Shown piece by piece: positions 1 to 64,000 of a stretch of 64,000 nt of DNA. The stretch's first letter is position 1, and every line of letters begins with the position of its first letter. The stretch spans positions 62,001 through 126,000 of the forward strand of contig NZ_JABJWC010000004.1 of assembly GCF_013155395.1 (NCBI RefSeq), read 5' to 3'. This DNA comes from Komagataeibacter melomenusus (GTDB lineage Bacteria > Pseudomonadota > Alphaproteobacteria > Acetobacterales > Acetobacteraceae). The translations under genes were made by a program, and so were the position numbers. A model generated the notes under the pieces. It saw only the letters and a list, made by a program, of their open reading frames with translations. It did not search any database and had not been told where the DNA came from.

Positions 1-115
1 CCATCTGCGTCACGCGTTCATGCATGGCGCGGAAGGTATAGGGTTCATCGGGGCCATCCTGAAACACGATGCCAATGAACACGCCATCGATTTCAATAAC
101 GCTGGATTCAAACAT
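1..115 (-). CDS. Unknown protein, N-terminal part only (cut by window edge)
   Basis: Reading leftward from an ATG at 115, an open frame runs off the left edge after 38 codons. It begins MFESSVIEIDGVFIGIV and continues with an acidic stretch (FQDGPDEPYTF). A purine-rich AGGAA lies just upstream of the ATG in gene orientation, which supports the start. The visible part has no signal peptide or membrane segment and I do not recognise a family. It is divergent from the pst operon, so the 115-374 gap serves both genes. Confidence 0.5.
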   Translation of the reverse strand, partial: MFESSVIEIDGVFIGIVFQDGPDEPYTFRAMHERVTQM

Positions 116-275
116 GAGGCTCGTTCCTGCCTGTCTTTTGCTGGGCGGACCGTCTTGCCAGCCTGCCCGTTGCGGGTGCTATGCCGCATTTTTCCGCGTG
201 GCTTCAACCCGAAATATGTGAACTTTATATGACGTGCCGCAAGTAGATATCAGGCATACATGCATGTAATGGCAG

Positions 276-304
276 GTGTCATAAAAACTTCATGAAAAAT
301 GTCG
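276..304 (+). promoter_or_regulatory. Pho-box-like direct repeat upstream of pstC
   Basis: The stretch reads GTGTCATAAAAACTTCATG then AAAAATGTCG. The first unit (GTGTCAT) differs from the PhoB box unit CTGTCAT by one base. Units 11 bases further on (ending TTCAT) and again near 299-304 (ATGTCG) are weaker copies, and another TTGTCAC lies at 315-321. About 11-base spacing of CTGTCAT-like units is the known PhoB site layout, and the site sits about 80 bases before the pstC start. PhoB itself is not encoded here, so its binding is inferred. Confidence 0.6.
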
Positions 305-374
305 CACGTTATTATTGTCACGAGTCAGTCAATTCGCTTAGTGCTGCATTCATGTCATGCATATCAGGAACTCC

Positions 375-1352
375 ATGATGGAAATGCCATCCACCACCGC
401 AGGCCAGGGGGCGGCCGTGTCCGGGCGCAGCACAGGGGGCAATGCGGGCGATATCGCCTTTGGCGTGCTGGCCCGGCTGGCCGGGTGGTCCATCCTGCTG
501 GTCATGGCGGGCATCATCATCGTGCTGGTCAGTGGCGGGTGGCAGGCTTTTGCCGCCTTCGGGCCGGGGTTTATCACCAGCACGGCATGGAACCCCATTT
601 CACACAATTTTGGCGCGGCGACATCGATTTTCGGCACGCTGGTCACCACGGTCGTGGCCCTTGTGTTTGCCGTGCCCTTCGCCTTTGGCGTGGCCTTCTG
701 GCTGGTTGAAATGGCGCCGCCAGCCCTGGCGCGCGTGATCGAGACGGCCGTGCAGCTTCTGGCCGCCGTGCCCTCCATCATCTTCGGCATGTGGGGGTTC
801 TTCATCGTGGTGCCGTTCATGGCGCATTATGTCGAGCCCGTGGCCACGCGCTACCTGGGCCATGTGCCGGGCATCGGCCTTTTGTTCCGTGGCGCGCCCT
901 ATGGCACGGGGCTGCTGACGGGCGGCCTCATCCTGGCCATCATGGTCACGCCCTTCATCTGTTCGGTCATGGCTGATGTATTTGTCTCCATCCCCGCCGT
1001 GCTGAAGGAAAGTGCCTTTGGCCTGGGCGCAACCCGGTGGGAGGTGATGCGCAAGGTGGTGCTGCCGTGGTCGCGCCAGGCGGTGATGGGCGGCATCATG
1101 CTGGGCACAGGCCGTGCCCTGGGCGAGACGATGGCCGTGACCTTCGTTATTGGCAACAGCAACCGGCTGGGCTGGTCGCTGTTTGCGCCGGGCAACACCA
1201 TCGCCTCGCTGATCGCGCTTGAGTTCCCCGAAAGTTCGGCCGGCAGCCTCAAGCTCTCGGCGCTGCTGGCGCTGGGTGCGATCCTGATGGTCATTTCATT
1301 CATTACCTTGGCCTGCTCGCGCATGTTCCTCCAGCGCGGCCTCAAGAACTAG
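375..1352 (+). CDS. pstC: Phosphate ABC transporter permease PstC
   Basis: Inner-membrane subunit of the high-affinity phosphate importer PstSCAB. The roughly 325-residue protein has about six hydrophobic helices and the permease coupling loop (KESAFGLGATRWEVM), which contacts the ATPase PstB. An upstream in-frame ATG at 357 exists, but AGGAA at 366-370 fits the paired ATGs at 375/378, so 375 is used. It is the first gene of pstC-pstA-pstB-phoU. The usual first gene, pstS (periplasmic phosphate-binding protein), is absent: the gene before it is on the other strand. A Pho-box-like repeat upstream suggests induction by phosphate starvation. Confidence 0.93.
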   Translation: MMEMPSTTAGQGAAVSGRSTGGNAGDIAFGVLARLAGWSILLVMAGIIIVLVSGGWQAFAAFGPGFITSTAWNPISHNFGAATSIFGTLVTTVVALVFAVPFAFGVAFWLVEMAPPALARVIETAVQLLAAVPSIIFGMWGFFIVVPFMAHYVEPVATRYLGHVPGIGLLFRGAPYGTGLLTGGLILAIMVTPFICSVMADVFVSIPAVLKESAFGLGATRWEVMRKVVLPWSRQAVMGGIMLGTGRALGETMAVTFVIGNSNRLGWSLFAPGNTIASLIALEFPESSAGSLKLSALLALGAILMVISFITLACSRMFLQRGLKN

Positions 1353-1366
1353 GAAAGTAGCCTTAC

Positions 1367-2263
1367 ATGTCAGCCCAGAAAGTACAGGCCGGGGCCCCTG
1401 ACGGGTGGCAGCGTGGTGGCGCGCAGGCCGTGCGCCGCAGGATTGTCGAGCGGCTGGTCAACGTGCTGTGCGCTATCGCCACCGTGGTTGTCCTGTTCCT
1501 GCTGTTCTCCATTTTATGGACACTGGTCACGCGCGGGGCGGCAGGGCTGTCGCTTGCAACCTTCCTGCACAGCACGGCCGCACCCGGCAGCGGGGGCGGG
1601 CTTGCCAACGCCATCGTGGGCAGTTGCGAGCAGACCCTGCTGGCCGCGCTGCTTGGCACGCCCGTTGGCATGCTGACCGGCATCTACCTTTCCGAATTCA
1701 GCCATGACGGGAAGATCGTCTCGTTCGTGCGCTTTGTTTCGGACATGATGCTGTCCGTGCCCTCCATCCTTGTCGGCCTGTTCGTCTATCTGGTGGTGGT
1801 GGAGCCTGCGGGGCATTTCTCGGGCATTGCGGGCACGCTGGCGCTGGCCATCCTGTTCATTCCCATCGTGGTGCGCACGACCGAAGACATGCTGCACCTC
1901 GTGCCCCGCGCCATGCGCGAGGCCGCCTACGCGCTGGGCGCGCCGGGGTGGCGGGTGATCGTGAGCATCTGCCTGCGCGCGGCGCGTGGCGGCATCATGA
2001 CCGGCATCCTGCTGGCGCTGGCCCGCATCTCGGGCGAGACGGCGCCGCTGCTCTTTACCTCGCTTGGCAACCTGAACTGGTCCACCAACCTCAACGCGCC
2101 GATGGCCAGCCTGCCTGTCACCATCTACCAGTATGCCGGTTCGGCCTATGATGACTGGGTGCAGATGGCCTGGACCGGCGCGCTGCTGATTACGGTTGCG
2201 GTGCTGGCAACCAACATCTTCGCCCGCTGGTGGCTCTCGCGTAATGGAACTGCATCATCATGA
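1367..2263 (+). CDS. pstA: Phosphate ABC transporter permease PstA
   Basis: Second transmembrane subunit of the phosphate importer, pairing with PstC to form the channel. The 298 residues include a soluble N-terminal stretch of about 25 residues, about six membrane helices, and the coupling motif [15 protein letters not shown], typical of PstA EAA loops. It begins 14 bases after the pstC stop, with AGGAAAG at the pstC end serving as ribosome binding site. It ends in a four-base ATGA overlap with pstB, the usual sign of translational coupling. Confidence 0.93.
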
Positions 2264-3057
2264 ATACCCTCACCATGGATAACAGGCCCGCCCAGGCCCG
2301 GCTGGCTCCGGCCATCGCCATTCGCAACCTCGATTTCTGGTATGGGGAGAACCACGCGCTGCGCGGCATCTCGCTTGATTTCCCTACCCGGCAGGTGACC
2401 GGCATGATCGGGCCTTCGGGCTGTGGCAAGTCAACGCTGCTGCGCATCCTCAACCGGATGTATGACCTCTACCCCGGCCAGCGCGCCATGGGCGAGGTGC
2501 TGTTTGATGGCCGCAACATCCTCTCGCCCGGCATCGACGTGAACGTGCTGCGCTCGCGCATCGGCATGGTGTTCCAGAAGCCTACGCCGTTCCCCATGTC
2601 GATCTATGACAACATTGCCTTTGGCGTGCGCCTGCATGAGCGCCTCTCACGCACCGAGATGGACCAGCGCGTGGAAAACGTGCTGCGCCGCGTGGCCCTG
2701 TGGGGCGAGGTCAAGGACCGGCTCAATGCCTCCGCCGCCGCCCTTTCTGGCGGGCAGCAGCAGCGCCTGTGCATTGCGCGCACGATTGCCACCCGGCCTG
2801 AAATCATCCTGCTTGATGAACCGACCAGCGCGCTCGACCCGATCTCGACCGCGCGGATCGAGGAACTGCTGGATGAACTCAAGCAGGAATTCTCGATCGC
2901 CATCGTCACCCACAACCTCCAGCAGGCGGCCCGCTGCGCGGATCGCGTGGCCTTTTTCTACATGGGCGAACTCGTTGAGGTGGACACGGCAGACAAGATG
3001 TTCACCGCCCCGCATGAAAAACGCACCCAGGATTACATTACCGGCCGCTTCGGTTGA
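2260..3057 (+). CDS. pstB: Phosphate ABC transporter ATP-binding protein PstB
   Basis: ATPase that powers phosphate import. Walker A is GPSGCGKST at residues 51-59, the ABC signature (LSGGQQQR) is near 162-168, and Walker B with the D-loop ([12 protein letters not shown]) is near 184-195. At 265 residues it has the normal PstB length. The start overlaps the pstA stop (ATGA); a second ATG five codons in is possible. The stop overlaps the phoU start, so all four pst genes are tightly packed and probably on one mRNA. Confidence 0.96.
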
Positions 3058-3770
3058 TGACGAAAGACGTGATGATGCCCCAGGAATCGATGCACACTGT
3101 CCAGAGTTACGAACAGGAACTTGAACAGCTCCGTTCGCTCATCAACAAGATGGGCGGCATGGTCGAGCGCCAGGTGGCGCAGGCCATTACGGCGGTGGTC
3201 GAGCATGATGAGGTCGCAGCCCTCGATGCGCCTGAAATGGACCCCCAGGTCGATGAACTCGAGCGCCAGACCGAGGCGCTGGTCATCCGCCTGCTCGCCC
3301 TGCGCGCGCCCATGGCAGGCGACCTGCGCGAGGTGGTGGCGGCGCTGAAGATGTCGGGCGACCTGGAGCGGATCGGCGACTGCGCGGCCTCGATCGCGCG
3401 CCGGGCCATGCGCAACGAACTGCTCTCGTGCCCCATATCGCTCACGGGCCTGCACAGCATGGGCCGGCTGGTGCAGGAAAACCTGCGCCGCACCATCGAT
3501 GCGATGGACCAGCGCGACCCCGAACTCGCGCGCATTGTCTGGCAGTCCGATACGGCGGTGGATGAGCTTTATGTCTCGCTGTTCCGCGAACTTGTAACCT
3601 ACATGATGGAAGACCCGCGCAATATCGGTCCATGCACCCATCTGCTGTTCATTGCCAAGAACCTTGAACGCATTGGCGACCACGCCACCAATATTTCCGA
3701 GCGCGTCTATTACTCCGTCACCGGCAACATCCTGCCCATCATCCGCCCCCGTGGCGGCACGTTTGACTGA
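3054..3770 (+). CDS. phoU: Phosphate transport system regulator PhoU
   Basis: PhoU is a cytoplasmic all-helical protein that links Pst transporter state to the PhoR/PhoB system and keeps the Pho regulon off when phosphate is plentiful. The 238 residues show the two-fold repeated helical PhoU pattern, with the conserved acidic stretch around [16 protein letters not shown] and its second copy [14 protein letters not shown] near the C-terminus; these are the metal-binding clusters of the family. The start overlaps the pstB stop. Several in-frame ATGs follow within the first 14 codons, so the exact N-terminus is uncertain. phoB/phoR are not nearby. Confidence 0.95.
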
Positions 3771-3886
3771 AGCCGCCGCCTGACCCCTGCCTGGCCGGGC
3801 GCGATTGCGTTGCCGTCCGTCTTTTGCAACACTTGCTCCTGACGGGCGGCCCGTGCCGCGCTCCCATCAACCAGGCAGGTTTTTAC

Positions 3887-4933
3887 ATGCAGCAACGTGA
3901 ACTCGGTCGCACTGGCATCATGGTCAGTGAGATCTGTCTCGGCACCATGACCTTCGGCCAGCAGAATACGGAAGCCGAAGGCCATGCCCAGCTTGATCTG
4001 GCGCTGGATCACGGCATCAACTTCATTGATACCGCCGAACTCTATTCCATCCCGCCCCGTGCCGAGACCCAGGGTGCGACGGAAACCATCATCGGCACCT
4101 GGCTCAAGGCGCGTGGCGGGCGTGACAGGCTGGTCATCGCCAGCAAGGTGGTGGGGCGCGGCACATCGCCATGGTTCCGCCCCGGCGGGGAAGAAACCCG
4201 GCTGACGCCAAGGCAGATCCGTTACGCGCTGGATGGCTCGCTGCGTCGCCTCGGCACGGATTACATCGATCTGTACCAGCTGCACTGGCCGGACCGTGAG
4301 ATCGGGCTGTTTGGCGGCGGCGGCAACACATTCACTTCCCTGCCCGAGACGGATGAGGTACCCATTGCCGAGACGCTGGGCGTGTTGGGTGACCTGGTGC
4401 GCGAGGGCAAGATCCGCCATGTCGGCCTCTCTAACGAGACGGCGTGGGGCGTTTCGCAATATCTGGCCGAATCCCGCCACGGCGCGCCGCGCGTGGTGTC
4501 GATCCAGAATGCCTACAACCTGATCAACCGCACCTTCGAGATCGGCCTGGCCGAGATCGCCCTGCGCGAGAAGGTGGGCCTGCTGGCCTATTCGCCCCTG
4601 GCGCAGGGCTACCTTACGGGCAAATACCTGGGCGGCGCGCGGCCTGCCGGCGCACGCACCACGCTGTTCAATCGCGGCCAGCGCTACGAGAAGCCGGGCG
4701 TGGAGGAGGCGGTCAGCGCCTATATCGCGCTGGCAAAAGCGGAGGGGATCGACCCGGTGCAGATGGCCATCGCCTTTGTCACGTCCCGCCCGTTCGTGAC
4801 CTCAAACATCATTGGCGCGACCAGCATTGACCAGCTCAAGACCATTCTGGGTTCGGTTGATCTGGTGATTACGCCGGAACTCGAGGCCAGGATCAACGCG
4901 ATCCATCAGGTGCATTGCAACCCGGCCCCCTGA
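3887..4933 (+). CDS. Tas-family NADP(H)-dependent aldo/keto reductase
   Basis: TIM-barrel oxidoreductase of the aldo/keto reductase superfamily, closest by pattern to E. coli Tas (346 residues; 348 here). The catalytic tetrad is visible as D48 and Y53 (FIDTAELY), K87 (IASKVVG) and H133 (LYQLHWPD). The Tas-typical insert after the histidine (GLFGGGGNTFTSLPETDE) is present. The start is taken at MQQRELGRTG, preceded by a purine-rich AGGCAGG; a longer frame from 3824 lacks a ribosome site. It is monocistronic by spacing. The natural substrate cannot be read from the sequence; small carbonyls are likely. Confidence 0.9.
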   Translation: MQQRELGRTGIMVSEICLGTMTFGQQNTEAEGHAQLDLALDHGINFIDTAELYSIPPRAETQGATETIIGTWLKARGGRDRLVIASKVVGRGTSPWFRPGGEETRLTPRQIRYALDGSLRRLGTDYIDLYQLHWPDREIGLFGGGGNTFTSLPETDEVPIAETLGVLGDLVREGKIRHVGLSNETAWGVSQYLAESRHGAPRVVSIQNAYNLINRTFEIGLAEIALREKVGLLAYSPLAQGYLTGKYLGGARPAGARTTLFNRGQRYEKPGVEEAVSAYIALAKAEGIDPVQMAIAFVTSRPFVTSNIIGATSIDQLKTILGSVDLVITPELEARINAIHQVHCNPAP

Positions 4934-5095
4934 CCGGTTCTGCTTGTGATGGGCATGGCCTGATGCCGCATGGCCTTCCCCCAGCGGCCAAGGCGGCTCA
5001 AAAAGGGGGCACGGGGAACGCGGCAAGGCTCGTGAAACGCCTGGCCGCCTACGGAGGTGGCTGAGGCACCAGGGTCTGCGTCGCCGCGGATGGTC

Positions 5096-5281
5096 ATGGC
5101 AGGACACTTTTTGTCCGGACAGGCACACGAATGGCCGTGTGCCGACGTCCTGCTTGATGGCCTGCCATACCCATCGATCCATATCGTCCGTGATCGCGGG
5201 GATGCCACGCATAAATTGCGTGACTGGAAGCGGGGATTTCGCCCCCTCATGCCACCACGGCGCAAAGAGCAGTCGCCTGTC
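5096..5281 (+). pseudogene. IS5-family transposase fragment (degenerate)
   Basis: One frame here translates to a short internal piece of an IS5/IS427-type DDE transposase. It runs from a FLSGQAHEW segment (family: FLSpGQ-hd), through a short LLDGLP helix, the catalytic-region tripeptide DRG (family: aDRGYDaDwfR), and a PPRRKEQ segment (family: IPpRknR). Flanking parts of the transposase and terminal repeats are missing, and the DRGYDAD motif is damaged (DRGDATHKLRDW). The rest of the 477-base gap 4934-5410 shows no gene I can support. I read this as an old, inactive insertion scar. Confidence 0.55.
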
Positions 5282-5410
5282 CCGGAGGGGTGTACAGGCA
5301 CCGGAATCTGCCCGGAAACCTGTAGGCAGGGCGCAAGGAATGGCGGGCTGACGGAGAAGGCAGCCGCATCCTGCTTCTCCGGCGGCATACAAGCGCGTGA
5401 GGCCGGATTT

Positions 5411-6376
5411 TCAAAAAGAGTCTGGGGAAATGGCGCGTTTCAGGGCGGTGAAATAAGAGTTTCTGAATTGCCTGCTCATGGGGGCGTCGGGAATGAATAC
5501 GTCAAAGACGTGATAGGCACCGGGAATGACACAGACCTCCGTCGGCACGCCAGCGGCCATCAGGCGCCGGGCATATTCCAGGTCCTCGTCCAAAAACAGG
5601 TCCAGGGACCCTACGCCAATATAGGCAGGCGGCAGTCCCGTCAGGTCCGTTGCACGAAAGGCCGCCGCATATCCGGCAATGCCTGGGCTTCCGGGCGTTT
5701 TACCAAGATAGGCGTTCCATGCGTAATGATTGGCGGAACGCGTCCAGATATATTCGCCCAGGGCGGGCGATGGCATGAGCGTTGTTCCGGTCCGGTCATC
5801 CAGCATGGGATAGATCAGTAGCTGGAAAAGAACCCTGATTTCCGCCCGGTCGCGTGCAAGCAGGGCAAGGCAGGCCGTCAGGCCGCCACCTGCGCTATCT
5901 CCCCCGATAACCAGGCGGTTCTGGTCAATTCCCAGGTCACTTGCATGGTCATGTGCCCATTTCAGGACGGCGTAACAATCCTCGATTGCCGCAGGGTAGG
6001 GGGCTTCCGGCGCCAGGCGGTAATCAACCGAGAAAATGACCAGACCCAGTTCGCTGGCCATCTGCCGGCAGCGTGCATCATCGACCTCCGGTGTGCCACT
6101 TACAATACCGCCGCTATGGATATAGACCAGCGCAGGGGCATTCGGGTGATGGGCCACGGGCCTGTAGGTTACAACCGGAACAGCAGGTGCGCCTGCAGGC
6201 CCGGGCACGTGGCACTGCTCAACCCTGACGTCAGGATATTCCGGCACCTTGACGCTGCGGATTGCGGAAATGAATGCCTTGCGTGTCGCGCCCAGGGTCT
6301 CATCTGAAAGACCGTCAAAGGAGGGCAGGACTTTCAGGGCCGCGCGAAATTCCGGAGCGACGGGATTGTGAGGCAT
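5411..6376 (-). CDS. Alpha/beta hydrolase, hormone-sensitive-lipase-type esterase
   Basis: 321-residue cytoplasmic carboxylesterase-like protein of the HSL family (alpha/beta hydrolase fold-3). The oxyanion-hole motif appears as HSGG at 87-90 (family HGGG, so the second residue is S). The nucleophile elbow is GDSAG with S161, the acid is D259 in the SLDLFLDED segment, and the base is H289 in GAYHVFD, giving a complete catalytic triad. No signal peptide. The ATG at 6376 is preceded by GGAGAAA in gene orientation. It stands alone on the minus strand between the IS scar and the aldolase gene. The substrate is unknown; short-chain acyl esters are usual for the family. Confidence 0.85.
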   Translation of the reverse strand: MPHNPVAPEFRAALKVLPSFDGLSDETLGATRKAFISAIRSVKVPEYPDVRVEQCHVPGPAGAPAVPVVTYRPVAHHPNAPALVYIHSGGIVSGTPEVDDARCRQMASELGLVIFSVDYRLAPEAPYPAAIEDCYAVLKWAHDHASDLGIDQNRLVIGGDSAGGGLTACLALLARDRAEIRVLFQLLIYPMLDDRTGTTLMPSPALGEYIWTRSANHYAWNAYLGKTPGSPGIAGYAAAFRATDLTGLPPAYIGVGSLDLFLDEDLEYARRLMAAGVPTEVCVIPGAYHVFDVFIPDAPMSRQFRNSYFTALKRAISPDSF

Positions 6377-6669
6377 GACAGTTTCTCCGCGTTATCGTTA
6401 TCCTCACGATAGAAGGCATCGGGGCAGAAGCATCATCACGTCCAACTGATTGAACAGAAAGTGTTATTCAGGGAATTCAGGCTTATGGGTCCGGGAGGGG
6501 CTCATGCGGGCGTATTGTTTCATGGAGCAATATGCTTGTATGCGTTTTTTGTATTTATTTTTATTCACCTATATTTTATATTATTAATCAATTAGGGTGC
6601 CTGGAATCATATATGCTAAGCACTTATCGCCACGGTCACATATGAATACAAAGCATGGGACAAATAAAA

Positions 6670-7566
6670 ATGCCTGTTGAGCAGATGCGCAAGAACATGT
6701 CGGAAAATGCGGGCTTTATCGCGGCCCTGGATCAGAGCGGAGGGTCCACGCCGGGCGCGCTGCGGCATTACGGCATAGCTGACAGCGCCTACAGCACCGA
6801 TGCCCAGATGTTTGCCCTCATGCATGCAATGCGGGTCCGGGTCATGACTGCCCCGGCCTTTACGGGCAGGAAGATCCTCGCCGCCATCCTGTTCGAGCAG
6901 ACCATGAACGGAGTGGTCAATGACACGCCCGTTCCCACCTATCTGTGGAAGGAAAAGGGGGTTGTCCCGTTCCTGAAGGTGGACAAGGGGCTGGAGCCCG
7001 AAGCGGGCGGCGTGCAGGTGATGAAGCCCATTCCCACCCTTGAGGCCATGCTGGACCAGGCGCTCGGCAAGGGCATTTATGGCACGAAGGCGCGCTCGGT
7101 CATCCGCCTGGCCGAACGCGAGGGCATTGCCGCCATCGTGAAGCAGCAGTTCACCCTGGCCGAACAGATTGCAGCGCGCGGCCTTGTGCCCATCATGGAA
7201 CCCGAAGTCCTGATCAAAAGCCCGAACAAGGCAGGCGCGGAAACGCTGCTGCATGATGAACTCCACCGTGGGCTGGATGCGCTGCCGGGTGACTATCAGG
7301 TGATGATCAAGGTCTCGATCCCTGAAAAGGCTGATCTTTACCTTGACCTGATCAAGCACCCCCGCGTGCAGCGTGTCGTGGCGCTGTCCGGTGGGTACCC
7401 GCGTGATGAAGCCTGCCAGCTTCTGGCAAAGAACCATGGCATGATCGCCAGCTTCTCGCGTGCGCTGCTTGAAGACCTGCGCTACGGCATGACAGATGCG
7501 CAGTTCGATGCGGCTCTTGCAAAATCCATCGACCAGATCTTCAAGGCTTCGACGCAGAAGGCCTGA
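6670..7566 (+). CDS. Class I fructose-bisphosphate aldolase
   Basis: Cleaves fructose 1,6-bisphosphate to the triose phosphates, or runs in reverse for gluconeogenesis. The short bacterial class I type is recognised from FIAALDQSGGSTPGAL near the N-terminus, FEQTMNG, EPEVLIKSP and the C-terminal LSGGYPRDEAC phosphate-binding segment; the Schiff-base lysine is probably in MIKVSIP. Starting at MPVEQMRKN gives 298 residues, the family norm, with a weak GGGA nine bases upstream; an in-frame ATG at 6655 would add five residues. The 278-base upstream gap is very AT-rich and probably holds the promoter. A strong terminator follows directly. Confidence 0.9.
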   Translation: MPVEQMRKNMSENAGFIAALDQSGGSTPGALRHYGIADSAYSTDAQMFALMHAMRVRVMTAPAFTGRKILAAILFEQTMNGVVNDTPVPTYLWKEKGVVPFLKVDKGLEPEAGGVQVMKPIPTLEAMLDQALGKGIYGTKARSVIRLAEREGIAAIVKQQFTLAEQIAARGLVPIMEPEVLIKSPNKAGAETLLHDELHRGLDALPGDYQVMIKVSIPEKADLYLDLIKHPRVQRVVALSGGYPRDEACQLLAKNHGMIASFSRALLEDLRYGMTDAQFDAALAKSIDQIFKASTQKA

Positions 7567-7582
7567 GTTCTTCATCTCAAAC

Positions 7583-7621
7583 AAAAAACGGCTTCCGGAA
7601 CGAAACGGAAGCCGTTTTTTT
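7583..7621. terminator. Bidirectional rho-independent terminator
   Basis: An 11-base-pair perfect stem, AACGGCTTCCG pairing with CGGAAGCCGTT around an eight-base loop, is flanked by an A-run on the left and a T-run on the right. It can therefore terminate both the aldolase gene from the left and the convergent sugar transporter gene from the right. Confidence 0.93.
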
Positions 7622-7640
7622 ATCTGCCCGCCGCTCTCTT

Positions 7641-9122
7641 TCAGGCAGATGGACGTGGGGAGACCTTTCCATCCTGCGGCATGGAACGCGCGCCCAGGTC
7701 ACGCAGGGGCCAGCCCGCAAGCAGGTGCGATTCAATATTTTCCAGCGAAACCCCTTTGGTTTCCGGCACGTAAAACAGCGTGATGGCGATAAACAGGGCA
7801 TTCATGCCAGCAAACAGCCAGAAGGTATGGGCCTCGCCCAATGTGTCGAGCACGCTGAGAAATGTGTTGCTGACCGCCCAGTTGGTTGCCCAGTTGGTAA
7901 AGGTGGAGCACACAATGCCAAAGTCGCGACCGCGCAGGGGCTGGATTTCAGCACATAACGTCCAGACCAGTGGCCCGGCGCCAATGGCGAACCCCAGCAC
8001 AAACACCAGCAACGACCCGACCATGGCGATCTGGGCCGTGGTGTCATGCCCGCCATATTCAACCAGCCCGCCTGCCAGCAGCATGCTGCCTGTCATGATG
8101 GCGCAGCTGAGCAGCAGCAGCGGCCGACGGCCCCAGCGGTCAACCGTCACGATCGCGACACAGGTGGCGACAAGGTTGATCAGGCCGATCAGCGCCGTGG
8201 CCCAGCCTGCGGCGGATGCGCCGAAATCGGCGGCCTGAAAGACTTTGGGCGCATAATACATCAGCACGTTGATGCCGGTAAGCTGCTGCATGATCTGCAG
8301 CACGATGCCCAACCCGACCGAGCGGCGGAAGTTGGCGTTGTTGCGGAAAAACGAAAACCCTTCCGACTTGCCCCGGGTCAGTTCCGTGGCGATATCGGAA
8401 ATTTCCCGGTCAGCCTGCTGCGGGCTGGGCCGCAGGTACCGCATCACCGTGCGTGCACGCAGCTTTTCCCCCCGCATCATGAGCCAGCGCGGGCTGTCCG
8501 GCAGGAACAGGCAGCCAATGAGGAAGACGGTCGCGGGCACCGTCATGAGCCCGAGCATCCACCGCCAGTGCGCGCCATTGGCCAGCACCCCATCGGTCAC
8601 GTAGGACAGGAAGATGCCGCCCGTCATCATCAACTGGTAACACGCGATCATCGACCCGCGCTGCGCCACGGCCGAGACTTCGGATATGTAGAGCGGCGCC
8701 GTAAAGGCTGCGATCCCCACCGCGAAGCCCAGGAAAATCCGGCCGATGATGAGAACGGTGACGGATGGCGCCAACGCGCTGATCAGGGAGCCGACCAGAA
8801 AAAGAATGGATGACCCCAGCAAAGCGCGCCTGCGCCCAAAACGGAACGAGATTGTCCCGGCAATCAGTGACCCCACGGCCGCCGCCGCCATCATGGAGGA
8901 GACGATCCATTCCTGCGTGCGGGGCGATGCATTGAAATCCGTGCCGATAAAGCGCAGCGCGCCCGCGATCACCCCGGTATCGAGCCCGAACATGAGGCCG
9001 GCAAGGGCCGCCAGCACCCCTACCACAATGGCATGTCCCGTAGCGGGCGTGGCAGGGGCGGGTGCCTGCCCCGGTGGGCTGGCATGGATCGTGGCGCGGG
9101 AGAGCAGGTCTTCTTCGGGCAT
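7641..9122 (-). CDS. Sugar porter family MFS transporter (sugar/H+ symporter)
   Basis: Inner-membrane sugar importer of the major facilitator superfamily, GalP/XylE-like, about 493 residues with 12 predicted helices. Family marks seen are GLDTGVIAGAL in helix 1, the FRFGRRRALL loop after helix 2, the RIFLGFAVG helix, PLYISEV, the PDSPRWLM motif at the end of helix 6, DRWGRRPLLL, and the C-terminal VPETKG. The ATG at 9122 is chosen because AAAAGG lies eight bases upstream; a GTG three codons earlier has no such site. An 18-base palindrome about 110 bases upstream could be its operator. Substrate is probably a hexose or pentose. Confidence 0.92.
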   Translation of the reverse strand: MPEEDLLSRATIHASPPGQAPAPATPATGHAIVVGVLAALAGLMFGLDTGVIAGALRFIGTDFNASPRTQEWIVSSMMAAAAVGSLIAGTISFRFGRRRALLGSSILFLVGSLISALAPSVTVLIIGRIFLGFAVGIAAFTAPLYISEVSAVAQRGSMIACYQLMMTGGIFLSYVTDGVLANGAHWRWMLGLMTVPATVFLIGCLFLPDSPRWLMMRGEKLRARTVMRYLRPSPQQADREISDIATELTRGKSEGFSFFRNNANFRRSVGLGIVLQIMQQLTGINVLMYYAPKVFQAADFGASAAGWATALIGLINLVATCVAIVTVDRWGRRPLLLLSCAIMTGSMLLAGGLVEYGGHDTTAQIAMVGSLLVFVLGFAIGAGPLVWTLCAEIQPLRGRDFGIVCSTFTNWATNWAVSNTFLSVLDTLGEAHTFWLFAGMNALFIAITLFYVPETKGVSLENIESHLLAGWPLRDLGARSMPQDGKVSPRPSA

Positions 9123-9230
9123 GCGTGACACCTTTTCTTTTTATTTATTGGAATGCGGCGGTTCCGCTACATGATGGGAAAGGTCCGGCCCGGCCAGCGT
9201 AAACGGTCGGGTCAGTACAGACGCTGATAT

Positions 9231-9248
9231 CCATGCATCAATGCATGG
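9231..9248. repeat. 18-base palindrome upstream of sugar porter gene
   Basis: CCATGCATCAATGCATGG: two perfect eight-base arms separated by two bases, 109 bases before the sugar transporter start. The size and symmetry fit a dimeric repressor operator; no binding protein is identified. Confidence 0.45.
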
Positions 9249-10137
9249 TTTGCCCCCTGCTGAACAACAGATATGAACCCGGTCGCCAACATTTTTCTGT
9301 GACCCGGATATCTAGAATTTTTATATAAATCGAAGAAAAACCTGATAATGGCGACAAAGGGCTATTTATCGGCCCAATATCCGTCACTTTCAGTGCTCTG
9401 GATGGGAAAATTCCTTATTTAAGGGTGTGTCGAACATTATATGTGCAATCCGTATTGCAGATATAAGTAACCAGATTCGTCATGTCATAAGAACGGCGCG
9501 CCTGATTGAATCGACTCCATGAGCATATTTTATGTTTACATATGTTATATCCGTAAATTCTAAAAAACATTCGAATCTGGCTCCCGGTTATTTCTTAAAT
9601 TATGCGATCTTGCACATATTTTTGTGTACAGGAGCGATATCCGGGCCTGTTCCATGGTGTCCGGCCCAGCCTGTACGCGCCTGTGTTTTCCCCTTCGGCT
9701 TCTTGCTGGAAATGGCCGGAAACAGCTAATTTTTACGGATTGACGCATATTGTCACATTCCCATAACAGCATATAAAAAATGTATGACCATGCGCGGAAA
9801 GAATAAATGCGTATCAAGAACTCGTGAATGAGCAAGGCTGGCATTAGGGCAGGATTGGGACTTCAATGCAGGAACTGCCGCGCCGGACATGACGGCCTGT
9901 TCCATGTGAATGAACCGCAGGACTGAATCAATTACATCCAGCCCCCGGGTTATATTGGAAAGATGTCAGCGCATCAGTCCCTGGACTGTCACGGATGGCA
10001 GCAGGGTAATGGATCTCGGCACAGATATGTGACGTACGTGACATGCGGGCATGACAGGATGAAAGCCGTCCCTTCATGCAGTTTCATGTAACGCCCGGAA
10101 CTCACAGGGCTGGCCGTGACAATGGAGGACGGTTTTC
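9249..10137. other. Long AT-rich gap, no gene seen
   Basis: Nearly 0.9 kb between the sugar porter and transketolase genes. Short open frames on both strands (up to 94 codons) have no ribosome sites or recognisable motifs and irregular composition, so I call none of them. The right end must hold the tkt promoter; GGAGG at 10124-10128 is the tkt ribosome binding site. Confidence 0.5.
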
Positions 10138-12258
10138 ATGCGTTCATTATTTCCCTGTCCCGTATGGGCACCTGATGGTGCTGGCACTGCACCGGTGGAT
10201 ATTGATACCCTGTGCATCAATACAATCCGCACACTGGCTATGGATGCGGTGCAGAAAGCCAATTCCGGCCACCCGGGCACGCCCATGGCGCTGGCCCCGC
10301 CAGCCTATGCATTGTGGCGCGAGGTCCTGGACTATGATCCCGCCAACCCCCTGTGGCCCAACCGCGACCGCTTCGTGCTGTCGATCGGTCATGCCTCCAT
10401 GTTGCTGTATGCGCTGATCTACCTTGCCGGTATCCGTGATGTGAAAGACGGGCGCGTTCTGGCGGACCAGCCATCGCTGCGCCTTGCGGATATCGAGCAG
10501 TTCCGCCAGCTCAATTCCCGCACGCCGGGCCACCCGGAATACGGCCACACCGCAGGTGTCGAGACCACGACCGGCCCGCTGGGGCAGGGGTGTGGCAATT
10601 CCGTCGGCATGGCCATTGCCCAGAAATGGCTGGCCGCGCATTTCAACAAGCCCGGTTTCGACCTGTTCACCTATCACACCTACACATTCTGCGGTGATGG
10701 CGACAACATGGAAGGTGTGTCGAGCGAGGCCGCATCCATCGCGGGCCACCTCAAGCTGGGTAACCTGACATGGATCTATGACAGCAATCATATTTCCATC
10801 GAGGGCAATACCCGCATCGCCTTTACCGAAAGCGTGCATAAACGCTTCGAGGCCTATGGCTGGCATGTGCTGGAACTCAAGGATGCGAACGATACGGGTG
10901 ATTTCCGCCGCCTGCTCGCCCAGGCGAAGGCGGAAACATCCCGCCCGACGCTGATCATCGTGCATTCCATCATCGGCTGGGGTTCGCCGCACAAGGCGGG
11001 CACGGCAGCAGCGCATGGCGCGCCCCTGGGTGTGGAAGAAATACGCGAAACCAAGAAATTCTACGGCTGGCCGGAAGACAGAAGCTTCTATGTGCCCGAA
11101 GGCGTGCCGGAGCACTTCCGGCAAGGCATCGCCACGCGCGGGGCCGCGGCGAGCAAGGCCTGGTACGACCTGCTGGCCCGTTACCGCACGGCCCACCCCG
11201 ACCTTGCGGCCGAACTTGACCTGATCCTGGCCGGAAAGCTGCCTGAAGGCTGGGACCGCCAGATCAGCGATTTTCCGACCGATGAGAAGGGGCTTGCCTC
11301 CCGCGCCAGTTCCGCGACCGTGCTCAATCAGGTGGCTGCCTGCTACCCGTGGATGATCGGCGGATCAGCCGACCTTTCGCCTTCTACCAAGACCCACCTG
11401 ACATTTGATGGCGCCGGTGATTTCCAGCCGCCGCAATGGGGCGGCACCTATGGCGGGCGTAACCTGCATTTCGGCGTGCGCGAACATGCCATGGGGTCGA
11501 TCTGCAACGGACTGGCGCTGTCCTGCCTGCGGCCCTACTGCTCCGGCTTCTTCATCTTTTCCGATTACATGAAGCCACCCATCCGCCTTGCAGCACTCAT
11601 GAAACTGCCGGTGCTGTATATCTTCACCCATGATTCCATCGGGGTGGGGGAGGACGGGCCGACCCACCAGCCGGTCGAACAACTGGCCCAGATTCGCGCC
11701 ACGCCGGGCGTAACCCTGATCCGCCCGGCAGACGCCAATGAGGTGGCCGAAGCCTGGCGCACCCTTGTTCCGCTGGTTGATCGCCCCACCGTCCTGGTGC
11801 TGACCCGCCAGAACCTGCCCACCATCTGCCGCAAGACCTATGCCCCGGCCACCGGCCTGGCAAAGGGCGCCTACGTGCTGGCCGACAGCAGCCCCGGCAC
11901 GCCTGATGTCATCCTCATGGCAACGGGCAGCGAAGTCGGGCTGATCGTGAAAGCTTTCGGGCAACTCAAGGCCGAAGGGGTCCGGGTCCGTATCGTCTCC
12001 ATGCCGTCATGGGATCTGTTCGAGGCCCAGCCCCAGTCCTACCGCGACAGCGTGCTGCCGCCCGATGTCACCGCCCGCGTGGCAGTGGAACAGGCCGCCC
12101 GCCTAGGGTGGGAACGCTATGTCGGCCTGCAGGGGGCGACCATCGTCATGCATGGCTTTGGCGCGTCCGCCCCGGCGGGTGAACTGGAGGTCAAATTCGG
12201 GTTCACGGTGGACGCCGTCCTGACCGAAGCCCGCCAGCAGCTTGCCGCCCGGCGCTGA
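10138..12258 (+). CDS. tkt: Transketolase
   Basis: Thiamine-diphosphate enzyme transferring two-carbon ketol units in the non-oxidative pentose phosphate pathway. The 706-residue chain shows the substrate segment SGHPGTPMALAP near 42-53, the ThDP/metal motif GDGDNMEG near 185-192, a middle pyrimidine-binding domain with HDSIGVGEDGPTHQP, and the GFGASAPAGEL C-terminal segment. The first ~20 residues (MRSLFPCPVWAPDGAG) are an unconserved extension, but GGAGG nine bases before the ATG supports this start. It opens the pentose phosphate block, 79 bases before tal-pgi, and probably shares its transcript. Confidence 0.96.
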   Translation: MRSLFPCPVWAPDGAGTAPVDIDTLCINTIRTLAMDAVQKANSGHPGTPMALAPPAYALWREVLDYDPANPLWPNRDRFVLSIGHASMLLYALIYLAGIRDVKDGRVLADQPSLRLADIEQFRQLNSRTPGHPEYGHTAGVETTTGPLGQGCGNSVGMAIAQKWLAAHFNKPGFDLFTYHTYTFCGDGDNMEGVSSEAASIAGHLKLGNLTWIYDSNHISIEGNTRIAFTESVHKRFEAYGWHVLELKDANDTGDFRRLLAQAKAETSRPTLIIVHSIIGWGSPHKAGTAAAHGAPLGVEEIRETKKFYGWPEDRSFYVPEGVPEHFRQGIATRGAAASKAWYDLLARYRTAHPDLAAELDLILAGKLPEGWDRQISDFPTDEKGLASRASSATVLNQVAACYPWMIGGSADLSPSTKTHLTFDGAGDFQPPQWGGTYGGRNLHFGVREHAMGSICNGLALSCLRPYCSGFFIFSDYMKPPIRLAALMKLPVLYIFTHDSIGVGEDGPTHQPVEQLAQIRATPGVTLIRPADANEVAEAWRTLVPLVDRPTVLVLTRQNLPTICRKTYAPATGLAKGAYVLADSSPGTPDVILMATGSEVGLIVKAFGQLKAEGVRVRIVSMPSWDLFEAQPQSYRDSVLPPDVTARVAVEQAARLGWERYVGLQGATIVMHGFGASAPAGELEVKFGFTVDAVLTEARQQLAARR

Positions 12259-12337
12259 CCGCCCGCCCAACCATAATTGCGACAGCACAGCCACCACGCG
12301 CCGGGTGGCTGCCAGCAACACATGAAGGAAACATACC

Positions 12338-15202
12338 ATGACCGCGTATGACGCTGGCAGCAGCGATGCCGCCAATCCGCTGAAACAGATGGCCCGGCTG
12401 GGTCAGTCTCCCTGGCTGGACTTCATCCAGCGCGCCTATACCGAAAGCGGCAGGCTGAAGAAGCTGGTGGAGGAAGACGGGCTGAAGGGCGTTACCTCCA
12501 ACCCCTCGATCTTCCAGAAAGCCATGGGCCATGGCACCGATTATGATCCGCAGATCCGCCAGATCCTTGCGCACCAGATCGTGGATGCCGGAACGCTGTA
12601 TGAAACCCTGGCGATCCATGACATCCGTGCGGCGGCAAAGGTGCTGCACCCGGTCTATGAACAGACCGCGAAGGTGGATGGCTATGTCAGCCTCGAGGTC
12701 TCGCCCTATCTGGCGCGTGATACCGATGCCACCATCGCCGAAGCACGGCGGCTGTGGCTTGCGGTAGGGGCGCCCAACCTCATGATCAAGATACCCGGCA
12801 CGGATGAAGGCGCGCCCGCCGTACAGGCCGCCATTGCCGCAGGGATCAATGTCAACGTCACATTGCTGTTCTCGCTCAATGCATACAGGAAAGTGGTGGA
12901 AGCCCATATCGCCGGGCTGGAGGCGCGCCTGAGCCGTGGCGAAAGTGTTGCGGGGATCGCAAGTGTCGCCTCCTTCTTCGTCAGCCGCATCGACGTGAAG
13001 ATCGATAAGGAAATCGATGACCGTATCGCGGCAGGCGACACGGATGCCACGGCCCTGAAGGCCCTGCGCGGCAAGGTCGCCATCGCCAACGCCAAGCTGG
13101 CCTATGAATACTGGCAGGGCGTGGTAAAAAGCCCGCGCTGGCAGAAACTGGCGCAGGCCGGTGCCATGCCCCAGCGCCTGCTATGGGCCAGCACCAGCAC
13201 GAAGGACAAGTCTTTCAGTGATGTGCTGTATGTGGACGGCCTGATCGGCCCGGAAACCGTCAACACCATCCCGCCTGCCACCTTTGATGACTTCCGCGAT
13301 CACGGCAAGGTTGCACCGACACTGACACAGAACCTCGCGGGCGCCCACGCGGTGATCAGCGAAGCCCGGCGCCTTGGCCTTGATCTGGATGGGGTGACCC
13401 GGAGCCTTGTGGAGGAAGGGGTGCGCGGCTTTGAGGAGGCCTTCGATGCCCTGCTAGGCGCGATTGCCGCCAAGCAGGCGGCGTTCCTGGGCCACAAGCT
13501 CACCACCACCACGCTCAACCTGCCTGCCGGGCTTGATACGGCGGTCAGGACCGAATTGGAAACATGGCGCATGCAGGGTAACGTCCGCCGCCTGTGGAGC
13601 CGGGACGCCACGCTGTGGACAGGCCGTGACGAGGCAGGCTGGCTGAAATGGCTCAGCATTGTCGATGACCAGTTGCTGGATCTGGCAAAGTTCGAGGAAT
13701 TCCAGGCCGAAGTGAAGGCGCGCGGCTTCCGTGACGCGTTGCTGCTGGGCATGGGTGGATCGAGCCTCGGGCCGGAAGTCCTGTCGGTAACGTTCGGCAA
13801 ACATGAAGGCTTCCCGCGCCTGTATGTGCTCGACAGCACTGACCCGCAGCAGATCAGGGATTTTCAGGACAGGATCGACATCAGCAGGACGCTGTTCATC
13901 GTCTCGTCCAAGTCCGGGGGCACGCTGGAGCCCAACATCCTCAAGGCCTATTTCTTCGATCAGGCGAAAAAGGTGCTGGGTGACAGGGCGGGCGCGCACT
14001 TCATCACCGTGACCGACCCGGGTTCGCACATGGAGGACGTGGCGAAGAAGGATCAGTTCTGGAAAATCTTCTATGGTAACAAACAGATCGGTGGCCGCTA
14101 TTCCGTGCTGTCCGATTTCGGCATGGTGCCTGCGGCCATCGCGGGCCTGCCGCTGAAGCGGCTGCTGGACTCTGCCCTGCGGGGTGAAAAATCCTGCGCC
14201 GCCTCCGTGCCGCCCGCGCAGAATCCCGGCGTGGTGCTGGGTGCCGTGCTTGGCGTGGCGGCGCGCGACTTTGGCCGCGACAAGGTCACCATCATCGCCT
14301 CGCCCGGCATATACGACATGGGTGCCTGGCTGGAACAGCTTTTGGCGGAATCAACGGGCAAGGATGGCCGTGGCCTGATCCCCATTGATGGCGAAACCGC
14401 TGGCCCCGCATCCGTTTATGGCAAGGACCGCGTGTTCATCTACCTGCGCCTGAGCGAAAAACCGTGCGAGAAGCAGGATGCCGCGTTCAAGGCACTGTCT
14501 GCTGCGGGTGAGCCGGTCGTCACCATCGAACTGCATGACCGCTACCAGATTGCCGAGGAATTCTTCCGCTGGGAATTCGCCACCGCCGTCGCCGGTTCGA
14601 TCATCGGCATCAACGCCTTCAACCAGCCTGATGTCGAGGCCTCGAAGATCGAGACCAAAAAGATCACGACCGCCTATAACGAAACCGGCAGGCTGCCGCC
14701 CTACGAGCCGTTTGCCAAGGATGGCACGTTTGCCTTCTACGCCGACCCCAAAAATGCAGCCGCCCTCAAGGGCGACACGGCGGAAGCGATCCTGAAGGCC
14801 CATTTCGCCCGGGGCAGGGCAGGCGATTATGTCGCCCTGCTGGCCTATATCGACCGTGACACCGCCACGCGTGAATGGCTGCAGCAGGTACGGCTGTCGG
14901 TGCGTGATGGGCTGAAACTGGCCACGGCTGCCGAATTCGGGCCGCGTTTCCAGCATTCCACCGGGCAGGCCTACAAGGGTGGCCCCAACACGGGCGTGTT
15001 CGTGCAGATCACGTGTGATGACGCCGTAAACCTGCCGGTGCCGGGGGAGAAATATACCTTCAGCATCGTGAAGGAAGCACAGGCCCGTGGGGACCTTGAA
15101 GTACTGGGCGAACGCGGCCGTCGCGCCCTGCGCGTGCATATCCACGGTGACCTGAAATCCGGGCTTGAAAAACTGGCACAGGCCATCAGGGCCGCCGTCT
15201 GA
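12338..15202 (+). CDS. Bifunctional transaldolase / glucose-6-phosphate isomerase
   Basis: Fusion of two enzymes that feed and drain the pentose phosphate pathway. Residues about 1-370 are a transaldolase: [15 protein letters not shown] substrate region, Schiff-base lysine K151 in [11 protein letters not shown], and [10 protein letters not shown] near the end of the barrel. Residues about 400-954 are a phosphoglucose isomerase: [14 protein letters not shown] near 469, [11 protein letters not shown], the [15 protein letters not shown] signature near 584, and a C-terminal helical end. The fusion has no stop or frameshift and no obvious linker repeat. Such Tal-Pgi fusions are known in acetic acid bacteria and some other bacteria. 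A rho-independent terminator follows. Confidence 0.95.
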
Positions 15203-15218
15203 TCGCGCGGCGAAACAG

Positions 15219-15258
15219 CCCCGCCATGAACAGTAGAAATGGCGGGGTCTCTTTTTTT
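15219..15258 (+). terminator. Rho-independent terminator after tal-pgi
   Basis: Stem CCCCGCCAT pairing with ATGGCGGGG around an 11-base loop, then TCTC and seven T. It separates tkt/tal-pgi from gnd and the genes after it, so these are either two transcripts or one with partial read-through. Confidence 0.85.
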
Positions 15259-15318
15259 CATCCGTCCGAACAGGGGCTGAAGCGCAGGGCATGTCCCTGC
15301 CATGGGAGCAGTAGAATC

Positions 15319-16320
15319 ATGCAGATCGGTATAGTGGGCCTGGGCAAGATGGGGGGCAACATTGCCATCCGCCTGACACGTCACGGGCACGATGTGGTGC
15401 TTTATGATCGCACGCCCGCCGTGATCTCCAGGGTCGCGGAACGGGCCGAGGCCGGAAAGACCATCGCGTCATCCGGGTTGAAGGACATGGTGGCGAAGCT
15501 GACCGCCGCGCGGCGGATCATCTGGCTCATGCTGCCCGCAGGCGAGGTTACCGAAGCAGCCGTCACGGAACTCGGCGGCCTGTTGGGCAAGGGGGATATC
15601 CTGATCGATGGCGGCAATTCCTTCTACAAGGACGATATCCGCCGTGCCGCCGAACTGGCGAAAAAGGGCATTCACTACATTGATGTCGGTACCTCGGGCG
15701 GCGTGTGGGGGCTGGAGCGCGGCTATTGCATGATGTACGGCGGCACGAAGGATGCCACCGACCATATCGACCCCATCCTGTCCGCCCTTGCACCCGGAAT
15801 TGGCGATATCCCCCGCACGCCGAACCGTGACAGACCCGGTTTCGACCCGCGCGCCGAACAGGGCTACCTGCATTGCGGGCCTGCGGGGTCCGGCCATTTT
15901 GTCAAAATGGTCCATAACGGCATCGAATACGGCATCATGCAGGCCTTTGCCGAGGGCTTCCATGTCATGAAGTCCAAGAACGCGCCCGACCTGCCGGAAA
16001 ACCAGCGCTTCGACCTGAACATGGCCGATATTGCCGAGGTCTGGCGACGCGGCAGCGTGGTCTCGTCGTGGCTGCTCGACCTCTCGGCGCGCGCGCTGGC
16101 GGCCAACCCGGACCTGTCCAATTACAAGGGCGACGTGGCGGATTCCGGCGAAGGCCGCTGGACCATCGAGGCCGCGATCGAGGAAGCCGTACCCGTTCCG
16201 GTGATGACGGAAGCCCTGTTCACGCGTTTCCGCTCGCGCACCGGCAACAACTTTGCCGAGAAGATGCTGTCTGCCATGCGTTTCGGCTTTGGTGGCCATA
16301 TCGAGGGCACGAACACCTGA
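15319..16320 (+). CDS. gnd: 6-phosphogluconate dehydrogenase (decarboxylating), short type
   Basis: Oxidatively decarboxylates 6-phosphogluconate to ribulose 5-phosphate. The N-terminal Rossmann motif is [25 protein letters not shown] is the substrate-binding segment, and K196/N200 in HFVKMVHNG are the catalytic pair. At 333 residues it is the short (YqeC/Gnd-like) class, not the 470-residue E. coli type; short enzymes including the Gluconobacter one often prefer NAD. The start is MQIGIV with GGGAG upstream; a longer frame from 15226 runs through the terminator and is rejected. zwf follows after 107 bases. Confidence 0.94.
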
Positions 16321-16427
16321 TGGCGCGCGCCTGATAACCCACCCGGCAGGCCAGACCACGGTGGCAGCATAACGACCACGGGCGGCCTTGTCGGGTTTTA
16401 ACGCCAAGAAGTCCAGGGAGAAGCAAG

Positions 16428-17960
16428 ATGGAGAGCATTGTCGCATCCGCATCCTCGCAGATTGATGACACGCAGCATGAAAACGTGCCGCGTCGCGGGC
16501 CACCGGGGGTATTTGTCATATTTGGCGGGGGCGGGGACCTGACGCATCGCCTTTTGGTCCCGGCACTCTACAACCTGGCCAGCGCGGGGCTGCTGGACAG
16601 CCATTTCTCCATCATTGTGGTGGACCGGGCCGATGTCCCGGCAGCCGAACTGCGCCAGAGCTTTCATGCATCGCTGGAAAATTTCGTAACCAGTCGCGGG
16701 ACCGAGGCCGTCAGCCTGCATGATGATGTGTGGAAGCGCCTGGCCTCCAGCATCGACTATGTGCGCGGCTCGTTTGAGGAGACGGCCACATACGATACCC
16801 TTGCCCGGAAAATCGGTAACCAGAACTGCATTTTCTACCTTGCGGTGGCCGCCCGTTTCTTTGGCACGATCGTGGACCAGCTTGGCGTATCGGGCCTTGC
16901 GCAGGAAAGCGGGAAGAACTTCCGCCGGGTCATCATCGAAAAGCCCTTCGGCAGCGACCTTGCTTCCGCCATTGCGCTGAACGGGCGGCTGCTGCGCACG
17001 CTGGATGAAAGCCAGATTTACCGCATCGACCATTATCTGGGCAAGGAGACGGTGCAGAACATCCTGGCCCTGCGCTTCTCCAACGGGTTTTTCGAGCCTT
17101 TGTGGAACCGCGACAATATCGACCATATACAGATCACGGCTGCCGAGACGGTAGGCGTGGAACAGCGCGCCCGGTTTTATGAAAGCACGGGAGCCGTGCG
17201 CGACATGGTGCCCAACCATGTCATGCAGCTCCTGGCCATGACGGCGATGGAAGCGCCCATTTCGTTCGATGCCGATGCGGTGCGGGATGAAAAGACCAAG
17301 GTGCTCAAGGCCATCCATGCCGTGCAGCATCATGACGTGGTGCGCGGCCAGTACGCGGCAGGCACCATCAAGGGGCAGCCCGTTGCAGGCTATCGTGACG
17401 AACCGGGCGTGGACCCGCATTCCCATACCGAAACCTATGTTGCGATGAAGCTCATGATCGATAACTGGCGCTGGGCGGGGGTGCCGTTCTATGTGCGCAC
17501 CGGCAAGCGACTGGCCGCGCGCAAGACGGAAATCGCAGTGCATTTCAAGTCAGCACCCTACGCGCTGTTCCGTGATACGCCGGTGGACAGGCTGACCCCC
17601 AATATCATGCTTTTGCATATCCAGCCGACCGAAGGGGTGACACTGCAGTTTTCCGCCAAGATTCCCGGCCCTACGGTGCATCTGGGTGGGGTGCGCATGA
17701 AGTTCGACTATTCCGAATGGTTCCATGAGGGGCCAAGCACCGGCTACGAGACGCTGCTGTATGACTGCATGATAGGCGATGCGACCCTGTTCCAGCGCGC
17801 GGACAATATCGAGGCCGGATGGCGCGTGGTCCAGCCCGTGCTGGACTGGATGCACGCCCCCGCGGGACTGGATTTCTATGCCGCTGGCAGCGAGGGGCCA
17901 AAGGCTGCCGATGACCTGCTGGCCCGCGACCACCGGCACTGGCTGAAAATCGGGTCCTGA
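16428..17960 (+). CDS. zwf: Glucose-6-phosphate 1-dehydrogenase
   Basis: First enzyme of the oxidative pentose phosphate pathway, making 6-phosphogluconolactone and NAD(P)H. The coenzyme motif is [12 protein letters not shown] near residues 31-42 and the active-site motif is RIDHYLGKE at 199-207 with H202. Length is 510 residues, usual for the family. The coenzyme motif is GGGGDL, not the common GASGDL, a variant also seen in relatives. AGGGAGAAGC precedes the ATG closely. It lies directly between gnd and the HAD/pgl/rpiA genes. Confidence 0.96.
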
Positions 17961-18017
17961 CGGCACCTGACGCGCACTTCAACCTGACTGACATGATATT
18001 GACAGGAGAACACGCCT

Positions 18018-18827
18018 TTGCCTGAATCCAAGATACGCCTTGTACTGGCCGATGTGGATGGCACACTGGTCACGAAGGACAAGATCCTGACCCCACGGGC
18101 CATCCGCGCGGTCGAGCGCCTGCGCGCGCGGGGCATCCTTTTTACCATTACCAGCGGCCGCCCGCCCAAGGGCATGAAGATGGTGATCGACCCGCTGAAA
18201 ATTTCGGAGCCGATCGCAGGCTTCAATGGCGGCATGATGGTCCGGCCCGATTTTACCGTGATCGAGGCCCGCACCCTGCCAGCAGAGACCGCGCGCAAGG
18301 TCATCGGCATCATCCGCGACCACAGGGCTGATCCGTGGGTGTATGACGGCAATGACTGGATCGTCTCCAGACTTGATGCCCCGCACGTGGCGCGCGAGCA
18401 GTGGACGGTCAAATTCCCGCCCGTGGTGGGTGATGTCGAGGCGAAGCTGGACCAGGTGGTCAAGATCACGGGTGTGAGCGACGACCTTGATCTGATGAAG
18501 CGCCTCGAGCACGACCTGCAGCAGGCGCTGGGCGATACGGCGTCCGCTGCCCTGTCGCAGCCCTATTATGTTGATGTGACCAACAAGGACGCCAACAAGG
18601 GCGGCGTGGTGATGGCGCTCGAACGCCTGCTGGGCATTCCCGCCAGCCAGATGGTGACCCTGGGCGACCAGCCCAATGATGTGCTGATGTTCCGCAAGAG
18701 CGGCATGTCGATCGCCATGGGGCAGGCCAGCCCCGAGGTGCAGAAGCAGGCGACTTATGTTTCCACCTCGTGCGAGGCGGAAGGATTCGCCAATGGAATC
18801 GAGAAATTCGTGCTGGGAGAAGCCTGA
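18018..18827 (+). CDS. Cof-type HAD-superfamily phosphatase
   Basis: Cytoplasmic phosphatase of the HAD family, Cof/YbiV (class IIB) type, 269 residues. Motif I is DVDGT at 12-16 with nucleophile D12, motif II is TSGRP, and motif IV is GDQPNDVLMF starting near 216; a C2-type cap lies between. These enzymes hydrolyse sugar phosphates and other phosphometabolites. The start is TTG, with AGGAG nine bases upstream; no ATG fits. It sits inside the pentose phosphate block one base before pgl, so it probably acts on a pathway sugar phosphate or damaged side product, but the substrate is not readable from sequence. Confidence 0.85.
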   Translation: MPESKIRLVLADVDGTLVTKDKILTPRAIRAVERLRARGILFTITSGRPPKGMKMVIDPLKISEPIAGFNGGMMVRPDFTVIEARTLPAETARKVIGIIRDHRADPWVYDGNDWIVSRLDAPHVAREQWTVKFPPVVGDVEAKLDQVVKITGVSDDLDLMKRLEHDLQQALGDTASAALSQPYYVDVTNKDANKGGVVMALERLLGIPASQMVTLGDQPNDVLMFRKSGMSIAMGQASPEVQKQATYVSTSCEAEGFANGIEKFVLGEA

Positions 18828-18828
18828 C

Positions 18829-19569
18829 ATGACCGCAGGACACGACGTGAAAACCGGGGCCATGGTGGTGCTGCCCGATGCCGAGGCCGTTGCCCAACAT
18901 ATGGCGAAATGGCTGACCGCACAGGCGCTGGCCAAAAAGGACGGCCCGTTCGTGCTCGCCCTGTCTGGCGGGTCAACGCCCAGGCGGCTGTACCAGATCC
19001 TGGCCTCCGCTGAATATCGCGACCGCTTCCCGTGGGCGAAGACGCAGTTCTTCTTTGGCGATGAGCGCTTCGTGCCCGAGAGCGATGCAGCCAGCAACTA
19101 CAACATGGTCGAGACCGAGATGCTGGCGCACGTAAAGGTGCCGCCCGGCAATGTGCACCCCATGCCCACCTCGGGCGACCCGGTGCAGGCGGCGGCGCAG
19201 TACCAGGCGGAACTCGCGGCGGTTTATGGCGGCAAGACGCTCGAGCCTGGTCGCCCGCTGTTTGATGTGGTGATGCTGGGGCTGGGCGATAACGGGCATA
19301 CCGCCTCGCTTTTTCCACGCCAGCCCGTGCTGGAGGAGAAAAAGCTGTGGGTCTCGACCTGCGTGCCTGATGATGCGCCCCATACCCGGCTCACGCTCAC
19401 CTATCCCGCCATCCATTCCAGCCGCCACGTGGTGTTCATGCTGGCAGGCGCTGGCAAGCACGAAGCCTTTGCCAGGGTGCGCGCGGGCGACCCGGCGGAA
19501 CCTGCCAGCCATATCACCACCGAGGGTGAACTCATCTGGCTTATGGACAAGGCGGCGGCAGGGCAATGA
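18829..19569 (+). CDS. pgl: 6-phosphogluconolactonase
   Basis: Hydrolyses 6-phosphogluconolactone, linking zwf to gnd. Family motifs are LALSGGSTPRRLYQ near the N-terminus, FFGDERFVPESDAASNY in the middle and GLGDNGHTASLFP near the active site (aspartate and histidine). At 246 residues it has the usual length. The ATG at 18829 follows the HAD stop by one base with GGGAGAAG upstream; a longer frame overlapping the HAD gene is rejected. Transcribed with zwf, HAD and rpiA. Confidence 0.95.
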   Translation: MTAGHDVKTGAMVVLPDAEAVAQHMAKWLTAQALAKKDGPFVLALSGGSTPRRLYQILASAEYRDRFPWAKTQFFFGDERFVPESDAASNYNMVETEMLAHVKVPPGNVHPMPTSGDPVQAAAQYQAELAAVYGGKTLEPGRPLFDVVMLGLGDNGHTASLFPRQPVLEEKKLWVSTCVPDDAPHTRLTLTYPAIHSSRHVVFMLAGAGKHEAFARVRAGDPAEPASHITTEGELIWLMDKAAAGQ

Positions 19570-19613
19570 GCGCGGTGGAGACAGCCAGCCAGAAGGATAG
19601 CAGGAGCCCGGAC

Positions 19614-20318
19614 ATGACAGCCCAGACAAGCGACCCGCGTGAGGAACACAAGCGCCTTGCCGCGATTGAAGCCGCCTCCATGGTCAGGGAAGGGATGGTG
19701 GTAGGCCTCGGCTCGGGCACCACCTCGGCCTACATGATTGACGAACTCGGTCGCCGCTGGGCGGAGGGGCTGCGGTTTGCCGCCATTCCCACATCCGAGC
19801 ATTCGGCCGAGCAGGCGCGCGCGCACGGGATCAAACTGGTCACGTTTGCCACCCACCCGCAGATCGATCTTGATATTGACGGAGCGGATGAAGTGGAAAT
19901 GGGCACGCTCAACCTGATAAAAGGACGGGGCGGGGCGCTGTTTCGTGAAAAGATCGTGGCTGCCGCTTCACGCCGCTTCGTGGTGGTGGTGGATGAAAGC
20001 AAGCTGGTGCCACGGCTGGGCCACCACATGCCCGTGCCGGTGGAAGTCACGACGTTCGGCTGGGAACTCACGGCCGCCCGGCTGCACGATCTGGGCGCAA
20101 GCCCCACCCTGCGGCTGGACCCGCATGGCGTACCTTTCAATACCGATGGCGGCAATCTGATACTGGACTGCAATTTTGGGGAAATAGGGGATTCCGTGGC
20201 CCTGGCACGCAAAATCCGCGCCATTGTGGGCGTGATCGAAAGCGGGTTGTTCATTGGCCGCACGTCCGAAGTGATCGTAGCAGGCAGGGATGGCCTGAAG
20301 CACCTTATGGCCCGGTAA
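19614..20318 (+). CDS. rpiA: Ribose-5-phosphate isomerase A
   Basis: Interconverts ribulose 5-phosphate and ribose 5-phosphate. RpiA motifs are GLGSGTTSAYMIDEL, the catalytic DIDGADEVE, IKGRGGALFREKI and GGNLILDC. From MTAQTSDPRE it is 234 residues, the family length, with AGGAG seven bases upstream. An in-frame ATG at 19566 overlaps the pgl stop (ATGA) and would add 16 unconserved residues, so coupled initiation there is an alternative. Last gene of the pentose phosphate block; no clear terminator follows. Confidence 0.95.
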   Translation: MTAQTSDPREEHKRLAAIEAASMVREGMVVGLGSGTTSAYMIDELGRRWAEGLRFAAIPTSEHSAEQARAHGIKLVTFATHPQIDLDIDGADEVEMGTLNLIKGRGGALFREKIVAAASRRFVVVVDESKLVPRLGHHMPVPVEVTTFGWELTAARLHDLGASPTLRLDPHGVPFNTDGGNLILDCNFGEIGDSVALARKIRAIVGVIESGLFIGRTSEVIVAGRDGLKHLMAR

Positions 20319-20477
20319 CCCTGTCTTGACTGATCCGGGCATATCGGCCTTGCGGAGCATGCTGGCCAATAGCGCGCGGCTGCGGCACGATTGCCCTCTC
20401 GCACGCGCAGACGTGTGCGGGCAGTGGCGTATGGTCCTGCTATGATCAGGGTCCTGATAACACGGGTGGACATTGCC

Positions 20478-21248
20478 ATGCAGGACGATACCCTTTTTTC
20501 ACTTGCCGGAAGACGGGCGCTTGTGACCGGAGCCTCCCGCGGCATCGGCCTGACCCTGGCCCGGGGTCTTGGCCGCCATGGGGCGAAAATCGTGCTGAAT
20601 GGCCGCCATCCCGAGCCACTGGAGGCGGCCCGCTCCATGCTGGAGCGCGAAGGGGTGGAGGCCGCGATTGCCCCCTTTGACGTGACGGATCAGGACGCTG
20701 TCATTGCCGGGGTTGAAAAGATAGAGGCCGAATACGGGCCAGTTGATATCCTGATCAACAATGCGGGTATCCAGCGCCGTGCCCCGCTGGACCAGTTCAG
20801 CCGGGCGGACTGGGATGCCCTGATCGCCACGAACCTTAACGCGGTTTTCTTTGTGGGGCAGGCCGTAGCAAGGCATATGCTGCCGCGTGGGCGGGGGAAA
20901 ATCGTCAATATCTGCTCAGTACAGAGCGAACTGGCCCGCCCGGGCATAGCACCCTATACCGCAACCAAGGGGGCGGTCAAAAACCTGACCAAGGGCATGG
21001 CAACGGACTGGGCGCGTCATGGCCTGCAGGTCAACGGGCTTGCACCGGGTTATTTTAAAACGGAAATGAATGAAAAGCTGGTGGCCGACCCGGCATTTAC
21101 CCAATGGCTGTGCCAGCGCACGCCTGCCGGAAGGTGGGGGAATGTTGAGGAACTTGTCGGGGCGGCGGTTTTTCTGTCTTCCGATGCCTCCAGTTTCGTC
21201 AACGGGCACGTGCTCATGGTTGATGGTGGCATAACCGCTTCCGTATAG
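20478..21248 (+). CDS. gno: Gluconate 5-dehydrogenase (5-ketogluconate reductase), SDR family
   Basis: Cytoplasmic short-chain dehydrogenase interconverting gluconate and 5-ketogluconate with NADP(H). The coenzyme motif is TGASRGIG at 17-24, the NNAG motif is present, and the catalytic Y160 and K164 are in YTATKGAVK. Segments such as IVNICSVQSELARPGIAPYT and NGLAPGYF match the Gluconobacter oxydans Gno pattern from memory, and the 256-residue length agrees. The start at MQDDTLFSL has GGTGG upstream; earlier in-frame starts are unconserved. It is convergent with the idonate-type dehydrogenase gene, giving a pair like idnO/idnD. Confidence 0.9.
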   Translation: MQDDTLFSLAGRRALVTGASRGIGLTLARGLGRHGAKIVLNGRHPEPLEAARSMLEREGVEAAIAPFDVTDQDAVIAGVEKIEAEYGPVDILINNAGIQRRAPLDQFSRADWDALIATNLNAVFFVGQAVARHMLPRGRGKIVNICSVQSELARPGIAPYTATKGAVKNLTKGMATDWARHGLQVNGLAPGYFKTEMNEKLVADPAFTQWLCQRTPAGRWGNVEELVGAAVFLSSDASSFVNGHVLMVDGGITASV

Positions 21249-21311
21249 GCAAAAAGCGGACTTCCCGCCCGTTTCCGCCGCCATGTCCGGGCACGAACGG
21301 GTCGCGTCGTG

Positions 21312-22373
21312 TCACGTGCCCAGGGATAGCAGGATCTTGGCAGCCTGCCTGCGGTCTGGCGCCAGGGCGAAGGCTGCGGCAAAGTCGCTCAGGGGAAACT
21401 GCCGGGTTACCAGAATATCGGCAATTTCGGGCCGTTCAGCCAGCAGCGCCAGTGCGGCATCGAATTCCATATCAAAACGGAAAGAGCCCCTGAAATCGAG
21501 TTCACGGTTGATGATCTGGGTAATCGGCACCGGTATGTCGCCTGGCGGGAACATGCCAACCTGCACCAGTATGCCGCCCCGCCGGGTGCGGGCTATGGCC
21601 GCGGGCAGGGCAGATGGCACGCCCGTGGCTTCGAACAGGATATCGAATTCTTCCTCCATTGCGGCATGGCGGGTGTTGTAGCACCTGCTGGCCCCCAGCC
21701 GGGTTGCGCACTGGAGTGGAAAATCCTCCAGGTCGGTTACCACAATCCGTCTTGCGCCGTGATGGACCAGCCCCGCCACGATTAACAGCCCGATCGGCCC
21801 TGCTCCCTGCACCATCACGCTGCGGCCGCGCACATCGTCCGCGCGCGCAATGGCATGCAGGGCGACGGATAATGGTTCGGCCAGGCAGGCGGCACGGAGC
21901 GTCAGGCCGGGGGGAAGGTGATGGAGTTGTGTCGCCTTGACAGTCATCGCCCGCCGAAAGCCACCGTCGGTATGGGGATCACGGGCGGCACTGCCCAGAA
22001 AACGCATGTTGCGACACAGGTTGCGCTGTTGGCGCGCACATTCGGGGCAGTGATCACATGGCTGGGCGGGATGAATGGCGACCGCTTCACCGACGGCAAA
22101 ACCTGTCACATCGCGGCCCAGTGCATCAACGCGGCCCGAGACTTCATGCCCCAGCACCATGGGGGCATGCAGAATGGATGCGCCAACGCCCCCATGCGCA
22201 AAATAATGCAGGTCCGAGCCGCACAGGCCGCCCCAGGCCATATTCACCCGCACTTCATCAGGGCCGGGCGGGAGGAGGGGCGCGGGATCAAGCCGCAGGT
22301 CATGCGGTGCGTGGATCACCAGTGCCTCGGTGAGGGAAGAACCGATGTCTGGATGGCTTGCTTCAGTACACAC
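21312..22373 (-). CDS. Zinc-dependent L-idonate 5-dehydrogenase-like alcohol dehydrogenase
   Basis: Medium-chain zinc dehydrogenase, about 353 residues. Catalytic zinc ligands are C51 (GGLCGSD), H76 and E77 (LGHEVSG). The structural zinc is held by C106, C109, C112 and C120. The coenzyme domain carries GAGPIGLLIV. The pattern fits IdnD (L-idonate to 5-ketogluconate) and related sorbitol/threonine-type enzymes; its position next to gluconate 5-dehydrogenase favours IdnD. The best start is a GTG at 22373 with GGGGAG about ten bases before it. The unconserved longer frame to 22454 is rejected. Confidence 0.85.
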   Translation of the reverse strand: MCTEASHPDIGSSLTEALVIHAPHDLRLDPAPLLPPGPDEVRVNMAWGGLCGSDLHYFAHGGVGASILHAPMVLGHEVSGRVDALGRDVTGFAVGEAVAIHPAQPCDHCPECARQQRNLCRNMRFLGSAARDPHTDGGFRRAMTVKATQLHHLPPGLTLRAACLAEPLSVALHAIARADDVRGRSVMVQGAGPIGLLIVAGLVHHGARRIVVTDLEDFPLQCATRLGASRCYNTRHAAMEEEFDILFEATGVPSALPAAIARTRRGGILVQVGMFPPGDIPVPITQIINRELDFRGSFRFDMEFDAALALLAERPEIADILVTRQFPLSDFAAAFALAPDRRQAAKILLSLGT

Positions 22374-22525
22374 GTTCAGAATGCTCCCCGCCTGTAACAG
22401 GGCCGCCGCTTTGCCGGAACAGGTCGCGCCAGCATGGCAGCCTTGACAGGGCATGGCAAAAGGGAATGGTCCTTCGCTCTAACGAGACAGCAGACAGTCT
22501 GGTTTCCGCCATGAAAAGCCGGTTT

Positions 22526-23971
22526 TCATAATGCCGTGCGATAGGGCGCGATACCGCGCCCCTCATTGTTGATATCAACCCGGTGGCCGACCATGGGCAG
22601 GGCACGGTGGTGACAGTCTTCACGGGTGCATGCACGGCACCCCGGCCCGATGGGAATGATCATCCGCGGGTCATTCAGGTCCAGTCCGGCGGAATAGACA
22701 AGGTGTTCGGCATCAGCAATGGAGCAGCCCAGAACCACGGCGGTCAGGCGCGGGCGGTCAAGGTAGGATATGCTGCTGCGCCCCACAGTGCGGGCTATGT
22801 TGAGATAGAGGGCACCATCAGTCGTCTGTGACAGTTGGACCTGTACCTGCTGGGGCGTGCTGAATGCGCGAAAAATATTCCATAATGGGCACGGACCGCC
22901 GAAGCGGGACTGGGTAAAGCGGTTCGCACTGAAACTTTTGAGGATGTTGCCTGCGATATCCGTCTTGAGAAAGTAAAAGGGTATGCCCTCGCTTCCCGGG
23001 CGTTGCATGGTGCTGAGCCGATGGCATGCCTGTTCAAAACTGACCCCGAAATGGCGTTGCAACCGTTCCAGGTCATGGCGGACCTCGCGTGCGGTGACCC
23101 GAAAACGTTCATAAGGCAGCAGCAGTGCCCCGGCAAAGTAATTGGTCAGATAGACGCGCGCCAGTCCCCGTGCCTCGCTTTCGCGCAGGCGGGAACGGCG
23201 GATGGTGCGGGCAAACACGGCCTGATGCTCGATCTGCCCCAGCGCCTGCGCCATCCAGAACGTACTGCTCTCCGCCGGGAGGATGCGGGAAAGGAAGATG
23301 GTGCGTGCGCGCCGGTCCATCCGCCACATTATTCCCCGCTGTCCCAGGCCGAGATCGGTTTGCGTGCGTATGCCATGATGGTCCAGAAGGTAGCGGGTCA
23401 ACTGCTCCCGGGGACTTCCTTCATCCAGTCGCATCATCTCGAACTGACGTTCCGCCGTGCGGTCGACTTCATCAAAATAGTTGCGCTGGAGCTGCACCCA
23501 GTCATTGACGGCCTCATACGGCTCGACCCGGTCCGGGGCATCATCATGTCTGGCGTGTGATGACGCGGCTGCGCCGACCAGCGGGGCCGCCGTGTGTTCC
23601 TGCCGTAGCAGATAGGCGCGATAGAGCCGGACAAACTGGGCGCACAGATCAGGTGCCGCGCGCATGGCGGCCTGGATGCTGTCGAGCCTGATGGCATCCG
23701 TGTCGAATACGGGGTCGGCCAGTATTTCACGTAATGCCTGTATGCCCCGTGTTTCTTCAGTATCACTGAAATAATCCGCCCCTACTGCAAAGATGTCGCA
23801 CAGGGTGCCGAGCAAGGGCAGGGGCAGGGGGCGTATGTCATGTTCGATCTGGTTGAGGTAACTGGCGGATATGCCAAGCCGCAGCGCCAGCGCGCTCTGT
23901 GTCATGCCCGCGCGGTCGCGCTGATGACGGATGCGTGACCCGGTGAAGATTTTGGTGGCGGCTTTTCTCAT
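22526..23971 (-). CDS. ScfR/RamB-type XRE regulator (HTH plus IrrE-like plus Cys-rich C-terminus)
   Basis: Transcription factor of about 481 residues. It has an N-terminal Cro/C1 helix-turn-helix (IRHQRDRAGMTQSALALRLGI...), a long central region including an ImmA/IrrE-like part (GLARVYLTNYFAGALLLPYERF) with no HExxH zinc motif, and the C-terminal domain of short-chain fatty acyl-CoA regulators with the C-x2-C-x3-C-HH-RALP pattern (CRACTREDCHHRALP). Relatives such as RamB control acetate/propionate metabolism genes. The ATG at 23971 has AAAGG eight bases upstream. It is divergent from the truncated acetyl-CoA-synthetase-like gene, which it may control. Confidence 0.85.
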   Translation of the reverse strand: MRKAATKIFTGSRIRHQRDRAGMTQSALALRLGISASYLNQIEHDIRPLPLPLLGTLCDIFAVGADYFSDTEETRGIQALREILADPVFDTDAIRLDSIQAAMRAAPDLCAQFVRLYRAYLLRQEHTAAPLVGAAASSHARHDDAPDRVEPYEAVNDWVQLQRNYFDEVDRTAERQFEMMRLDEGSPREQLTRYLLDHHGIRTQTDLGLGQRGIMWRMDRRARTIFLSRILPAESSTFWMAQALGQIEHQAVFARTIRRSRLRESEARGLARVYLTNYFAGALLLPYERFRVTAREVRHDLERLQRHFGVSFEQACHRLSTMQRPGSEGIPFYFLKTDIAGNILKSFSANRFTQSRFGGPCPLWNIFRAFSTPQQVQVQLSQTTDGALYLNIARTVGRSSISYLDRPRLTAVVLGCSIADAEHLVYSAGLDLNDPRMIIPIGPGCRACTREDCHHRALPMVGHRVDINNEGRGIAPYRTAL

Positions 23972-24314
23972 CTTCGCAACCTTTGCAATTCGCGGCGCGG
24001 CGTTCGCCCCTTTAAACGGCAAAACATCTTCCGTCCGCAACCGGGATTTGTCACAGTCCGTGGTAACAAAAGCAAACAAGAGCACAGCATTATGCAATGC
24101 CATGACGGGGCACACCCCCATACCGACAACAGCTTTTTGTGGCACCGGACCGCGCGGGTGAAGGCCATCCGCTTCGGCTCCCGGTTGTGGCAGGGGGCGC
24201 GTGTCCGCCTGGCAGGCGTTCGTCCATCCTCGCGTTTTTTCGTGTAGGGCACACGTCACCTCTCTTTTAATTCATGACTGCATCGCGCGTGAGCCGTGAC
24301 GGAGCAGTTGAACA

Positions 24315-25256
24315 ATGGGGAACCGGTCCATGATCAGCAGGACTTATGATAACGTGTTCGTTCTGCCTGCCATCCATGCGCGGCAGCACGCTACTCAACC
24401 GGCCGATGATGCGCTCTCGCCGCCTGTCGATCCGCTGCCGCAATATGCCTTGCCCATGCTGAATGTCTCTGCCCTGTGCATTGACCGGCACCTGGGCGAT
24501 CATGCGGACAGGGCCGCGATCATCTGGCCCGGAACAGGCGCGCGGCCGGAGGAACGGGTTTCCTATCAGGCGTTGCATGAGCATGTCTGCCGTCTTGCAA
24601 ACGCCCTGCTGGACCAGGGTGTGCAGCGTGGCGACAGGGTTGCGATCCATATGCCGCTGATGATGGAAAGTATTGTCGCAGTCCTGGCCTGTATCCGTAT
24701 CGGTGCGGTGCATGTCGTGCTGGCTGGCGTGTCTGATGTTCCCGCCCTTGCCGAACATCTGGTGCAATGTGGCGCCGTTGTGGTTCTGACAGGCCATGGA
24801 ACCGGCGGCCAGGAATCTGCCCCGTCAAAGTCCAGGCTGGACAGTGCGCTGGCCATTGCCGGTTCGCGTTGCCGGGTGCAGACGGTTCTGGTCGCAGCCC
24901 CCGCCGGGGCGGATGTGCTGATGAAACCGGGCCGCGACCATCTTTATGATGCCGTTGTGGACTGGTACGAGCCTGATTTTCCACCTGCGGTCATGTTTGC
25001 GGATGATCCGCTGTTTCTTCTTTATCCATCGCACCGGTCGGGGCGGCAACGCGGCATGACATATACGGTGGGGCAGTACAATCGCCTGGCCCGCTACGCA
25101 ATGGAGATGCTGGCGCCACGGGGCAATGAAGAAATTCCTTACAGCCTCCTTAACATGGCATGGAATGCGGGGCAGACCGCGCTTGTGATCAGCGTGCTGG
25201 CAAAAGGCAGCACCATTACGGCCCCCGGTGATGGCCTTCAGCCCCAGAATACCTGA
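24315..25256 (+). CDS. Truncated acetyl-CoA synthetase-like protein
   Basis: 313 residues resembling only the N-terminal half of acetyl-CoA synthetase (normally about 650). Matching segments are NVSALCIDRHLGDHADRAAI, VSYQALHEHVCRLANALLDQ, GDRVAIHMPLM and LACIRIGAVHVV. The AMP-binding P-loop expected after DPLFLLY (family YTSGSTGKPKG) is replaced by PSHRSGRQRGM, and the whole C-terminal catalytic part (YRTGD and the lysine motif) is missing, although the frame is open with normal codon use. Adenylation is therefore unlikely. It could be a decaying gene or a repurposed domain. It is divergent from the ScfR-type regulator. Confidence 0.75.
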   Translation: MGNRSMISRTYDNVFVLPAIHARQHATQPADDALSPPVDPLPQYALPMLNVSALCIDRHLGDHADRAAIIWPGTGARPEERVSYQALHEHVCRLANALLDQGVQRGDRVAIHMPLMMESIVAVLACIRIGAVHVVLAGVSDVPALAEHLVQCGAVVVLTGHGTGGQESAPSKSRLDSALAIAGSRCRVQTVLVAAPAGADVLMKPGRDHLYDAVVDWYEPDFPPAVMFADDPLFLLYPSHRSGRQRGMTYTVGQYNRLARYAMEMLAPRGNEEIPYSLLNMAWNAGQTALVISVLAKGSTITAPGDGLQPQNT

Positions 25257-25478
25257 CCGGGGTGCTGCACGTTCACGATTTTGTTTTCTACCTGACAAAA
25301 CTGGTGCGGTAGGGCTGCGTTTTCAGTCTGGCATCGCCTGTTACTGATGTCTTGAAATAAAAAATAAATAAAAATTCAAAACTTTTGTTGTTTCCCCATG
25401 CCAATGCCACAAGACACGCCCCCTGTTGGGGAAGCGTGCCCGTTATGGAGAGGGCCTGCAATTGTCCCTGATTATCCC

Positions 25479-26486
25479 ATGAACAGCCCTATCGGTTGGG
25501 GTCTGATTGGCGCAAGTAATGTTGCCCGGCAGTGGATTGTCGATGCCATTCATGCGCAGCCAGACAGTCAGATCCGGAACGTGCTGAGTTCGAGCGAAGA
25601 GCGCGGTGCGCGATTTGCCACTGAAAACGGCATTCCCGCCCATACGACGGATATCGACACGATCCTGACGGACGCGAACGTGGATGCCGTCTATATCAGC
25701 ACCGCCAACCAGTTTCATTGTAGCCAGGCACTTGCCGCAGCCCGCGCCGGGAAACATGTCCTGTGCGAAAAACCGGTTGCGCTCAGCGTGGATGATGCCC
25801 GCAAAATGATCGCTGCCTGCCGTGACGCAGGCGTGGTGCTGGGGGTCAACCACCATCTGCGCTGCAATGCCATGCACCAGAAACTGCGGCAGATGCTGGA
25901 AGCGGGAGAAATAGGCCGGCTCAATGCCGTGCGGGTCTTCCATGCCAATTTCCTGCCCCAGGCCCTGCAGGGATGGCGTATCAACGACCCCAACGGGGGC
26001 GGACTGATACTCGACAGCACGATTCATGACATCGACACGCTGCGTTTCCTGATCGGCCGTAATCCAACGCATGTCATGGCCATGACCCAGAGCGGGCGCC
26101 TGGCCCATGATGGCGTGGAGGACGGTATCATGGTGGTCATGCGCTTTCCGGGCGATGTCCTGGTCCAGATCCATGGTTCCTATACCGTTCCCTACTCTGA
26201 AGGCGGGGTCGCGTTCTACGGTAGTGATGGTGTCCTGATCGGACGCGACTGCATGAGCCAGCGGGCCGCGGGGCGGTTGTTCATGCGCAATGCCGGGGGT
26301 GAAAGGGAAATACCGGTTCACCACCACAATCTCTATCACTACGCCCTTGCCGCATTCAGCAATGCGGTGCGTGGCACGGGGCAACCCGCCGCGACCGGCG
26401 AAGATGGCCTTGCTGCACTGGCCATAGCGCTGGCCATTCGTGAATCGGCCCTTACGGGCCGTCAGGTCGAAGTGGAAATCCCATGA
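25479..26486 (+). CDS. 1,5-anhydro-D-fructose reductase-like oxidoreductase (Gfo/Idh/MocA family)
   Basis: NAD(P)-dependent sugar oxidoreductase of 335 residues. The N-terminal Rossmann motif is GWGLIGASNVAR, the family hallmark EKPVAL follows AGKHVLC, and the substrate domain holds GVNHHLRCNA, LQGWRINDP and LDSTIHDIDTLRFL. This set of segments resembles 1,5-anhydro-D-fructose reductase of Ensifer, which makes 1,5-anhydromannitol, more than inositol or glucose-fructose enzymes; that comparison is from memory. The start at MNSPIGWG gives the family length; the frame opens at 25398, but neither site has a good ribosome motif. It overlaps the next transporter gene by four bases. Confidence 0.75.
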   Translation: MNSPIGWGLIGASNVARQWIVDAIHAQPDSQIRNVLSSSEERGARFATENGIPAHTTDIDTILTDANVDAVYISTANQFHCSQALAAARAGKHVLCEKPVALSVDDARKMIAACRDAGVVLGVNHHLRCNAMHQKLRQMLEAGEIGRLNAVRVFHANFLPQALQGWRINDPNGGGLILDSTIHDIDTLRFLIGRNPTHVMAMTQSGRLAHDGVEDGIMVVMRFPGDVLVQIHGSYTVPYSEGGVAFYGSDGVLIGRDCMSQRAAGRLFMRNAGGEREIPVHHHNLYHYALAAFSNAVRGTGQPAATGEDGLAALAIALAIRESALTGRQVEVEIP

Positions 26487-27877
26487 CACAAGCAGCATTC
26501 GGGGCCGTCGGCGCAGATGGCCGGATCGTGTCTCCCCCGGTTCGCCTTGCCCTGACGGTAAGCGAACTGCGTCGCGCGGCATGGACATGTTCCTTGGGCA
26601 GTGCGCTGGAATATTACGATTTCGCACTCTATAGCCTGGCATCGGCACTGGTTTTCGGGCCGCTTTTCTTTCCTTCCGCCACGCCGGTCACGAGCCTGAT
26701 CGCCAGTTTTGCAACCTATTTTGTAGGCTTTGCCGTGCGCCCCATTGGCGGAATCGTTTTTGGTCGGCTGGGCGACCATATCGGGCGCAAGAAGGTCCTG
26801 CTGATGACCATAACCCTTATGGGCCTGGCCAGCACGGGTATCGGCCTGATCCCGACCTACCAGACAATAGGGATATGGGCCCCCATCCTGCTCATTACGG
26901 CCCGGATGCTGCAGGGGCTGGGTGCTGGGGCGGAGCAGGCCGGTGCCGCCGTGATGATGACGGAATACGCCCCCGTGGGCCAGCGCGGGTTTTATGCCTC
27001 GCTGCCCTTCCTTGGCATCCAGATCGGCACCATTATCGCAGCCGTGGTGTATTGCAGCCTCCTGTTCGGGGTGAGCGACATCACGCATTCATGGATATGG
27101 CGGCTGCCGTTTCTGGTCAGTGCCATAATTCTTGTGGTTGCGCTTTATATGCGCCTCAAACTTCGGGAATCGCCTACTTTCGAGATGATCCAGCGCAAGG
27201 TGGCGGAGGAGCGTGAAACGCTTTTTTCCCTCATCCAGGGGTCATGGCGCACGATCTTGGCCGGGATTGGCGTGAGAATGGCCGAAAATGGCGGTTCCTC
27301 CATCTATCAGGTCCTGGCGATCAGCTATCTTGTCAACACCATGGGTCTGGGCGGATTGCTGGGCACGACATCCCTGATAACGGCTGCGGTGATCGGCGGC
27401 TTTACCGTGCCGATTGCCGGCCGGCTGAGTGACCGTTTCGGGCGGATCAGGGTCTATCGCACCTTTGCCATCCTGCAGGCCGTCACGGCGCTGCCAGTCT
27501 GGTATGCCTTCAGTACCGGTCGCCCGCTGCCTGCCATGATCGCGCTGTCCATCGCACTTGGGGTAACCACCTGGGGCATGTTCGGCACACAGGCGGCCAT
27601 GCTGCCGGAAATGTTTGGCGCCCGGCACCGGTACATGGCCGTATCGCTGGCGCGTGAAGTCTCGGCCGTGATTGCAGGGGGCATCACGCCCCTTATCGGA
27701 TCGTGCATCATCAGGTGGGTTGCAACCTTTTCACCATCCGCGGCGCATCCCGGCCAGATGTCGTGGCTGCCCATTGCGGGCTATGTCATTTTTCTTGCGG
27801 GCATCACCATTGGCACAACCTGTTTCATACCGGAATGCCGCAACCGTGACCTCGTTGAGCAGAACGACATTCTATAG
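26483..27877 (+). CDS. Metabolite:H+ symporter (MHS) family MFS transporter
   Basis: Inner-membrane symporter of 464 residues with about 12 helices and the MHS pattern: ALEYYDFALYSLAS in helix 1, FGRLGDHIGRKK between helices 2 and 3, LLITARMLQGLGAGAEQAGA, and GRLSDRFGRIRVYR in the second half. MHS carriers import organic acids and small polar compounds (KgtP, ShiA, ProP). The ATGA overlap with the anhydrofructose-reductase-like gene couples the two, so its cargo is probably the substrate of that enzyme or a related sugar acid such as ketogluconate. Confidence 0.9.
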   Translation: MTQAAFGAVGADGRIVSPPVRLALTVSELRRAAWTCSLGSALEYYDFALYSLASALVFGPLFFPSATPVTSLIASFATYFVGFAVRPIGGIVFGRLGDHIGRKKVLLMTITLMGLASTGIGLIPTYQTIGIWAPILLITARMLQGLGAGAEQAGAAVMMTEYAPVGQRGFYASLPFLGIQIGTIIAAVVYCSLLFGVSDITHSWIWRLPFLVSAIILVVALYMRLKLRESPTFEMIQRKVAEERETLFSLIQGSWRTILAGIGVRMAENGGSSIYQVLAISYLVNTMGLGGLLGTTSLITAAVIGGFTVPIAGRLSDRFGRIRVYRTFAILQAVTALPVWYAFSTGRPLPAMIALSIALGVTTWGMFGTQAAMLPEMFGARHRYMAVSLAREVSAVIAGGITPLIGSCIIRWVATFSPSAAHPGQMSWLPIAGYVIFLAGITIGTTCFIPECRNRDLVEQNDIL

Positions 27878-27894
27878 TTGTGTTTTATTTCATT

Positions 27895-28026
27895 ATGGAC
27901 GGTGCAGGTATGAAAACCCTGGCCCGGCCTGAGGTCACGCACCTGCTGCGGTCCGTGCGGGATGGAAAAGCCGGTCCACCCGCCCGAATTCCCGCTATCG
28001 GCAGCGTAAGTGCCCATTTTGCCTGA
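27895..28026 (+). CDS. Possible small protein, 43 residues
   Basis: A short open frame starts 18 bases after the MHS transporter stop and ends 18 bases before the ketogluconate reductase start. It encodes a basic, proline-containing peptide (MDGAGMKTLARPEVTH...) with no known motif. There is no convincing ribosome binding site. It is listed because it fills the gap exactly on the coding strand; it may be only leader sequence. Confidence 0.2.
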   Translation: MDGAGMKTLARPEVTHLLRSVRDGKAGPPARIPAIGSVSAHFA

Positions 28027-28043
28027 ACTGGAAACATGAAATC

Positions 28044-28973
28044 ATGAAACCCGAAATCCTGCTGATTGAACCCATGATGCCCGAAATCGAGAAACAGCTC
28101 GATGCTGCTTATACCGTGCATCGTTTCACCTCGGTTGCACAGTTGAAGGAGAGCGCGGGCAGGATACGCGCCATTGCAACAGGGGGCGCGACCGGCGTGC
28201 CTGAAGCCGTCATGGACAGCCTGCCCGCCCTTGAGATCATTGCCATAAACGGCATCGGTACGGATGCCGTGGACCTGAAGAAAGCCCGGCAGCGCAATAT
28301 CCATGTCACCACCACGCCGGGTGTCCTGACCGATGATGTGGCGGATATGGCCATGGGGCTTGTCCTGTCGCTTCTGCGCGGGCTGCCCGCAGGGGACCGG
28401 TATGTTCGCGACGGAGCATGGGGGCATAAACCCGCCCTGCCGCTCGGGCGCAAGGTTACCGGCAAAAAGCTCGGGATCATAGGTATGGGCCGGGTGGGGC
28501 GGGCGATTGCGCATCGCGCCCAGGCTTTTGCCATGCCTGTATCCTATACCGACCTGCGGGATTTCGAACTGGAGGATTATGCTTTCGTGCCAGATCTGCC
28601 GGCGTTGGCGCGGAAGAGCGACATTCTGGTCATCGCGGCATCGGGTGGTGCGGGATCACGGCATCTGGTCAACCGGGAGGTGATGGAAGCACTGGGGCCT
28701 GATGGTTTTCTGGTCAATGTCGCGCGCGGATCGGTGGTGGATGAACAGGCGCTGGTACAGGTGCTCGATGCGGGAAAACTGGGGGGCGCGGCGCTGGATG
28801 TGTTCGAGCATGAACCCGACGTGCCCGCGGCGCTGCGCCATTGTGAGCGTGCGGTGCTGCAGCCCCATCGTGCCAGCGCAACCGTGGAAACGCGGCTGGC
28901 CATGGGAGAACTGGTTGTCAAAAATCTTGCGGCCCATTTTGCGGATGAGTCATTGCTGACCGCCGTGATCTGA
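28044..28973 (+). CDS. 2-hydroxyacid dehydrogenase, probable 2-ketogluconate reductase
   Basis: D-isomer-specific 2-hydroxyacid dehydrogenase of 309 residues. The coenzyme motif is GIIGMGRVGRA at 144-154. Catalytic residues are R228 (NVARGS), E257 (DVFEHEP) and H275 (LQPHRAS). The N-terminal MKPEILLIEPMMP and AIATGGATGVP segments and the length resemble the Gluconobacter NADPH-dependent 2-ketogluconate reductase, which returns imported 2-ketogluconate to gluconate. The nearby gluconokinase would then phosphorylate it. Alternatives are glyoxylate/hydroxypyruvate reductase activities, which this family often shares. Confidence 0.85.
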   Translation: MKPEILLIEPMMPEIEKQLDAAYTVHRFTSVAQLKESAGRIRAIATGGATGVPEAVMDSLPALEIIAINGIGTDAVDLKKARQRNIHVTTTPGVLTDDVADMAMGLVLSLLRGLPAGDRYVRDGAWGHKPALPLGRKVTGKKLGIIGMGRVGRAIAHRAQAFAMPVSYTDLRDFELEDYAFVPDLPALARKSDILVIAASGGAGSRHLVNREVMEALGPDGFLVNVARGSVVDEQALVQVLDAGKLGGAALDVFEHEPDVPAALRHCERAVLQPHRASATVETRLAMGELVVKNLAAHFADESLLTAVI

Positions 28974-28994
28974 ACCGACGTACTGCTGGTGTGA

Positions 28995-29018
28995 GATACG
29001 CCCGCAACCGGGCGTATC
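28995..29018. terminator. Hairpin after ketogluconate reductase gene
   Basis: A perfect ten-base-pair stem, GATACGCCCG pairing with CGGGCGTATC around CAAC, begins 22 bases after the stop codon. No T-run follows, so it may be a weak terminator or an mRNA-end stabiliser. Confidence 0.45.
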
Positions 29019-29055
29019 CACCACATACTGAAGACATCCCTGCTAGCAGGGCGGA

Positions 29056-29120
29056 TTCAGGCATCTCTCATTTCCGAAATATCCTGAACAACTATTCAGG
29101 AAATGAATATTTGTTCAGGG
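29056..29120. promoter_or_regulatory. TTCAGG repeats upstream of oprB
   Basis: TTCAGG occurs at about 29056, 29095 and 29115 on the plus strand, and TCCTGAA at 29082-29088 forms a seven-base inverted pair with TTCAGGA at 29095-29101. The cluster ends about 30 bases before the porin start. It could be an operator; the binding protein is unknown. Confidence 0.35.
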
Positions 29121-29148
29121 AAAAATAAATCCAGCGGGAACAGGATGG

Positions 29149-30642
29149 ATGCGTGCGTTCTTGACAGTTATTATAACATTCTGTCGTCCAAAACAGGTTT
29201 CCGGAACAAAAGCCCGGATCATCGTTATCATCGCGGGTATGCTTCTGTGCGGTCAGGCAGCAGCGCAGACTTTTCAGGATAACTCCAACAGTGACGCCAG
29301 GCTCCGTGTGGCGACCCCACTCATGGCCCATCCGTCAAACGGGCCTGTGGTCCCGCCATTTTCCCGGCCGGAAGCCCTGTTTACGGACCCATTCGGCATG
29401 ACGTCATGGCTGCGCACGCGTGGCATTGCATTGACTATGGATAACACAAATGAATACACGGCCGCCATTTCAGCCCCAACGCCCGGCCATCCGAATTACA
29501 GGCAGGGGTCAAGTAACGCGGGGCAGATGAATACCGCCCTTCATATCAATTGGGAAAAAATGATCGGCCTTAAAGGGTTTGCCACCCATACGCTTTTTAC
29601 CAGTCGCTATGGTACGACTGCCAACCGCATGATGGGAGACTGGCTTGCACACTCATCGGAAATATATGGGGGAGGGGGCAATGTTGTCGTTCATCTGGTT
29701 ACGGCCTATGGGGAAGAAAACCTGCTTGGTGGCCGCGTCAGTATTGCCGGGGGAAGGTTGACCGAAATGAGTGAATTCAGCGCCAGTTCGCTTTTCTGCA
29801 ATTTTCAGAACAACGGTTTTTGCGGACGGCCCAAGGCGGCGATCGACAATCAGTATATTACGTCCTACCCGGCTGGAGAGTGGGGCTTTCGTGTGCGTGG
29901 CCGTCCATCGCGCTACATTTACATACAGGCCGGTGTCTATTTTGCCGAACGTGGAATTTATGCGAACAGCCAGCACAGGACCGGGTTTCATTTCAATTCA
30001 TCCAATATTGTAGGGCAACTCGCGCCGATTGAACTGGGTTGGGAGCCCCTGTTGGGCCGCCAGCATAAACTGCCGGGACATTACAAGATTGGCGGCCAGG
30101 TGATCTCCGCCCCCAATCCTGACAATTACTATGATGTTCAAGGCCGACCTTATGCCCTTTCTGGCAGAACGGCCCGCAATCATCAGCAGACATGGAGCAC
30201 ATGGTTTGAAATTGACCAGAAGCTTCTTCGCCATTCCTACTCCAATGCCGAAGGCGGGCTGACGGCAATGACCGGGGTTATCTATAATGATCCGCGCACA
30301 TCGCTGCGCAATTACGAAACATATGTGGCATTTGTGGACCGTGGTTTTATCAGAAGTCGGCCCTATGATTCGTTGGGTGTTGTCATGACCTATGTAAAGA
30401 TTGCCCCCGGCGTTTCAGATACGGATATGCTGGACCTCAGCATGGTCCCCGTTAAAACGGCGCCCAATCATGCTACGGGTGTACAGGGGCACGAAACCGT
30501 ATTTGAGACGAACTACCAGATTCATGTCATGCGCGGCGTGGTGTTTGCGCCAGACTTCCAGATCTATTTCCATCCTAACGCACAGAAAAACCTGAGGAAC
30601 GTGGAGTTCGTGGGGTTCAAGTCGCAGATACAGATTCTATAG
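29149..30642 (+). CDS. oprB: Carbohydrate-selective porin OprB
   Basis: Outer-membrane sugar porin of 497 residues. The N-terminus has a hydrophobic export segment ending LLCGQAAAQ, then the OprB plug/barrel pattern: PLFTDPFG-like start of the mature part, GRLTEMSEFSASSLFCNFQNNGFCG, YPAGEWGFRVR, a glycine/aromatic-rich barrel body, and a C-terminal strand region. Two cysteines in the CNFQNNGFCG segment are typical of OprB. It probably admits glucose, gluconate or ketogluconates for the neighbouring cytoplasmic enzymes. AACAGGA precedes the ATG. The 258-base gap after it is AT-rich and shows no gene. Confidence 0.92.
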   Translation: MRAFLTVIITFCRPKQVSGTKARIIVIIAGMLLCGQAAAQTFQDNSNSDARLRVATPLMAHPSNGPVVPPFSRPEALFTDPFGMTSWLRTRGIALTMDNTNEYTAAISAPTPGHPNYRQGSSNAGQMNTALHINWEKMIGLKGFATHTLFTSRYGTTANRMMGDWLAHSSEIYGGGGNVVVHLVTAYGEENLLGGRVSIAGGRLTEMSEFSASSLFCNFQNNGFCGRPKAAIDNQYITSYPAGEWGFRVRGRPSRYIYIQAGVYFAERGIYANSQHRTGFHFNSSNIVGQLAPIELGWEPLLGRQHKLPGHYKIGGQVISAPNPDNYYDVQGRPYALSGRTARNHQQTWSTWFEIDQKLLRHSYSNAEGGLTAMTGVIYNDPRTSLRNYETYVAFVDRGFIRSRPYDSLGVVMTYVKIAPGVSDTDMLDLSMVPVKTAPNHATGVQGHETVFETNYQIHVMRGVVFAPDFQIYFHPNAQKNLRNVEFVGFKSQIQIL

Positions 30643-30900
30643 CCAGGTAGAGGATCGTCTCTGTTCTGGATAAAATTCATCTATAAGGAATATAAATTTT
30701 AATATTGTTTTGTTAATGAAATTCATCAGGCGGCAATGAAATTATGTTATCCATTTTACTGGATTTATGCGCCCCATTTTTGTCAGGATAGGGTGCCTTG
30801 AAGACCGGTCGGGCCAGATGCGGCTATGTGTCGTGTCGTTGCCGGTCATGACAGACCCGGGCCGATCGTTTTCTCATGATGATATTCGGTAGGATATGCA

Positions 30901-31470
30901 ATGTATGACATGGGACAGGATATGGTTTCACTCTCGCACAGATTTGGTGAGGCGGGGCGACCATGCGTGCTGATTGTTATGGGCGTGTCGGGTTGTGGCA
31001 AGAGTACACTTGCCCAACTCATGGCCGAACGGCTGGGCTGGTCCCTTATCGAAGGGGACGACCTGCACCCCCCTGCCAATATTGCCCGCATGAGCAATGG
31101 CATTCCGTTGACCGATACGGATCGCGCGCCATGGCTTGATCTTATTGCCGGGCGGATACAGTCATGGCGCGATGCAGGCCAGTGTGGCATCGTGACGTGC
31201 TCGTCGCTCAAGCGCAGTTACCGCAGGCAGATTGGCGGCGACAGCGCGGATGTCTGCTTTGTCTACCTTAAAGGCAGCAGGGAGGACATCATGCCCCGCC
31301 TGTCCCAGCGAACCGGCCACTTTATGCCGGTCGCCATGCTCGACAGTCAGTTCGCCACGCTGGAAGAACCGGACATGCATGAAGAAGTGGTCATGGTGCT
31401 GGATGTCAATGCCCCGCAGGCGCAACTGGCTGAACTGGCCTGCGCGCATCTGGCCCAGCCTTCTTTTTGA
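30901..31470 (+). CDS. gntK: Gluconokinase
   Basis: Phosphorylates gluconate to 6-phosphogluconate, the entry to the pentose phosphate pathway. P-loop GVSGCGKST at residues 28-36; gluconate-binding EGDDLHPPANIARMSNG; DRAPWL; CSSLKRSYR; and the LEEP segment near the end, all typical of the GntK/IdnK family. At 189 residues it is about 15 longer than E. coli GntK because of an unconserved N-terminus. AGGA lies six bases before the ATG. Together with the ketogluconate reductases and gnd in this window it completes a route from imported (keto)gluconate to ribulose 5-phosphate. Confidence 0.95.
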   Translation: MYDMGQDMVSLSHRFGEAGRPCVLIVMGVSGCGKSTLAQLMAERLGWSLIEGDDLHPPANIARMSNGIPLTDTDRAPWLDLIAGRIQSWRDAGQCGIVTCSSLKRSYRRQIGGDSADVCFVYLKGSREDIMPRLSQRTGHFMPVAMLDSQFATLEEPDMHEEVVMVLDVNAPQAQLAELACAHLAQPSF

Positions 31471-31899
31471 AAAAACACGGCGCGCCATTGCCATGCTACT
31501 GACGGAGGGCCAGACGGGCGATCATCAGGTGCCCACATCCTGCTGCCAGCCCTGCCGGATGCCCGTCATCTGCCTCGTCGCAAAGACCCTGCCGCCGTCC
31601 TCGGCCCGATGATCCCCATCTCCGTTATTACCGAACGTGATATCGGGCCGGATATGAAACCTTCCACGCGGTTGCGCCCGTAGCTTGCGATATCTTCCGT
31701 CCCCCCGCATGGACCTTCTGCGCACCCGGTCCGGATGGGGGCGACCATGGGGTCGGGCGGCTTTGTGCACCGCCAGCGGCATTGCGGCAGACAGGGACGA
31801 GACCGGCATGATCGCAATACAGGAAACCGATGCTGCAAGTCCCGGTCGTGATTTTACGAACAGCATAAAGAAGGATATCTGTCTGGTATTGTTGATTTA
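31471..31899. other. Gap between convergent genes, no gene seen
   Basis: About 430 bases between gluconokinase and the convergent dicarboxylate transporter gene. Open frames up to 113 codons exist on the minus strand but lack ribosome sites and recognisable motifs. I see no clear terminator hairpin with a T-run. Confidence 0.4.
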
Positions 31900-33171
31900 T
31901 TAAGATGTGCGCATGCTGGCTCGCTGCATGGCGCGTCGTGCAGCAGTGGCATCAAGCTGGCCTTCCCATTTCGCGACAACAATGGTCGCGACACAGTTGC
32001 CCATGACATTGCCCAGCGCGCGGGCTATCCCGATGAACCAGTCCACTGCAACCAGCAGCACCAGCCCTGTGGGCGGAATTTCCGGCACGACAGCCAGTGT
32101 CGCGGCCAGGATGACAATGGCGATCCCGGGCACGCCATGCGCGCCCTTTGACGTGACAAGGGCCGTTCCTATAACCAGCGCCATCTGCGCCCATGTCAGG
32201 TGAACGCCAGATGCCTGTGCCACAAACAGCACCGCAAGGCCGAGATAGATGGAGAGCGCATCAAGATTGAAAGAATATCCTGCCGGGATGACCAGTCCCA
32301 CGACCTCGCGCTGGACGCCGATGGCAGTGAGCTTTTCCATGATCTGCGGCAGCACCGCATCTGACGACGTGGTGGCCAGCACGACTGCCAGTTCCGCACG
32401 CAGGTACCATATGAAGGAAAAGATGCCCAACCCGCACAGGCGCAGCAGGACGCCCAGCACGACAAGGACAAACAGGGCGACCAGCACGAAATACAGCCCG
32501 ACAAACACCCCGAGTTGCCCCAGCGAGCGTATGCCGAAATGCCCCACCGTATAGGCAATCGCCCCCAGTACCCCGATCGGTGCGACCCGGATGACAAGAC
32601 CCATGATGCGGAACAGAACGGCGGCAACAGAGTTGATCAGCGCCGCTGCCGGTTTTCCCTGCGGCCCGGCCATGGACAGCCCGCAGCCAAACAGTATGGC
32701 AAAGACCAGGACCTGCAGCACGTCGTTATGGACGAACGCGCCGAGCGGATTGGCAGGCACGAGGTGCAGCATGAAGCCCACCAGCCCGTCATGGCGCAGG
32801 GCCGCGGCACTCTCGCCAAACGTGCTGGCCGGGCCCTGCATCTGCGCATCCGCGCTGACATGCATGCCCGCGCCGGGCTGGCATAACGCTGCCGCCAGCA
32901 CGCCAAGGAGCAGGGCAATGCCTGTCATGGCTTCAAAATAGACCAAGGCCTTCAGGCCAATCCGCCCGACCGTGCGCAGATTGCCCGCCCCGGCAATGCC
33001 CTGCACCACCACGCAGAAGACAAGCGGGGCCATCAGCATGGTGATCAGCTTCAGGAACAGGTCGCTCAGGGGTTTGAGCGATGCCGCCATGTCGGGTGCC
33101 GCAACGCCCAGCGCGACACCCAGCACGCTCGCCACGACAATCTGGAAAAACAGCGATCGGCAGAAAAGCAT
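31900..33171 (-). CDS. DctA-like dicarboxylate/amino acid:cation symporter
   Basis: Inner-membrane symporter of the DAACS family, about 423 residues, with hydrophobic helices and re-entrant hairpins. Family marks are MLMAPLVFCVVVQGIA in helix 3, the serine-rich hairpin as VVLATTSSDAVLPQIMEKL (family TxSSSxxLP), and YSFNLDALSIYL before the NMDGT-like region. It probably carries C4-dicarboxylates such as succinate, fumarate or malate with protons or sodium. An ATG at 33171 directly follows an in-frame GTG; both have weak ribosome sites. Inverted repeats upstream suggest regulation. It is separate from the cyd operon by a terminator and a 650-base gap. Confidence 0.88.
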   Translation of the reverse strand: MLFCRSLFFQIVVASVLGVALGVAAPDMAASLKPLSDLFLKLITMLMAPLVFCVVVQGIAGAGNLRTVGRIGLKALVYFEAMTGIALLLGVLAAALCQPGAGMHVSADAQMQGPASTFGESAAALRHDGLVGFMLHLVPANPLGAFVHNDVLQVLVFAILFGCGLSMAGPQGKPAAALINSVAAVLFRIMGLVIRVAPIGVLGAIAYTVGHFGIRSLGQLGVFVGLYFVLVALFVLVVLGVLLRLCGLGIFSFIWYLRAELAVVLATTSSDAVLPQIMEKLTAIGVQREVVGLVIPAGYSFNLDALSIYLGLAVLFVAQASGVHLTWAQMALVIGTALVTSKGAHGVPGIAIVILAATLAVVPEIPPTGLVLLVAVDWFIGIARALGNVMGNCVATIVVAKWEGQLDATAARRAMQRASMRTS

Positions 33172-33267
33172 CACGTTACTACTCTACAGCCTGCCAGTCC
33201 CTGCGGGGCTGGCGGCTTTTCTTGAACACAAAATGGTCTATCAGGATTTGATCGTTCTGGTATCGAT

Positions 33268-33279
33268 CTTGCATACAAG
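33268..33279. promoter_or_regulatory. Short palindrome upstream of the dctA-like gene
   Basis: CTTGCATACAAG, a near-perfect dyad of the kind bound by GntR/FadR-type regulators, lies 97 bases before the start. The 11-mer GATCTTGCATA overlapping it recurs inverted at 33560-33570. Evidence is symmetry and position only. Confidence 0.3.
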
Positions 33280-33311
33280 CCATAATGCCAATTGAAAAGC
33301 AGCCATATGGA

Positions 33312-33364
33312 AAAATCGGAATAATTTCAAAATCAGTTATCACTGATAAGTTGATTCCGATTTT
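33312..33364. repeat. Inverted repeat in the gap upstream of the dctA-like gene
   Basis: Perfect 11-base arms AAAATCGGAAT (33312-33322) and ATTCCGATTTT (33354-33364). A smaller dyad, TTATCA-C-TGATAA (33337-33349), lies in the loop. The rest of the gap 33175-33716 shows no supportable gene. Confidence 0.5.
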
Positions 33365-33716
33365 GGAACATATAATTGCTGGTTTCCGGCCAGTTTTTTC
33401 TGGTATTCAGTAAGGCATCAGAAACGCTGAAAAGTATTTCAGAATTGTCTGCCCGCATGTTTCGGTCATGAAACAGGCCGTCCGTTGGGCCGCCGGACTT
33501 TAATCCTGCCTCATGGTGATTACGTTGCCAAAGCAATGCCAGTCGAGCATGCGCGCTGGTATGCAAGATCAAGCCAAAACGGCAGACAGGCCTCCGCATA
33601 TCATCAAGGACCGGCTGGGCGATATCAAGCCCGCGCAGATCCGTACCCTGTGCGCTCATGTCCGGCCCTGGCAGGTTTTTATAACAATGCTTGCCTGCGC
33701 AGCCCCTAAAACAAGA

Positions 33717-33746
33717 CACGCCACCCGTGGCTATCCGGGTGGCGTG
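33717..33746 (-). terminator. Terminator of the cyd operon
   Basis: A perfect 11-base-pair stem, CACGCCACCCG with CGGGTGGCGTG, is followed on the minus strand by TCTTGTTTT. It lies 76 bases beyond the last small gene of the minus-strand cyd operon, so it marks the operon end. Confidence 0.8.
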
Positions 33747-33821
33747 CTTCGTATCATCGGCAGGGTGATGCCGTGATATGGCGGCGGGCGTGAGATGAAG
33801 AAAGACCCACCGCCATTCCTG

Positions 33822-33920
33822 TCATGGGAACCAGCGCCGTCCGCAGCGGTAGGCAATCAGGTAAAGCCCCATGTAAACCATCGGAATAAAGAAGATGATG
33901 CGTTCAAGATCCCCCATCAT
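33822..33920 (-). CDS. Small membrane protein at the end of the cyd operon (32 residues)
   Basis: A 33-codon frame on the minus strand begins two bases after the cydX stop and ends before the operon terminator. GGGGAG, inside the last codons of cydX, sits eight bases before the ATG (a second ATG follows at once). The product is one hydrophobic helix (IIFFIPMVYMGLYLIA) with a basic aromatic tail (YRCGRRWFP) after an acidic start (MMGDLER). That layout predicts a single-span inner-membrane peptide. It resembles neither CydX (no WYFAW), YbgE nor DUF2474 as I know them. An accessory subunit of the bd oxidase is the natural guess. Confidence 0.65.
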   Translation of the reverse strand: MMGDLERIIFFIPMVYMGLYLIAYRCGRRWFP

Positions 33921-33922
33921 GG

Positions 33923-34117
33923 TCAGATCTCCCCATCGGCTGAAACACCGGACTGGGCATCAAGCATGATCGCGCCAGCCCCGGAAATCAGGATGATCAT
34001 GACCGTGCCGATCACCCATGCGAAATACCACGGCCCCTGATCCCCCACGAACACGGCAAACAGCAGGGACACGACCAGAACGACGGCTAGACCGGCCAGG
34101 CGCAGAAGTTTTGTCAT
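33923..34117 (-). CDS. cydX: CydX-like subunit with an extra N-terminal helix
   Basis: CydX is a small single-helix subunit needed for stable cytochrome bd. The C-terminal half here (PWYFAWVIGTVMIILIS followed by an acidic tail ending DGEI) matches the E. coli CydX start WYFAWILGT and its acidic end. E. coli CydX is 37 residues; this protein has 64, because about 28 residues with a separate hydrophobic helix (LAGLAVVLVVSLLFAVFVG) come first. The ATG at 34117 has GAGG five bases upstream; a GTG just before the CydX part could give a short form. It follows cydB by 13 bases. Confidence 0.75.
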   Translation of the reverse strand: MTKLLRLAGLAVVLVVSLLFAVFVGDQGPWYFAWVIGTVMIILISGAGAIMLDAQSGVSADGEI

Positions 34118-34130
34118 CACGACCTCGCAA

Positions 34131-35270
34131 TCAGTAGCTATGGGTATCGTTCACGACATCGGCGGTATGGACCTTCCCGCGCATGACGTAATAACACCAC
34201 GATGTATAGGACAGGATGATCGGCACGAAGAGGCCCGCCACCACCAGCATGCAGCCCAGGCCATATTCACTGGCGGTGCTGTTCCATACCGTCAGGCTCT
34301 GGTCCGGCGCGGTCGAGGACGGCATCAGGAAGGGGAACATGGCGCAGCCAACCGTGGTGATGGTGCCAGCCCATGCCCCCAGCCCCAGCCACCAGCCCGC
34401 AACCGCGCGGCCAGTCGCCAGCATGCCCACGCCCGCCAGCATGCAGCCCAGCCCCCCAAGCGGCAGCAGCCACAGGGCGGGATGGGCGTGGAAGTTATGC
34501 ATCCAGCCGCCTGCAACCATTGCGACCGACTGCCCGTGCAGCGGGTTGGCGGGCATGGCGGGGTTGACGGGCGCGGTCATGACAAAACCGGGCAGGAACT
34601 GCACCCATATGCCACCCATTACGAACAGGCTGGCCGCAACCAGGCCGCCGCCCATGGCATAACGCCGGGCGCGCGACCAGATCGGGTCATCCGCCCGCAG
34701 CATGAGCATCGCCCCGCCCTGATAGAGGCTCAGCCCCACGGACATCAGGCCACACAGGATGGCAAACGGGTTGAGCAGGTAGGACAGGAAGGATTCATCC
34801 TGATAATACTGCCCCGTCCAGCCAAAATGGTAGCCCACTCCTTCCAGCACGTTGCCGAACGCCGCGCCGTAGATGAACATCGGCACGAAACCTGACACCA
34901 GGAAGACCCAGTCCCAGCTTGCCCGCCACAGCGTGCTGTCCGCCTTGGAGCGGTATTCAAACGCCACCGGCCGCAGGATCATGCTGAACAGCAGGGTGAT
35001 CATGACCACGTAAAAGGCCGAGAAGGATGTGCCGTACAGCGTGGGGAAGGCCGCGAAAATCGCGCCGCCCCCCAGAATGAACCACACCTGGTTGCCATCC
35101 CAGTGGGGGCCGATGATATTCAGCGCCGTGCGCCGCTCCCCATCGTTGCGGCCGACAAAGCGCAGCAGCGTGCCCACGCCCATATCCATGCCAACCATGG
35201 TGCCCAGGCCGATGAACAGCACACCCAGCACTGCGGCCCAGACGACTTTCAGTATCGCGTAAAGTTCCAT
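34131..35270 (-). CDS. cydB: Cytochrome bd ubiquinol oxidase subunit II
   Basis: Membrane subunit II of the bd-type quinol oxidase, 379 residues with about eight to nine helices. Family marks are VVWAAVLGVLFIGLGTMVGMDMGVG at the N-terminus (MELYAILK start), NGPHWDGNQVWFILGGG as IIGPHWDGNQVWFI, and a C-terminal helix ending in the YTSWCYYVMRGKV segment. The chosen ATG at 35270 lies 17 bases after the cydA stop with GGAAACGG upstream; a longer frame overlapping cydA is rejected. Works with CydA and CydX. Confidence 0.96.
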   Translation of the reverse strand: MELYAILKVVWAAVLGVLFIGLGTMVGMDMGVGTLLRFVGRNDGERRTALNIIGPHWDGNQVWFILGGGAIFAAFPTLYGTSFSAFYVVMITLLFSMILRPVAFEYRSKADSTLWRASWDWVFLVSGFVPMFIYGAAFGNVLEGVGYHFGWTGQYYQDESFLSYLLNPFAILCGLMSVGLSLYQGGAMLMLRADDPIWSRARRYAMGGGLVAASLFVMGGIWVQFLPGFVMTAPVNPAMPANPLHGQSVAMVAGGWMHNFHAHPALWLLPLGGLGCMLAGVGMLATGRAVAGWWLGLGAWAGTITTVGCAMFPFLMPSSTAPDQSLTVWNSTASEYGLGCMLVVAGLFVPIILSYTSWCYYVMRGKVHTADVVNDTHSY

Positions 35271-35286
35271 TTCACCGTTTCCTCTG

Positions 35287-36897
35287 TCAGGATGCCATGG
35301 GGCGCATGTCAAAGGCGGATGCCCCGGGCGCAGCCGGTGCGTGCGGTTCCATGCTGTCATGCTCGGGGCCAAGGCGGGCAAACTTGAACATGAGGTACAG
35401 TTCAGCCGCGATGAACACGCTGTAGAGCAGCACGAAGCCGATCAGCGAGAACACCATGTAGGACACGCCATGGCTGGAGGCCGAAAGGAAGGTGGGCAGC
35501 CAGCCAAACACGGTCCAGGGCTGGCGGCCTGCTTCCGCGGTGATCCAGCCGAACTCGGTCGCCAGGATCGGTAGCGGGATCGACCACATGCACAGTTTCA
35601 GCAGCAGGCGGCTGCGCTCAAGCCTGCGCTTGAGGCTGAGATAGGCCGAAATGGCAAACAGCGCGAAGAACCACAGCGACAGGAACACCATCAGCCGGAA
35701 AGACCAGAACGTGACGAACACGTTGGGCAGGATATCGGGCTGTGTCGCCCTGACCACATCATCGATCTGGTCTGCCGGAATGGCCGTTACATCCTGACCC
35801 GGGGCATGGCGGGTGGCCAGCAGCCCGTAGCCCATGTCCTGCTCATGCGCGGTGAACTGCGCAAGGTCCATGCTGCTGTGGGTCACGCCATAGCGGCGCA
35901 GTGCCGCCACCGCATCGATCCCTGAACGGATGCGCGGGCCTGCCTCGTCCTCCAGTTCATGCATGCCGGTAATGGGCTGGTTGAATGTGTGGGTGATCAG
36001 CGGGGTCAGGACCAGCGGCACGCCAATCTCGTAGTGATTTTCCTGCCTTGCGTCATCGGGCAGGGCGGCGACGATCCACGGCTCGAACGGCGGGTTGCTG
36101 GTGTGCCACAGGCCTTCGATCGCGGCGATCTTGGTCGGCTGCTTCTCATAATCCAGCCGCCCCAGCACATCGCCCAGCGTGATGACCGCCACGGTGGAAA
36201 TAATGCCGAACAGCGCGGCCATGCGGAACGAACGCGCGGCAAACTGCCGGTGCTGCCCGCGCAGCAGGTAAAAGGCGCTGATGCCCATGACAAACATGGC
36301 AGCCGATACATAGCCCGCAACCGAAGTATGCACGAACTTGGCCTGCGCATCGGGGTTGAAGACCAGATCGACAAAGCTTTCGAACTGCATGCGCATGGTT
36401 TCGGGATCAAAATGCGCGCCCTCGGGCATGTTCATCCCGGCATTGGCGATCAGGATCCACAGCGCCGACAGGTTGGAGCCAAGGGCCACCAGATAGGTAA
36501 TGGCCAGATGCGCCTGTTTGCTCAGCCGGTCCCAGCCAAAGAACATGAGCCCGACGAAGGTGGACTCCATGAAGAAGGCCATCAGCCCTTCAATCGCCAG
36601 CGGCGTGCCGAACATATCCCCAAAAAAGTGGGAATACATGGACCAGTTGGTGCCGAATTCGAACTCCATGGTGATGCCGGTGGCCACACCAATGGCGAAG
36701 TTGATGCCGAACAGCTTGCCCCAGAACTGGGCCATGTCCCTGTAGATCTGCCGGCCGGTGACGACGTACACCGTCTCCATGGCCGCCAGCATGAATGTCA
36801 GGCCCAGCGTAAGCGGCACGAACATGAAATGGTACAATGCCGTCAGCGCAAACTGGAAGCGCGACAGATCGACGACATCGGGGTTAATGAATTCCAC
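35287..36897 (-). CDS. cydA: Cytochrome bd ubiquinol oxidase subunit I
   Basis: Heme-bearing subunit that oxidises ubiquinol and reduces oxygen, 536 residues. Axial heme ligand candidates are H23 (ALYHFMF), H190 (KFVHTSVAGY) and M403 (RLMVFL). The quinol loop after KQPTKIAAIEGLWHT is long (roughly 130-140 residues to the next helix), as in the E. coli bd-I type and unlike the short-loop CIO type. The GW-ITAEAGRQPW segment is the standard signature. The ATG begins MEFINPDVVDLSRFQ with AGGAGACC upstream. It lies 64 bases after cydC on the same strand, so assembly and structural genes share an operon. Confidence 0.97.
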   Translation of the reverse strand: MEFINPDVVDLSRFQFALTALYHFMFVPLTLGLTFMLAAMETVYVVTGRQIYRDMAQFWGKLFGINFAIGVATGITMEFEFGTNWSMYSHFFGDMFGTPLAIEGLMAFFMESTFVGLMFFGWDRLSKQAHLAITYLVALGSNLSALWILIANAGMNMPEGAHFDPETMRMQFESFVDLVFNPDAQAKFVHTSVAGYVSAAMFVMGISAFYLLRGQHRQFAARSFRMAALFGIISTVAVITLGDVLGRLDYEKQPTKIAAIEGLWHTSNPPFEPWIVAALPDDARQENHYEIGVPLVLTPLITHTFNQPITGMHELEDEAGPRIRSGIDAVAALRRYGVTHSSMDLAQFTAHEQDMGYGLLATRHAPGQDVTAIPADQIDDVVRATQPDILPNVFVTFWSFRLMVFLSLWFFALFAISAYLSLKRRLERSRLLLKLCMWSIPLPILATEFGWITAEAGRQPWTVFGWLPTFLSASSHGVSYMVFSLIGFVLLYSVFIAAELYLMFKFARLGPEHDSMEPHAPAAPGASAFDMRPMAS

Positions 36898-36961
36898 CGT
36901 CAGGTCTCCTGATTTCGGTATGGTCGTGAGGGGATTTTCCGGGTGTCAGGTCATCGTCGGG

Positions 36962-38653
36962 TCATTGCACCCTCCCGGCCTCATGAAACCGGCCCCCCTC
37001 GACACGCACCACCCGGTCCATCCGTGCCGCCACGGCAGGATTATGGGTAATGCACAGGATGGTTGTCCGTGCTGGCAGGACCTGCAGCAGCGCGGCCATC
37101 AGGCTGCGCTCGGTATCCGCATCCAGCCCCTCGGTCGGCTCATCAAGGATAAGCCATTGCGGAGCGCGCAGGATGGCCTGGGCCATGGCCAGCCGTCGCG
37201 CCTGGCCGCCGGAAAGGCGCACGCCACCTTCGCCGATCAGGGTATCCAGACCGGCGGGTTCCGCGCGCACGAAAGCCGTGAGCTGCGCGACCTGCAGGGC
37301 GTGCCACATCGCCTGCTCCGTGGCGGAGGGGCAGGCAATGGCCAGGTTGCGGCGGATACTGCCCACGAACAGGTGAAAGTCCTGCGCCACCACGCCGATG
37401 TGCCGGGCCATGATGTCCGCATCGACATCCTTCAGGTCCACGCCGCCAAAGCAGGCCGTGCCTTCCTGATAATCATAAAAACGGAACAGCAGGTTCACCA
37501 GCGTGCTCTTGCCCGTGCCAGACGGCCCGACAATCGCCACACGTTCCCCCTGTCTTACCGACAGATCGGCATGACGCAGCACCCAGCGCCGTGCCCCCGT
37601 ATAGCGCAGGCCAATATTGCGCAGCGACAGGTCAAATGGCGCTGCGGGAGTGCGCGGCCTTGCGGGCGCAGGCACGCAGGGCAGTGTATCGCACAGGGCA
37701 AAGATCCGGCCTGCCGCCACACGCACCTGGCCCAGCAACTGCCATGCAGCGGGCAGGGGGGTGAGCACATCAAACGCGGCCAGGCCACCGAGCGCCAGCA
37801 TGGGCAGGCAGGCGGCAGGCAGCGCGCCGGTGCGATAGGCCCTGTCCGCCATGGCCAGGACGCCTGCCGCGCTCATCATGGTGATGATGGTCATCGCACT
37901 CCGCGCGCCCCCTTCAATCAGGGCCACGCGCCGGCGTGCATGACGGATATCGGCTTCGCGCCCGGCAATCCGTGCCTGCACGGTCCGTGCGGCACCGAGG
38001 AACATGAACTCGCCCATGCCCTGAAGCACCTCGGTCAGGTCCGCATGCAGGGCATCCTGCTGGTGGCTGATGCGGCGCATGGCACGTGCGGATAATACAC
38101 CGGCCACGCCCGGCAGCACGCCACCGCACACTGCCAGCCCCCCGGCCAGCACAAGGGCTGCGGGAAGGGAGAACGCCCCCATGACCGCCACGATCACCAC
38201 GCAGCAGATGGCGGCGCTGGCGATGGGCAGCAGCACTTCCAGATAGAACTGCCCCATCTGGTCCGTATCCGCCACAAAGCGGAACATCATGTCGCCACTG
38301 CGCTGCCGCGCCAGTATGGCAGGGGCCTGTGGGGCAAGGCGTTCGAAACTCCACGCCCGCACCCGCCCGATCAGGCGCAGTGTCGCATCATGCGTGACCA
38401 GCCGCTCCAGATAACGGGCCAGAATACGCATGGTGGCAAAAAACCGCACGCCAACAGCAGGCAGGAACAGGTTGAAGGCGTTGCGTGCGGCAATCCCGCC
38501 CAGCCCGGCCACGGCAGCCGCCGCCAGCAGCCAGCCCGACAGGAACAGCAGCCCGAAATTGGCCAGCGACGCCGCGACCGACAGGGCAAGCCCCAGCGCC
38601 ATCTGCCACCGCACAGGCCGCATGAGGCCGATGATGCGGGCCAGCATGCTCAT
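36962..38653 (-). CDS. cydC: ABC transporter CydC (heme/thiol exporter for bd oxidase assembly)
   Basis: Half-transporter with an N-terminal membrane domain (about residues 1-310) and a C-terminal ATPase, 563 residues. Walker A is GPSGTGKST, the signature is LSGGQARRLAMAQ, and Walker B is WLILDEPTEGLDADTE. CydDC acts in cytochrome bd assembly and periplasmic redox balance. The ATG at 38653 overlaps the cydD stop by four bases (ATGA), and the longer frame to 38707 is rejected. The pairing with cydD and position before cydA identify it despite general similarity among ABC exporters. Confidence 0.93.
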   Translation of the reverse strand: MSMLARIIGLMRPVRWQMALGLALSVAASLANFGLLFLSGWLLAAAAVAGLGGIAARNAFNLFLPAVGVRFFATMRILARYLERLVTHDATLRLIGRVRAWSFERLAPQAPAILARQRSGDMMFRFVADTDQMGQFYLEVLLPIASAAICCVVIVAVMGAFSLPAALVLAGGLAVCGGVLPGVAGVLSARAMRRISHQQDALHADLTEVLQGMGEFMFLGAARTVQARIAGREADIRHARRRVALIEGGARSAMTIITMMSAAGVLAMADRAYRTGALPAACLPMLALGGLAAFDVLTPLPAAWQLLGQVRVAAGRIFALCDTLPCVPAPARPRTPAAPFDLSLRNIGLRYTGARRWVLRHADLSVRQGERVAIVGPSGTGKSTLVNLLFRFYDYQEGTACFGGVDLKDVDADIMARHIGVVAQDFHLFVGSIRRNLAIACPSATEQAMWHALQVAQLTAFVRAEPAGLDTLIGEGGVRLSGGQARRLAMAQAILRAPQWLILDEPTEGLDADTERSLMAALLQVLPARTTILCITHNPAVAARMDRVVRVEGGRFHEAGRVQ

Positions 38654-40344
38654 GCCGCGCGCTCCGCGGTGTGCGGGCTGCAAAAAACCTGCCCGTCGCG
38701 CAGGCATACAACCTGTGCTGCCTGTGCGATCATGGCTGGCCGGTGGGCCACCACAATACAGATCCGCCCCACCGCCGCGCGCGCAATGGCCGCGACGACA
38801 CGCTGTTCACCCTGCGGGTCGAGGTTGGCGGTGGGTTCATCCAGAATCAGCACCTGCGGGTTGCGCAGCAGCACGCGCGCCAATGCCAGGCGCTGCACCT
38901 GCCCGCCCGACAGGCCCGCACCGCGCTCACCCACCATTGTATCGAACCCCTGCGGCAGCGCCTCGATAAAGGACAGGGCATCAGCCTGTGCCGCTGCGGC
39001 GCGCAGGCTGTCCAGATCCGCCATCGGGTTGGCCAGGCGCAGGTTTTCGGCAATGGTGCCATGGATCAGCCGTGGCTGCTGGGGCACCCAGCCAATCCTG
39101 TCCTGCCAGTGGCCATGCAACACGCCACACTCATCCGTGGCCGTGACATGCCCCTGCATGGGGCGCAGCAGCCCCAGAAGCAGCCGGATCAGGGTGGTTT
39201 TGCCCACGCCGCTTTCACCCGTTACAACCGTCAGCGCACTGCGTGTGAACGTGCAGCCCACGTGCGACAGCACGGGCGCACCCGCCTGATAGCCAGCCGT
39301 GACATCCGCACAGCTTATGGACACCAGCGGTGCACCGGCAGTGCGCGCTTGTGCACCGGGCAGCTCAGCCGTTTCGGGCAGGGAGAAAAGCTGGCTGATG
39401 CCCGCCATGGCCGCTGTTGCATTCTGGCGGGCATGATAGCTGGCCGAGAAGGCACGCAGCGGCATGAAATATTCTGGCGCCAGCAGCAAAACCAGAAAGG
39501 CCGACTGGAAATCGGCCTTCCCGTCCAGCAGGCGCGCGCCAAACACGACCGCCACCAGCGCGATGGACAGGCTGGCAAAGAATTCCAGCACGGCGGATGT
39601 CAGGAACGCCACTTTCATGACCGACATGGTGGTGGTGCGGTATTCATCGGCCATGCCCGCCACGGCGGTCACCGCATCACGCGCGCGACCGAACAGCCGC
39701 AGCGTGGTCAGCCCCTGCACTGTATCGAGAAAGGCCGCGCCCAGCAGCAGGAGCTGCATCCACTGCTGGTCCATGATCGCCTGCGCACGATACCCCACCA
39801 GCGCCATGAAGACGGGAACAAGCGGCCCCGTGCAGGCAAGGATGACAAAGCTCCACCCATCCAGGTGCAAGACCATGCCCAGCACCAGCAGCGGCAGGAC
39901 CACCATCATGGCGGCGCGCGGCACGTACTGCGCAAAATAGGGTTCCAGCGCTGCAATCCCGTCGCCCAGCACGGTCACCATCTGGCCCGTCGCCTGCCCG
40001 GCCAGGCCAACCGGGCCGACACGGAACAGGTGGCGCAGCAGTTCGCCACGTATGGCCGCGCTCAGCCGCAGGCTGCCTTCATTCGCCACCATGTCGGCAG
40101 CCCATTGCAGCAGCGCGCGCAAGGCCAGCAGGGCAAGCAGCATTGCCAGTCCGGCATATGCATCGGCAATGACGTGGCCATGGAACGCAAGGTCCGACAC
40201 GATACGCGCCAGAACTGCCAGTTGCAGCACCAGCATGACCGCTGCCGCCCCACCAAGCACGACAGCCGCACCAAGCCAGAGGCCGATACGCCGCGTAAAC
40301 CCCATGAGCGTTCTGTTGCCGGGAGAGACCATAACCACTTTCAC
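38650..40344 (-). CDS. cydD: ABC transporter CydD (heme/thiol exporter for bd oxidase assembly)
   Basis: Partner of CydC; 564 residues with an N-terminal six-helix domain and a C-terminal ATPase. Walker A is GESGVGKTT, the signature is LSGGQVQRLALAR, and Walker B is VLILDEPTANLDPQG. The helix 1-2 region and GLTTLRLFGRA segment fit CydD. It opens the operon cydD-cydC-cydA-cydB-cydX-small gene. The start is either this GTG or an ATG four codons later (40332); neither has a strong ribosome site. A 10-base inverted repeat lies just upstream. Confidence 0.93.
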   Translation of the reverse strand: MKVVMVSPGNRTLMGFTRRIGLWLGAAVVLGGAAAVMLVLQLAVLARIVSDLAFHGHVIADAYAGLAMLLALLALRALLQWAADMVANEGSLRLSAAIRGELLRHLFRVGPVGLAGQATGQMVTVLGDGIAALEPYFAQYVPRAAMMVVLPLLVLGMVLHLDGWSFVILACTGPLVPVFMALVGYRAQAIMDQQWMQLLLLGAAFLDTVQGLTTLRLFGRARDAVTAVAGMADEYRTTTMSVMKVAFLTSAVLEFFASLSIALVAVVFGARLLDGKADFQSAFLVLLLAPEYFMPLRAFSASYHARQNATAAMAGISQLFSLPETAELPGAQARTAGAPLVSISCADVTAGYQAGAPVLSHVGCTFTRSALTVVTGESGVGKTTLIRLLLGLLRPMQGHVTATDECGVLHGHWQDRIGWVPQQPRLIHGTIAENLRLANPMADLDSLRAAAAQADALSFIEALPQGFDTMVGERGAGLSGGQVQRLALARVLLRNPQVLILDEPTANLDPQGEQRVVAAIARAAVGRICIVVAHRPAMIAQAAQVVCLRDGQVFCSPHTAERAA

Positions 40345-40375
40345 ACCATGCGCCTGCCTGTATCCCGGCAGACAC

Positions 40376-40415
40376 TTACATAATTTATGAATATATTATT
40401 AAGTTAATTATGTAA
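40376..40415. promoter_or_regulatory. Inverted repeat in front of the cyd operon
   Basis: Perfect ten-base arms TTACATAATT (40376-40385) and AATTATGTAA (40406-40415), with centres 30 bases apart (about three helical turns), lie 32-71 bases upstream of the cydD start. The location suits an operator for an oxygen or redox regulator. It does not match the FNR (TTGAT-N4-ATCAA) or ArcA patterns. Confidence 0.45.
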
Positions 40416-40999
40416 CTGTTAGATGTCAAGAAGGATAAGATCGGTCTTCTTTAAAAAAGACATCGGGCAGGCCGATCAATCTTGGTGGCGGGTGGGAGGC
40501 GTTGTCTGATGGGGGCGCCAGAGAACGCCTTCTGGTCGTGGAATAATCCGCGTTGGATATGATGCATGAAACGAAAATTATATCATAAAAACAGTCTATT
40601 AATTATATAGATATGCGTAAGGCAGGCGGGATGCGGGGGTATCTTTCAGCGAGCTGCGTGGTCCATCGGATGTGCGCATGCCTGGCCCGGTGGAGGGTGC
40701 TGAAATCCAGGGCGTGTCGCTGATATCAACGCGCAATAGCATCCTTGACGATGGGTGATGCAGGAACTAACATTTAAACGATTAATATATTTATGTAACA
40801 AAAAACGAGACTGAAAGGTGATATCCGATAATGCCATGCAGGTGCACCATGAACCTTCTGTCCGGACCACGGGGCCTGGCTACAGGCTACGCAACTGGTA
40901 TCCGAAAGCCGAAATGAAAATAAACGACAGGCAAATGTATTAAAAATGGCGTGAATGCCTGCGTATCTATTTCTTCATGCAAAAATAAGGATCTGTTCC
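40416..40999. other. AT-rich divergent intergenic region, no gene seen
   Basis: About 580 bases between the divergent cyd operon and the DUF442-type gene. A 74-codon minus-strand frame (40646-40870) has no ribosome site or motif. The region probably holds promoters in both directions. Confidence 0.4.
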
Positions 41000-41437
41000 G
41001 TGAATGATTTGGCCCGTGCCCTTACGCCCATGTTCTCTATTGCACCGCAGTTGACTGTATCCGATATCAACAAGGCTGCTGCTGACGGGTTTAAAAGTAT
41101 CCTGTGTGCCCGCCCGGATGGTGAGCAGGGGGATCATGTGCCAGGCAAGGAGATTGAACAGGCCGCCTTTTGCCTGGGTCTCGATTTTACAGCCATTCCA
41201 GTGCAGGCGGGGCATCTGCCCGATGGCGATGCCGTGGCCAGCATGCGCATGGCGCTCAGACGTATGCCCGGGCCTGTGCTTGGATATTGCCGTTCTGGCA
41301 CACGGGCCGCGCAGTTATGGGCGATGGCCCAGGTCGGCACCCTGCCGGATGCAGAGATATTGGAAGCGGGCCGCAAGGCTGGCATCAATCTCTCTGCCGC
41401 CATCGCCGCCGCCCCAAGGCCGAATACAGACGTCTGA
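41000..41437 (+). CDS. DUF442/TIGR01244 phosphatase-fold (beta-lactamase-hydrolase-like) protein
   Basis: 145-residue protein of the small family often annotated as sulfur transferase or beta-lactamase hydrolase-like (as in the N-terminal domain of Blh/BigR-linked proteins). Seen are SIAPQLTVSDINKAAADGFKSI and the active-site loop YCRSGTRAAQLW with the cysteine and arginine of a C-x5-R-like phosphatase or thiol site. GTG at 41000 is preferred: AAGGA lies eight bases before it, and the ATG at 40955 lacks a site. Relatives act in sulfide detoxification or biofilm control. No sulfur genes are nearby, so the role is open. Confidence 0.75.
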   Translation: MNDLARALTPMFSIAPQLTVSDINKAAADGFKSILCARPDGEQGDHVPGKEIEQAAFCLGLDFTAIPVQAGHLPDGDAVASMRMALRRMPGPVLGYCRSGTRAAQLWAMAQVGTLPDAEILEAGRKAGINLSAAIAAAPRPNTDV

Positions 41438-42128
41438 CCGATGCGGTTCGGGGGGAGCACCCCCTCAGGCATACGGCTTCTGTCATACGGTTCGCCAGCA
41501 GGCGATAGGGCGCAGATGTTCTGGCATGTGCCCAGGTAGCGGACGCAGCGTGCAGACGCCAAAGCCGTATCTGGCCCCCGGATGCCGATCTCTCGGCGCC
41601 CGGCGGGGATATCGTCAATACGTGAGGCCGTTGTGTCCCGCATCCTCACGCATCAGGGCCAGATGCAGGACAACCAGAGGCCATGCTTCGTCTGATCCAT
41701 CAGCAGGGCAGGGTTTGCGTGCCGGTGTCATCCTGCATGGCTGCACCCATCAGGCACGACGGTACATAATATCCTTTCGCGGCAATCACGTATCATGTGG
41801 GTTGGGGGGGAGGCGCTGCTCCCGGCCCCACCTTCAAACTCTTGTGATGCATGCCCCATGCCGCACAGCCTGCAAGCGCCCGCCCGGCCCCCTGAAACCA
41901 GCCATTCCGACCGGCCCACCGCAGCGTGAGCGCAGGGCTGCCCTGTCGGGTGCGGACATTGACACGCTACGGCGGAATATAGTCACGATACGGGGAGTAT
42001 TGCATCGACACGCAGGCCATGGCGCAATCTTCAACCAGAGAGCGGCAATCCGTTGGCACGTTTACACAACACCAACCTTGCCTGCCCATAACGCCATCCG
42101 GCCCGCCCCTTGTTAAGGATATGACGAG
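41438..42128. other. Gap without recognisable gene
   Basis: About 690 bases of mixed composition between the DUF442-type gene and the semialdehyde dehydrogenase. Open frames on both strands extend from, or are antisense to, the neighbouring genes and show no family motif. It may contain a decayed gene, but nothing can be named. AAGGATATGACGAG at 42115-42128 is the ribosome site for the next gene. Confidence 0.35.
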
Positions 42129-43499
42129 ATGAGTCCCTATCGCACCATTAATCCTGCCACCGGCCAGACGGAAAAGGTCTTTGACCTGCATGATGACAGG
42201 GAAATGCTGGCCCGGCTCGAAACCGCCCATAAGTTCTGGGAGAGCGACTGGCGCCGCCGCACCATTGCCCAGCGCCGTGACATCATGCTCAAGGCTGCCG
42301 AGATCCTGCGCCGCGACAAGGAAAAGCATGCGCGCCTGATTTCCATCGAAATGGGCAAGATCCTGCCCGAGGCCATTGCCGAGGTCTCGCTCTCGGCCGA
42401 CATCCTGGCCTATTATGCCGAGAAGGCCGAGACTTTCCTTGCCCCGCGCGAACTGCCGGTGTCGCAGGGTCATGCCAGTGTCACCAGCGAGCCGCTGGGC
42501 ATCATCTACTGCGTGGAGCCGTGGAACTTCCCCTACTACCAGCTTGCCCGCGTGGCCGCCCCCAACCTGATGGCGGGCAATGTCGTCATGGTCAAGCATG
42601 CGCCGGGCGTGCCGCAATGCGCCGAGGCGTTCGAGGCGCTGTTCCGTGAGGCAGGCGCGCCCGCAGGGGCCTACACCAACCTGTTCATCACCAATGACCA
42701 GTCGGAAAAGCTGATCGAACGCCCCGAAATCCGCGGCGTCGCCCTGACCGGCAGCGAACGCGCCGGCAGCGCCGTGGCGGGCCAGGCAGGCCGCGCGCTC
42801 AAGAAAAGCACGATGGAACTCGGCGGGTCGGATGCCTTCATCGTGCTTGATGATGCCGATCTCGACACGGTCATCCCGCTTGCGGTGCAGGCGCGCATGT
42901 CCAATAACGGCCAGGTCTGCACGGCAGCCAAGCGCATGATCGTGCACAAGTCGCTCGTTGAGGAATTCACCGCGCGCCTGAAGGTCGCGATCAATGACTT
43001 CAAATACGGCGACCCGCTCGAGCAGGGCGTGACCCACGGCCCGATGAGCAGCCAGGTGGCGATGGAACATGCCGTAGCCCAGGTGGAAAAGGCCGTGGCG
43101 CACGGGGCGAGCCTTGTTGTGGGCGGCAAGCGCATCGAGCGCGAGGGCTTCTTCATGAAGGCCGCGATCCTGACCAACGTGACCAGGGACAACCCCATCT
43201 TCTATCAGGAAATCTTTGGCCCTGTCGCCATCATCTACGCGGTGGGCAGCGAGGATGAAGCCGTGGCGCTGGCCAATGATTCGCCTTACGGCCTTGGTGG
43301 CTCCATCCAGACCAGCGATGTGGAACGCGGCCGCCGCGTGGCCGCCCGGATCGATACGGGCATGGTCTTCATCAACAGCGTGACCGGCACGGCGCCCGAC
43401 CTGCCGTTTGGCGGCATCAAGAACTCCGGCTATGGCCGTGAACTGTCGGAATTCGGCATTGAGGAATTCCTCAACCGTAAACTCGTTCACACGCCCTGA
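42129..43499 (+). CDS. Succinate-semialdehyde dehydrogenase (NAD(P)+)
   Basis: Aldehyde dehydrogenase of 456 residues, Sad/GabD type. Catalytic cysteine C264 is in NNGQVCTAAKR and the general base E230 in MELGGSD; the coenzyme region carries EPWNFPYYQLARVAAPN, and the C-terminal part FGPVAIIY and PFGGIKNSGYGRELSEFG. In acetic acid bacteria, 2-oxoglutarate decarboxylase plus this enzyme can replace the 2-oxoglutarate dehydrogenase step of the TCA cycle; a decarboxylase is not in this window. GABA degradation is the other usual role. AAGGA lies before the ATG. Confidence 0.9.
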   Translation: MSPYRTINPATGQTEKVFDLHDDREMLARLETAHKFWESDWRRRTIAQRRDIMLKAAEILRRDKEKHARLISIEMGKILPEAIAEVSLSADILAYYAEKAETFLAPRELPVSQGHASVTSEPLGIIYCVEPWNFPYYQLARVAAPNLMAGNVVMVKHAPGVPQCAEAFEALFREAGAPAGAYTNLFITNDQSEKLIERPEIRGVALTGSERAGSAVAGQAGRALKKSTMELGGSDAFIVLDDADLDTVIPLAVQARMSNNGQVCTAAKRMIVHKSLVEEFTARLKVAINDFKYGDPLEQGVTHGPMSSQVAMEHAVAQVEKAVAHGASLVVGGKRIEREGFFMKAAILTNVTRDNPIFYQEIFGPVAIIYAVGSEDEAVALANDSPYGLGGSIQTSDVERGRRVAARIDTGMVFINSVTGTAPDLPFGGIKNSGYGRELSEFGIEEFLNRKLVHTP

Positions 43500-43619
43500 G
43501 CCCTCAGGCACAGATCGCTCCCGTCATGTGATGGGGGCGGTCGTTCTGACATCGCCCCTAGCCGCCGCGACAAAACCGGGCCATGCTGATGGCCTTGCCA
43601 CGTTGGGGGAAAAGGGGCG

Positions 43620-44600
43620 ATGCACGCATTACCGGTATTTGCAGATGTGGTCGCGGCGGCAGCGCGGATCAAGGGGCGGGCGCACCGCACGCCGGTCCTG
43701 ACATCGCGGTATTTCAATAGTGCCAGCGGCACGACGCTGTTCTTCAAGGCCGAGAATTTCCAGCGCGTGGGTGCTTTCAAGTTCCGGGGGGCCACAAATG
43801 CCATCGCAGCCCTGCCGCAGGCCGTCAGGCAGCGTGGGGTGGTGGCGTTTTCATCGGGCAATCATGCCCAGGCCGTGGCCAGTGCCGCGCAGGATGCGGG
43901 CATACCCGCCACCATCGTCATGCCCGAGGATGCCCCGGCCATGAAATTGGCCGCCACACGGGGCTATGGCGCTGAAGTGGTGCTCTATGACCGTTACACG
44001 CAGGACCGGCAGGCCATCGCCACCGCCATTGCCAATGAGCGTGGCGCCACGGTGCTGCCACCCTTCGACCATCCCGACATCATCGCCGGCCAGGGCACCG
44101 CCGCACTGGAACTGTTTGAGGAAACCGGCCCGCTTGATGCGCTGTTCGTGCCCGTTGGAGGCGGCGGGCTGGCCTCGGGCTGCGCGCTTGTTGCCAGTAC
44201 GGTGGCACCGGACTGCGCGGTGATTGGCGTGGAACCGGCAGCGGGCGATGATGCGCGCCAGTCATTGGCGGCAGGGCATATCGTGCAGATTCCGGTGCCC
44301 CGTACCTTGGCCGATGGCGCGCAGACAACCGCCCTCTCACCCCTGACCTTTGCCCTCATGCAAAAATATCTGCGCGATATTGTCACGGTCGATGACGCGG
44401 CCCTTGTCGCCACGATGCGGCTTGTCGCCGAGCGGATGAAAATTGTTGTCGAGCCGACCGGCTGCCTTGGCGTGGCAGCCGCCCTTGCCGCAGCGCCCCG
44501 GTGGCAGGGCAGGCGCATTGGCGTGCTGGTATCAGGCGGGAACGTGGACATGACGCGCTTTGGCCAACTGGTGCAGGCCACGCAGCCTGCTGGCCAGTAG
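43620..44600 (+). CDS. PLP-dependent threonine/serine dehydratase family ammonia-lyase
   Basis: Fold-type II PLP enzyme, 326 residues. The Schiff-base lysine is K54 in GAFKFRGA; FSSGNHAQAVA and VPVGGGGLASG bind the cofactor phosphate. It lacks the ACT regulatory domain of biosynthetic IlvA and matches the short class that includes catabolic threonine dehydratase, serine racemase and threo-3-hydroxyaspartate ammonia-lyase. The specific substrate cannot be decided. The frame starts after GGGGCG with ATG at 43620, 120 bases after the semialdehyde dehydrogenase, so the two may be co-transcribed. Confidence 0.87.
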   Translation: MHALPVFADVVAAAARIKGRAHRTPVLTSRYFNSASGTTLFFKAENFQRVGAFKFRGATNAIAALPQAVRQRGVVAFSSGNHAQAVASAAQDAGIPATIVMPEDAPAMKLAATRGYGAEVVLYDRYTQDRQAIATAIANERGATVLPPFDHPDIIAGQGTAALELFEETGPLDALFVPVGGGGLASGCALVASTVAPDCAVIGVEPAAGDDARQSLAAGHIVQIPVPRTLADGAQTTALSPLTFALMQKYLRDIVTVDDAALVATMRLVAERMKIVVEPTGCLGVAAALAAAPRWQGRRIGVLVSGGNVDMTRFGQLVQATQPAGQ

Positions 44601-44682
44601 GGGCCGGAATCTTAAGGCGCCAACCAGCGACACTGATCCGTTCAGGTCGCCTGATGCATGCTCATGGTAGCATGGGGGTGAT

Positions 44683-44698
44683 TACGTAATTCTACGCA
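44683..44698. promoter_or_regulatory. Candidate urea-regulon operator upstream of ureD
   Basis: TACGTA-ATTC-TACGCA, two TRCGYA half-sites four bases apart, 53 bases before the ureD start. The porin promoter (49904-49919) agrees with it in 13 of 16 positions, and the urtA promoter (56048-56063) has the same half-site spacing. Binding by the LuxR-type regulator encoded at 51780-52673 is inferred. Confidence 0.5.
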
Positions 44699-44751
44699 AT
44701 GGACATGCCCCACCCGGCTGCTACGATGGCCCCGATGCTGTCAGGACGGAA

Positions 44752-45585
44752 ATGAACGCGGGAACAACCCTTCTCCAGCGCGCAAGGGGGCAGTTCGGGC
44801 TGGAAGTCAGAGCCGATGGCTCCCGCACCCGCATGGCCGACCTGGTGCAGGCAGGCTGCTGCCGTCTGCTGTTTCCCCGCGTGCAGGGCAATGGGCTGGA
44901 AGCCGCCACGGTCAATATATCCGGCGGCATTGCGGCGGGGGATCGCATAACCGGGCGCCTGGCCTGTGGCCCCGGCACGGACCTGCTGGTCACATCGCAG
45001 GCGGCCGAGCGGATCTACCGCGCCCGCCCTGAAGATGGTCCGGCGGAGATGACGGTTGCCTGCCATATTAGCGCCGGAGCGCGGCTGGAATGGCTGCCGC
45101 ATGGCACGATCTTTTTTGATGGCAGCCGCCTGCGCCGCCACATGGTGGTGGAGATGGCGCAGTCTTCCACCTTCCTGTTTCTCGAGAGCCGGATATTTGG
45201 CCGCATTGGCGCAGGCGAGCAACTTGCCAGCCTGCATGTGCGCGACCGCCTGACCATAAGGCGCGCGGGCGACCTGCTGCTCGAAGACATGCTGCGGCTG
45301 GAAAGCACCGATGTCACCGCCCTGTTGGCCCGGCCTGCCGTGGCCGCAGGGCAGGGCGCAGTGGCGACACTGGTGCTGGCCAGCCCGCAGGCGATGGACC
45401 TGCTGGCCCCGGTGCGCACCCTGCTGGCGGCACCGCAATGCGCGGGCTTTGCCGCCTCGGCATGGAACGGCATGCTGGTGGTGCGCGGCGTGGGTGCCGG
45501 TGGCTGGGCGCTTGAGGGGGCGCTGCGGCATATCCTGCCGGCATTGCGGGCGGGGCGGCCCATGCCCTCTACATGGCGGTCATGA
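44752..45585 (+). CDS. ureD: Urease accessory protein UreD
   Basis: UreD (UreH) is the scaffold that docks UreF and UreG onto apo-urease during nickel insertion. The 277 residues contain family segments [36 protein letters not shown] and the [20 protein letters not shown] strand pair. ACGGAA lies just before the ATG. It is the first gene of ureD-A-B-C-E-F-G, 35 bases before ureA, which is a common order in alphaproteobacteria. A two-half-site motif upstream may be its operator. Confidence 0.94.
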
Positions 45586-45619
45586 TACAGCACAGGCAGG
45601 CAAGGAGGCGGAGCACGAC

Positions 45620-45922
45620 ATGAAGCTGACACCAAGGGAAAAGGACAAGCTGCTCATTGCCATGGCCGCTATCGTGGCCCGCCGCAGGCTGGAGCGTGGC
45701 GTGCGGCTGAACTACCCCGAGGCCGTGGCCCTGATTACCGACCATGTGGTCGAAGGCGCGCGCGACGGGCTGAGTGTGGCCGAGCTTATGGCCAGTGGCG
45801 GCCATGTGCTGACCCGCGCGCAGGTCATGCCCGGCGTGGCCGAGATGATCCATGATGTTCAGGTCGAGGCGACCTTTCCCGATGGCACGAAACTGGTGAC
45901 AGTCCATGACCCGATACGCTGA
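45620..45922 (+). CDS. ureA: Urease subunit gamma
   Basis: Small structural subunit of urease, exactly 100 residues as usual, beginning [17 protein letters not shown] and containing [14 protein letters not shown] and the [19 protein letters not shown] end. AAGGAGG lies 11 bases upstream, the strongest ribosome site in the operon. It overlaps ureB by 17 bases. A longer frame from 45311 is antisense noise. Confidence 0.97.
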
Positions 45923-46250
45923 CCCCCTGCCCGAAGGCGCGGTGCCGGGCGAAATCCTGACCGATGAGGGCGAAATCACCCTCAACGCAGGCCAGCCCCG
46001 GCGCACCCTGCGCGTGACCAATACCGGCGACCGCCCCGTGCAGGTGGGCAGCCATTATCATTTTGCCGAGGTCAATCCGGCCTTGCATTTTGACCGCGCG
46101 CAGGCGCTGGGCTGGCGGCTTGATGTGCCATCGGGCGGGGCGGTGCGCTTCGAGCCGGGGCAGGAGCGTGACGTGACGCTGGTGCCGCTGCGCGGCCTGC
46201 GTCGCGTGATCGGCTTCCGGGGCGATGTAATGGGGAGTGTGGACCAATGA
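45906..46250 (+). CDS. ureB: Urease subunit beta
   Basis: Structural beta subunit of urease, 114 residues. The core [35 protein letters not shown] and GFRGDVMG segments are canonical. The N-terminus before PGEI is about ten residues longer than the usual MIPGEI start, and the ATG lies inside the end of ureA. The stop overlaps the ureC start by four bases, so A, B and C are translationally coupled for stoichiometric assembly. Confidence 0.96.
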
Positions 46251-47953
46251 CGCGCCTGACCCGGCATGATTACGCAGGCCAGTTCGGCCCCACCACCGGC
46301 GACCGCGTGCGGCTGGCCGATACCAACCTGCTTGTGGTGGTGGAAAAGGACTTCACCATCTACGGCGAGGAAGTGCGCTTTGGCGGCGGCAAGACCATCC
46401 GTGATGGCATGGGCCAGTCACAGGCCACGCGCGCGCAGGGAGCGGCGGATACCGTCATCACCAATGCGCTGATCATCGACCACTGGGGCATCGTCAAGGC
46501 GGATGTGGCGCTGCGTGACGGGCGGATTGCCGCCATTGGCAAGGCAGGCAACCCCGATATCCAGCCCGGCGTGGACATTGTCATCGGGCCGGGCACGGAA
46601 ATCATCGCGGGCGAGGGCAAGATCCTGACCGCGGGCGGCATTGACAGCCACATCCATTTCATCTGCCCCCAGCAGATCGAGGAGGCGCTGGCCTCGGGCA
46701 TCACCACCATGCTTGGCGGCGGCACCGGGCCTGCCACGGGCACGGCGGCCACCACCTGCACGCCGGGGCCGTGGCACCTTGCGCGCATGCTGCAGGCGGC
46801 TGATGCCTTTCCAGTCAACCTCGCCTTCGCGGGCAAGGGCAATGCCGCGTGCCCCGAGGCGCTGGAGGAAATGGTGCGCGCAGGCGCAAGCTGCCTGAAA
46901 CTGCATGAGGACTGGGGCTCGACCCCGGCCGCCATCGATTGCTGCCTCGGTGTTGCCGACCGGATGGACGTGCAGGTCATGATCCATACCGACACGCTTA
47001 ACGAAAGCGGCTTCGTGGAGGACACGATCGCAGCCTTTGAAGGCCGCACCATCCATGCCTTTCATACCGAGGGCGCGGGCGGCGGGCATGCGCCCGACAT
47101 CATCCGGGTGGCGGGGCTGCCCAACGTGCTGCCGTCCTCCACCAACCCCACGCGACCCTATACGCGCAACACGCTCGATGAGCATCTGGACATGCTCATG
47201 GTCTGCCATCACCTCGACCCCAGGGTGCCCGAGGACATTGCTTTTGCCGAAAGCCGCATCCGGCGCGAGACCATTGCGGCGGAGGACATTTTTCACGACA
47301 TGGGCGTGCTGTCCATGATGTCATCCGACAGCCAGGCCATGGGTCGGGTGGGCGAGGTGGCGCTGCGCACATGGCAGACGGCCCATAAAATGAAAGCGCA
47401 GCGCGGCCCCCTGCCCGGTGATGGCGCAGCCGACAACAATCGCGTCAGGCGCTACATCGCCAAATACACCATCAACCCCGCCATCGCCCATGGCCTGTCG
47501 CATGAGGTGGGGTCGATCGCGGTGGGCAAGCTGGCCGATCTGGTGTTGTGGGAGCCTGCGTTCTTTGGCGTCAAGCCCGATCTGGTCATCAAGGGCGGGG
47601 CCATTGCCTATGCCATGATGGGCGACCCCAACGCCTCCATCCCCACGCCGCAGCCGGTGCATGGCCGCATGATGTTTGGCGGCTATGGCGGGGCGCGGAC
47701 CCATACCAGCCTCACCTTCGTGTCAAAGGCAGCGTTGGAAGATGACATCGGCCGCAGGCTGGGCTTGTGCAAGAACCTTTCCGCCGTATCGGACACGCGC
47801 GGCGGCATTGGCAAGCGCAGCATGATCCATAACGATGCCATGCCGCATATCGAGGTAGACCCCGAAACCTATGAGGTGCGGGCCGATGGCGTGCTGCTGA
47901 CGTGCGAACCCGCCGATATCCTGCCCATGGCCCAGAGGTATTTCCTGTTCTGA
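46247..47953 (+). CDS. ureC: Urease subunit alpha (catalytic)
   Basis: Catalytic nickel subunit that hydrolyses urea to ammonia and carbamate, 568 residues. All active-site residues are present: H135 and H137 (DSHIHF), carbamylated lysine K218 (CLKLHEDWG), the histidines of MIHTDTLNE and [15 protein letters not shown], the flap histidine in MVCHHLDP, and the metal aspartate in SSDSQAMGR. The protein is therefore expected to be active. It overlaps ureB by four bases and ureE by one (TGATG). Confidence 0.98.
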
Positions 47954-48468
47954 TGACGCATGTAACCCAAATCCTGCCAGCGGGAAGCTGGCCCGTGGCC
48001 AGGGCCGCCGATGTGTTCGCCGCCGATTACGAAGGCCGCCACCGCAGGCGCATGATGCTCACCCTGCGCTCGGGCGCGCGCGTGCGGCTTGAACTTGAAC
48101 ACGCGCGCCTGCTGGCCGATGGCGATGGGCTGGTGCTTGATGATGGCCGCATCATCCGCGTGGAAGCCCTGCCTGAAGACCTGATGGAAGTCACCGCCCA
48201 TGACGCGCTGCACCTGCTGCGGCTGGCATGGCATCTGGGCAACCGACACCTGCCTGCCGCCATTGGGGCCGGGCGCATCCTTGTGCGCCATGACCATGTC
48301 ATTGCCGACATGATTACGGGGCTGGGCGGGCATGTGCGTCGTGTCAGAGCGGCCTTCGACCCCGAAAGCGGGGCCTATGCCGGACGCGGCGCGGCGCACG
48401 GCCATGAGCACCATCACGACCATGCCCATCCGCATGCGCATGGCGGCCACGCCCACGCGCATGACTGA
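47953..48468 (+). CDS. ureE: Urease accessory protein UreE (nickel metallochaperone)
   Basis: Delivers nickel to the UreDFG-urease complex. 171 residues: a peptide-binding N-terminal domain, a metal-binding domain with HLGNRHLPAAI and the conserved RHDHVIADM histidine, and a C-terminal tail in which 12 of the last 23 residues are histidine. Such tails store nickel. The ATG overlaps the last base of the ureC stop. A frame beginning at 47902 inside ureC is rejected. Confidence 0.95.
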   Translation: MTHVTQILPAGSWPVARAADVFAADYEGRHRRRMMLTLRSGARVRLELEHARLLADGDGLVLDDGRIIRVEALPEDLMEVTAHDALHLLRLAWHLGNRHLPAAIGAGRILVRHDHVIADMITGLGGHVRRVRAAFDPESGAYAGRGAAHGHEHHHDHAHPHAHGGHAHAHD

Positions 48469-49140
48469 ACCTGCGGGCCTGGCCGGGCACGACTTCCTGC
48501 GGCTGCTCTCATGGGTGTCGCCCGCTTTCCCCACGGGCGGCTATGCCTACAGCCACGGGCTGGAATGGGCGGTCGAGCGCGGTGACGTGCAGGATGTGGC
48601 CAGCCTGTGCGCATGGGTTGGCGCGTTGCTGCGCCATGGCAGTATTGGCAATGACCTGATCATTGCGCATGCGGCATGGCAGGCGGGGCATGATGAGGCC
48701 CGCCTGCGCGAGATTGCAAGCTTCGCCTGCGCATCCGCCTCCTCACGCGAGCGGTATGAGGAGACGGTGTATCAGGGCGAGGCCTTTTTGCGCGCGGCAG
48801 CAGTGTGGGATGTCGTGCCGCCCAGGGCAGCGCTGGCAGGCACGCGCTGGCCGCTGCCGGTGGTGCAGGGGCTGGTGTTCCGCCGTGGGGGCGTTGCTGC
48901 CCCGCAGGCCGTGCTCTCGGGCGGGTATGCGGCGGTGGCGGCCCTTGTATCGGCTGCCGTGCGGCTGGTGCCGCTGGGCCAGACCGACGGGCTGCACGCG
49001 CTGGCCCGGCTTGAATCCGTGCTGGCGCAGGCGGCAACGCAGGCTGCGCGCCAGACGCTGGACGATGTGGGCGGGGCGTGTTTTGCCGCCGACCTCGCCG
49101 CCATGCATCACGAAACCCAGGAAACGAGGTTGTTCAGGAC

Positions 49141-49144
<4 letters not shown>
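48461..49144 (+). CDS. ureF: Urease accessory protein UreF
   Basis: Part of the UreD-UreF-UreG maturation complex, acting on the UreG GTPase. 227 residues, all helical, with family segments [25 protein letters not shown] near the N-terminus, [16 protein letters not shown], and the C-terminal end [12 protein letters not shown]. The ATG lies eight bases inside the end of ureE, and the stop overlaps ureG (ATGA). A frame starting at 48332 within ureE is rejected. Confidence 0.95.
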
Positions 49145-49755
<611 letters not shown>

Positions 49756-49789
49756 CAACTATTGCTTTGAAATAATAAAACTTCCTGGG

Positions 49790-49820
49790 TGCCGCCTTTT
49801 TTAAAAAGGCGGCATTTTTT
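49790..49820 (+). terminator. Rho-independent terminator of the urease operon
   Basis: A stem of about 12 base pairs (TGCCGCCTTTTT with AAAAAGGCGGCA, one base in the loop) is followed by six T. It closes ureDABCEFG. Confidence 0.92.
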
Positions 49821-49903
49821 ATATCCATGTGGCTGTAGCGCCCATCGGGTGCGTGTGCCCGATGCTTCTATGATGGCATGAATAAGCTCATAAACGACCA
49901 TTA

Positions 49904-49919
49904 TAAGTAATTTCACGCA
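49904..49919. promoter_or_regulatory. Candidate urea-regulon operator upstream of the porin gene
   Basis: TAAGTA-ATTT-CACGCA, 73 bases before the porin start. Each half differs from TRCGYA by one base, and the 16-mer agrees with the ureD site in 13 positions, with the same four-base spacing. It is the weakest of the three sites. Confidence 0.4.
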
Positions 49920-49992
49920 TGCCGCCCCGATGGTGCAATTGCGTAATGTTTCCCTGTCGCCGGTCGGTGACCGCAGCCACAAGGGGATGTTC

Positions 49993-51189
49993 ATGATTGC
50001 GCTTGTGTCCCGGTTCAGGATGAGCCGGAAGAAGAAGCTGCTGCGTTGCGGCAGTATCCTGTCGGCCTGCGTGGCGCTTGGCGCCAGCATGCCCCATGCC
50101 CGCGCGGCCACCACGGTCAATTTTGGCAAGGACCAGTTCTTTACACTCGGCCTTGGCGTGCGCGCGCAGTATCTGAGCCATGATACCACCATGCCCGGCA
50201 ACAAGGATGCGGCCAGTGCCAGTGACCTGCGTATCTACATGGGCGCGCAGTTCCACAAATACGTCAAGTCCACGCTCAACCTCGAGCGCCTGCGCGATGG
50301 CAACTGGAACGTGCTCGATGGCGTGCTGCAGGTCGAGCGGTGGAAGGCGTTCAATATCTGGGGCGGGCGCATGCTCACGCCAAGCGACCGCTCGAACCTT
50401 GATGGTCCTTACTTTCTCAGCACCTATGCCTTTCCCATAGTGTCGCAGTATCCGGGTGCCTGGTCGGGGCGTGATGATGGCATCTCGGTATGGGGCAAAC
50501 TGCTCAAGGATCGCTTCCGCTACGTGGCGGGGGTCTATCGCGGGCATAACTGGGTGCGCGGCGGCTCGAATTATGGCGAGCACCCGCTCTTTGCAGCACG
50601 CATGGAATACAACTTCCTCGACCCCGAACCGTCGCCCGCCTATTACACGGCCAGTACCTATTACGGCAAGGCCGACATCCTGGCCATTGGCCTTGCGGGC
50701 CAGTACGAAACCGATGGCGTGGGCACGGCGCAGGACAAGGGTGACTACAAGGCGTGGAATGTTGATGGCCTGTTTGAAAAGCGCATCGGCGAGGGCGCGA
50801 AATACGGCGTCTATACGCTCGAGGGCGCATATTACCAGTATTATACCGGCGGCGTGAAGGACATCGCAGCCGGTTACGGGCAGCGCTCGGGTGATTACGG
50901 CAATGTGGGCGGGGTGAATGACGGCACGGCCTTCCTGGCCAGCACGGCCTACCTCATTCCCTACCGGCTGGGCTGGGGGCGCCTCCAGCCGCTGGTGCGC
51001 TACCAGCAGTTCTGCTTCAGGAAGGACATGTACGGCCCCGGCCACCCCAAGACCACCCAGCTCGATCTGGGCGGCAATTACGTCATGGATGGCCACAACC
51101 TGCGCTTTACGTTTGACTATGTGCGCTACAAGCCCATGGGCACGCGCGCGGTGGGGGCTTTTTTGCTGGGCATGCAGTTCCAGTACTGA
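49993..51189 (+). CDS. Outer-membrane porin, possibly for urea/short amides
   Basis: Exported beta-barrel protein, 398 residues, with a basic signal peptide (SRKKKLLRCGSILSACVALGA...ARAA) and repeated aromatic-glycine strands, ending in the outer-membrane C-terminal pattern (LLGMQFQY, last residue Y). Segments such as VERWKAFNIWGGRMLTPSDRSNLDGPY fit phosphate-selective-type/OprO-like porins. FmdC, a porin for short amides and urea linked to amide ABC transporters in methylotrophs, is a plausible relative. Its place between the urease and urt genes suggests it admits urea. ATG at 49993 has AAGGGG six bases upstream; a longer frame from 49930 adds an unlikely N-terminus. Confidence 0.8.
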   Translation: MIALVSRFRMSRKKKLLRCGSILSACVALGASMPHARAATTVNFGKDQFFTLGLGVRAQYLSHDTTMPGNKDAASASDLRIYMGAQFHKYVKSTLNLERLRDGNWNVLDGVLQVERWKAFNIWGGRMLTPSDRSNLDGPYFLSTYAFPIVSQYPGAWSGRDDGISVWGKLLKDRFRYVAGVYRGHNWVRGGSNYGEHPLFAARMEYNFLDPEPSPAYYTASTYYGKADILAIGLAGQYETDGVGTAQDKGDYKAWNVDGLFEKRIGEGAKYGVYTLEGAYYQYYTGGVKDIAAGYGQRSGDYGNVGGVNDGTAFLASTAYLIPYRLGWGRLQPLVRYQQFCFRKDMYGPGHPKTTQLDLGGNYVMDGHNLRFTFDYVRYKPMGTRAVGAFLLGMQFQY

Positions 51190-51256
51190 AAACGGCTGGC
51201 CTGTTCATGTCATTTTATCAGGCGGCAGGACTGACCCGCCGCCGGGAGAGATCGGA

Positions 51257-51697
51257 ATGCTGACCCTCAAGCAAAACGCCACGTATGGCTTCGTCCTGCT
51301 GGCCGGGATCATGGGTATGGGCCTTGCTCATGCCGCGCCCGCGCCCGAAAAACTGGATTGCCGCCACCTGCTGGCCGAGGATGTGCGCCTGTCGGACCGG
51401 CTTGCCGCCCTCAGCCACAGCGAGGCCCAGGCCGAAGCGCAGGACAAGGCCCCGGCGGAGAAAGGCTTCTTTGTCAAATTCGACCCCGTGCCGGGCTTCG
51501 GCATCATGAAAGGGGCAACGCTTGCGCCTGCGGGCCACCCGATCCGGGAGGATGCGACCGAGCGCAATCTGGATCAGGTGCGCCAGAAACTGGCTGTCAT
51601 ACGCGGCCATGAGCAGCGCAGGATGTGCCCGGAAATCGGCGCGCCCGATATGCAGCAGGACCGCCTTTCGGATGATGCGGTAAGGGCTGTGCCCTGA
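51257..51697 (+). CDS. Small exported protein of unknown function
   Basis: 146 residues with a clear signal peptide (YGFVLLAGIMGMGLAHAAPA). The mature part is hydrophilic with two cysteines far apart (DCRHLL and RMCPEI), which could form one disulfide, and a segment GFFVKFDPVPGFGIMKGAT. I recognise no family. GGGAGAG lies six bases before the ATG. It follows the porin by 67 bases and is probably co-transcribed, so a periplasmic role linked to the porin or urea uptake is possible. A weak hairpin overlaps its stop codon. Confidence 0.65.
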   Translation: MLTLKQNATYGFVLLAGIMGMGLAHAAPAPEKLDCRHLLAEDVRLSDRLAALSHSEAQAEAQDKAPAEKGFFVKFDPVPGFGIMKGATLAPAGHPIREDATERNLDQVRQKLAVIRGHEQRRMCPEIGAPDMQQDRLSDDAVRAVP

Positions 51698-51713
51698 AGC
51701 ATAAAAGCTTCAG
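51694..51713. terminator. Weak hairpin between convergent genes
   Basis: Seven-base-pair stem CTGAAGC/GCTTCAG with loop ATAAAA, overlapping the stop of the small exported gene and followed by AAAACC...CTTTTT after a gap. It may terminate in the plus direction; the T-run is displaced. Confidence 0.35.
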
Positions 51714-51779
51714 AAAACCTGACCTTTTTGGAAAATGTAGCGTCCGGGAACTCAGGATTGCTTTCCGGGCACCTGGCGC

Positions 51780-52673
51780 CTAGCGCTCCTGTAGCAGGCG
51801 CGATGCGGTAGCAGCGGCGGCGGCCCGCGTGCTCAGCCCGGTCTTGTTGTAGATCTGCTCGATATGCTTGTCGATCGTGCGCGGGCTGACCTGCAAGATA
51901 TCGGCAATGTCGCGGCTGGTCTTGCCGCGTGATATCCACAGCAGCACCTCCGCCTCACGCGCGCTCAGGCCCAGCCTGTCTTGCAATATGCGCTGGGGGA
52001 CAAGCGGCTGCCGACTGATGCGCAGCAGCAGTTCATCCGGCCCGCTCACGCCCACAAGGCTCAGCACCAGTTCGTTTTCACCCACGTTATGGCGCAGGAG
52101 CACGCCGCCGGGTGCTGGCAGGGGCGTGGGCAACGCGATGGCCGCGCCCGCATCGCCCGCGCCTGACAGTTCGCGTAGCACAAGCCCGGCCTGCGGCGTG
52201 GCCCACAGTACATCGCCCGCATGGCTGGTGGCCAGCAGGAAGCGGCCTGCATGGTCAAGCGCCCCGTGGGCTGCACGGATGCGTGCGGCGGATTCCATGC
52301 GCACGCCAATGCGGGCCATGACTTCCTCCAGCCGCAGGGGCTTGGTCACGTAATCGGCGGCACCCGCCTCAAAGGCACGGATTACGTGCTCGGTCTCGGT
52401 CAGGCCGGTCATGAATATGATGGGCACAAGGCTCAGGCGCGGGTCATCATGCAGGGCCGCGCAGACTTCCCACCCGTTCATGCCGGGCATGAGGGCATCG
52501 ACCATGATCAGGTCGGGCACGGTGCGCGCGACGACTGCAAGTGCTGCCATGCCGGACTGCGCCAGCAGCACCGTATAGCCGCCATCGGTCAGTTTCTCGT
52601 CCATCAGGCCCAGGACGGCCGGGTCATCATCAATGACAAGGACGGATTTGCGGGATGGATCGGGCACGGTCAT
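51780..52673 (-). CDS. LuxR/FixJ-type response regulator, partner of the urea-locus kinase
   Basis: Two-component DNA-binding regulator of 297 residues. The N-terminal receiver has the acidic pair in VLVIDDD, phosphoacceptor D59 in LIMVDALMPGMNG, and the conserved lysine in YVTKPLRLEE. A linker of about 100 residues follows, longer than in typical NarL proteins (about 210 in total), and then the LuxR helix-turn-helix LSAREAEVLLWISRGKTSRDIADIL...VSPRTIDKHIEQIY. The ATG overlaps the kinase stop by four bases. It probably activates the urease, porin and urt promoters through the paired TRCGYA motif; that link is inferred. Confidence 0.9.
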   Translation of the reverse strand: MTVPDPSRKSVLVIDDDPAVLGLMDEKLTDGGYTVLLAQSGMAALAVVARTVPDLIMVDALMPGMNGWEVCAALHDDPRLSLVPIIFMTGLTETEHVIRAFEAGAADYVTKPLRLEEVMARIGVRMESAARIRAAHGALDHAGRFLLATSHAGDVLWATPQAGLVLRELSGAGDAGAAIALPTPLPAPGGVLLRHNVGENELVLSLVGVSGPDELLLRISRQPLVPQRILQDRLGLSAREAEVLLWISRGKTSRDIADILQVSPRTIDKHIEQIYNKTGLSTRAAAAATASRLLQER

Positions 52674-55600
52674 GGCGTGGGTCGCTCCAGGTGGTGGCGC
52701 AGGGCTTCAAGCTGGTAGGAGGCGGCAAGGGCCAGCAGCGGTTCGATCGCATCGCCCAGGGCCGGATGCCGGTCGCGCAGGGTGGCCAGGTGGGCGCGCA
52801 GGTGGCGCAGGTTGCCGCCATCAAGCACGGCAAGCAGGGCCACGCGCTCCGCCTCGGGCAGGGTGGCGGGTGCGCCCGGGGGCGCGAGGGGCGCGGTGTC
52901 CGGCTCGGGGATGGGGAAGATCCATTCAAGGTCGAGCATCTGGCCCATCTTGGTGATTAGAACCGACAGGTTCACCGGCTTGCCCAGCACGGGGCAGTCC
53001 TCAAGGGAGGGAACATGGCGGTTTGCGCTTTCCACCAGGTTGCCGGTCAGGAACATGATCGGCACATGGGCGTGGGGCGAGCGACGGATGCGCAGGGCAA
53101 GGTCGCGCCCGTCCATGCCGGGCATGGACAGGTCGAGCAGCAGCAGGTCGGGCTGCACCAGCGGCAGGCGGTCGAGGCATTCCGCCCCGCTTTCCGCGCC
53201 TTCAAAGGCAAAGCCGCAGCGCTCGAGGATCTCGCGCATGATCAGGCGGTGCTCGGCATTGTCATCGACCACCAGCACCGTGCGGCGCGGCCCTTCATAC
53301 CCGGTGGGGAAGGCGGGCAGCCGGGGCGGCAGTTCCACCTGCCGGTCAGACAGCATGAGCCGCACCCTGAAGCGCGACCCCTTGCCCGGCGTGCTGGTAA
53401 AGGTCAGTTCGCCGCCCAGGATCTCGGTCAGCAGGCGGGTGATGGTCAGCCCCAGCCCGGTGCCCGGCACGCCCGCGCTGGTGCTCCCGCGTTCAAAAGG
53501 CTCGAAAATGCGGGCATGGTCTTCCTCCGTAATGCCGGGGCCGGTGTCTTCTATGATGAATTCCGCAATCTGCCCCTGCCACCTGGCCGAGAACGTGACC
53601 GTGCCCCGCCGGGTGAACTTGACCGCGTTTGACAGCAGGTTGAGCAGGATCTGGCGCAGGCGGTGCTCGTCGCAGGTCACGACGGCGGGCAGGTAGCCGG
53701 GCCGCCATGCCAGTTCCAGCCCGCGTGCCTGCGCCTGCGGGCGGATCATCTGGGCTACGGATTCCACAAAGGCGGGCAGGGCGATGGTATCGGCATGCAG
53801 TTCGATCCGCCCGGCCTCGATGCGCGAGATGTCCAGCAGGCCGGACAGGATGCTGGTGATGTGCTCGCCGCTTTCGCGCATGGTGTCCAGCGCCTGGTGG
53901 CGCTCGGGCGGCAGGCGCGTATCGTGTTGCAGCAACTGGATATAGCCCATGATGGCGTTGAGCGGCGAGCGGATCTCGTGGCTGATGCCGCTGATGTAGC
54001 GGGTCTTGGCCAGGCTTGCCGCCTCCGCCTTTTCGCGCGCCAGCTTCAGCGCGTGGTCGGTGCGGCGGCGGGCGCGGATCTCGTTCATGAGCTGGCGGGT
54101 CTGGTGCAGCGTCTCGCGCGTGGCGGTGCGCCGCCCCTCCTGCGCCATGACCAGCAGCCACGCGCCCACCGTGCCGGCCAGAAAGACTGGCACCAGCGTG
54201 CCGCGCCACGCATGGCCCGTGGTCCAGCCCAGCAGTCCCATGCCCAGCGTCATGCCCGCCAGCATGAGCGTAAAGCGCCCCGCAGGCGCCACAAGCCAGT
54301 GGCGCAGGCGCGGTGGCAGGGCGCGCAGCGGGGCGGCAAGCTGGCTGCCCATGCGGGTCGAGACCGGCTTGCAGCGGTCGCGGCAGCGCCCGTCAAGCGA
54401 GCAGCACAGCGAGCAGATCGTGCCGCCATAGGCCGGGCAGGGCGCCATGTCCCGCGCCTCGAAGGTATGTTCGCAGATCACGCAGGTCATGGCGGGCCGG
54501 GCGTTCCAGCCCGCGGGCAGGGGGCGGGCCAGATAGGTGCGCCCCCCGGTCAGCCACGCCAGCACCGGTGCGGTGGCAAAGGCGACCACAAGTGTCAGGA
54601 AGGGCGCATAGGCCGCGGCCATTGGGCCCAGATAGCCCGCAAAGGCCGCAACGCCCGTGGCTGCGGCAATCCCCCACGCCCCCAGCCCCACGATGTTGAA
54701 GTCCGGCAGCAGCGCGCGCTTGAACTCGACAAAGGGCGGGCTGAGGCCAAGCGGCTTGCACAGCGCCACATCCCCCAGTATTGCGCCAATCCACGCACAG
54801 GCCAGCACGCCGTACAGCGTGATGCCGGTCTGGATGGTGCTGACCAGGCCTGCCTCCATCAGCAACAGCGCGATCATGACATTGAAGATGACATAGAACA
54901 CCCGCCCCGGATGGGTGTGGGTCAGGCGCGAGAAGAAGTTCGACCACGCGAGTGACCCGGCATAGGCGTTGGTGATGTTGACCTTGACCTGCGCCAGCGC
55001 CACCAGCGCCACCGTCAGCGCGGTCGCCACCGGGGCGGGGGTGAAACTGCCCCAGGCAAAACGGTACATCACCCCCGGCTGCACCGCCTGCAGCGGGGAA
55101 AGGCCCGCACGCAGCACCACCCATGCCAGGAACGAGCCCGCCAGCAGCTTGAAGGCATCAAGCACCACCCAGCCCGGTCCGCCCAGCACCAGCGCCGCCC
55201 ACCACTGCCGCCGGTTGTGCCGCGTGGGTTCGGGCAGGAAGCGCAGGAAGTCGATCTGTTCGGCGCTCTGGCACACCAGCACGATCATGAGCGAGGCGCC
55301 GGTGCCCACGGCAAGGGGGTCGATGCGCCCCGCAGGCGCGTAAGGCGCGCTGGAATGCATCCACTGTCCCAGCAGGTCGGGGTGCAGCCCCGCCATGACC
55401 GCAAGGGGAATGAGATTGAGGGCCAGCCAGACCGGCTGTGTCGCGATCTGGAAACGGGCGATGAACGTGATGCCCCACGTTACCAGCGGAATGATGAGGG
55501 CCGCGCATAGCAGGTACGCCAGCCACAGCTTCATGCCCAGCAGCCCGTGCAGCGTGCCCGCCAGGATCGCCGCCTCGAGCCCGAAGAAGATGAAGGTGAA

Positions 55601-55987
55601 AATGGCATAGAGCAGCGAGGTGATGGTTGAGCCGATATAACCAAACCCGGTGCCGCGCGTGAGCAGGTCGATATCCAGCCCCGCGCGCGCCGCCGTTGCG
55701 CAGAGCGGCAGGGTAATGGCGAAGATGACAGCCGTGACCAGCGCTATGGCCACGGCCGTATTGGCAAAGCCGAAGGCGAGCGTAAGCGTGCCGCCCATGG
55801 CCTCGAGGGCGAGGAACGAGATGGAGCCCAGCGCCGTGCGCGCTGCCCGCATGGGCGTGGCCATGCGGGCGGCGCGCGCGGTAAAGCGCAGGGCGTAGTC
55901 CTCGAATGTCTGGTCGGCGGCCCAGCGGCTGTAGGCCCGGCGGGGGCGCACGATGCGCAGGCGGCTTGTCGGGTGCGGCAAGATCAC
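52670..55987 (-). CDS. Hybrid histidine kinase fused to an NCS1/permease-like transporter domain
   Basis: 1105-residue membrane sensor. Residues about 25-495 form a 12-helix domain resembling nucleobase:cation symporter-1 / cytosine-allantoin permeases (ISFLALEAMGGTLTLAFGF, FFGLEAAILAG, VKVNITNAYAGSLAWSNFFSRL). Residues ~500-540 are a cysteine cluster (CVIC...CSLCC...CRDRC). Two more helices lie near 570-625. HisKA with phosphoacceptor H672 in SGISHEIRSPLN, an HATPase with NLLSNAVKF and GTGLGLTI, a receiver with VVDDN and D952 (LLLDLSMPG), and a helical tail follow. Start is a GTG with a weak GAAAG site; the N-terminal YSRWAADQTFEDYALRFT is conserved-looking, so it is kept. It is divergent from urtA. 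Confidence 0.88.
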   Translation of the reverse strand: MILPHPTSRLRIVRPRRAYSRWAADQTFEDYALRFTARAARMATPMRAARTALGSISFLALEAMGGTLTLAFGFANTAVAIALVTAVIFAITLPLCATAARAGLDIDLLTRGTGFGYIGSTITSLLYAIFTFIFFGLEAAILAGTLHGLLGMKLWLAYLLCAALIIPLVTWGITFIARFQIATQPVWLALNLIPLAVMAGLHPDLLGQWMHSSAPYAPAGRIDPLAVGTGASLMIVLVCQSAEQIDFLRFLPEPTRHNRRQWWAALVLGGPGWVVLDAFKLLAGSFLAWVVLRAGLSPLQAVQPGVMYRFAWGSFTPAPVATALTVALVALAQVKVNITNAYAGSLAWSNFFSRLTHTHPGRVFYVIFNVMIALLLMEAGLVSTIQTGITLYGVLACAWIGAILGDVALCKPLGLSPPFVEFKRALLPDFNIVGLGAWGIAAATGVAAFAGYLGPMAAAYAPFLTLVVAFATAPVLAWLTGGRTYLARPLPAGWNARPAMTCVICEHTFEARDMAPCPAYGGTICSLCCSLDGRCRDRCKPVSTRMGSQLAAPLRALPPRLRHWLVAPAGRFTLMLAGMTLGMGLLGWTTGHAWRGTLVPVFLAGTVGAWLLVMAQEGRRTATRETLHQTRQLMNEIRARRRTDHALKLAREKAEAASLAKTRYISGISHEIRSPLNAIMGYIQLLQHDTRLPPERHQALDTMRESGEHITSILSGLLDISRIEAGRIELHADTIALPAFVESVAQMIRPQAQARGLELAWRPGYLPAVVTCDEHRLRQILLNLLSNAVKFTRRGTVTFSARWQGQIAEFIIEDTGPGITEEDHARIFEPFERGSTSAGVPGTGLGLTITRLLTEILGGELTFTSTPGKGSRFRVRLMLSDRQVELPPRLPAFPTGYEGPRRTVLVVDDNAEHRLIMREILERCGFAFEGAESGAECLDRLPLVQPDLLLLDLSMPGMDGRDLALRIRRSPHAHVPIMFLTGNLVESANRHVPSLEDCPVLGKPVNLSVLITKMGQMLDLEWIFPIPEPDTAPLAPPGAPATLPEAERVALLAVLDGGNLRHLRAHLATLRDRHPALGDAIEPLLALAASYQLEALRHHLERPTP

Positions 55988-56044
55988 GGCTTTCGGGCGT
56001 TACGGGTGGCAGCGTGCATGATCGTAACGGAAAGCCCGCGCGGG

Positions 56045-56066
56045 CCATACGCAGGAATGCGTATGG
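56045..56066. promoter_or_regulatory. 22-base palindrome between the sensor kinase and urtA
   Basis: CCATACGCA-GGAA-TGCGTATGG: perfect nine-base arms. It sits 55 bases before the urtA start and 58 bases before the divergent kinase start, so it could control both. Its core (TACGCA-N4-TGCGTA) is the best copy of the motif found before ureD and the porin gene. Confidence 0.65.
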
Positions 56067-56120
56067 GAAGTGCTTTTATGTACGCCGACAATGCAGCCAG
56101 CAGCAAAAGGACCGTTCATC

Positions 56121-57461
56121 ATGCCCGTCACACTGCCTCACCTTTCCCGTCGCGCGTTCGGACGTCTCGCCCTTGCCTCCTCGGCGGCTGTTGTGGGGGG
56201 CATGTGGCGCGCGGCGCCGGCGCGGGCGGCAGCGCCCACGGGCGAGCCGATCAGGGTTGGCATCCTGCATTCTCTGTCCGGCACGATGGCCATCAGCGAG
56301 ACCACGCTCAAGGATGCCATGCTGATGCTCATTGCTGAGCAGAACCGCAAGGGCGGCCTGCTTGGCCGCCCGCTTGAGGCGGTGGTGGTGGACCCTGCCT
56401 CGAACTGGCCGCTCTTTGCCGAGAAGGCACGCCAGCTCCTGTCGGTGGACAAGGCATCGGCCGTGTTTGGCTGCTGGACCAGCGTCTCACGCAAGTCGGT
56501 GCTGCCGGTGTTCGAGGAACTCAACGGCATCCTGTTCTATCCCGTGCAGTATGAAGGCCAGGAGTGCAGCCGCAACATCTTCTATACCGGTGCCGCGCCC
56601 AACCAGCAGGCCATACCGGCGGTGGACTACCTGCTGAGCGAGGATGGCGGCGGGGCGAAGCGTTTCGCGCTGGTGGGCACGGATTACGTCTATCCGCGCA
56701 CCACCAACCAGATCCTGGTCAATTACCTCAAGGCCAAGGGCATCGCGGAAGCCGACATCATGGTCAATTACACGCCGTTCGGGCAGTCGGACTGGCAAAC
56801 CATTGTCTCGCAGATCAAGGCTTTCGGCTCGGCAGGCAAGAAGACCGCCGTGGTCTCGACCATCAATGGCGATGCCAACGTGCCGTTCTACAAGGAACTG
56901 GGCAATCAGGGCATCTCCGCCACCGACATCCCGGTCATGGCCTTCAGCGTGGGGGAAGAGGAACTGGCCGGCATGGATACCGCCCCGCTGGTGGGCCAGC
57001 TTGCCGCATGGAACTATTTCGAAAGTATCGACACCCCGGCCAATACCGCCTTCATCAAGCAGTGGCATGAATTCACCAAAAACCCCAGGCGCACCACCAA
57101 TGACCCGATGGAGGCGCATTACATCGGCTTCAACATGTGGGTGCAGGCGGTGACCAAAGCGGGTACCACCGATCATGACAAGGTGATTGATGCCATGATC
57201 GGCATCCGCCAGCCCAACCTGACCGGCGGCGTGGCCGAGATGCTGCCCGACCACCACCTGACCAAACCGGTCTATATTGGCGAGATACAGGATGACGGGC
57301 AGTTCTCGGTGGTGTGGAAGACCCCGGCCCTCGTGCCCGGGCAGGCCTGGTCGCCGTGGGTGCCGGAAACGAAAGACCTGATCGGTGACTGGCGCAAGCC
57401 CATTGCCTGCGGCAACTACAACACCGCCACCAAGACCTGCCTCGGGCACAGGCATGCATAG
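56121..57461 (+). CDS. urtA: Urea ABC transporter substrate-binding protein UrtA
   Basis: Periplasmic urea-binding protein of the branched-chain-amino-acid/amide type, 446 residues. The start is a twin-arginine-like signal (SRRAFGRLALASS, R10-R11) ending near PARAAA. The mature protein opens IRVGILHSLSGTMAISE, with WTSVSRKSVLPVFE and FYPVQYEGQECSRNIFYTGA, which are diagnostic of UrtA/AmiC-like urea and amide binders. ATG at 56121 has AAAGGA nine bases upstream; the longer frame to 56070 is rejected. First gene of urtABCDE. Confidence 0.96.
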   Translation: MPVTLPHLSRRAFGRLALASSAAVVGGMWRAAPARAAAPTGEPIRVGILHSLSGTMAISETTLKDAMLMLIAEQNRKGGLLGRPLEAVVVDPASNWPLFAEKARQLLSVDKASAVFGCWTSVSRKSVLPVFEELNGILFYPVQYEGQECSRNIFYTGAAPNQQAIPAVDYLLSEDGGGAKRFALVGTDYVYPRTTNQILVNYLKAKGIAEADIMVNYTPFGQSDWQTIVSQIKAFGSAGKKTAVVSTINGDANVPFYKELGNQGISATDIPVMAFSVGEEELAGMDTAPLVGQLAAWNYFESIDTPANTAFIKQWHEFTKNPRRTTNDPMEAHYIGFNMWVQAVTKAGTTDHDKVIDAMIGIRQPNLTGGVAEMLPDHHLTKPVYIGEIQDDGQFSVVWKTPALVPGQAWSPWVPETKDLIGDWRKPIACGNYNTATKTCLGHRHA

Positions 57462-59058
57462 GGTCCGTACCACCTGCCTGCTGGCGGCACTGTGGCTTGG
57501 GGCCATGCTGCTGCCGGGCCACGGCGCGCGGGCGGATGCCTTCGCTGATCTGGCCAGCCCGCAGCTCGGGGCGGTGACGGCGGCGATTTCCACCCTTGCG
57601 GCATCGCCTGACCCGCAGGCCGGGGCCGCGTTGCAGGCGCTGGGCGAGCGGAGCCTGTTCGCAGCCCCTGATGGCAATGTTTATATCCGTCACGGTGAAA
57701 ACTACGTGGAGGCCCGCACGGGCCAGCCCGCGGCATCCGTGCCGGAAGGTATGAAGCCCATCCGCCTGAACAACCGCATCCGCGCGGCACTTGCGGGCGT
57801 GCAGGCGGGTAGGGATCTGCTGGCCTCCCAGCCCGCAACGCGGCTCAGGGCCGCCGATGCGCTTTATGCCCGCCATGACCCTGCCATGCTGCCGGCCGTC
57901 GAGCACGCCCTCGCGGTGGAGAAGGATGCCGCCGTGCGCACCCGGCTGACGGAGGTGCGGGCTGCGACCATTCTCGGCCAGCCGCCCGCCCCCGATGCGC
58001 TCGCTTCCCGGCTTGAGGCCGTGCGCGCGCTGGGGGGCGTGGGGGGCGCGCAGGCGCGTGGCATCCTTGCCGGTGTTGCCGCATCCGATGCGGAAGCGCC
58101 CGCCGTGCGCCATGAGGCGCAGCAGGCCGTATCACGCATCGACTGGCACCTGCGCGCCTGGGGCGTTGCGCAGAATGCCTTTTATGGCCTGAGCTACGGC
58201 TCGGTGCTGCTGCTGGCCGCCACCGGGCTTGCCATCACCTTTGGCGTGATGGGCGTGATCAACATGGCCCATGGCGAGATGATGATGATCGGCGCCTATG
58301 TGACGTGGATGGTGCAGCAGGCCATCCGCGCGACTGTGCCCGCGCTGGAGCCGGTGGCCATCCTTGTGGCCATTCCGGTGGCGTTCGGGGTGTGCGGGGC
58401 GCTTGGCATCGTGATCGAGCGCGGACTGATCCGCTTCCTGTATGGCCGCCCGCTGGAAACGCTGCTGGCCACATGGGGGCTTTCGCTCATCTTGCAGCAG
58501 GCGGTGCGTTCCATCTTCGGGCCGACCAACATTGCGGTGCAGACGCCGGGCTGGCTTTCAGGCGCGGTTGCGGTGGGCGGCATGGACATTACGCTCAACC
58601 GGCTGGCCATCCTTGTCTTCGCAGGGCTGGTGCTCGGCGGGCTGATGCTGGTGCTGCGCCATACGCCGCTGGGGCTGCAGATGCGCGCCGTTACCCAGAA
58701 CCGCCGCATGGCGGCCCTGATGGGCATCCGCACGCCGCGGGTCGATGCGCTGGCCTTCGGGCTTGGCGCGGGCCTTGCGGGGCTTGCGGGCGTTGCGGTC
58801 AGCCAGATTGACAATGTCAGCCCTAATCTGGGCCAATCCTATATCATCGACAGTTTCATGGTGGTGGTGTTTGGCGGGGTCGGCAACCTGTGGGGTACGC
58901 TGGCGGCGGCCCTTGCGCTGGGCATGGGCGGCAAGGTGCTGGAGCCGACCATTGGCGCGGTCTCGGCCAAGATCGCCATTCTCGTGCTGGTCATCCTCTA
59001 CATCCAGCGCCATCCGCGCGGCATGTTTCCCGTGCGCGGGCGGGGAGTTGAATCATGA
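57454..59058 (+). CDS. urtB: Urea ABC transporter permease UrtB
   Basis: Inner-membrane permease, 534 residues. Residues 1-25 are a signal-like helix. Residues about 30-230 are a soluble helical region with HEAT-like pairs (PAVEHALAVEKDAAVRTRL, LEAVRALGGVGG), the extra domain typical of UrtB and absent from LivH. The remainder is a LivH-type permease with GVINMAHGEMMMIGAY and a C-terminal NLWGTLAAALALG segment. The ATG overlaps the last eight bases of urtA; the stop overlaps urtC by four. Confidence 0.95.
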   Translation: MHRVRTTCLLAALWLGAMLLPGHGARADAFADLASPQLGAVTAAISTLAASPDPQAGAALQALGERSLFAAPDGNVYIRHGENYVEARTGQPAASVPEGMKPIRLNNRIRAALAGVQAGRDLLASQPATRLRAADALYARHDPAMLPAVEHALAVEKDAAVRTRLTEVRAATILGQPPAPDALASRLEAVRALGGVGGAQARGILAGVAASDAEAPAVRHEAQQAVSRIDWHLRAWGVAQNAFYGLSYGSVLLLAATGLAITFGVMGVINMAHGEMMMIGAYVTWMVQQAIRATVPALEPVAILVAIPVAFGVCGALGIVIERGLIRFLYGRPLETLLATWGLSLILQQAVRSIFGPTNIAVQTPGWLSGAVAVGGMDITLNRLAILVFAGLVLGGLMLVLRHTPLGLQMRAVTQNRRMAALMGIRTPRVDALAFGLGAGLAGLAGVAVSQIDNVSPNLGQSYIIDSFMVVVFGGVGNLWGTLAAALALGMGGKVLEPTIGAVSAKIAILVLVILYIQRHPRGMFPVRGRGVES

Positions 59059-60194
59059 ACCCGTTTTCAACCCATGCCCCGCGTTCCCTGCGCGGCGTGA
59101 TCTGGATGGCGGTGGCCGTGGTGGTGGCGGCTTCGTGCCTGGCCGTGGCCAGCCTGCTGCCCGAGGGCAACCTGCTGCATGCCTCCGCCTTCGTGGTGTC
59201 GCTTGCGGGTAAATACCTGTCCTATGCCATGCTGGCGCTGGCGGTGGATCTGGTGTGGGGTTTTGCGGGCATCCTTACGCTGGGGCATGCCGCGTTCTTT
59301 GCGCTGGGGGGGTATGCCATGGGCATGTACCTCATGCGCGAGATCGGGGCGCGGGGCGTTTATGGCAATGCCGACCTGCCGGATTTCATGATCTTCCTCT
59401 CATGGAAGAGCCTGCCGTGGTACTGGTGGGGCTCGGAGCATTTCATATGGGCCGCCGTGCTGGTCGTGGCGGTGCCGGGGCTGCTGGCGGGCGTGTTTGG
59501 CTGGCTGGCTTTCCGCTCGCGCGTGTCGGGGGTGTACCTGTCCATCATCACGCAGGCGCTGACCTACGCGCTCATGCTGGCGTTCTTCCAGAACGGGCTG
59601 GGCTTTGGCGGCAATAACGGCCTGACCGACTTCAAGGACATCCTTGGCGCCGACCTGCATGCACCGCATACGCGCGCGGTGCTGCTGGTGGTGACCGGAG
59701 TGCTGCTGGCCGCAAGCCTGCTGGCCGCGCGTTTTGTGGTGGGTGGCCGTTTTGGCAACCTGCTGGTGGCCGTGCGCGATGCCGAAAGCCGCACCCGCTT
59801 CCTGGGTTACCGCCCCGAGCAGGCCAAGCTGCTGGTATGGGTGTTCTCGGCCATGATCGCGGGGGTGGGTGGTGCGCTGTATGTAACGCAGGTTGGCATC
59901 ATCAACCCCGGTGAGTTCGCGCCCGCCAATTCCATCGAATCCGTGATCTGGGTGGCGGTGGGCGGTCGGGGCACGCTGTGCGGGGCCGTGCTGGGGGCCA
60001 TACTGGTCAATATGGGCAAGACGCTGTTCACCGCCTGGCTGCCGGAGTTCTGGCTGTACGGGCTGGGGCTGCTGTTCATCTGCACCACGCTGTTCCTGCC
60101 CAACGGGCTGATGGGGCTGTGGCGGCATGCCCGCAAACCGCCGCCCGAGGAAGTGACCCCCGAAGTGGCGGATACGCAGGGAGATGAGGCATGA
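59055..60194 (+). CDS. urtC: Urea ABC transporter permease UrtC
   Basis: Second urea permease, LivM type, 379 residues with about ten helices. Family marks are VDLVWGFAGILTLGHAAFFALGGYAMGMYLM, RVSGVYLSIITQALTYA, the coupling loop AVRDAESRTRFLGYRPEQAKLLVW, and VAVGGRGTLCGAVLGA. Starts on ATGA overlapping urtB and ends on ATGA overlapping urtD, so urtB, C and D are tightly coupled. Confidence 0.96.
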   Translation: MNPFSTHAPRSLRGVIWMAVAVVVAASCLAVASLLPEGNLLHASAFVVSLAGKYLSYAMLALAVDLVWGFAGILTLGHAAFFALGGYAMGMYLMREIGARGVYGNADLPDFMIFLSWKSLPWYWWGSEHFIWAAVLVVAVPGLLAGVFGWLAFRSRVSGVYLSIITQALTYALMLAFFQNGLGFGGNNGLTDFKDILGADLHAPHTRAVLLVVTGVLLAASLLAARFVVGGRFGNLLVAVRDAESRTRFLGYRPEQAKLLVWVFSAMIAGVGGALYVTQVGIINPGEFAPANSIESVIWVAVGGRGTLCGAVLGAILVNMGKTLFTAWLPEFWLYGLGLLFICTTLFLPNGLMGLWRHARKPPPEEVTPEVADTQGDEA

Positions 60195-60931
60195 CCGCTA
60201 GCCTGCTGCTCGACATGCGCGATGTCAGCGTGACGTTTGACGGCTTTCGCGCCATCAACAGCCTCAGCCTTGCGCTGCGCCCGGGCGAGATGCGTGCCAT
60301 AGTCGGCCCCAATGGTGCGGGCAAGACAACGATGATGGACATCATCACCGGCAAGACCCGGCCCGATACCGGCACCGTGCGCTTTCAGGGCCATGACCTG
60401 ACCCGGCTCGATGAACCGGCCATCGCCCGGCTGGGCATTGGCCGCAAGTTCCAAAAGCCCACCGTGTTCGAGGCGCTGAGCGTAACCGAGAACCTGCTGC
60501 TGTCGCTCAAGGGCGTGCGTTCGCCCTTTGCCGTGCTCATGGCGCGCATGAACGCGCAGGAGCGTGAACGCATTGACCACCTCCTGCGCCTGACCCGGCT
60601 GGAAGCCGTGGCCGACCAGCCCGCGGGTGGCATGAGCCACGGCCAGAAGCAGTGGCTCGAGATCGGCATGCTCATGGGCCAGGAGCCTGAACTGCTTTTG
60701 GTGGATGAACCCGTGGCGGGCATGACCGATGCCGAGACCATGGCCACCGCCGACCTGCTGCGCGAGATCAACCGCACGCGCAGCGTGGTGGTGGTGGAAC
60801 ATGACATGGATTTCGTGCGCGCGCTGGGCGTGGGCGTGACGGTGCTGCATGAAGGCTCGGTGCTGGCCGAAGGCACGCTGGATGCGGTCAGCGCCGACCC
60901 GCGCGTGATCGAGGTCTATCTTGGGCGCTGA
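60191..60931 (+). CDS. urtD: Urea ABC transporter ATPase UrtD
   Basis: First ATPase of the urea importer (LivG type), 246 residues. Walker A is GPNGAGKTT at 39-47. The signature region is MSHGQKQWLEIG (LivG/UrtD variant of LSGGQ), and Walker B is LLLVDEPVAGM. RKFQKPTVFEALSVTENLLL is typical of the amide/urea group. It overlaps urtC and is 35 bases before urtE. Confidence 0.96.
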   Translation: MTASLLLDMRDVSVTFDGFRAINSLSLALRPGEMRAIVGPNGAGKTTMMDIITGKTRPDTGTVRFQGHDLTRLDEPAIARLGIGRKFQKPTVFEALSVTENLLLSLKGVRSPFAVLMARMNAQERERIDHLLRLTRLEAVADQPAGGMSHGQKQWLEIGMLMGQEPELLLVDEPVAGMTDAETMATADLLREINRTRSVVVVEHDMDFVRALGVGVTVLHEGSVLAEGTLDAVSADPRVIEVYLGR

Positions 60932-60966
60932 ACGGCGCCGCACAGGCGCAAGGGGAGGCTACGCGC

Positions 60967-61662
60967 ATGCTCGAGGTTAACGACGTGCACCTGCATTATG
61001 GCGCGGCGATTGCGCTGCGTGGCGTCTCGCTTGCAGCAGGGGCGGGGGCCGTGACCTGCGTGCTCGGCCGCAATGGCGTGGGCAAGACCAGCCTGATCCG
61101 CGCCATAACCGGCATGCATGCCACAAGTGCTGGCACGATCATGTGGGAGGGCGAGGACATTACCCGGCTCGCCGCCTACGATCGTGCCCGCCGGGGCATT
61201 GCCACCGTGCCGCAGGGGCGCGACATCTTTCCGCTGCTCAGCGTGCGCGAAAATCTTGAAACCGGCTTCGGCCTGCTGCCACGCGGGCAGCGCCGGGTGC
61301 CGGACGAGATATTCGACCTGTTTCCCGTGCTGGCAAAAATGCTCGACCGGCGCGGCGGTGACCTGTCTGGCGGGCAGCAGCAGCAGCTTGCCATTGCGCG
61401 CGCGCTGGTCATCCGCCCGCGCCTGCTGGTGCTCGATGAACCGACCGAGGGCATCCAGCCCAGCATCATCAAGGATATCGGCACCATCATCGGCATGCTG
61501 CGCGACAGGGGCGACATGGCCATCGTGCTGGTGGAGCAGTATTTCGACTTTGCCTATGAACTGGCTGACACGATTGCCGTGCTCGACCGGGGCAGGGTGG
61601 TGCTGGCAGGGCAGGCCCGCGACCTCGTGGCGGAGGATGTGCGCGCCTACATCACCATCTGA
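60967..61662 (+). CDS. urtE: Urea ABC transporter ATPase UrtE
   Basis: Second ATPase (LivF type), 231 residues. Walker A is GRNGVGKTS at 34-42, the signature is LSGGQQQQLAIARAL, Walker B is LLVLDEPTEGIQPS, and VPQGRDIFPLLSV precedes them. AGGGGAGG lies nine bases before the ATG. It completes the urt transporter; a nickel permease gene follows after 23 bases. Confidence 0.96.
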   Translation: MLEVNDVHLHYGAAIALRGVSLAAGAGAVTCVLGRNGVGKTSLIRAITGMHATSAGTIMWEGEDITRLAAYDRARRGIATVPQGRDIFPLLSVRENLETGFGLLPRGQRRVPDEIFDLFPVLAKMLDRRGGDLSGGQQQQLAIARALVIRPRLLVLDEPTEGIQPSIIKDIGTIIGMLRDRGDMAIVLVEQYFDFAYELADTIAVLDRGRVVLAGQARDLVAEDVRAYITI

Positions 61663-61685
61663 CCGGCGGGCGGAAAGAGATCGAC

Positions 61686-62669
61686 ATGTCCAGCGATGCC
61701 CGGCGTGGAACAGGCTCCGTCATGTGCGCCCTGCTGCTGGCCAATCTGGCGGCATGGGCGTGGGCTGCAACCATGCTGGGGGCCGCGCCCGCTCTGCTGG
61801 GGGCAGCGGTGCTGGCGTGGACATTTGGCCTGCGCCACGGGCTTGACGCCGATCATATCGTGGCGATTGACGTGGTGACCCGCAGGCTCATGCAGGCGGG
61901 GCGCGCGCCTGGACTGGTGGGGCTGTTCTTCTCGCTTGGTCATTCCACCGTCGTCCTTCTCGCCACCCTTGCGCTGGTCATGCTGCCGGTGCCGTTCTGG
62001 CTGGAACGGTGGCATGTGGCGGGTGGAAGCTTCGGCATGCTGGTCCCGGCAGCCTTCATGCTGGTTGCGGTCATGGCCAATGCCCGCATGGCCCTGTGGC
62101 AGTGGCGGGCGCTGCGCCAGCCTGCCCCGTTGCCGCCCGCGCCCTCCACGGGGTTCGTGTCCGGGCGGGTGGGGCGGTGGATCGGCCGGAGCTGGCAGAT
62201 GTACCCGCTCGGCTTCCTGTTCGGGCTGGGGTTTGACACGGCCAGTGAAATCGGCCTGCTGGGCATGGCGGCGGTCCACGCCCACCATGGGCTGGGCCTT
62301 GCCGGGGTCATGGCGTTTCCGCTGCTTTTTACAGCAGGCATGGCGCTGGTTGATACGCTCGATACCCTGCTCATGTGCCGTGCCTATGGCTGGGGCATGC
62401 GCTCGGGCCGCAGGGCCGTGGCGTATGATCTGGGCATCAGCCTTGTCTCGCTTGTGGCTGCGGCAGGCATTGGCGCGATTGAACTGGGGCAGAAGGTTGG
62501 GGATGCAGGCGCCAGTGTGCTCACGCGGGGCCTGATGGTGGCGGGCGACCATTTTGCCGCGCTGGGCGCGGGCATCGTGCTGGTTTTTCTGGCCCTGTGG
62601 GGTGGGGCTGTCGTGATCAGCCGCAGGCAGGCCAACCCTGTCACCCCGACCCGGGATAAGGCTGGATGA
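61686..62669 (+). CDS. NiCoT-family nickel/cobalt transporter
   Basis: Inner-membrane nickel permease (HoxN/NixA type), 327 residues with about eight helices. The helix II signature is RHGLDADHI at 50-58 (family RHA-DADHI; G replaces A), followed by LFFSLGHSTVVLL, LGFDTASEIGLL and LLFTAGMALVDTLD, the other NiCoT motifs. It is encoded directly after urtE rather than beside urease. The urt transcript would therefore bring in both urea and the nickel urease needs. GAAAGAG precedes the ATG. Confidence 0.92.
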   Translation: MSSDARRGTGSVMCALLLANLAAWAWAATMLGAAPALLGAAVLAWTFGLRHGLDADHIVAIDVVTRRLMQAGRAPGLVGLFFSLGHSTVVLLATLALVMLPVPFWLERWHVAGGSFGMLVPAAFMLVAVMANARMALWQWRALRQPAPLPPAPSTGFVSGRVGRWIGRSWQMYPLGFLFGLGFDTASEIGLLGMAAVHAHHGLGLAGVMAFPLLFTAGMALVDTLDTLLMCRAYGWGMRSGRRAVAYDLGISLVSLVAAAGIGAIELGQKVGDAGASVLTRGLMVAGDHFAALGAGIVLVFLALWGGAVVISRRQANPVTPTRDKAG

Positions 62670-62748
62670 TAGCGCTTTATTTTTAAGATCGTGTTGCATG
62701 TGGCTTTGTCATGCGGGAGGCAGGCGGGCGACAGGCGGGGCTTCTATA

Positions 62749-62793
62749 ATGCATTTTATGCAATGAACGCATTATTTAACGCAATAAATGCAT
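62749..62793. repeat. Clustered ATGCA/CGCA repeats upstream of the flavoprotein gene
   Basis: Five GCA-centred units (ATGCATT, ATGCAAT, CGCATTA, CGCAATA, ATGCATG) begin at about 62751, 62760, 62769, 62781 and 62790, spaced 9-12 bases. TGCAT-TTT-ATGCA forms a dyad at the left end. The cluster lies 117-161 bases before the flavoprotein start and could be a multi-site operator. Nothing else is seen in the 62670-62909 gap. Confidence 0.4.
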
Positions 62794-62909
62794 GATTTAT
62801 CTTGATCTGTCGGGAAGGAATTTTTACGTTTGCCGCCAGCATCAATGGCTCTTTTTGCCATGGCCTGACTCCTGGCCCGGCCAGCGCAGTGTTTTAGGAA
62901 CCACGATCC

Positions 62910-64000
62910 ATGACGTTTTCTCAGCCTCCCGAAATTCCCGGCGGTCTTGCAGGGCTGGAAAGCCGCGTGCGGCAGGATCTGGCCTGGCTGGACCTGCCCA
63001 CCTGCTCGTGGGTGCCCGAACGCAGCGTGGACGGGCGGCATGTGCTTGATGTGGTCGTGATTGGCGGCGGCATGGCGGGGCTTACGGCATCGGGTTACCT
63101 CAGGCGCTACGGGCTGCTCAATCATGTCGTGCTTGACCAGGCGCCTGCAGGGCAGGAGGGGCCGTGGGTTACCTATGCCCGCATGACCACGCTGCGCTCG
63201 CCCAAGACGCTGTCCGGCCCGTGCATGGGGCTGCCGGGCCTGACCTTCCGCGCGTGGTACGAAGCGCGGTTCGGCACGGTGGCGTGGGATGGGCTGGACA
63301 AGATCCCCCGCCAGGCATGGATGGCCTATCTGGAGTGGCTGCGCCATGTGCTCGACCTGCCGGTGCGCAATGGCGTGACCCTGACCAATGTGGCGCGCAA
63401 AGCCGATGGCGTGCTGGCGCTGAGCGTGGTGCAGGATGGCGTGAGCGAAACCCTGCTGTGCCGCCATCTGGTGCTGGCCACGGGGCGCGACGGGCTTGGC
63501 GGCAGCTACGTGCCGCCGGTCATTGCCGGCCTGCCGCGCGATTACTGGCGCCATTCAGCCGACCCCATTGATTTTGCAGCCCTGAAGAACCGGCGCGTGG
63601 TGGTGGTGGGTGCAGGCGCTTCGGCCATGGATAACGCGGCCACGGCGCTTGAGGCGGGGGCTGCGCGGGTGGACATGGTCATACGGCGCGCAACCCTGCC
63701 TGCCGTGAACAAATTCACCGGCATTGGCAGCATGGGCGTGGTACAGGGTTTTGTCGGCCTGCCCGATGGATGGAAATGGCGCTTCATGGATACGGTGCTT
63801 GATGCCCAGACCCCGCCGCCACGGCCAAGCGTGCTGCGCGTATCGAGCCACCCCAATGCCTTCTTCCATCTGTCATGCCCCATCGACCGGGTGGAAATGG
63901 CGGGCAATGCCGTGCGCCTGCATACCCCGCGCGGCGTGATGGAGACCGATTTCATCATTGCCGCCACCGGCTTCTGCGCCGACCTGTCCCGGCGGCCTGA
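62910..64000 (+). CDS. Flavin-dependent monooxygenase-like oxidoreductase (cut by window edge)
   Basis: The first 363 codons are visible; the gene runs off the right edge in frame. The FAD-binding motif is IGGGMAGLTA at 51-60 and the NADPH motif VVGAGASAMDNA is near 233-244, the two-dinucleotide layout of class B flavoprotein monooxygenases and related SidA/YhbW-like enzymes. The late FIIAATGFCADL segment is the usual ATG-F strand. AGGA precedes the ATG by 13 bases and the start context is fair. The FxGxxxHxxxW motif of Baeyer-Villiger/FMO enzymes is only loosely matched (DYWRHSADP). Substrate unknown; not obviously part of the urea module. Confidence 0.75.
   Translation, partial: MTFSQPPEIPGGLAGLESRVRQDLAWLDLPTCSWVPERSVDGRHVLDVVVIGGGMAGLTASGYLRRYGLLNHVVLDQAPAGQEGPWVTYARMTTLRSPKTLSGPCMGLPGLTFRAWYEARFGTVAWDGLDKIPRQAWMAYLEWLRHVLDLPVRNGVTLTNVARKADGVLALSVVQDGVSETLLCRHLVLATGRDGLGGSYVPPVIAGLPRDYWRHSADPIDFAALKNRRVVVVGAGASAMDNAATALEAGAARVDMVIRRATLPAVNKFTGIGSMGVVQGFVGLPDGWKWRFMDTVLDAQTPPPRPSVLRVSSHPNAFFHLSCPIDRVEMAGNAVRLHTPRGVMETDFIIAATGFCADLSRRP

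Follow-up and report, generated by a model that had tools for sequence, protein, structure and literature searches.

A hybrid histidine kinase with an NCS1 permease fold is a probable sensor of urea and short-chain amides

A hybrid sensor histidine kinase and the LuxR-type response regulator encoded next to it probably constitute a two-component amide-sensing system, with an NCS1 permease fold as the input domain and urea as the ligand at the locus analyzed here. The locus lies in a 64,000-nucleotide stretch of a Komagataeibacter melomenusus contig (hereafter the window), and its features are collected in Table 1. This reading draws on the computed fold and architecture of the kinase, on its conservation, on its genomic partnership with urea and formamide genes and on a palindrome shared among loci. 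Since a fused kinase, a regulator and a shared putative operator are found beside such genes, the system is probably a sensor for urea or formamide.

Table 1. Features of the kinase locus in the window, in order of position
Feature	Position	Strand	Remarks
ureD	44752-45585		before ureA; assigned by position and synteny
ureA, ureB, ureC, ureE, ureF, ureG	45620-49755	+	ureA, ureB, ureC and ureG pass NCBIfam cut-offs; UreE under cut-off; ureF by position and synteny
Porin, ExtI type	49930-51189	+	107 bits against a cut-off of 150
Response regulator, receiver and LuxR-type HTH	51780-52673	-	start overlaps kinase stop (52670-52673)
Hybrid sensor histidine kinase	52670-55987	-	1105 aa; GTG start; ORF intact
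Response_reg receiver domain	52952-53278	-	residues 904-1012; Pfam E 9.5e-18
HATPase_c	53351-53671	-	residues 773-879; Pfam E 1.5e-28
HisKA	53810-54010	-	residues 660-726; Pfam E 5e-18; phospho-accepting His670 by H-box
Two predicted helices	54011-54286	-	residues ~568-590 and ~598-659; AlphaFold model; second continues into kinase
Cys-rich module	54368-54484	-	residues 502-540; C502, C505, C517, C525, C528, C529, C535, C539
NCS1-fold permease domain	54542-55909	-	residues ~27-482 by CodB alignment; Mhp1 alignments reach ~513-515
Palindrome ATACGCAGGAATGCGTAT	56047-56064	.	proposed operator; 59 bases from kinase start codon, between divergent kinase and urtA
urtA ORF	56070-57461	+	TIGR03407, 554 bits; in-frame starts 56070, 56091, 56121
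urtB ORF	57385-59058	+	passes NCBIfam cut-off
urtC	59055-60194	+	passes NCBIfam cut-off
urtD	60191-60931	+	passes NCBIfam cut-off
urtE	60967-61662	+	passes NCBIfam cut-off
Nickel/cobalt transporter, HoxN/NixA type	61686-62669	+	under family cut-off; directly after urtE

A Pfam search at E<=1 named HisKA, HATPase_c and Response_reg, and only these, in the window kinase, leaving the residues before 660 without a name. The E values bore out the original prediction, made from the sequence alone, of a hybrid kinase with these three domains. Their key residues are present (Asp952 of the receiver is taken as the phospho-acceptor), and together with the adjacent regulator gene they identify a hybrid kinase with a LuxR-type regulator. 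A regulator homologue is encoded on the kinase strand at 126 of 133 placed loci. No Hpt domain was seen in the window kinase, whose C-terminal tail is without a conserved His (best column, 42/125 in the full-length homologue alignment). According to the AlphaFold model, the two helices preceding the kinase may form an extra membrane hairpin and a signalling helix. The LuxR-type regulator, these helices, an eight-Cys module and the palindrome all go beyond what the original prediction covered. Two homologues, G035:C184 and G391:C81, each carry one in-frame stop (TGA and TAG, respectively) in the sensor part, reflecting either gene decay or sequencing errors.

The original prediction had assigned the N-terminal half to an NCS1-like permease. 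A plain Pfam search at E<=1 detected no transporter family, Transp_cyt_pur included, in the window kinase or in any of 10 aligned N-terminal parts, and a sequence search of solved structures with the N-terminal part gave no transporter match. Profile and fold comparisons resolved this lack of matches. The N-terminal part was modelled from an alignment of 57 rows (the window and 56 relatives from the genome collection), with a mean pLDDT of 86 and a pTM of 0.86, and Foldseek ranks 1 to 5 were all Mhp1 or CodB. With VIA-align, CodB gave a Z score of 36.0 (rmsd 3.1 A over 397 residues) and the Mhp1 chains 30.2, 28.0 and 27.9. The first non-NCS1 chain reached 24.9, and the others at or below this value were LeuT-fold families, including DUR3 urea transporters and SLC5 types, the latter at 24.1 or less, well under NCS1. 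SLC5 belongs to the same superfamily, and NCS1 fits the model better. A profile-profile comparison against four NCS1 proteins, one of which (L094) is itself a kinase-profile match, gave a probability of 98.2 and an E value of 5.7e-14 over 327 columns. Two stand-alone permeases were matched by both the kinase profile and Transp_cyt_pur: L195 (E 9e-46 and 3.6e-9, respectively) and L094 (E 7e-11 and 2.8e-9). By sequence comparison, these two bridge the gap between the kinase N-terminal domain and the NCS1 family. The modelled structure therefore confirmed an NCS1 permease fold for the N-terminal half, although the simple family search misses NCS1.

The substrate- and sodium-site residues of CodB and Mhp1, as given in the available text of PMC9379551, were transferred to the kinase by sequence alignment, not structurally: Mhp1 entered by way of its alignment with an NCS1 protein encoded in the window's genome, and a joint alignment then positioned the kinase. 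Trp117 of Mhp1 (Trp108 of CodB) aligns with F134, Gln121 of Mhp1 with E138, Asn318 of Mhp1 with N340, and the bundle-side stacking aromatic (Trp220, or Phe204 in CodB) with L237. The aromatic pair that stacks on the substrate in NCS1 proteins is accordingly not retained in this alignment, its place being taken by F134 (or Leu) and L237. One of the two hydroxyls of the CodB/Mhp1 sodium site (Na2) aligns with K335, and the TM8 register is ambiguous by one residue, so that Lys335 stands opposite Ser312 or Thr313 of Mhp1. We compared these positions between 75 formamide-linked kinases and 40 urea-linked rows, of which 39 are kinases and one is the kinase-less L089. T131, E138, Q240, E243, Q244, D246, N337, N340 and Y342 were invariant in both groups, and position 335 was Lys or Arg in 115/115 rows. 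Position 134 was Phe in 75/75 formamide-linked rows, and in the urea-linked rows it was Phe in 20 and Leu in 20, the Leu falling in two clades. No position diagnostic for urea versus formamide was found among the 115 labelled rows; the site residues being identical in both groups, sequence alone cannot distinguish the two ligands. The change from Phe204 in CodB to Leu237 fits a small, nonaromatic ligand. With one aromatic partner lost and an acidic residue gained, the aligned site would be better suited to a small amide than to a base.

Between the permease and the kinase, where SLC5 kinases have STAC, lies a Cys-rich module, followed by the two helices and HisKA. All eight of its Cys residues are invariant in 125/125 full-length homologues, near-copies counted. 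The module may bind a metal, for which zinc would be our guess. No Pfam family matched it at E<=1 in more than 1 of 40 members, and comparison with the sequences of solved structures returned only weak C2H2 and RING matches. Folded alone, the module had a pLDDT of 75; the best Foldseek match was a RING finger (E 0.089), and the remainder were weak matches of the RING/FYVE type, which do not establish a new fold.

Homologues were searched for at several taxonomic depths. Matches were found in 17/60 genomes comprising the window's genome and its relatives (two of the 17 being the window's own genome and G031, which is kinase-less), in 36/387 genomes of the class (4 with weak matches only) and in 70/397 sampled genomes of the phylum (65 at E <1e-200, the window's genome included). 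No relatives of the kinase were found in the viral contigs searched. A named collection yielded at least 586 confirmed stretches, the best 80 of which were used. Together with 37/40 regions of a first fetch, 15/18 of a later fetch and the window, they make up the 133 loci. L089, a kinase-less permease, is counted among these, as are near-copies or single contigs under two names (L069/L155 and L086/L103); L092 (a kinase fragment only) and L093, L094, L195, L211 and L212 (no fused kinase) were left out. Among the best 80 of at least 586 and the other rows placed in the tree, all placeable rows were from Pseudomonadota (L154 was unplaced), and the closest relatives of the window kinase among the rows sampled were from Komagataeibacter and Acetobacter.

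In the window, the predicted position of the kinase, divergent from urtABCDE and near the urease genes, was upheld by the NCBIfam matches of urtA to urtE, ureA, ureB, ureC and ureG, and ureD and ureF gave no NCBIfam match at 1e-10. The urtA start at 56121 is preferred because a signal peptide follows it. The HoxN/NixA-like gene fits nickel supply to urease. The anticipated co-occurrence of the architecture with urea or amide genes was found in the survey as well: urt, ure or fmd genes (fmdDEF-like, FmdA) lie within ~10 kb at 121/133 loci (120/132 without L089), compared with 1/20 control stretches, which were hand-chosen at round coordinates in kinase-carrying genomes. After clustering at 85% identity, 75/81 clusters have such partners. 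Within ~10 kb, the formamide contexts comprised fmdDEF-like genes with formamidase (62 loci), fmdDEF-like genes (11) and fmdA (2), and the urea contexts urt with ure (22), urt (16) and ure (4); 3 loci had both systems, 1 had ure with fmdA and 12 had none. Of these 12, L120, L130 and L165 end at a contig edge, L155 and L069 are apparently the same contig, and L206 has UrtA ~11 kb away. NCBIfam identified one formamidase as FmdA (766 bits), and this protein served as the reference for assigning the other loci by similarity; the substrate-binding protein of the tested cluster also passes the UrtA model. Formamide genes alone accompany the kinase at 75/133 loci, so the ligand class would be urea and short-chain amides, not urea alone. 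The proposal of an NCS1 sensor for urea or an amide is thus supported by context, and a dedication to urea is not.

The two contexts are interleaved in the phylogeny. On a FastTree tree of 129 rows, with urt and ure-only loci merged under one urea label, the urea/formamide label changes 6 times, 5 times without L089 and 8 times when ure-only is kept apart from urt. The long rows L087, L088, L089 and L090 are uncertain, and 5 switches remain without these four. Three genomes carry one urea-context and one formamide-context copy each (L200/L201, L202/L203 and L204/L205). Other arrangements were also seen. L075 and its near-copy L076 have urea carboxylase and allophanate hydrolase beside the kinase, L199 and L205 have urease without urt within 10 kb, and in L197 and L198 the kinases are shorter, with frames of 894 and 899 aa, and adjoin an AmiS/UreI channel and FmdA. 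In the latter two (L197:6345-10155 and L198:6397-10346), the shorter permease-kinase is followed by a separate gene beginning like a response regulator. At L067:4630-6663, a 677-aa protein adjoining the regulator gene resembles methyl-accepting chemotaxis proteins by eye only and had no NCBIfam match at 1e-30.

Stand-alone permeases related to the kinase also occur. The one at L089:9118-10878 in G031 (L089 is the same as L020) is a 587-aa frame that lacks a kinase, contains half of the Cys module (C..C, CSLC) and lies divergent from ureABC. A search of G031 for UrtA, FmdA and AmiS/UreI found none, and given the divergent ureABC this permease is possibly an NCS1-like urea importer. A nearer NCS1 permease that likewise stands alone, at L195:8948-12167 (G568), has as its neighbour a gene encoding two carbon-nitrogen hydrolase domains, a hint that members of the wider clade transport amides. 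Kinase and transporter also show a pattern of joint occurrence: in 18 other genomes of the window's genus, the same 10 have both the kinase and UrtA and the other 8 have neither. In the wider family, G023, G024, G025, G028, G032 and G033 have UrtA above the cut-off and no kinase was found in them; urt therefore does not need the kinase.

The palindrome between the kinase and urtA has the consensus TACGY-N6-RCGTA. Its dyad, TACG-N8-CGTA, occurs in 42/82 nonredundant kinase-upstream regions (from 121), and shuffles give ~0.3. Within 400 bp, the dyad was found at 51/66 formamide-linked, 22/40 urea-linked, 4/4 double and 4/11 other loci; it is absent from 40/121 upstream regions, several urt-linked clades among them. 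The consensus occurs 106 times in the 133 loci (2.6 Mb) and its reversed control 10 times. Because the palindrome was discovered before kinase genes, an independent test comes only from displaced sites and kinase-less loci. There are 23 displaced sites, lying before urtA/fmdD (8), fmdA (8), the porin (3; homologues of the window's porin in L062, L064 and L073), allophanate hydrolase (2) and elsewhere (2); at 85% identity, the loci concerned fall into 15 clusters, and 13 of these are supporting. The family has 21 urtA loci that pass the cut-off. The palindrome is present at 13/15 of those in genomes with the kinase, the exceptions being G020 and G035, and at 0/6 of those in genomes without a kinase match. 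The exact 18-mer has 13 copies in 15 chosen genomes, 10 before the kinase, 1 before allophanate hydrolase in a kinase locus and 2 elsewhere; 5 of these genomes are without it. A second exact palindrome lies on another contig of the window's genome, at G000:C44:53461-53478. A one-mismatch palindrome at 50813-50830, inside the porin ORF, was taken as chance. The palindrome is a probable operator of the regulator.

We propose the following mechanism. The ligand, which would be urea in the window kinase and formamide or another short-chain amide in many relatives, would occupy the central site, flanked by the bundle and hash helices. Binding would close the permease, and the Cys module and the final pair of helices would convey this closure to the kinase. 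Phosphate would then reach the LuxR-type regulator, perhaps through the receiver domain, which may gate or pass it. The regulator would bind TACGY-N6-RCGTA in the region from which the kinase and urt genes diverge, and would activate its own locus together with uptake and degradation genes. Activation rather than repression is assumed here by analogy with CrbS/R, as described in the available text of PMC5715377.

A different possibility is that the permease domain both transports urea or amides and signals, a reading which we regard as rather unlikely although it deserves consideration. The potential urea importer in G031 would be consistent with it, and the SLC5 domain of CbrA is reported to take up histidine (available text of PMC13022988). 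Dedicated ABC importers, in contrast, usually adjoin the kinase. The Lys or Arg conserved at one sodium-site hydroxyl position also argues against transport, although some LeuT-fold transporters function with Lys at that position. In Ks-Amt5, moreover, the fused transporter can bind without translocating, according to the accessible parts of PMC5764959.

Two further alternatives, both improbable in our estimation, place the signal elsewhere. In the first, the kinase watches flux through the Urt/Fmd ABC transporter and the permease fold is a mere docking scaffold. The ABC genes are indeed closely linked to the kinase, but L197, L198, L199 and L205 have no called urt or fmdDEF genes within 10 kb (UrtA or UrtA-like genes are present elsewhere in G501, G571, G587 and G717, which qualifies this absence), and a scaffold would not account readily for the invariant residues of the central site. 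In the second, the kinase responds to nitrogen status or ammonium rather than to an amide, in line with the repression of fmd genes by ammonia in Methylophilus methylotrophus (PMC10781810, available text); separate urea- and formamide-locus copies in one genome are hard to explain by such a common signal. It is very improbable that the kinase adjoins the urt operon by coincidence and has merely been inherited along with it: closely related loci inflate the counts, but the repeated switches on the tree, the displaced palindromes and the contrast between urtA loci with and without the kinase speak for a regulatory link.

To our knowledge, the transporter families fused to histidine kinases are SLC5 and Amt. 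The SLC5 kinases CbrA, CrbS and RpuS likewise join a LeuT-fold transporter to a kinase, which is a hybrid in CrbS, and CrbS has a LuxR-type regulator as its partner, with an inverted-repeat motif preceding acetate-utilization genes, a symporter among them (PMC5715377, PMC9100948 and PMC13022988, as far as their available text goes). They differ from the present kinase in having SLC5, where NCS1 fits better here, a STAC linker at the position of the eight-Cys module, and carbon substrates or histidine as ligands, and the CrbR motif differs from the palindrome described here. Ks-Amt5 is also an uptake transporter recruited as the nitrogen-source sensor of a histidine kinase, but it has the Amt fold and, at 679 aa, carries the kinase directly after the transporter, with no PAS, HAMP or STAC linker in the description available (PMC5764959); it is the example of a transporter-fused kinase in the accessible portion of a review (PMC8534201). 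CodB and Mhp1 share the fold and the TM3/TM6/TM8 landmarks. Unlike them, our protein is fused to a kinase, has partly lost the aromatic sandwich, has Lys at Na2 and lacks a plain Pfam match. The NCS1 domain, the Cys linker, the predicted ligand class and the candidate operator set this family apart from the known transporter-fused kinases.

Our full-text literature search, which among the matches listed covered titles and abstracts and left subscription papers mostly outside, returned no NCS1-fused kinase or function of this system, and none was found in the available parts of PMC11633122, PMC11109136 and PMC8399564. In Ectopseudomonas guguanensis G3, a hybrid kinase and a LuxR regulator lie beside a second urtABCDE, with fmdA as the next locus tag (PMC13296017); judging from the locus tags, this pair is probably the same system. 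It is described there as a generic hybrid kinase, and the text available names no sensor domain, operator or function. A urt-type transporter adjoining formamidase has been proposed as a formamide importer (PMC13209695, in part). According to the accessible text of a review, both formamide and urea induce the fmd uptake cluster of M. methylotrophus, and no sensor for this induction is named in that text (PMC10781810).

It is plausible, although we hold this more tentatively than the sensing role itself, that the family represents a new, transporter-derived class of receptors. An NCS1 fold that served cyclic bases would have been adapted to the smallest amides: its site would contain the acidic E138 together with Asn340, and Lys335 would stand in for part of the sodium site. 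Paired sensors would distinguish urea from formamide within one cell, and a new metal-binding module would couple the fold to the kinase, doing the job of STAC. With the present family, NCS1 would join SLC5 and Amt as a kinase-fused transporter family. The question of amide sensing becomes directly testable with a widespread candidate sensor, the regulator beside it, a probable operator and a set of predicted site residues, and the natural urea/formamide sensor pairs may provide material for amide biosensors.
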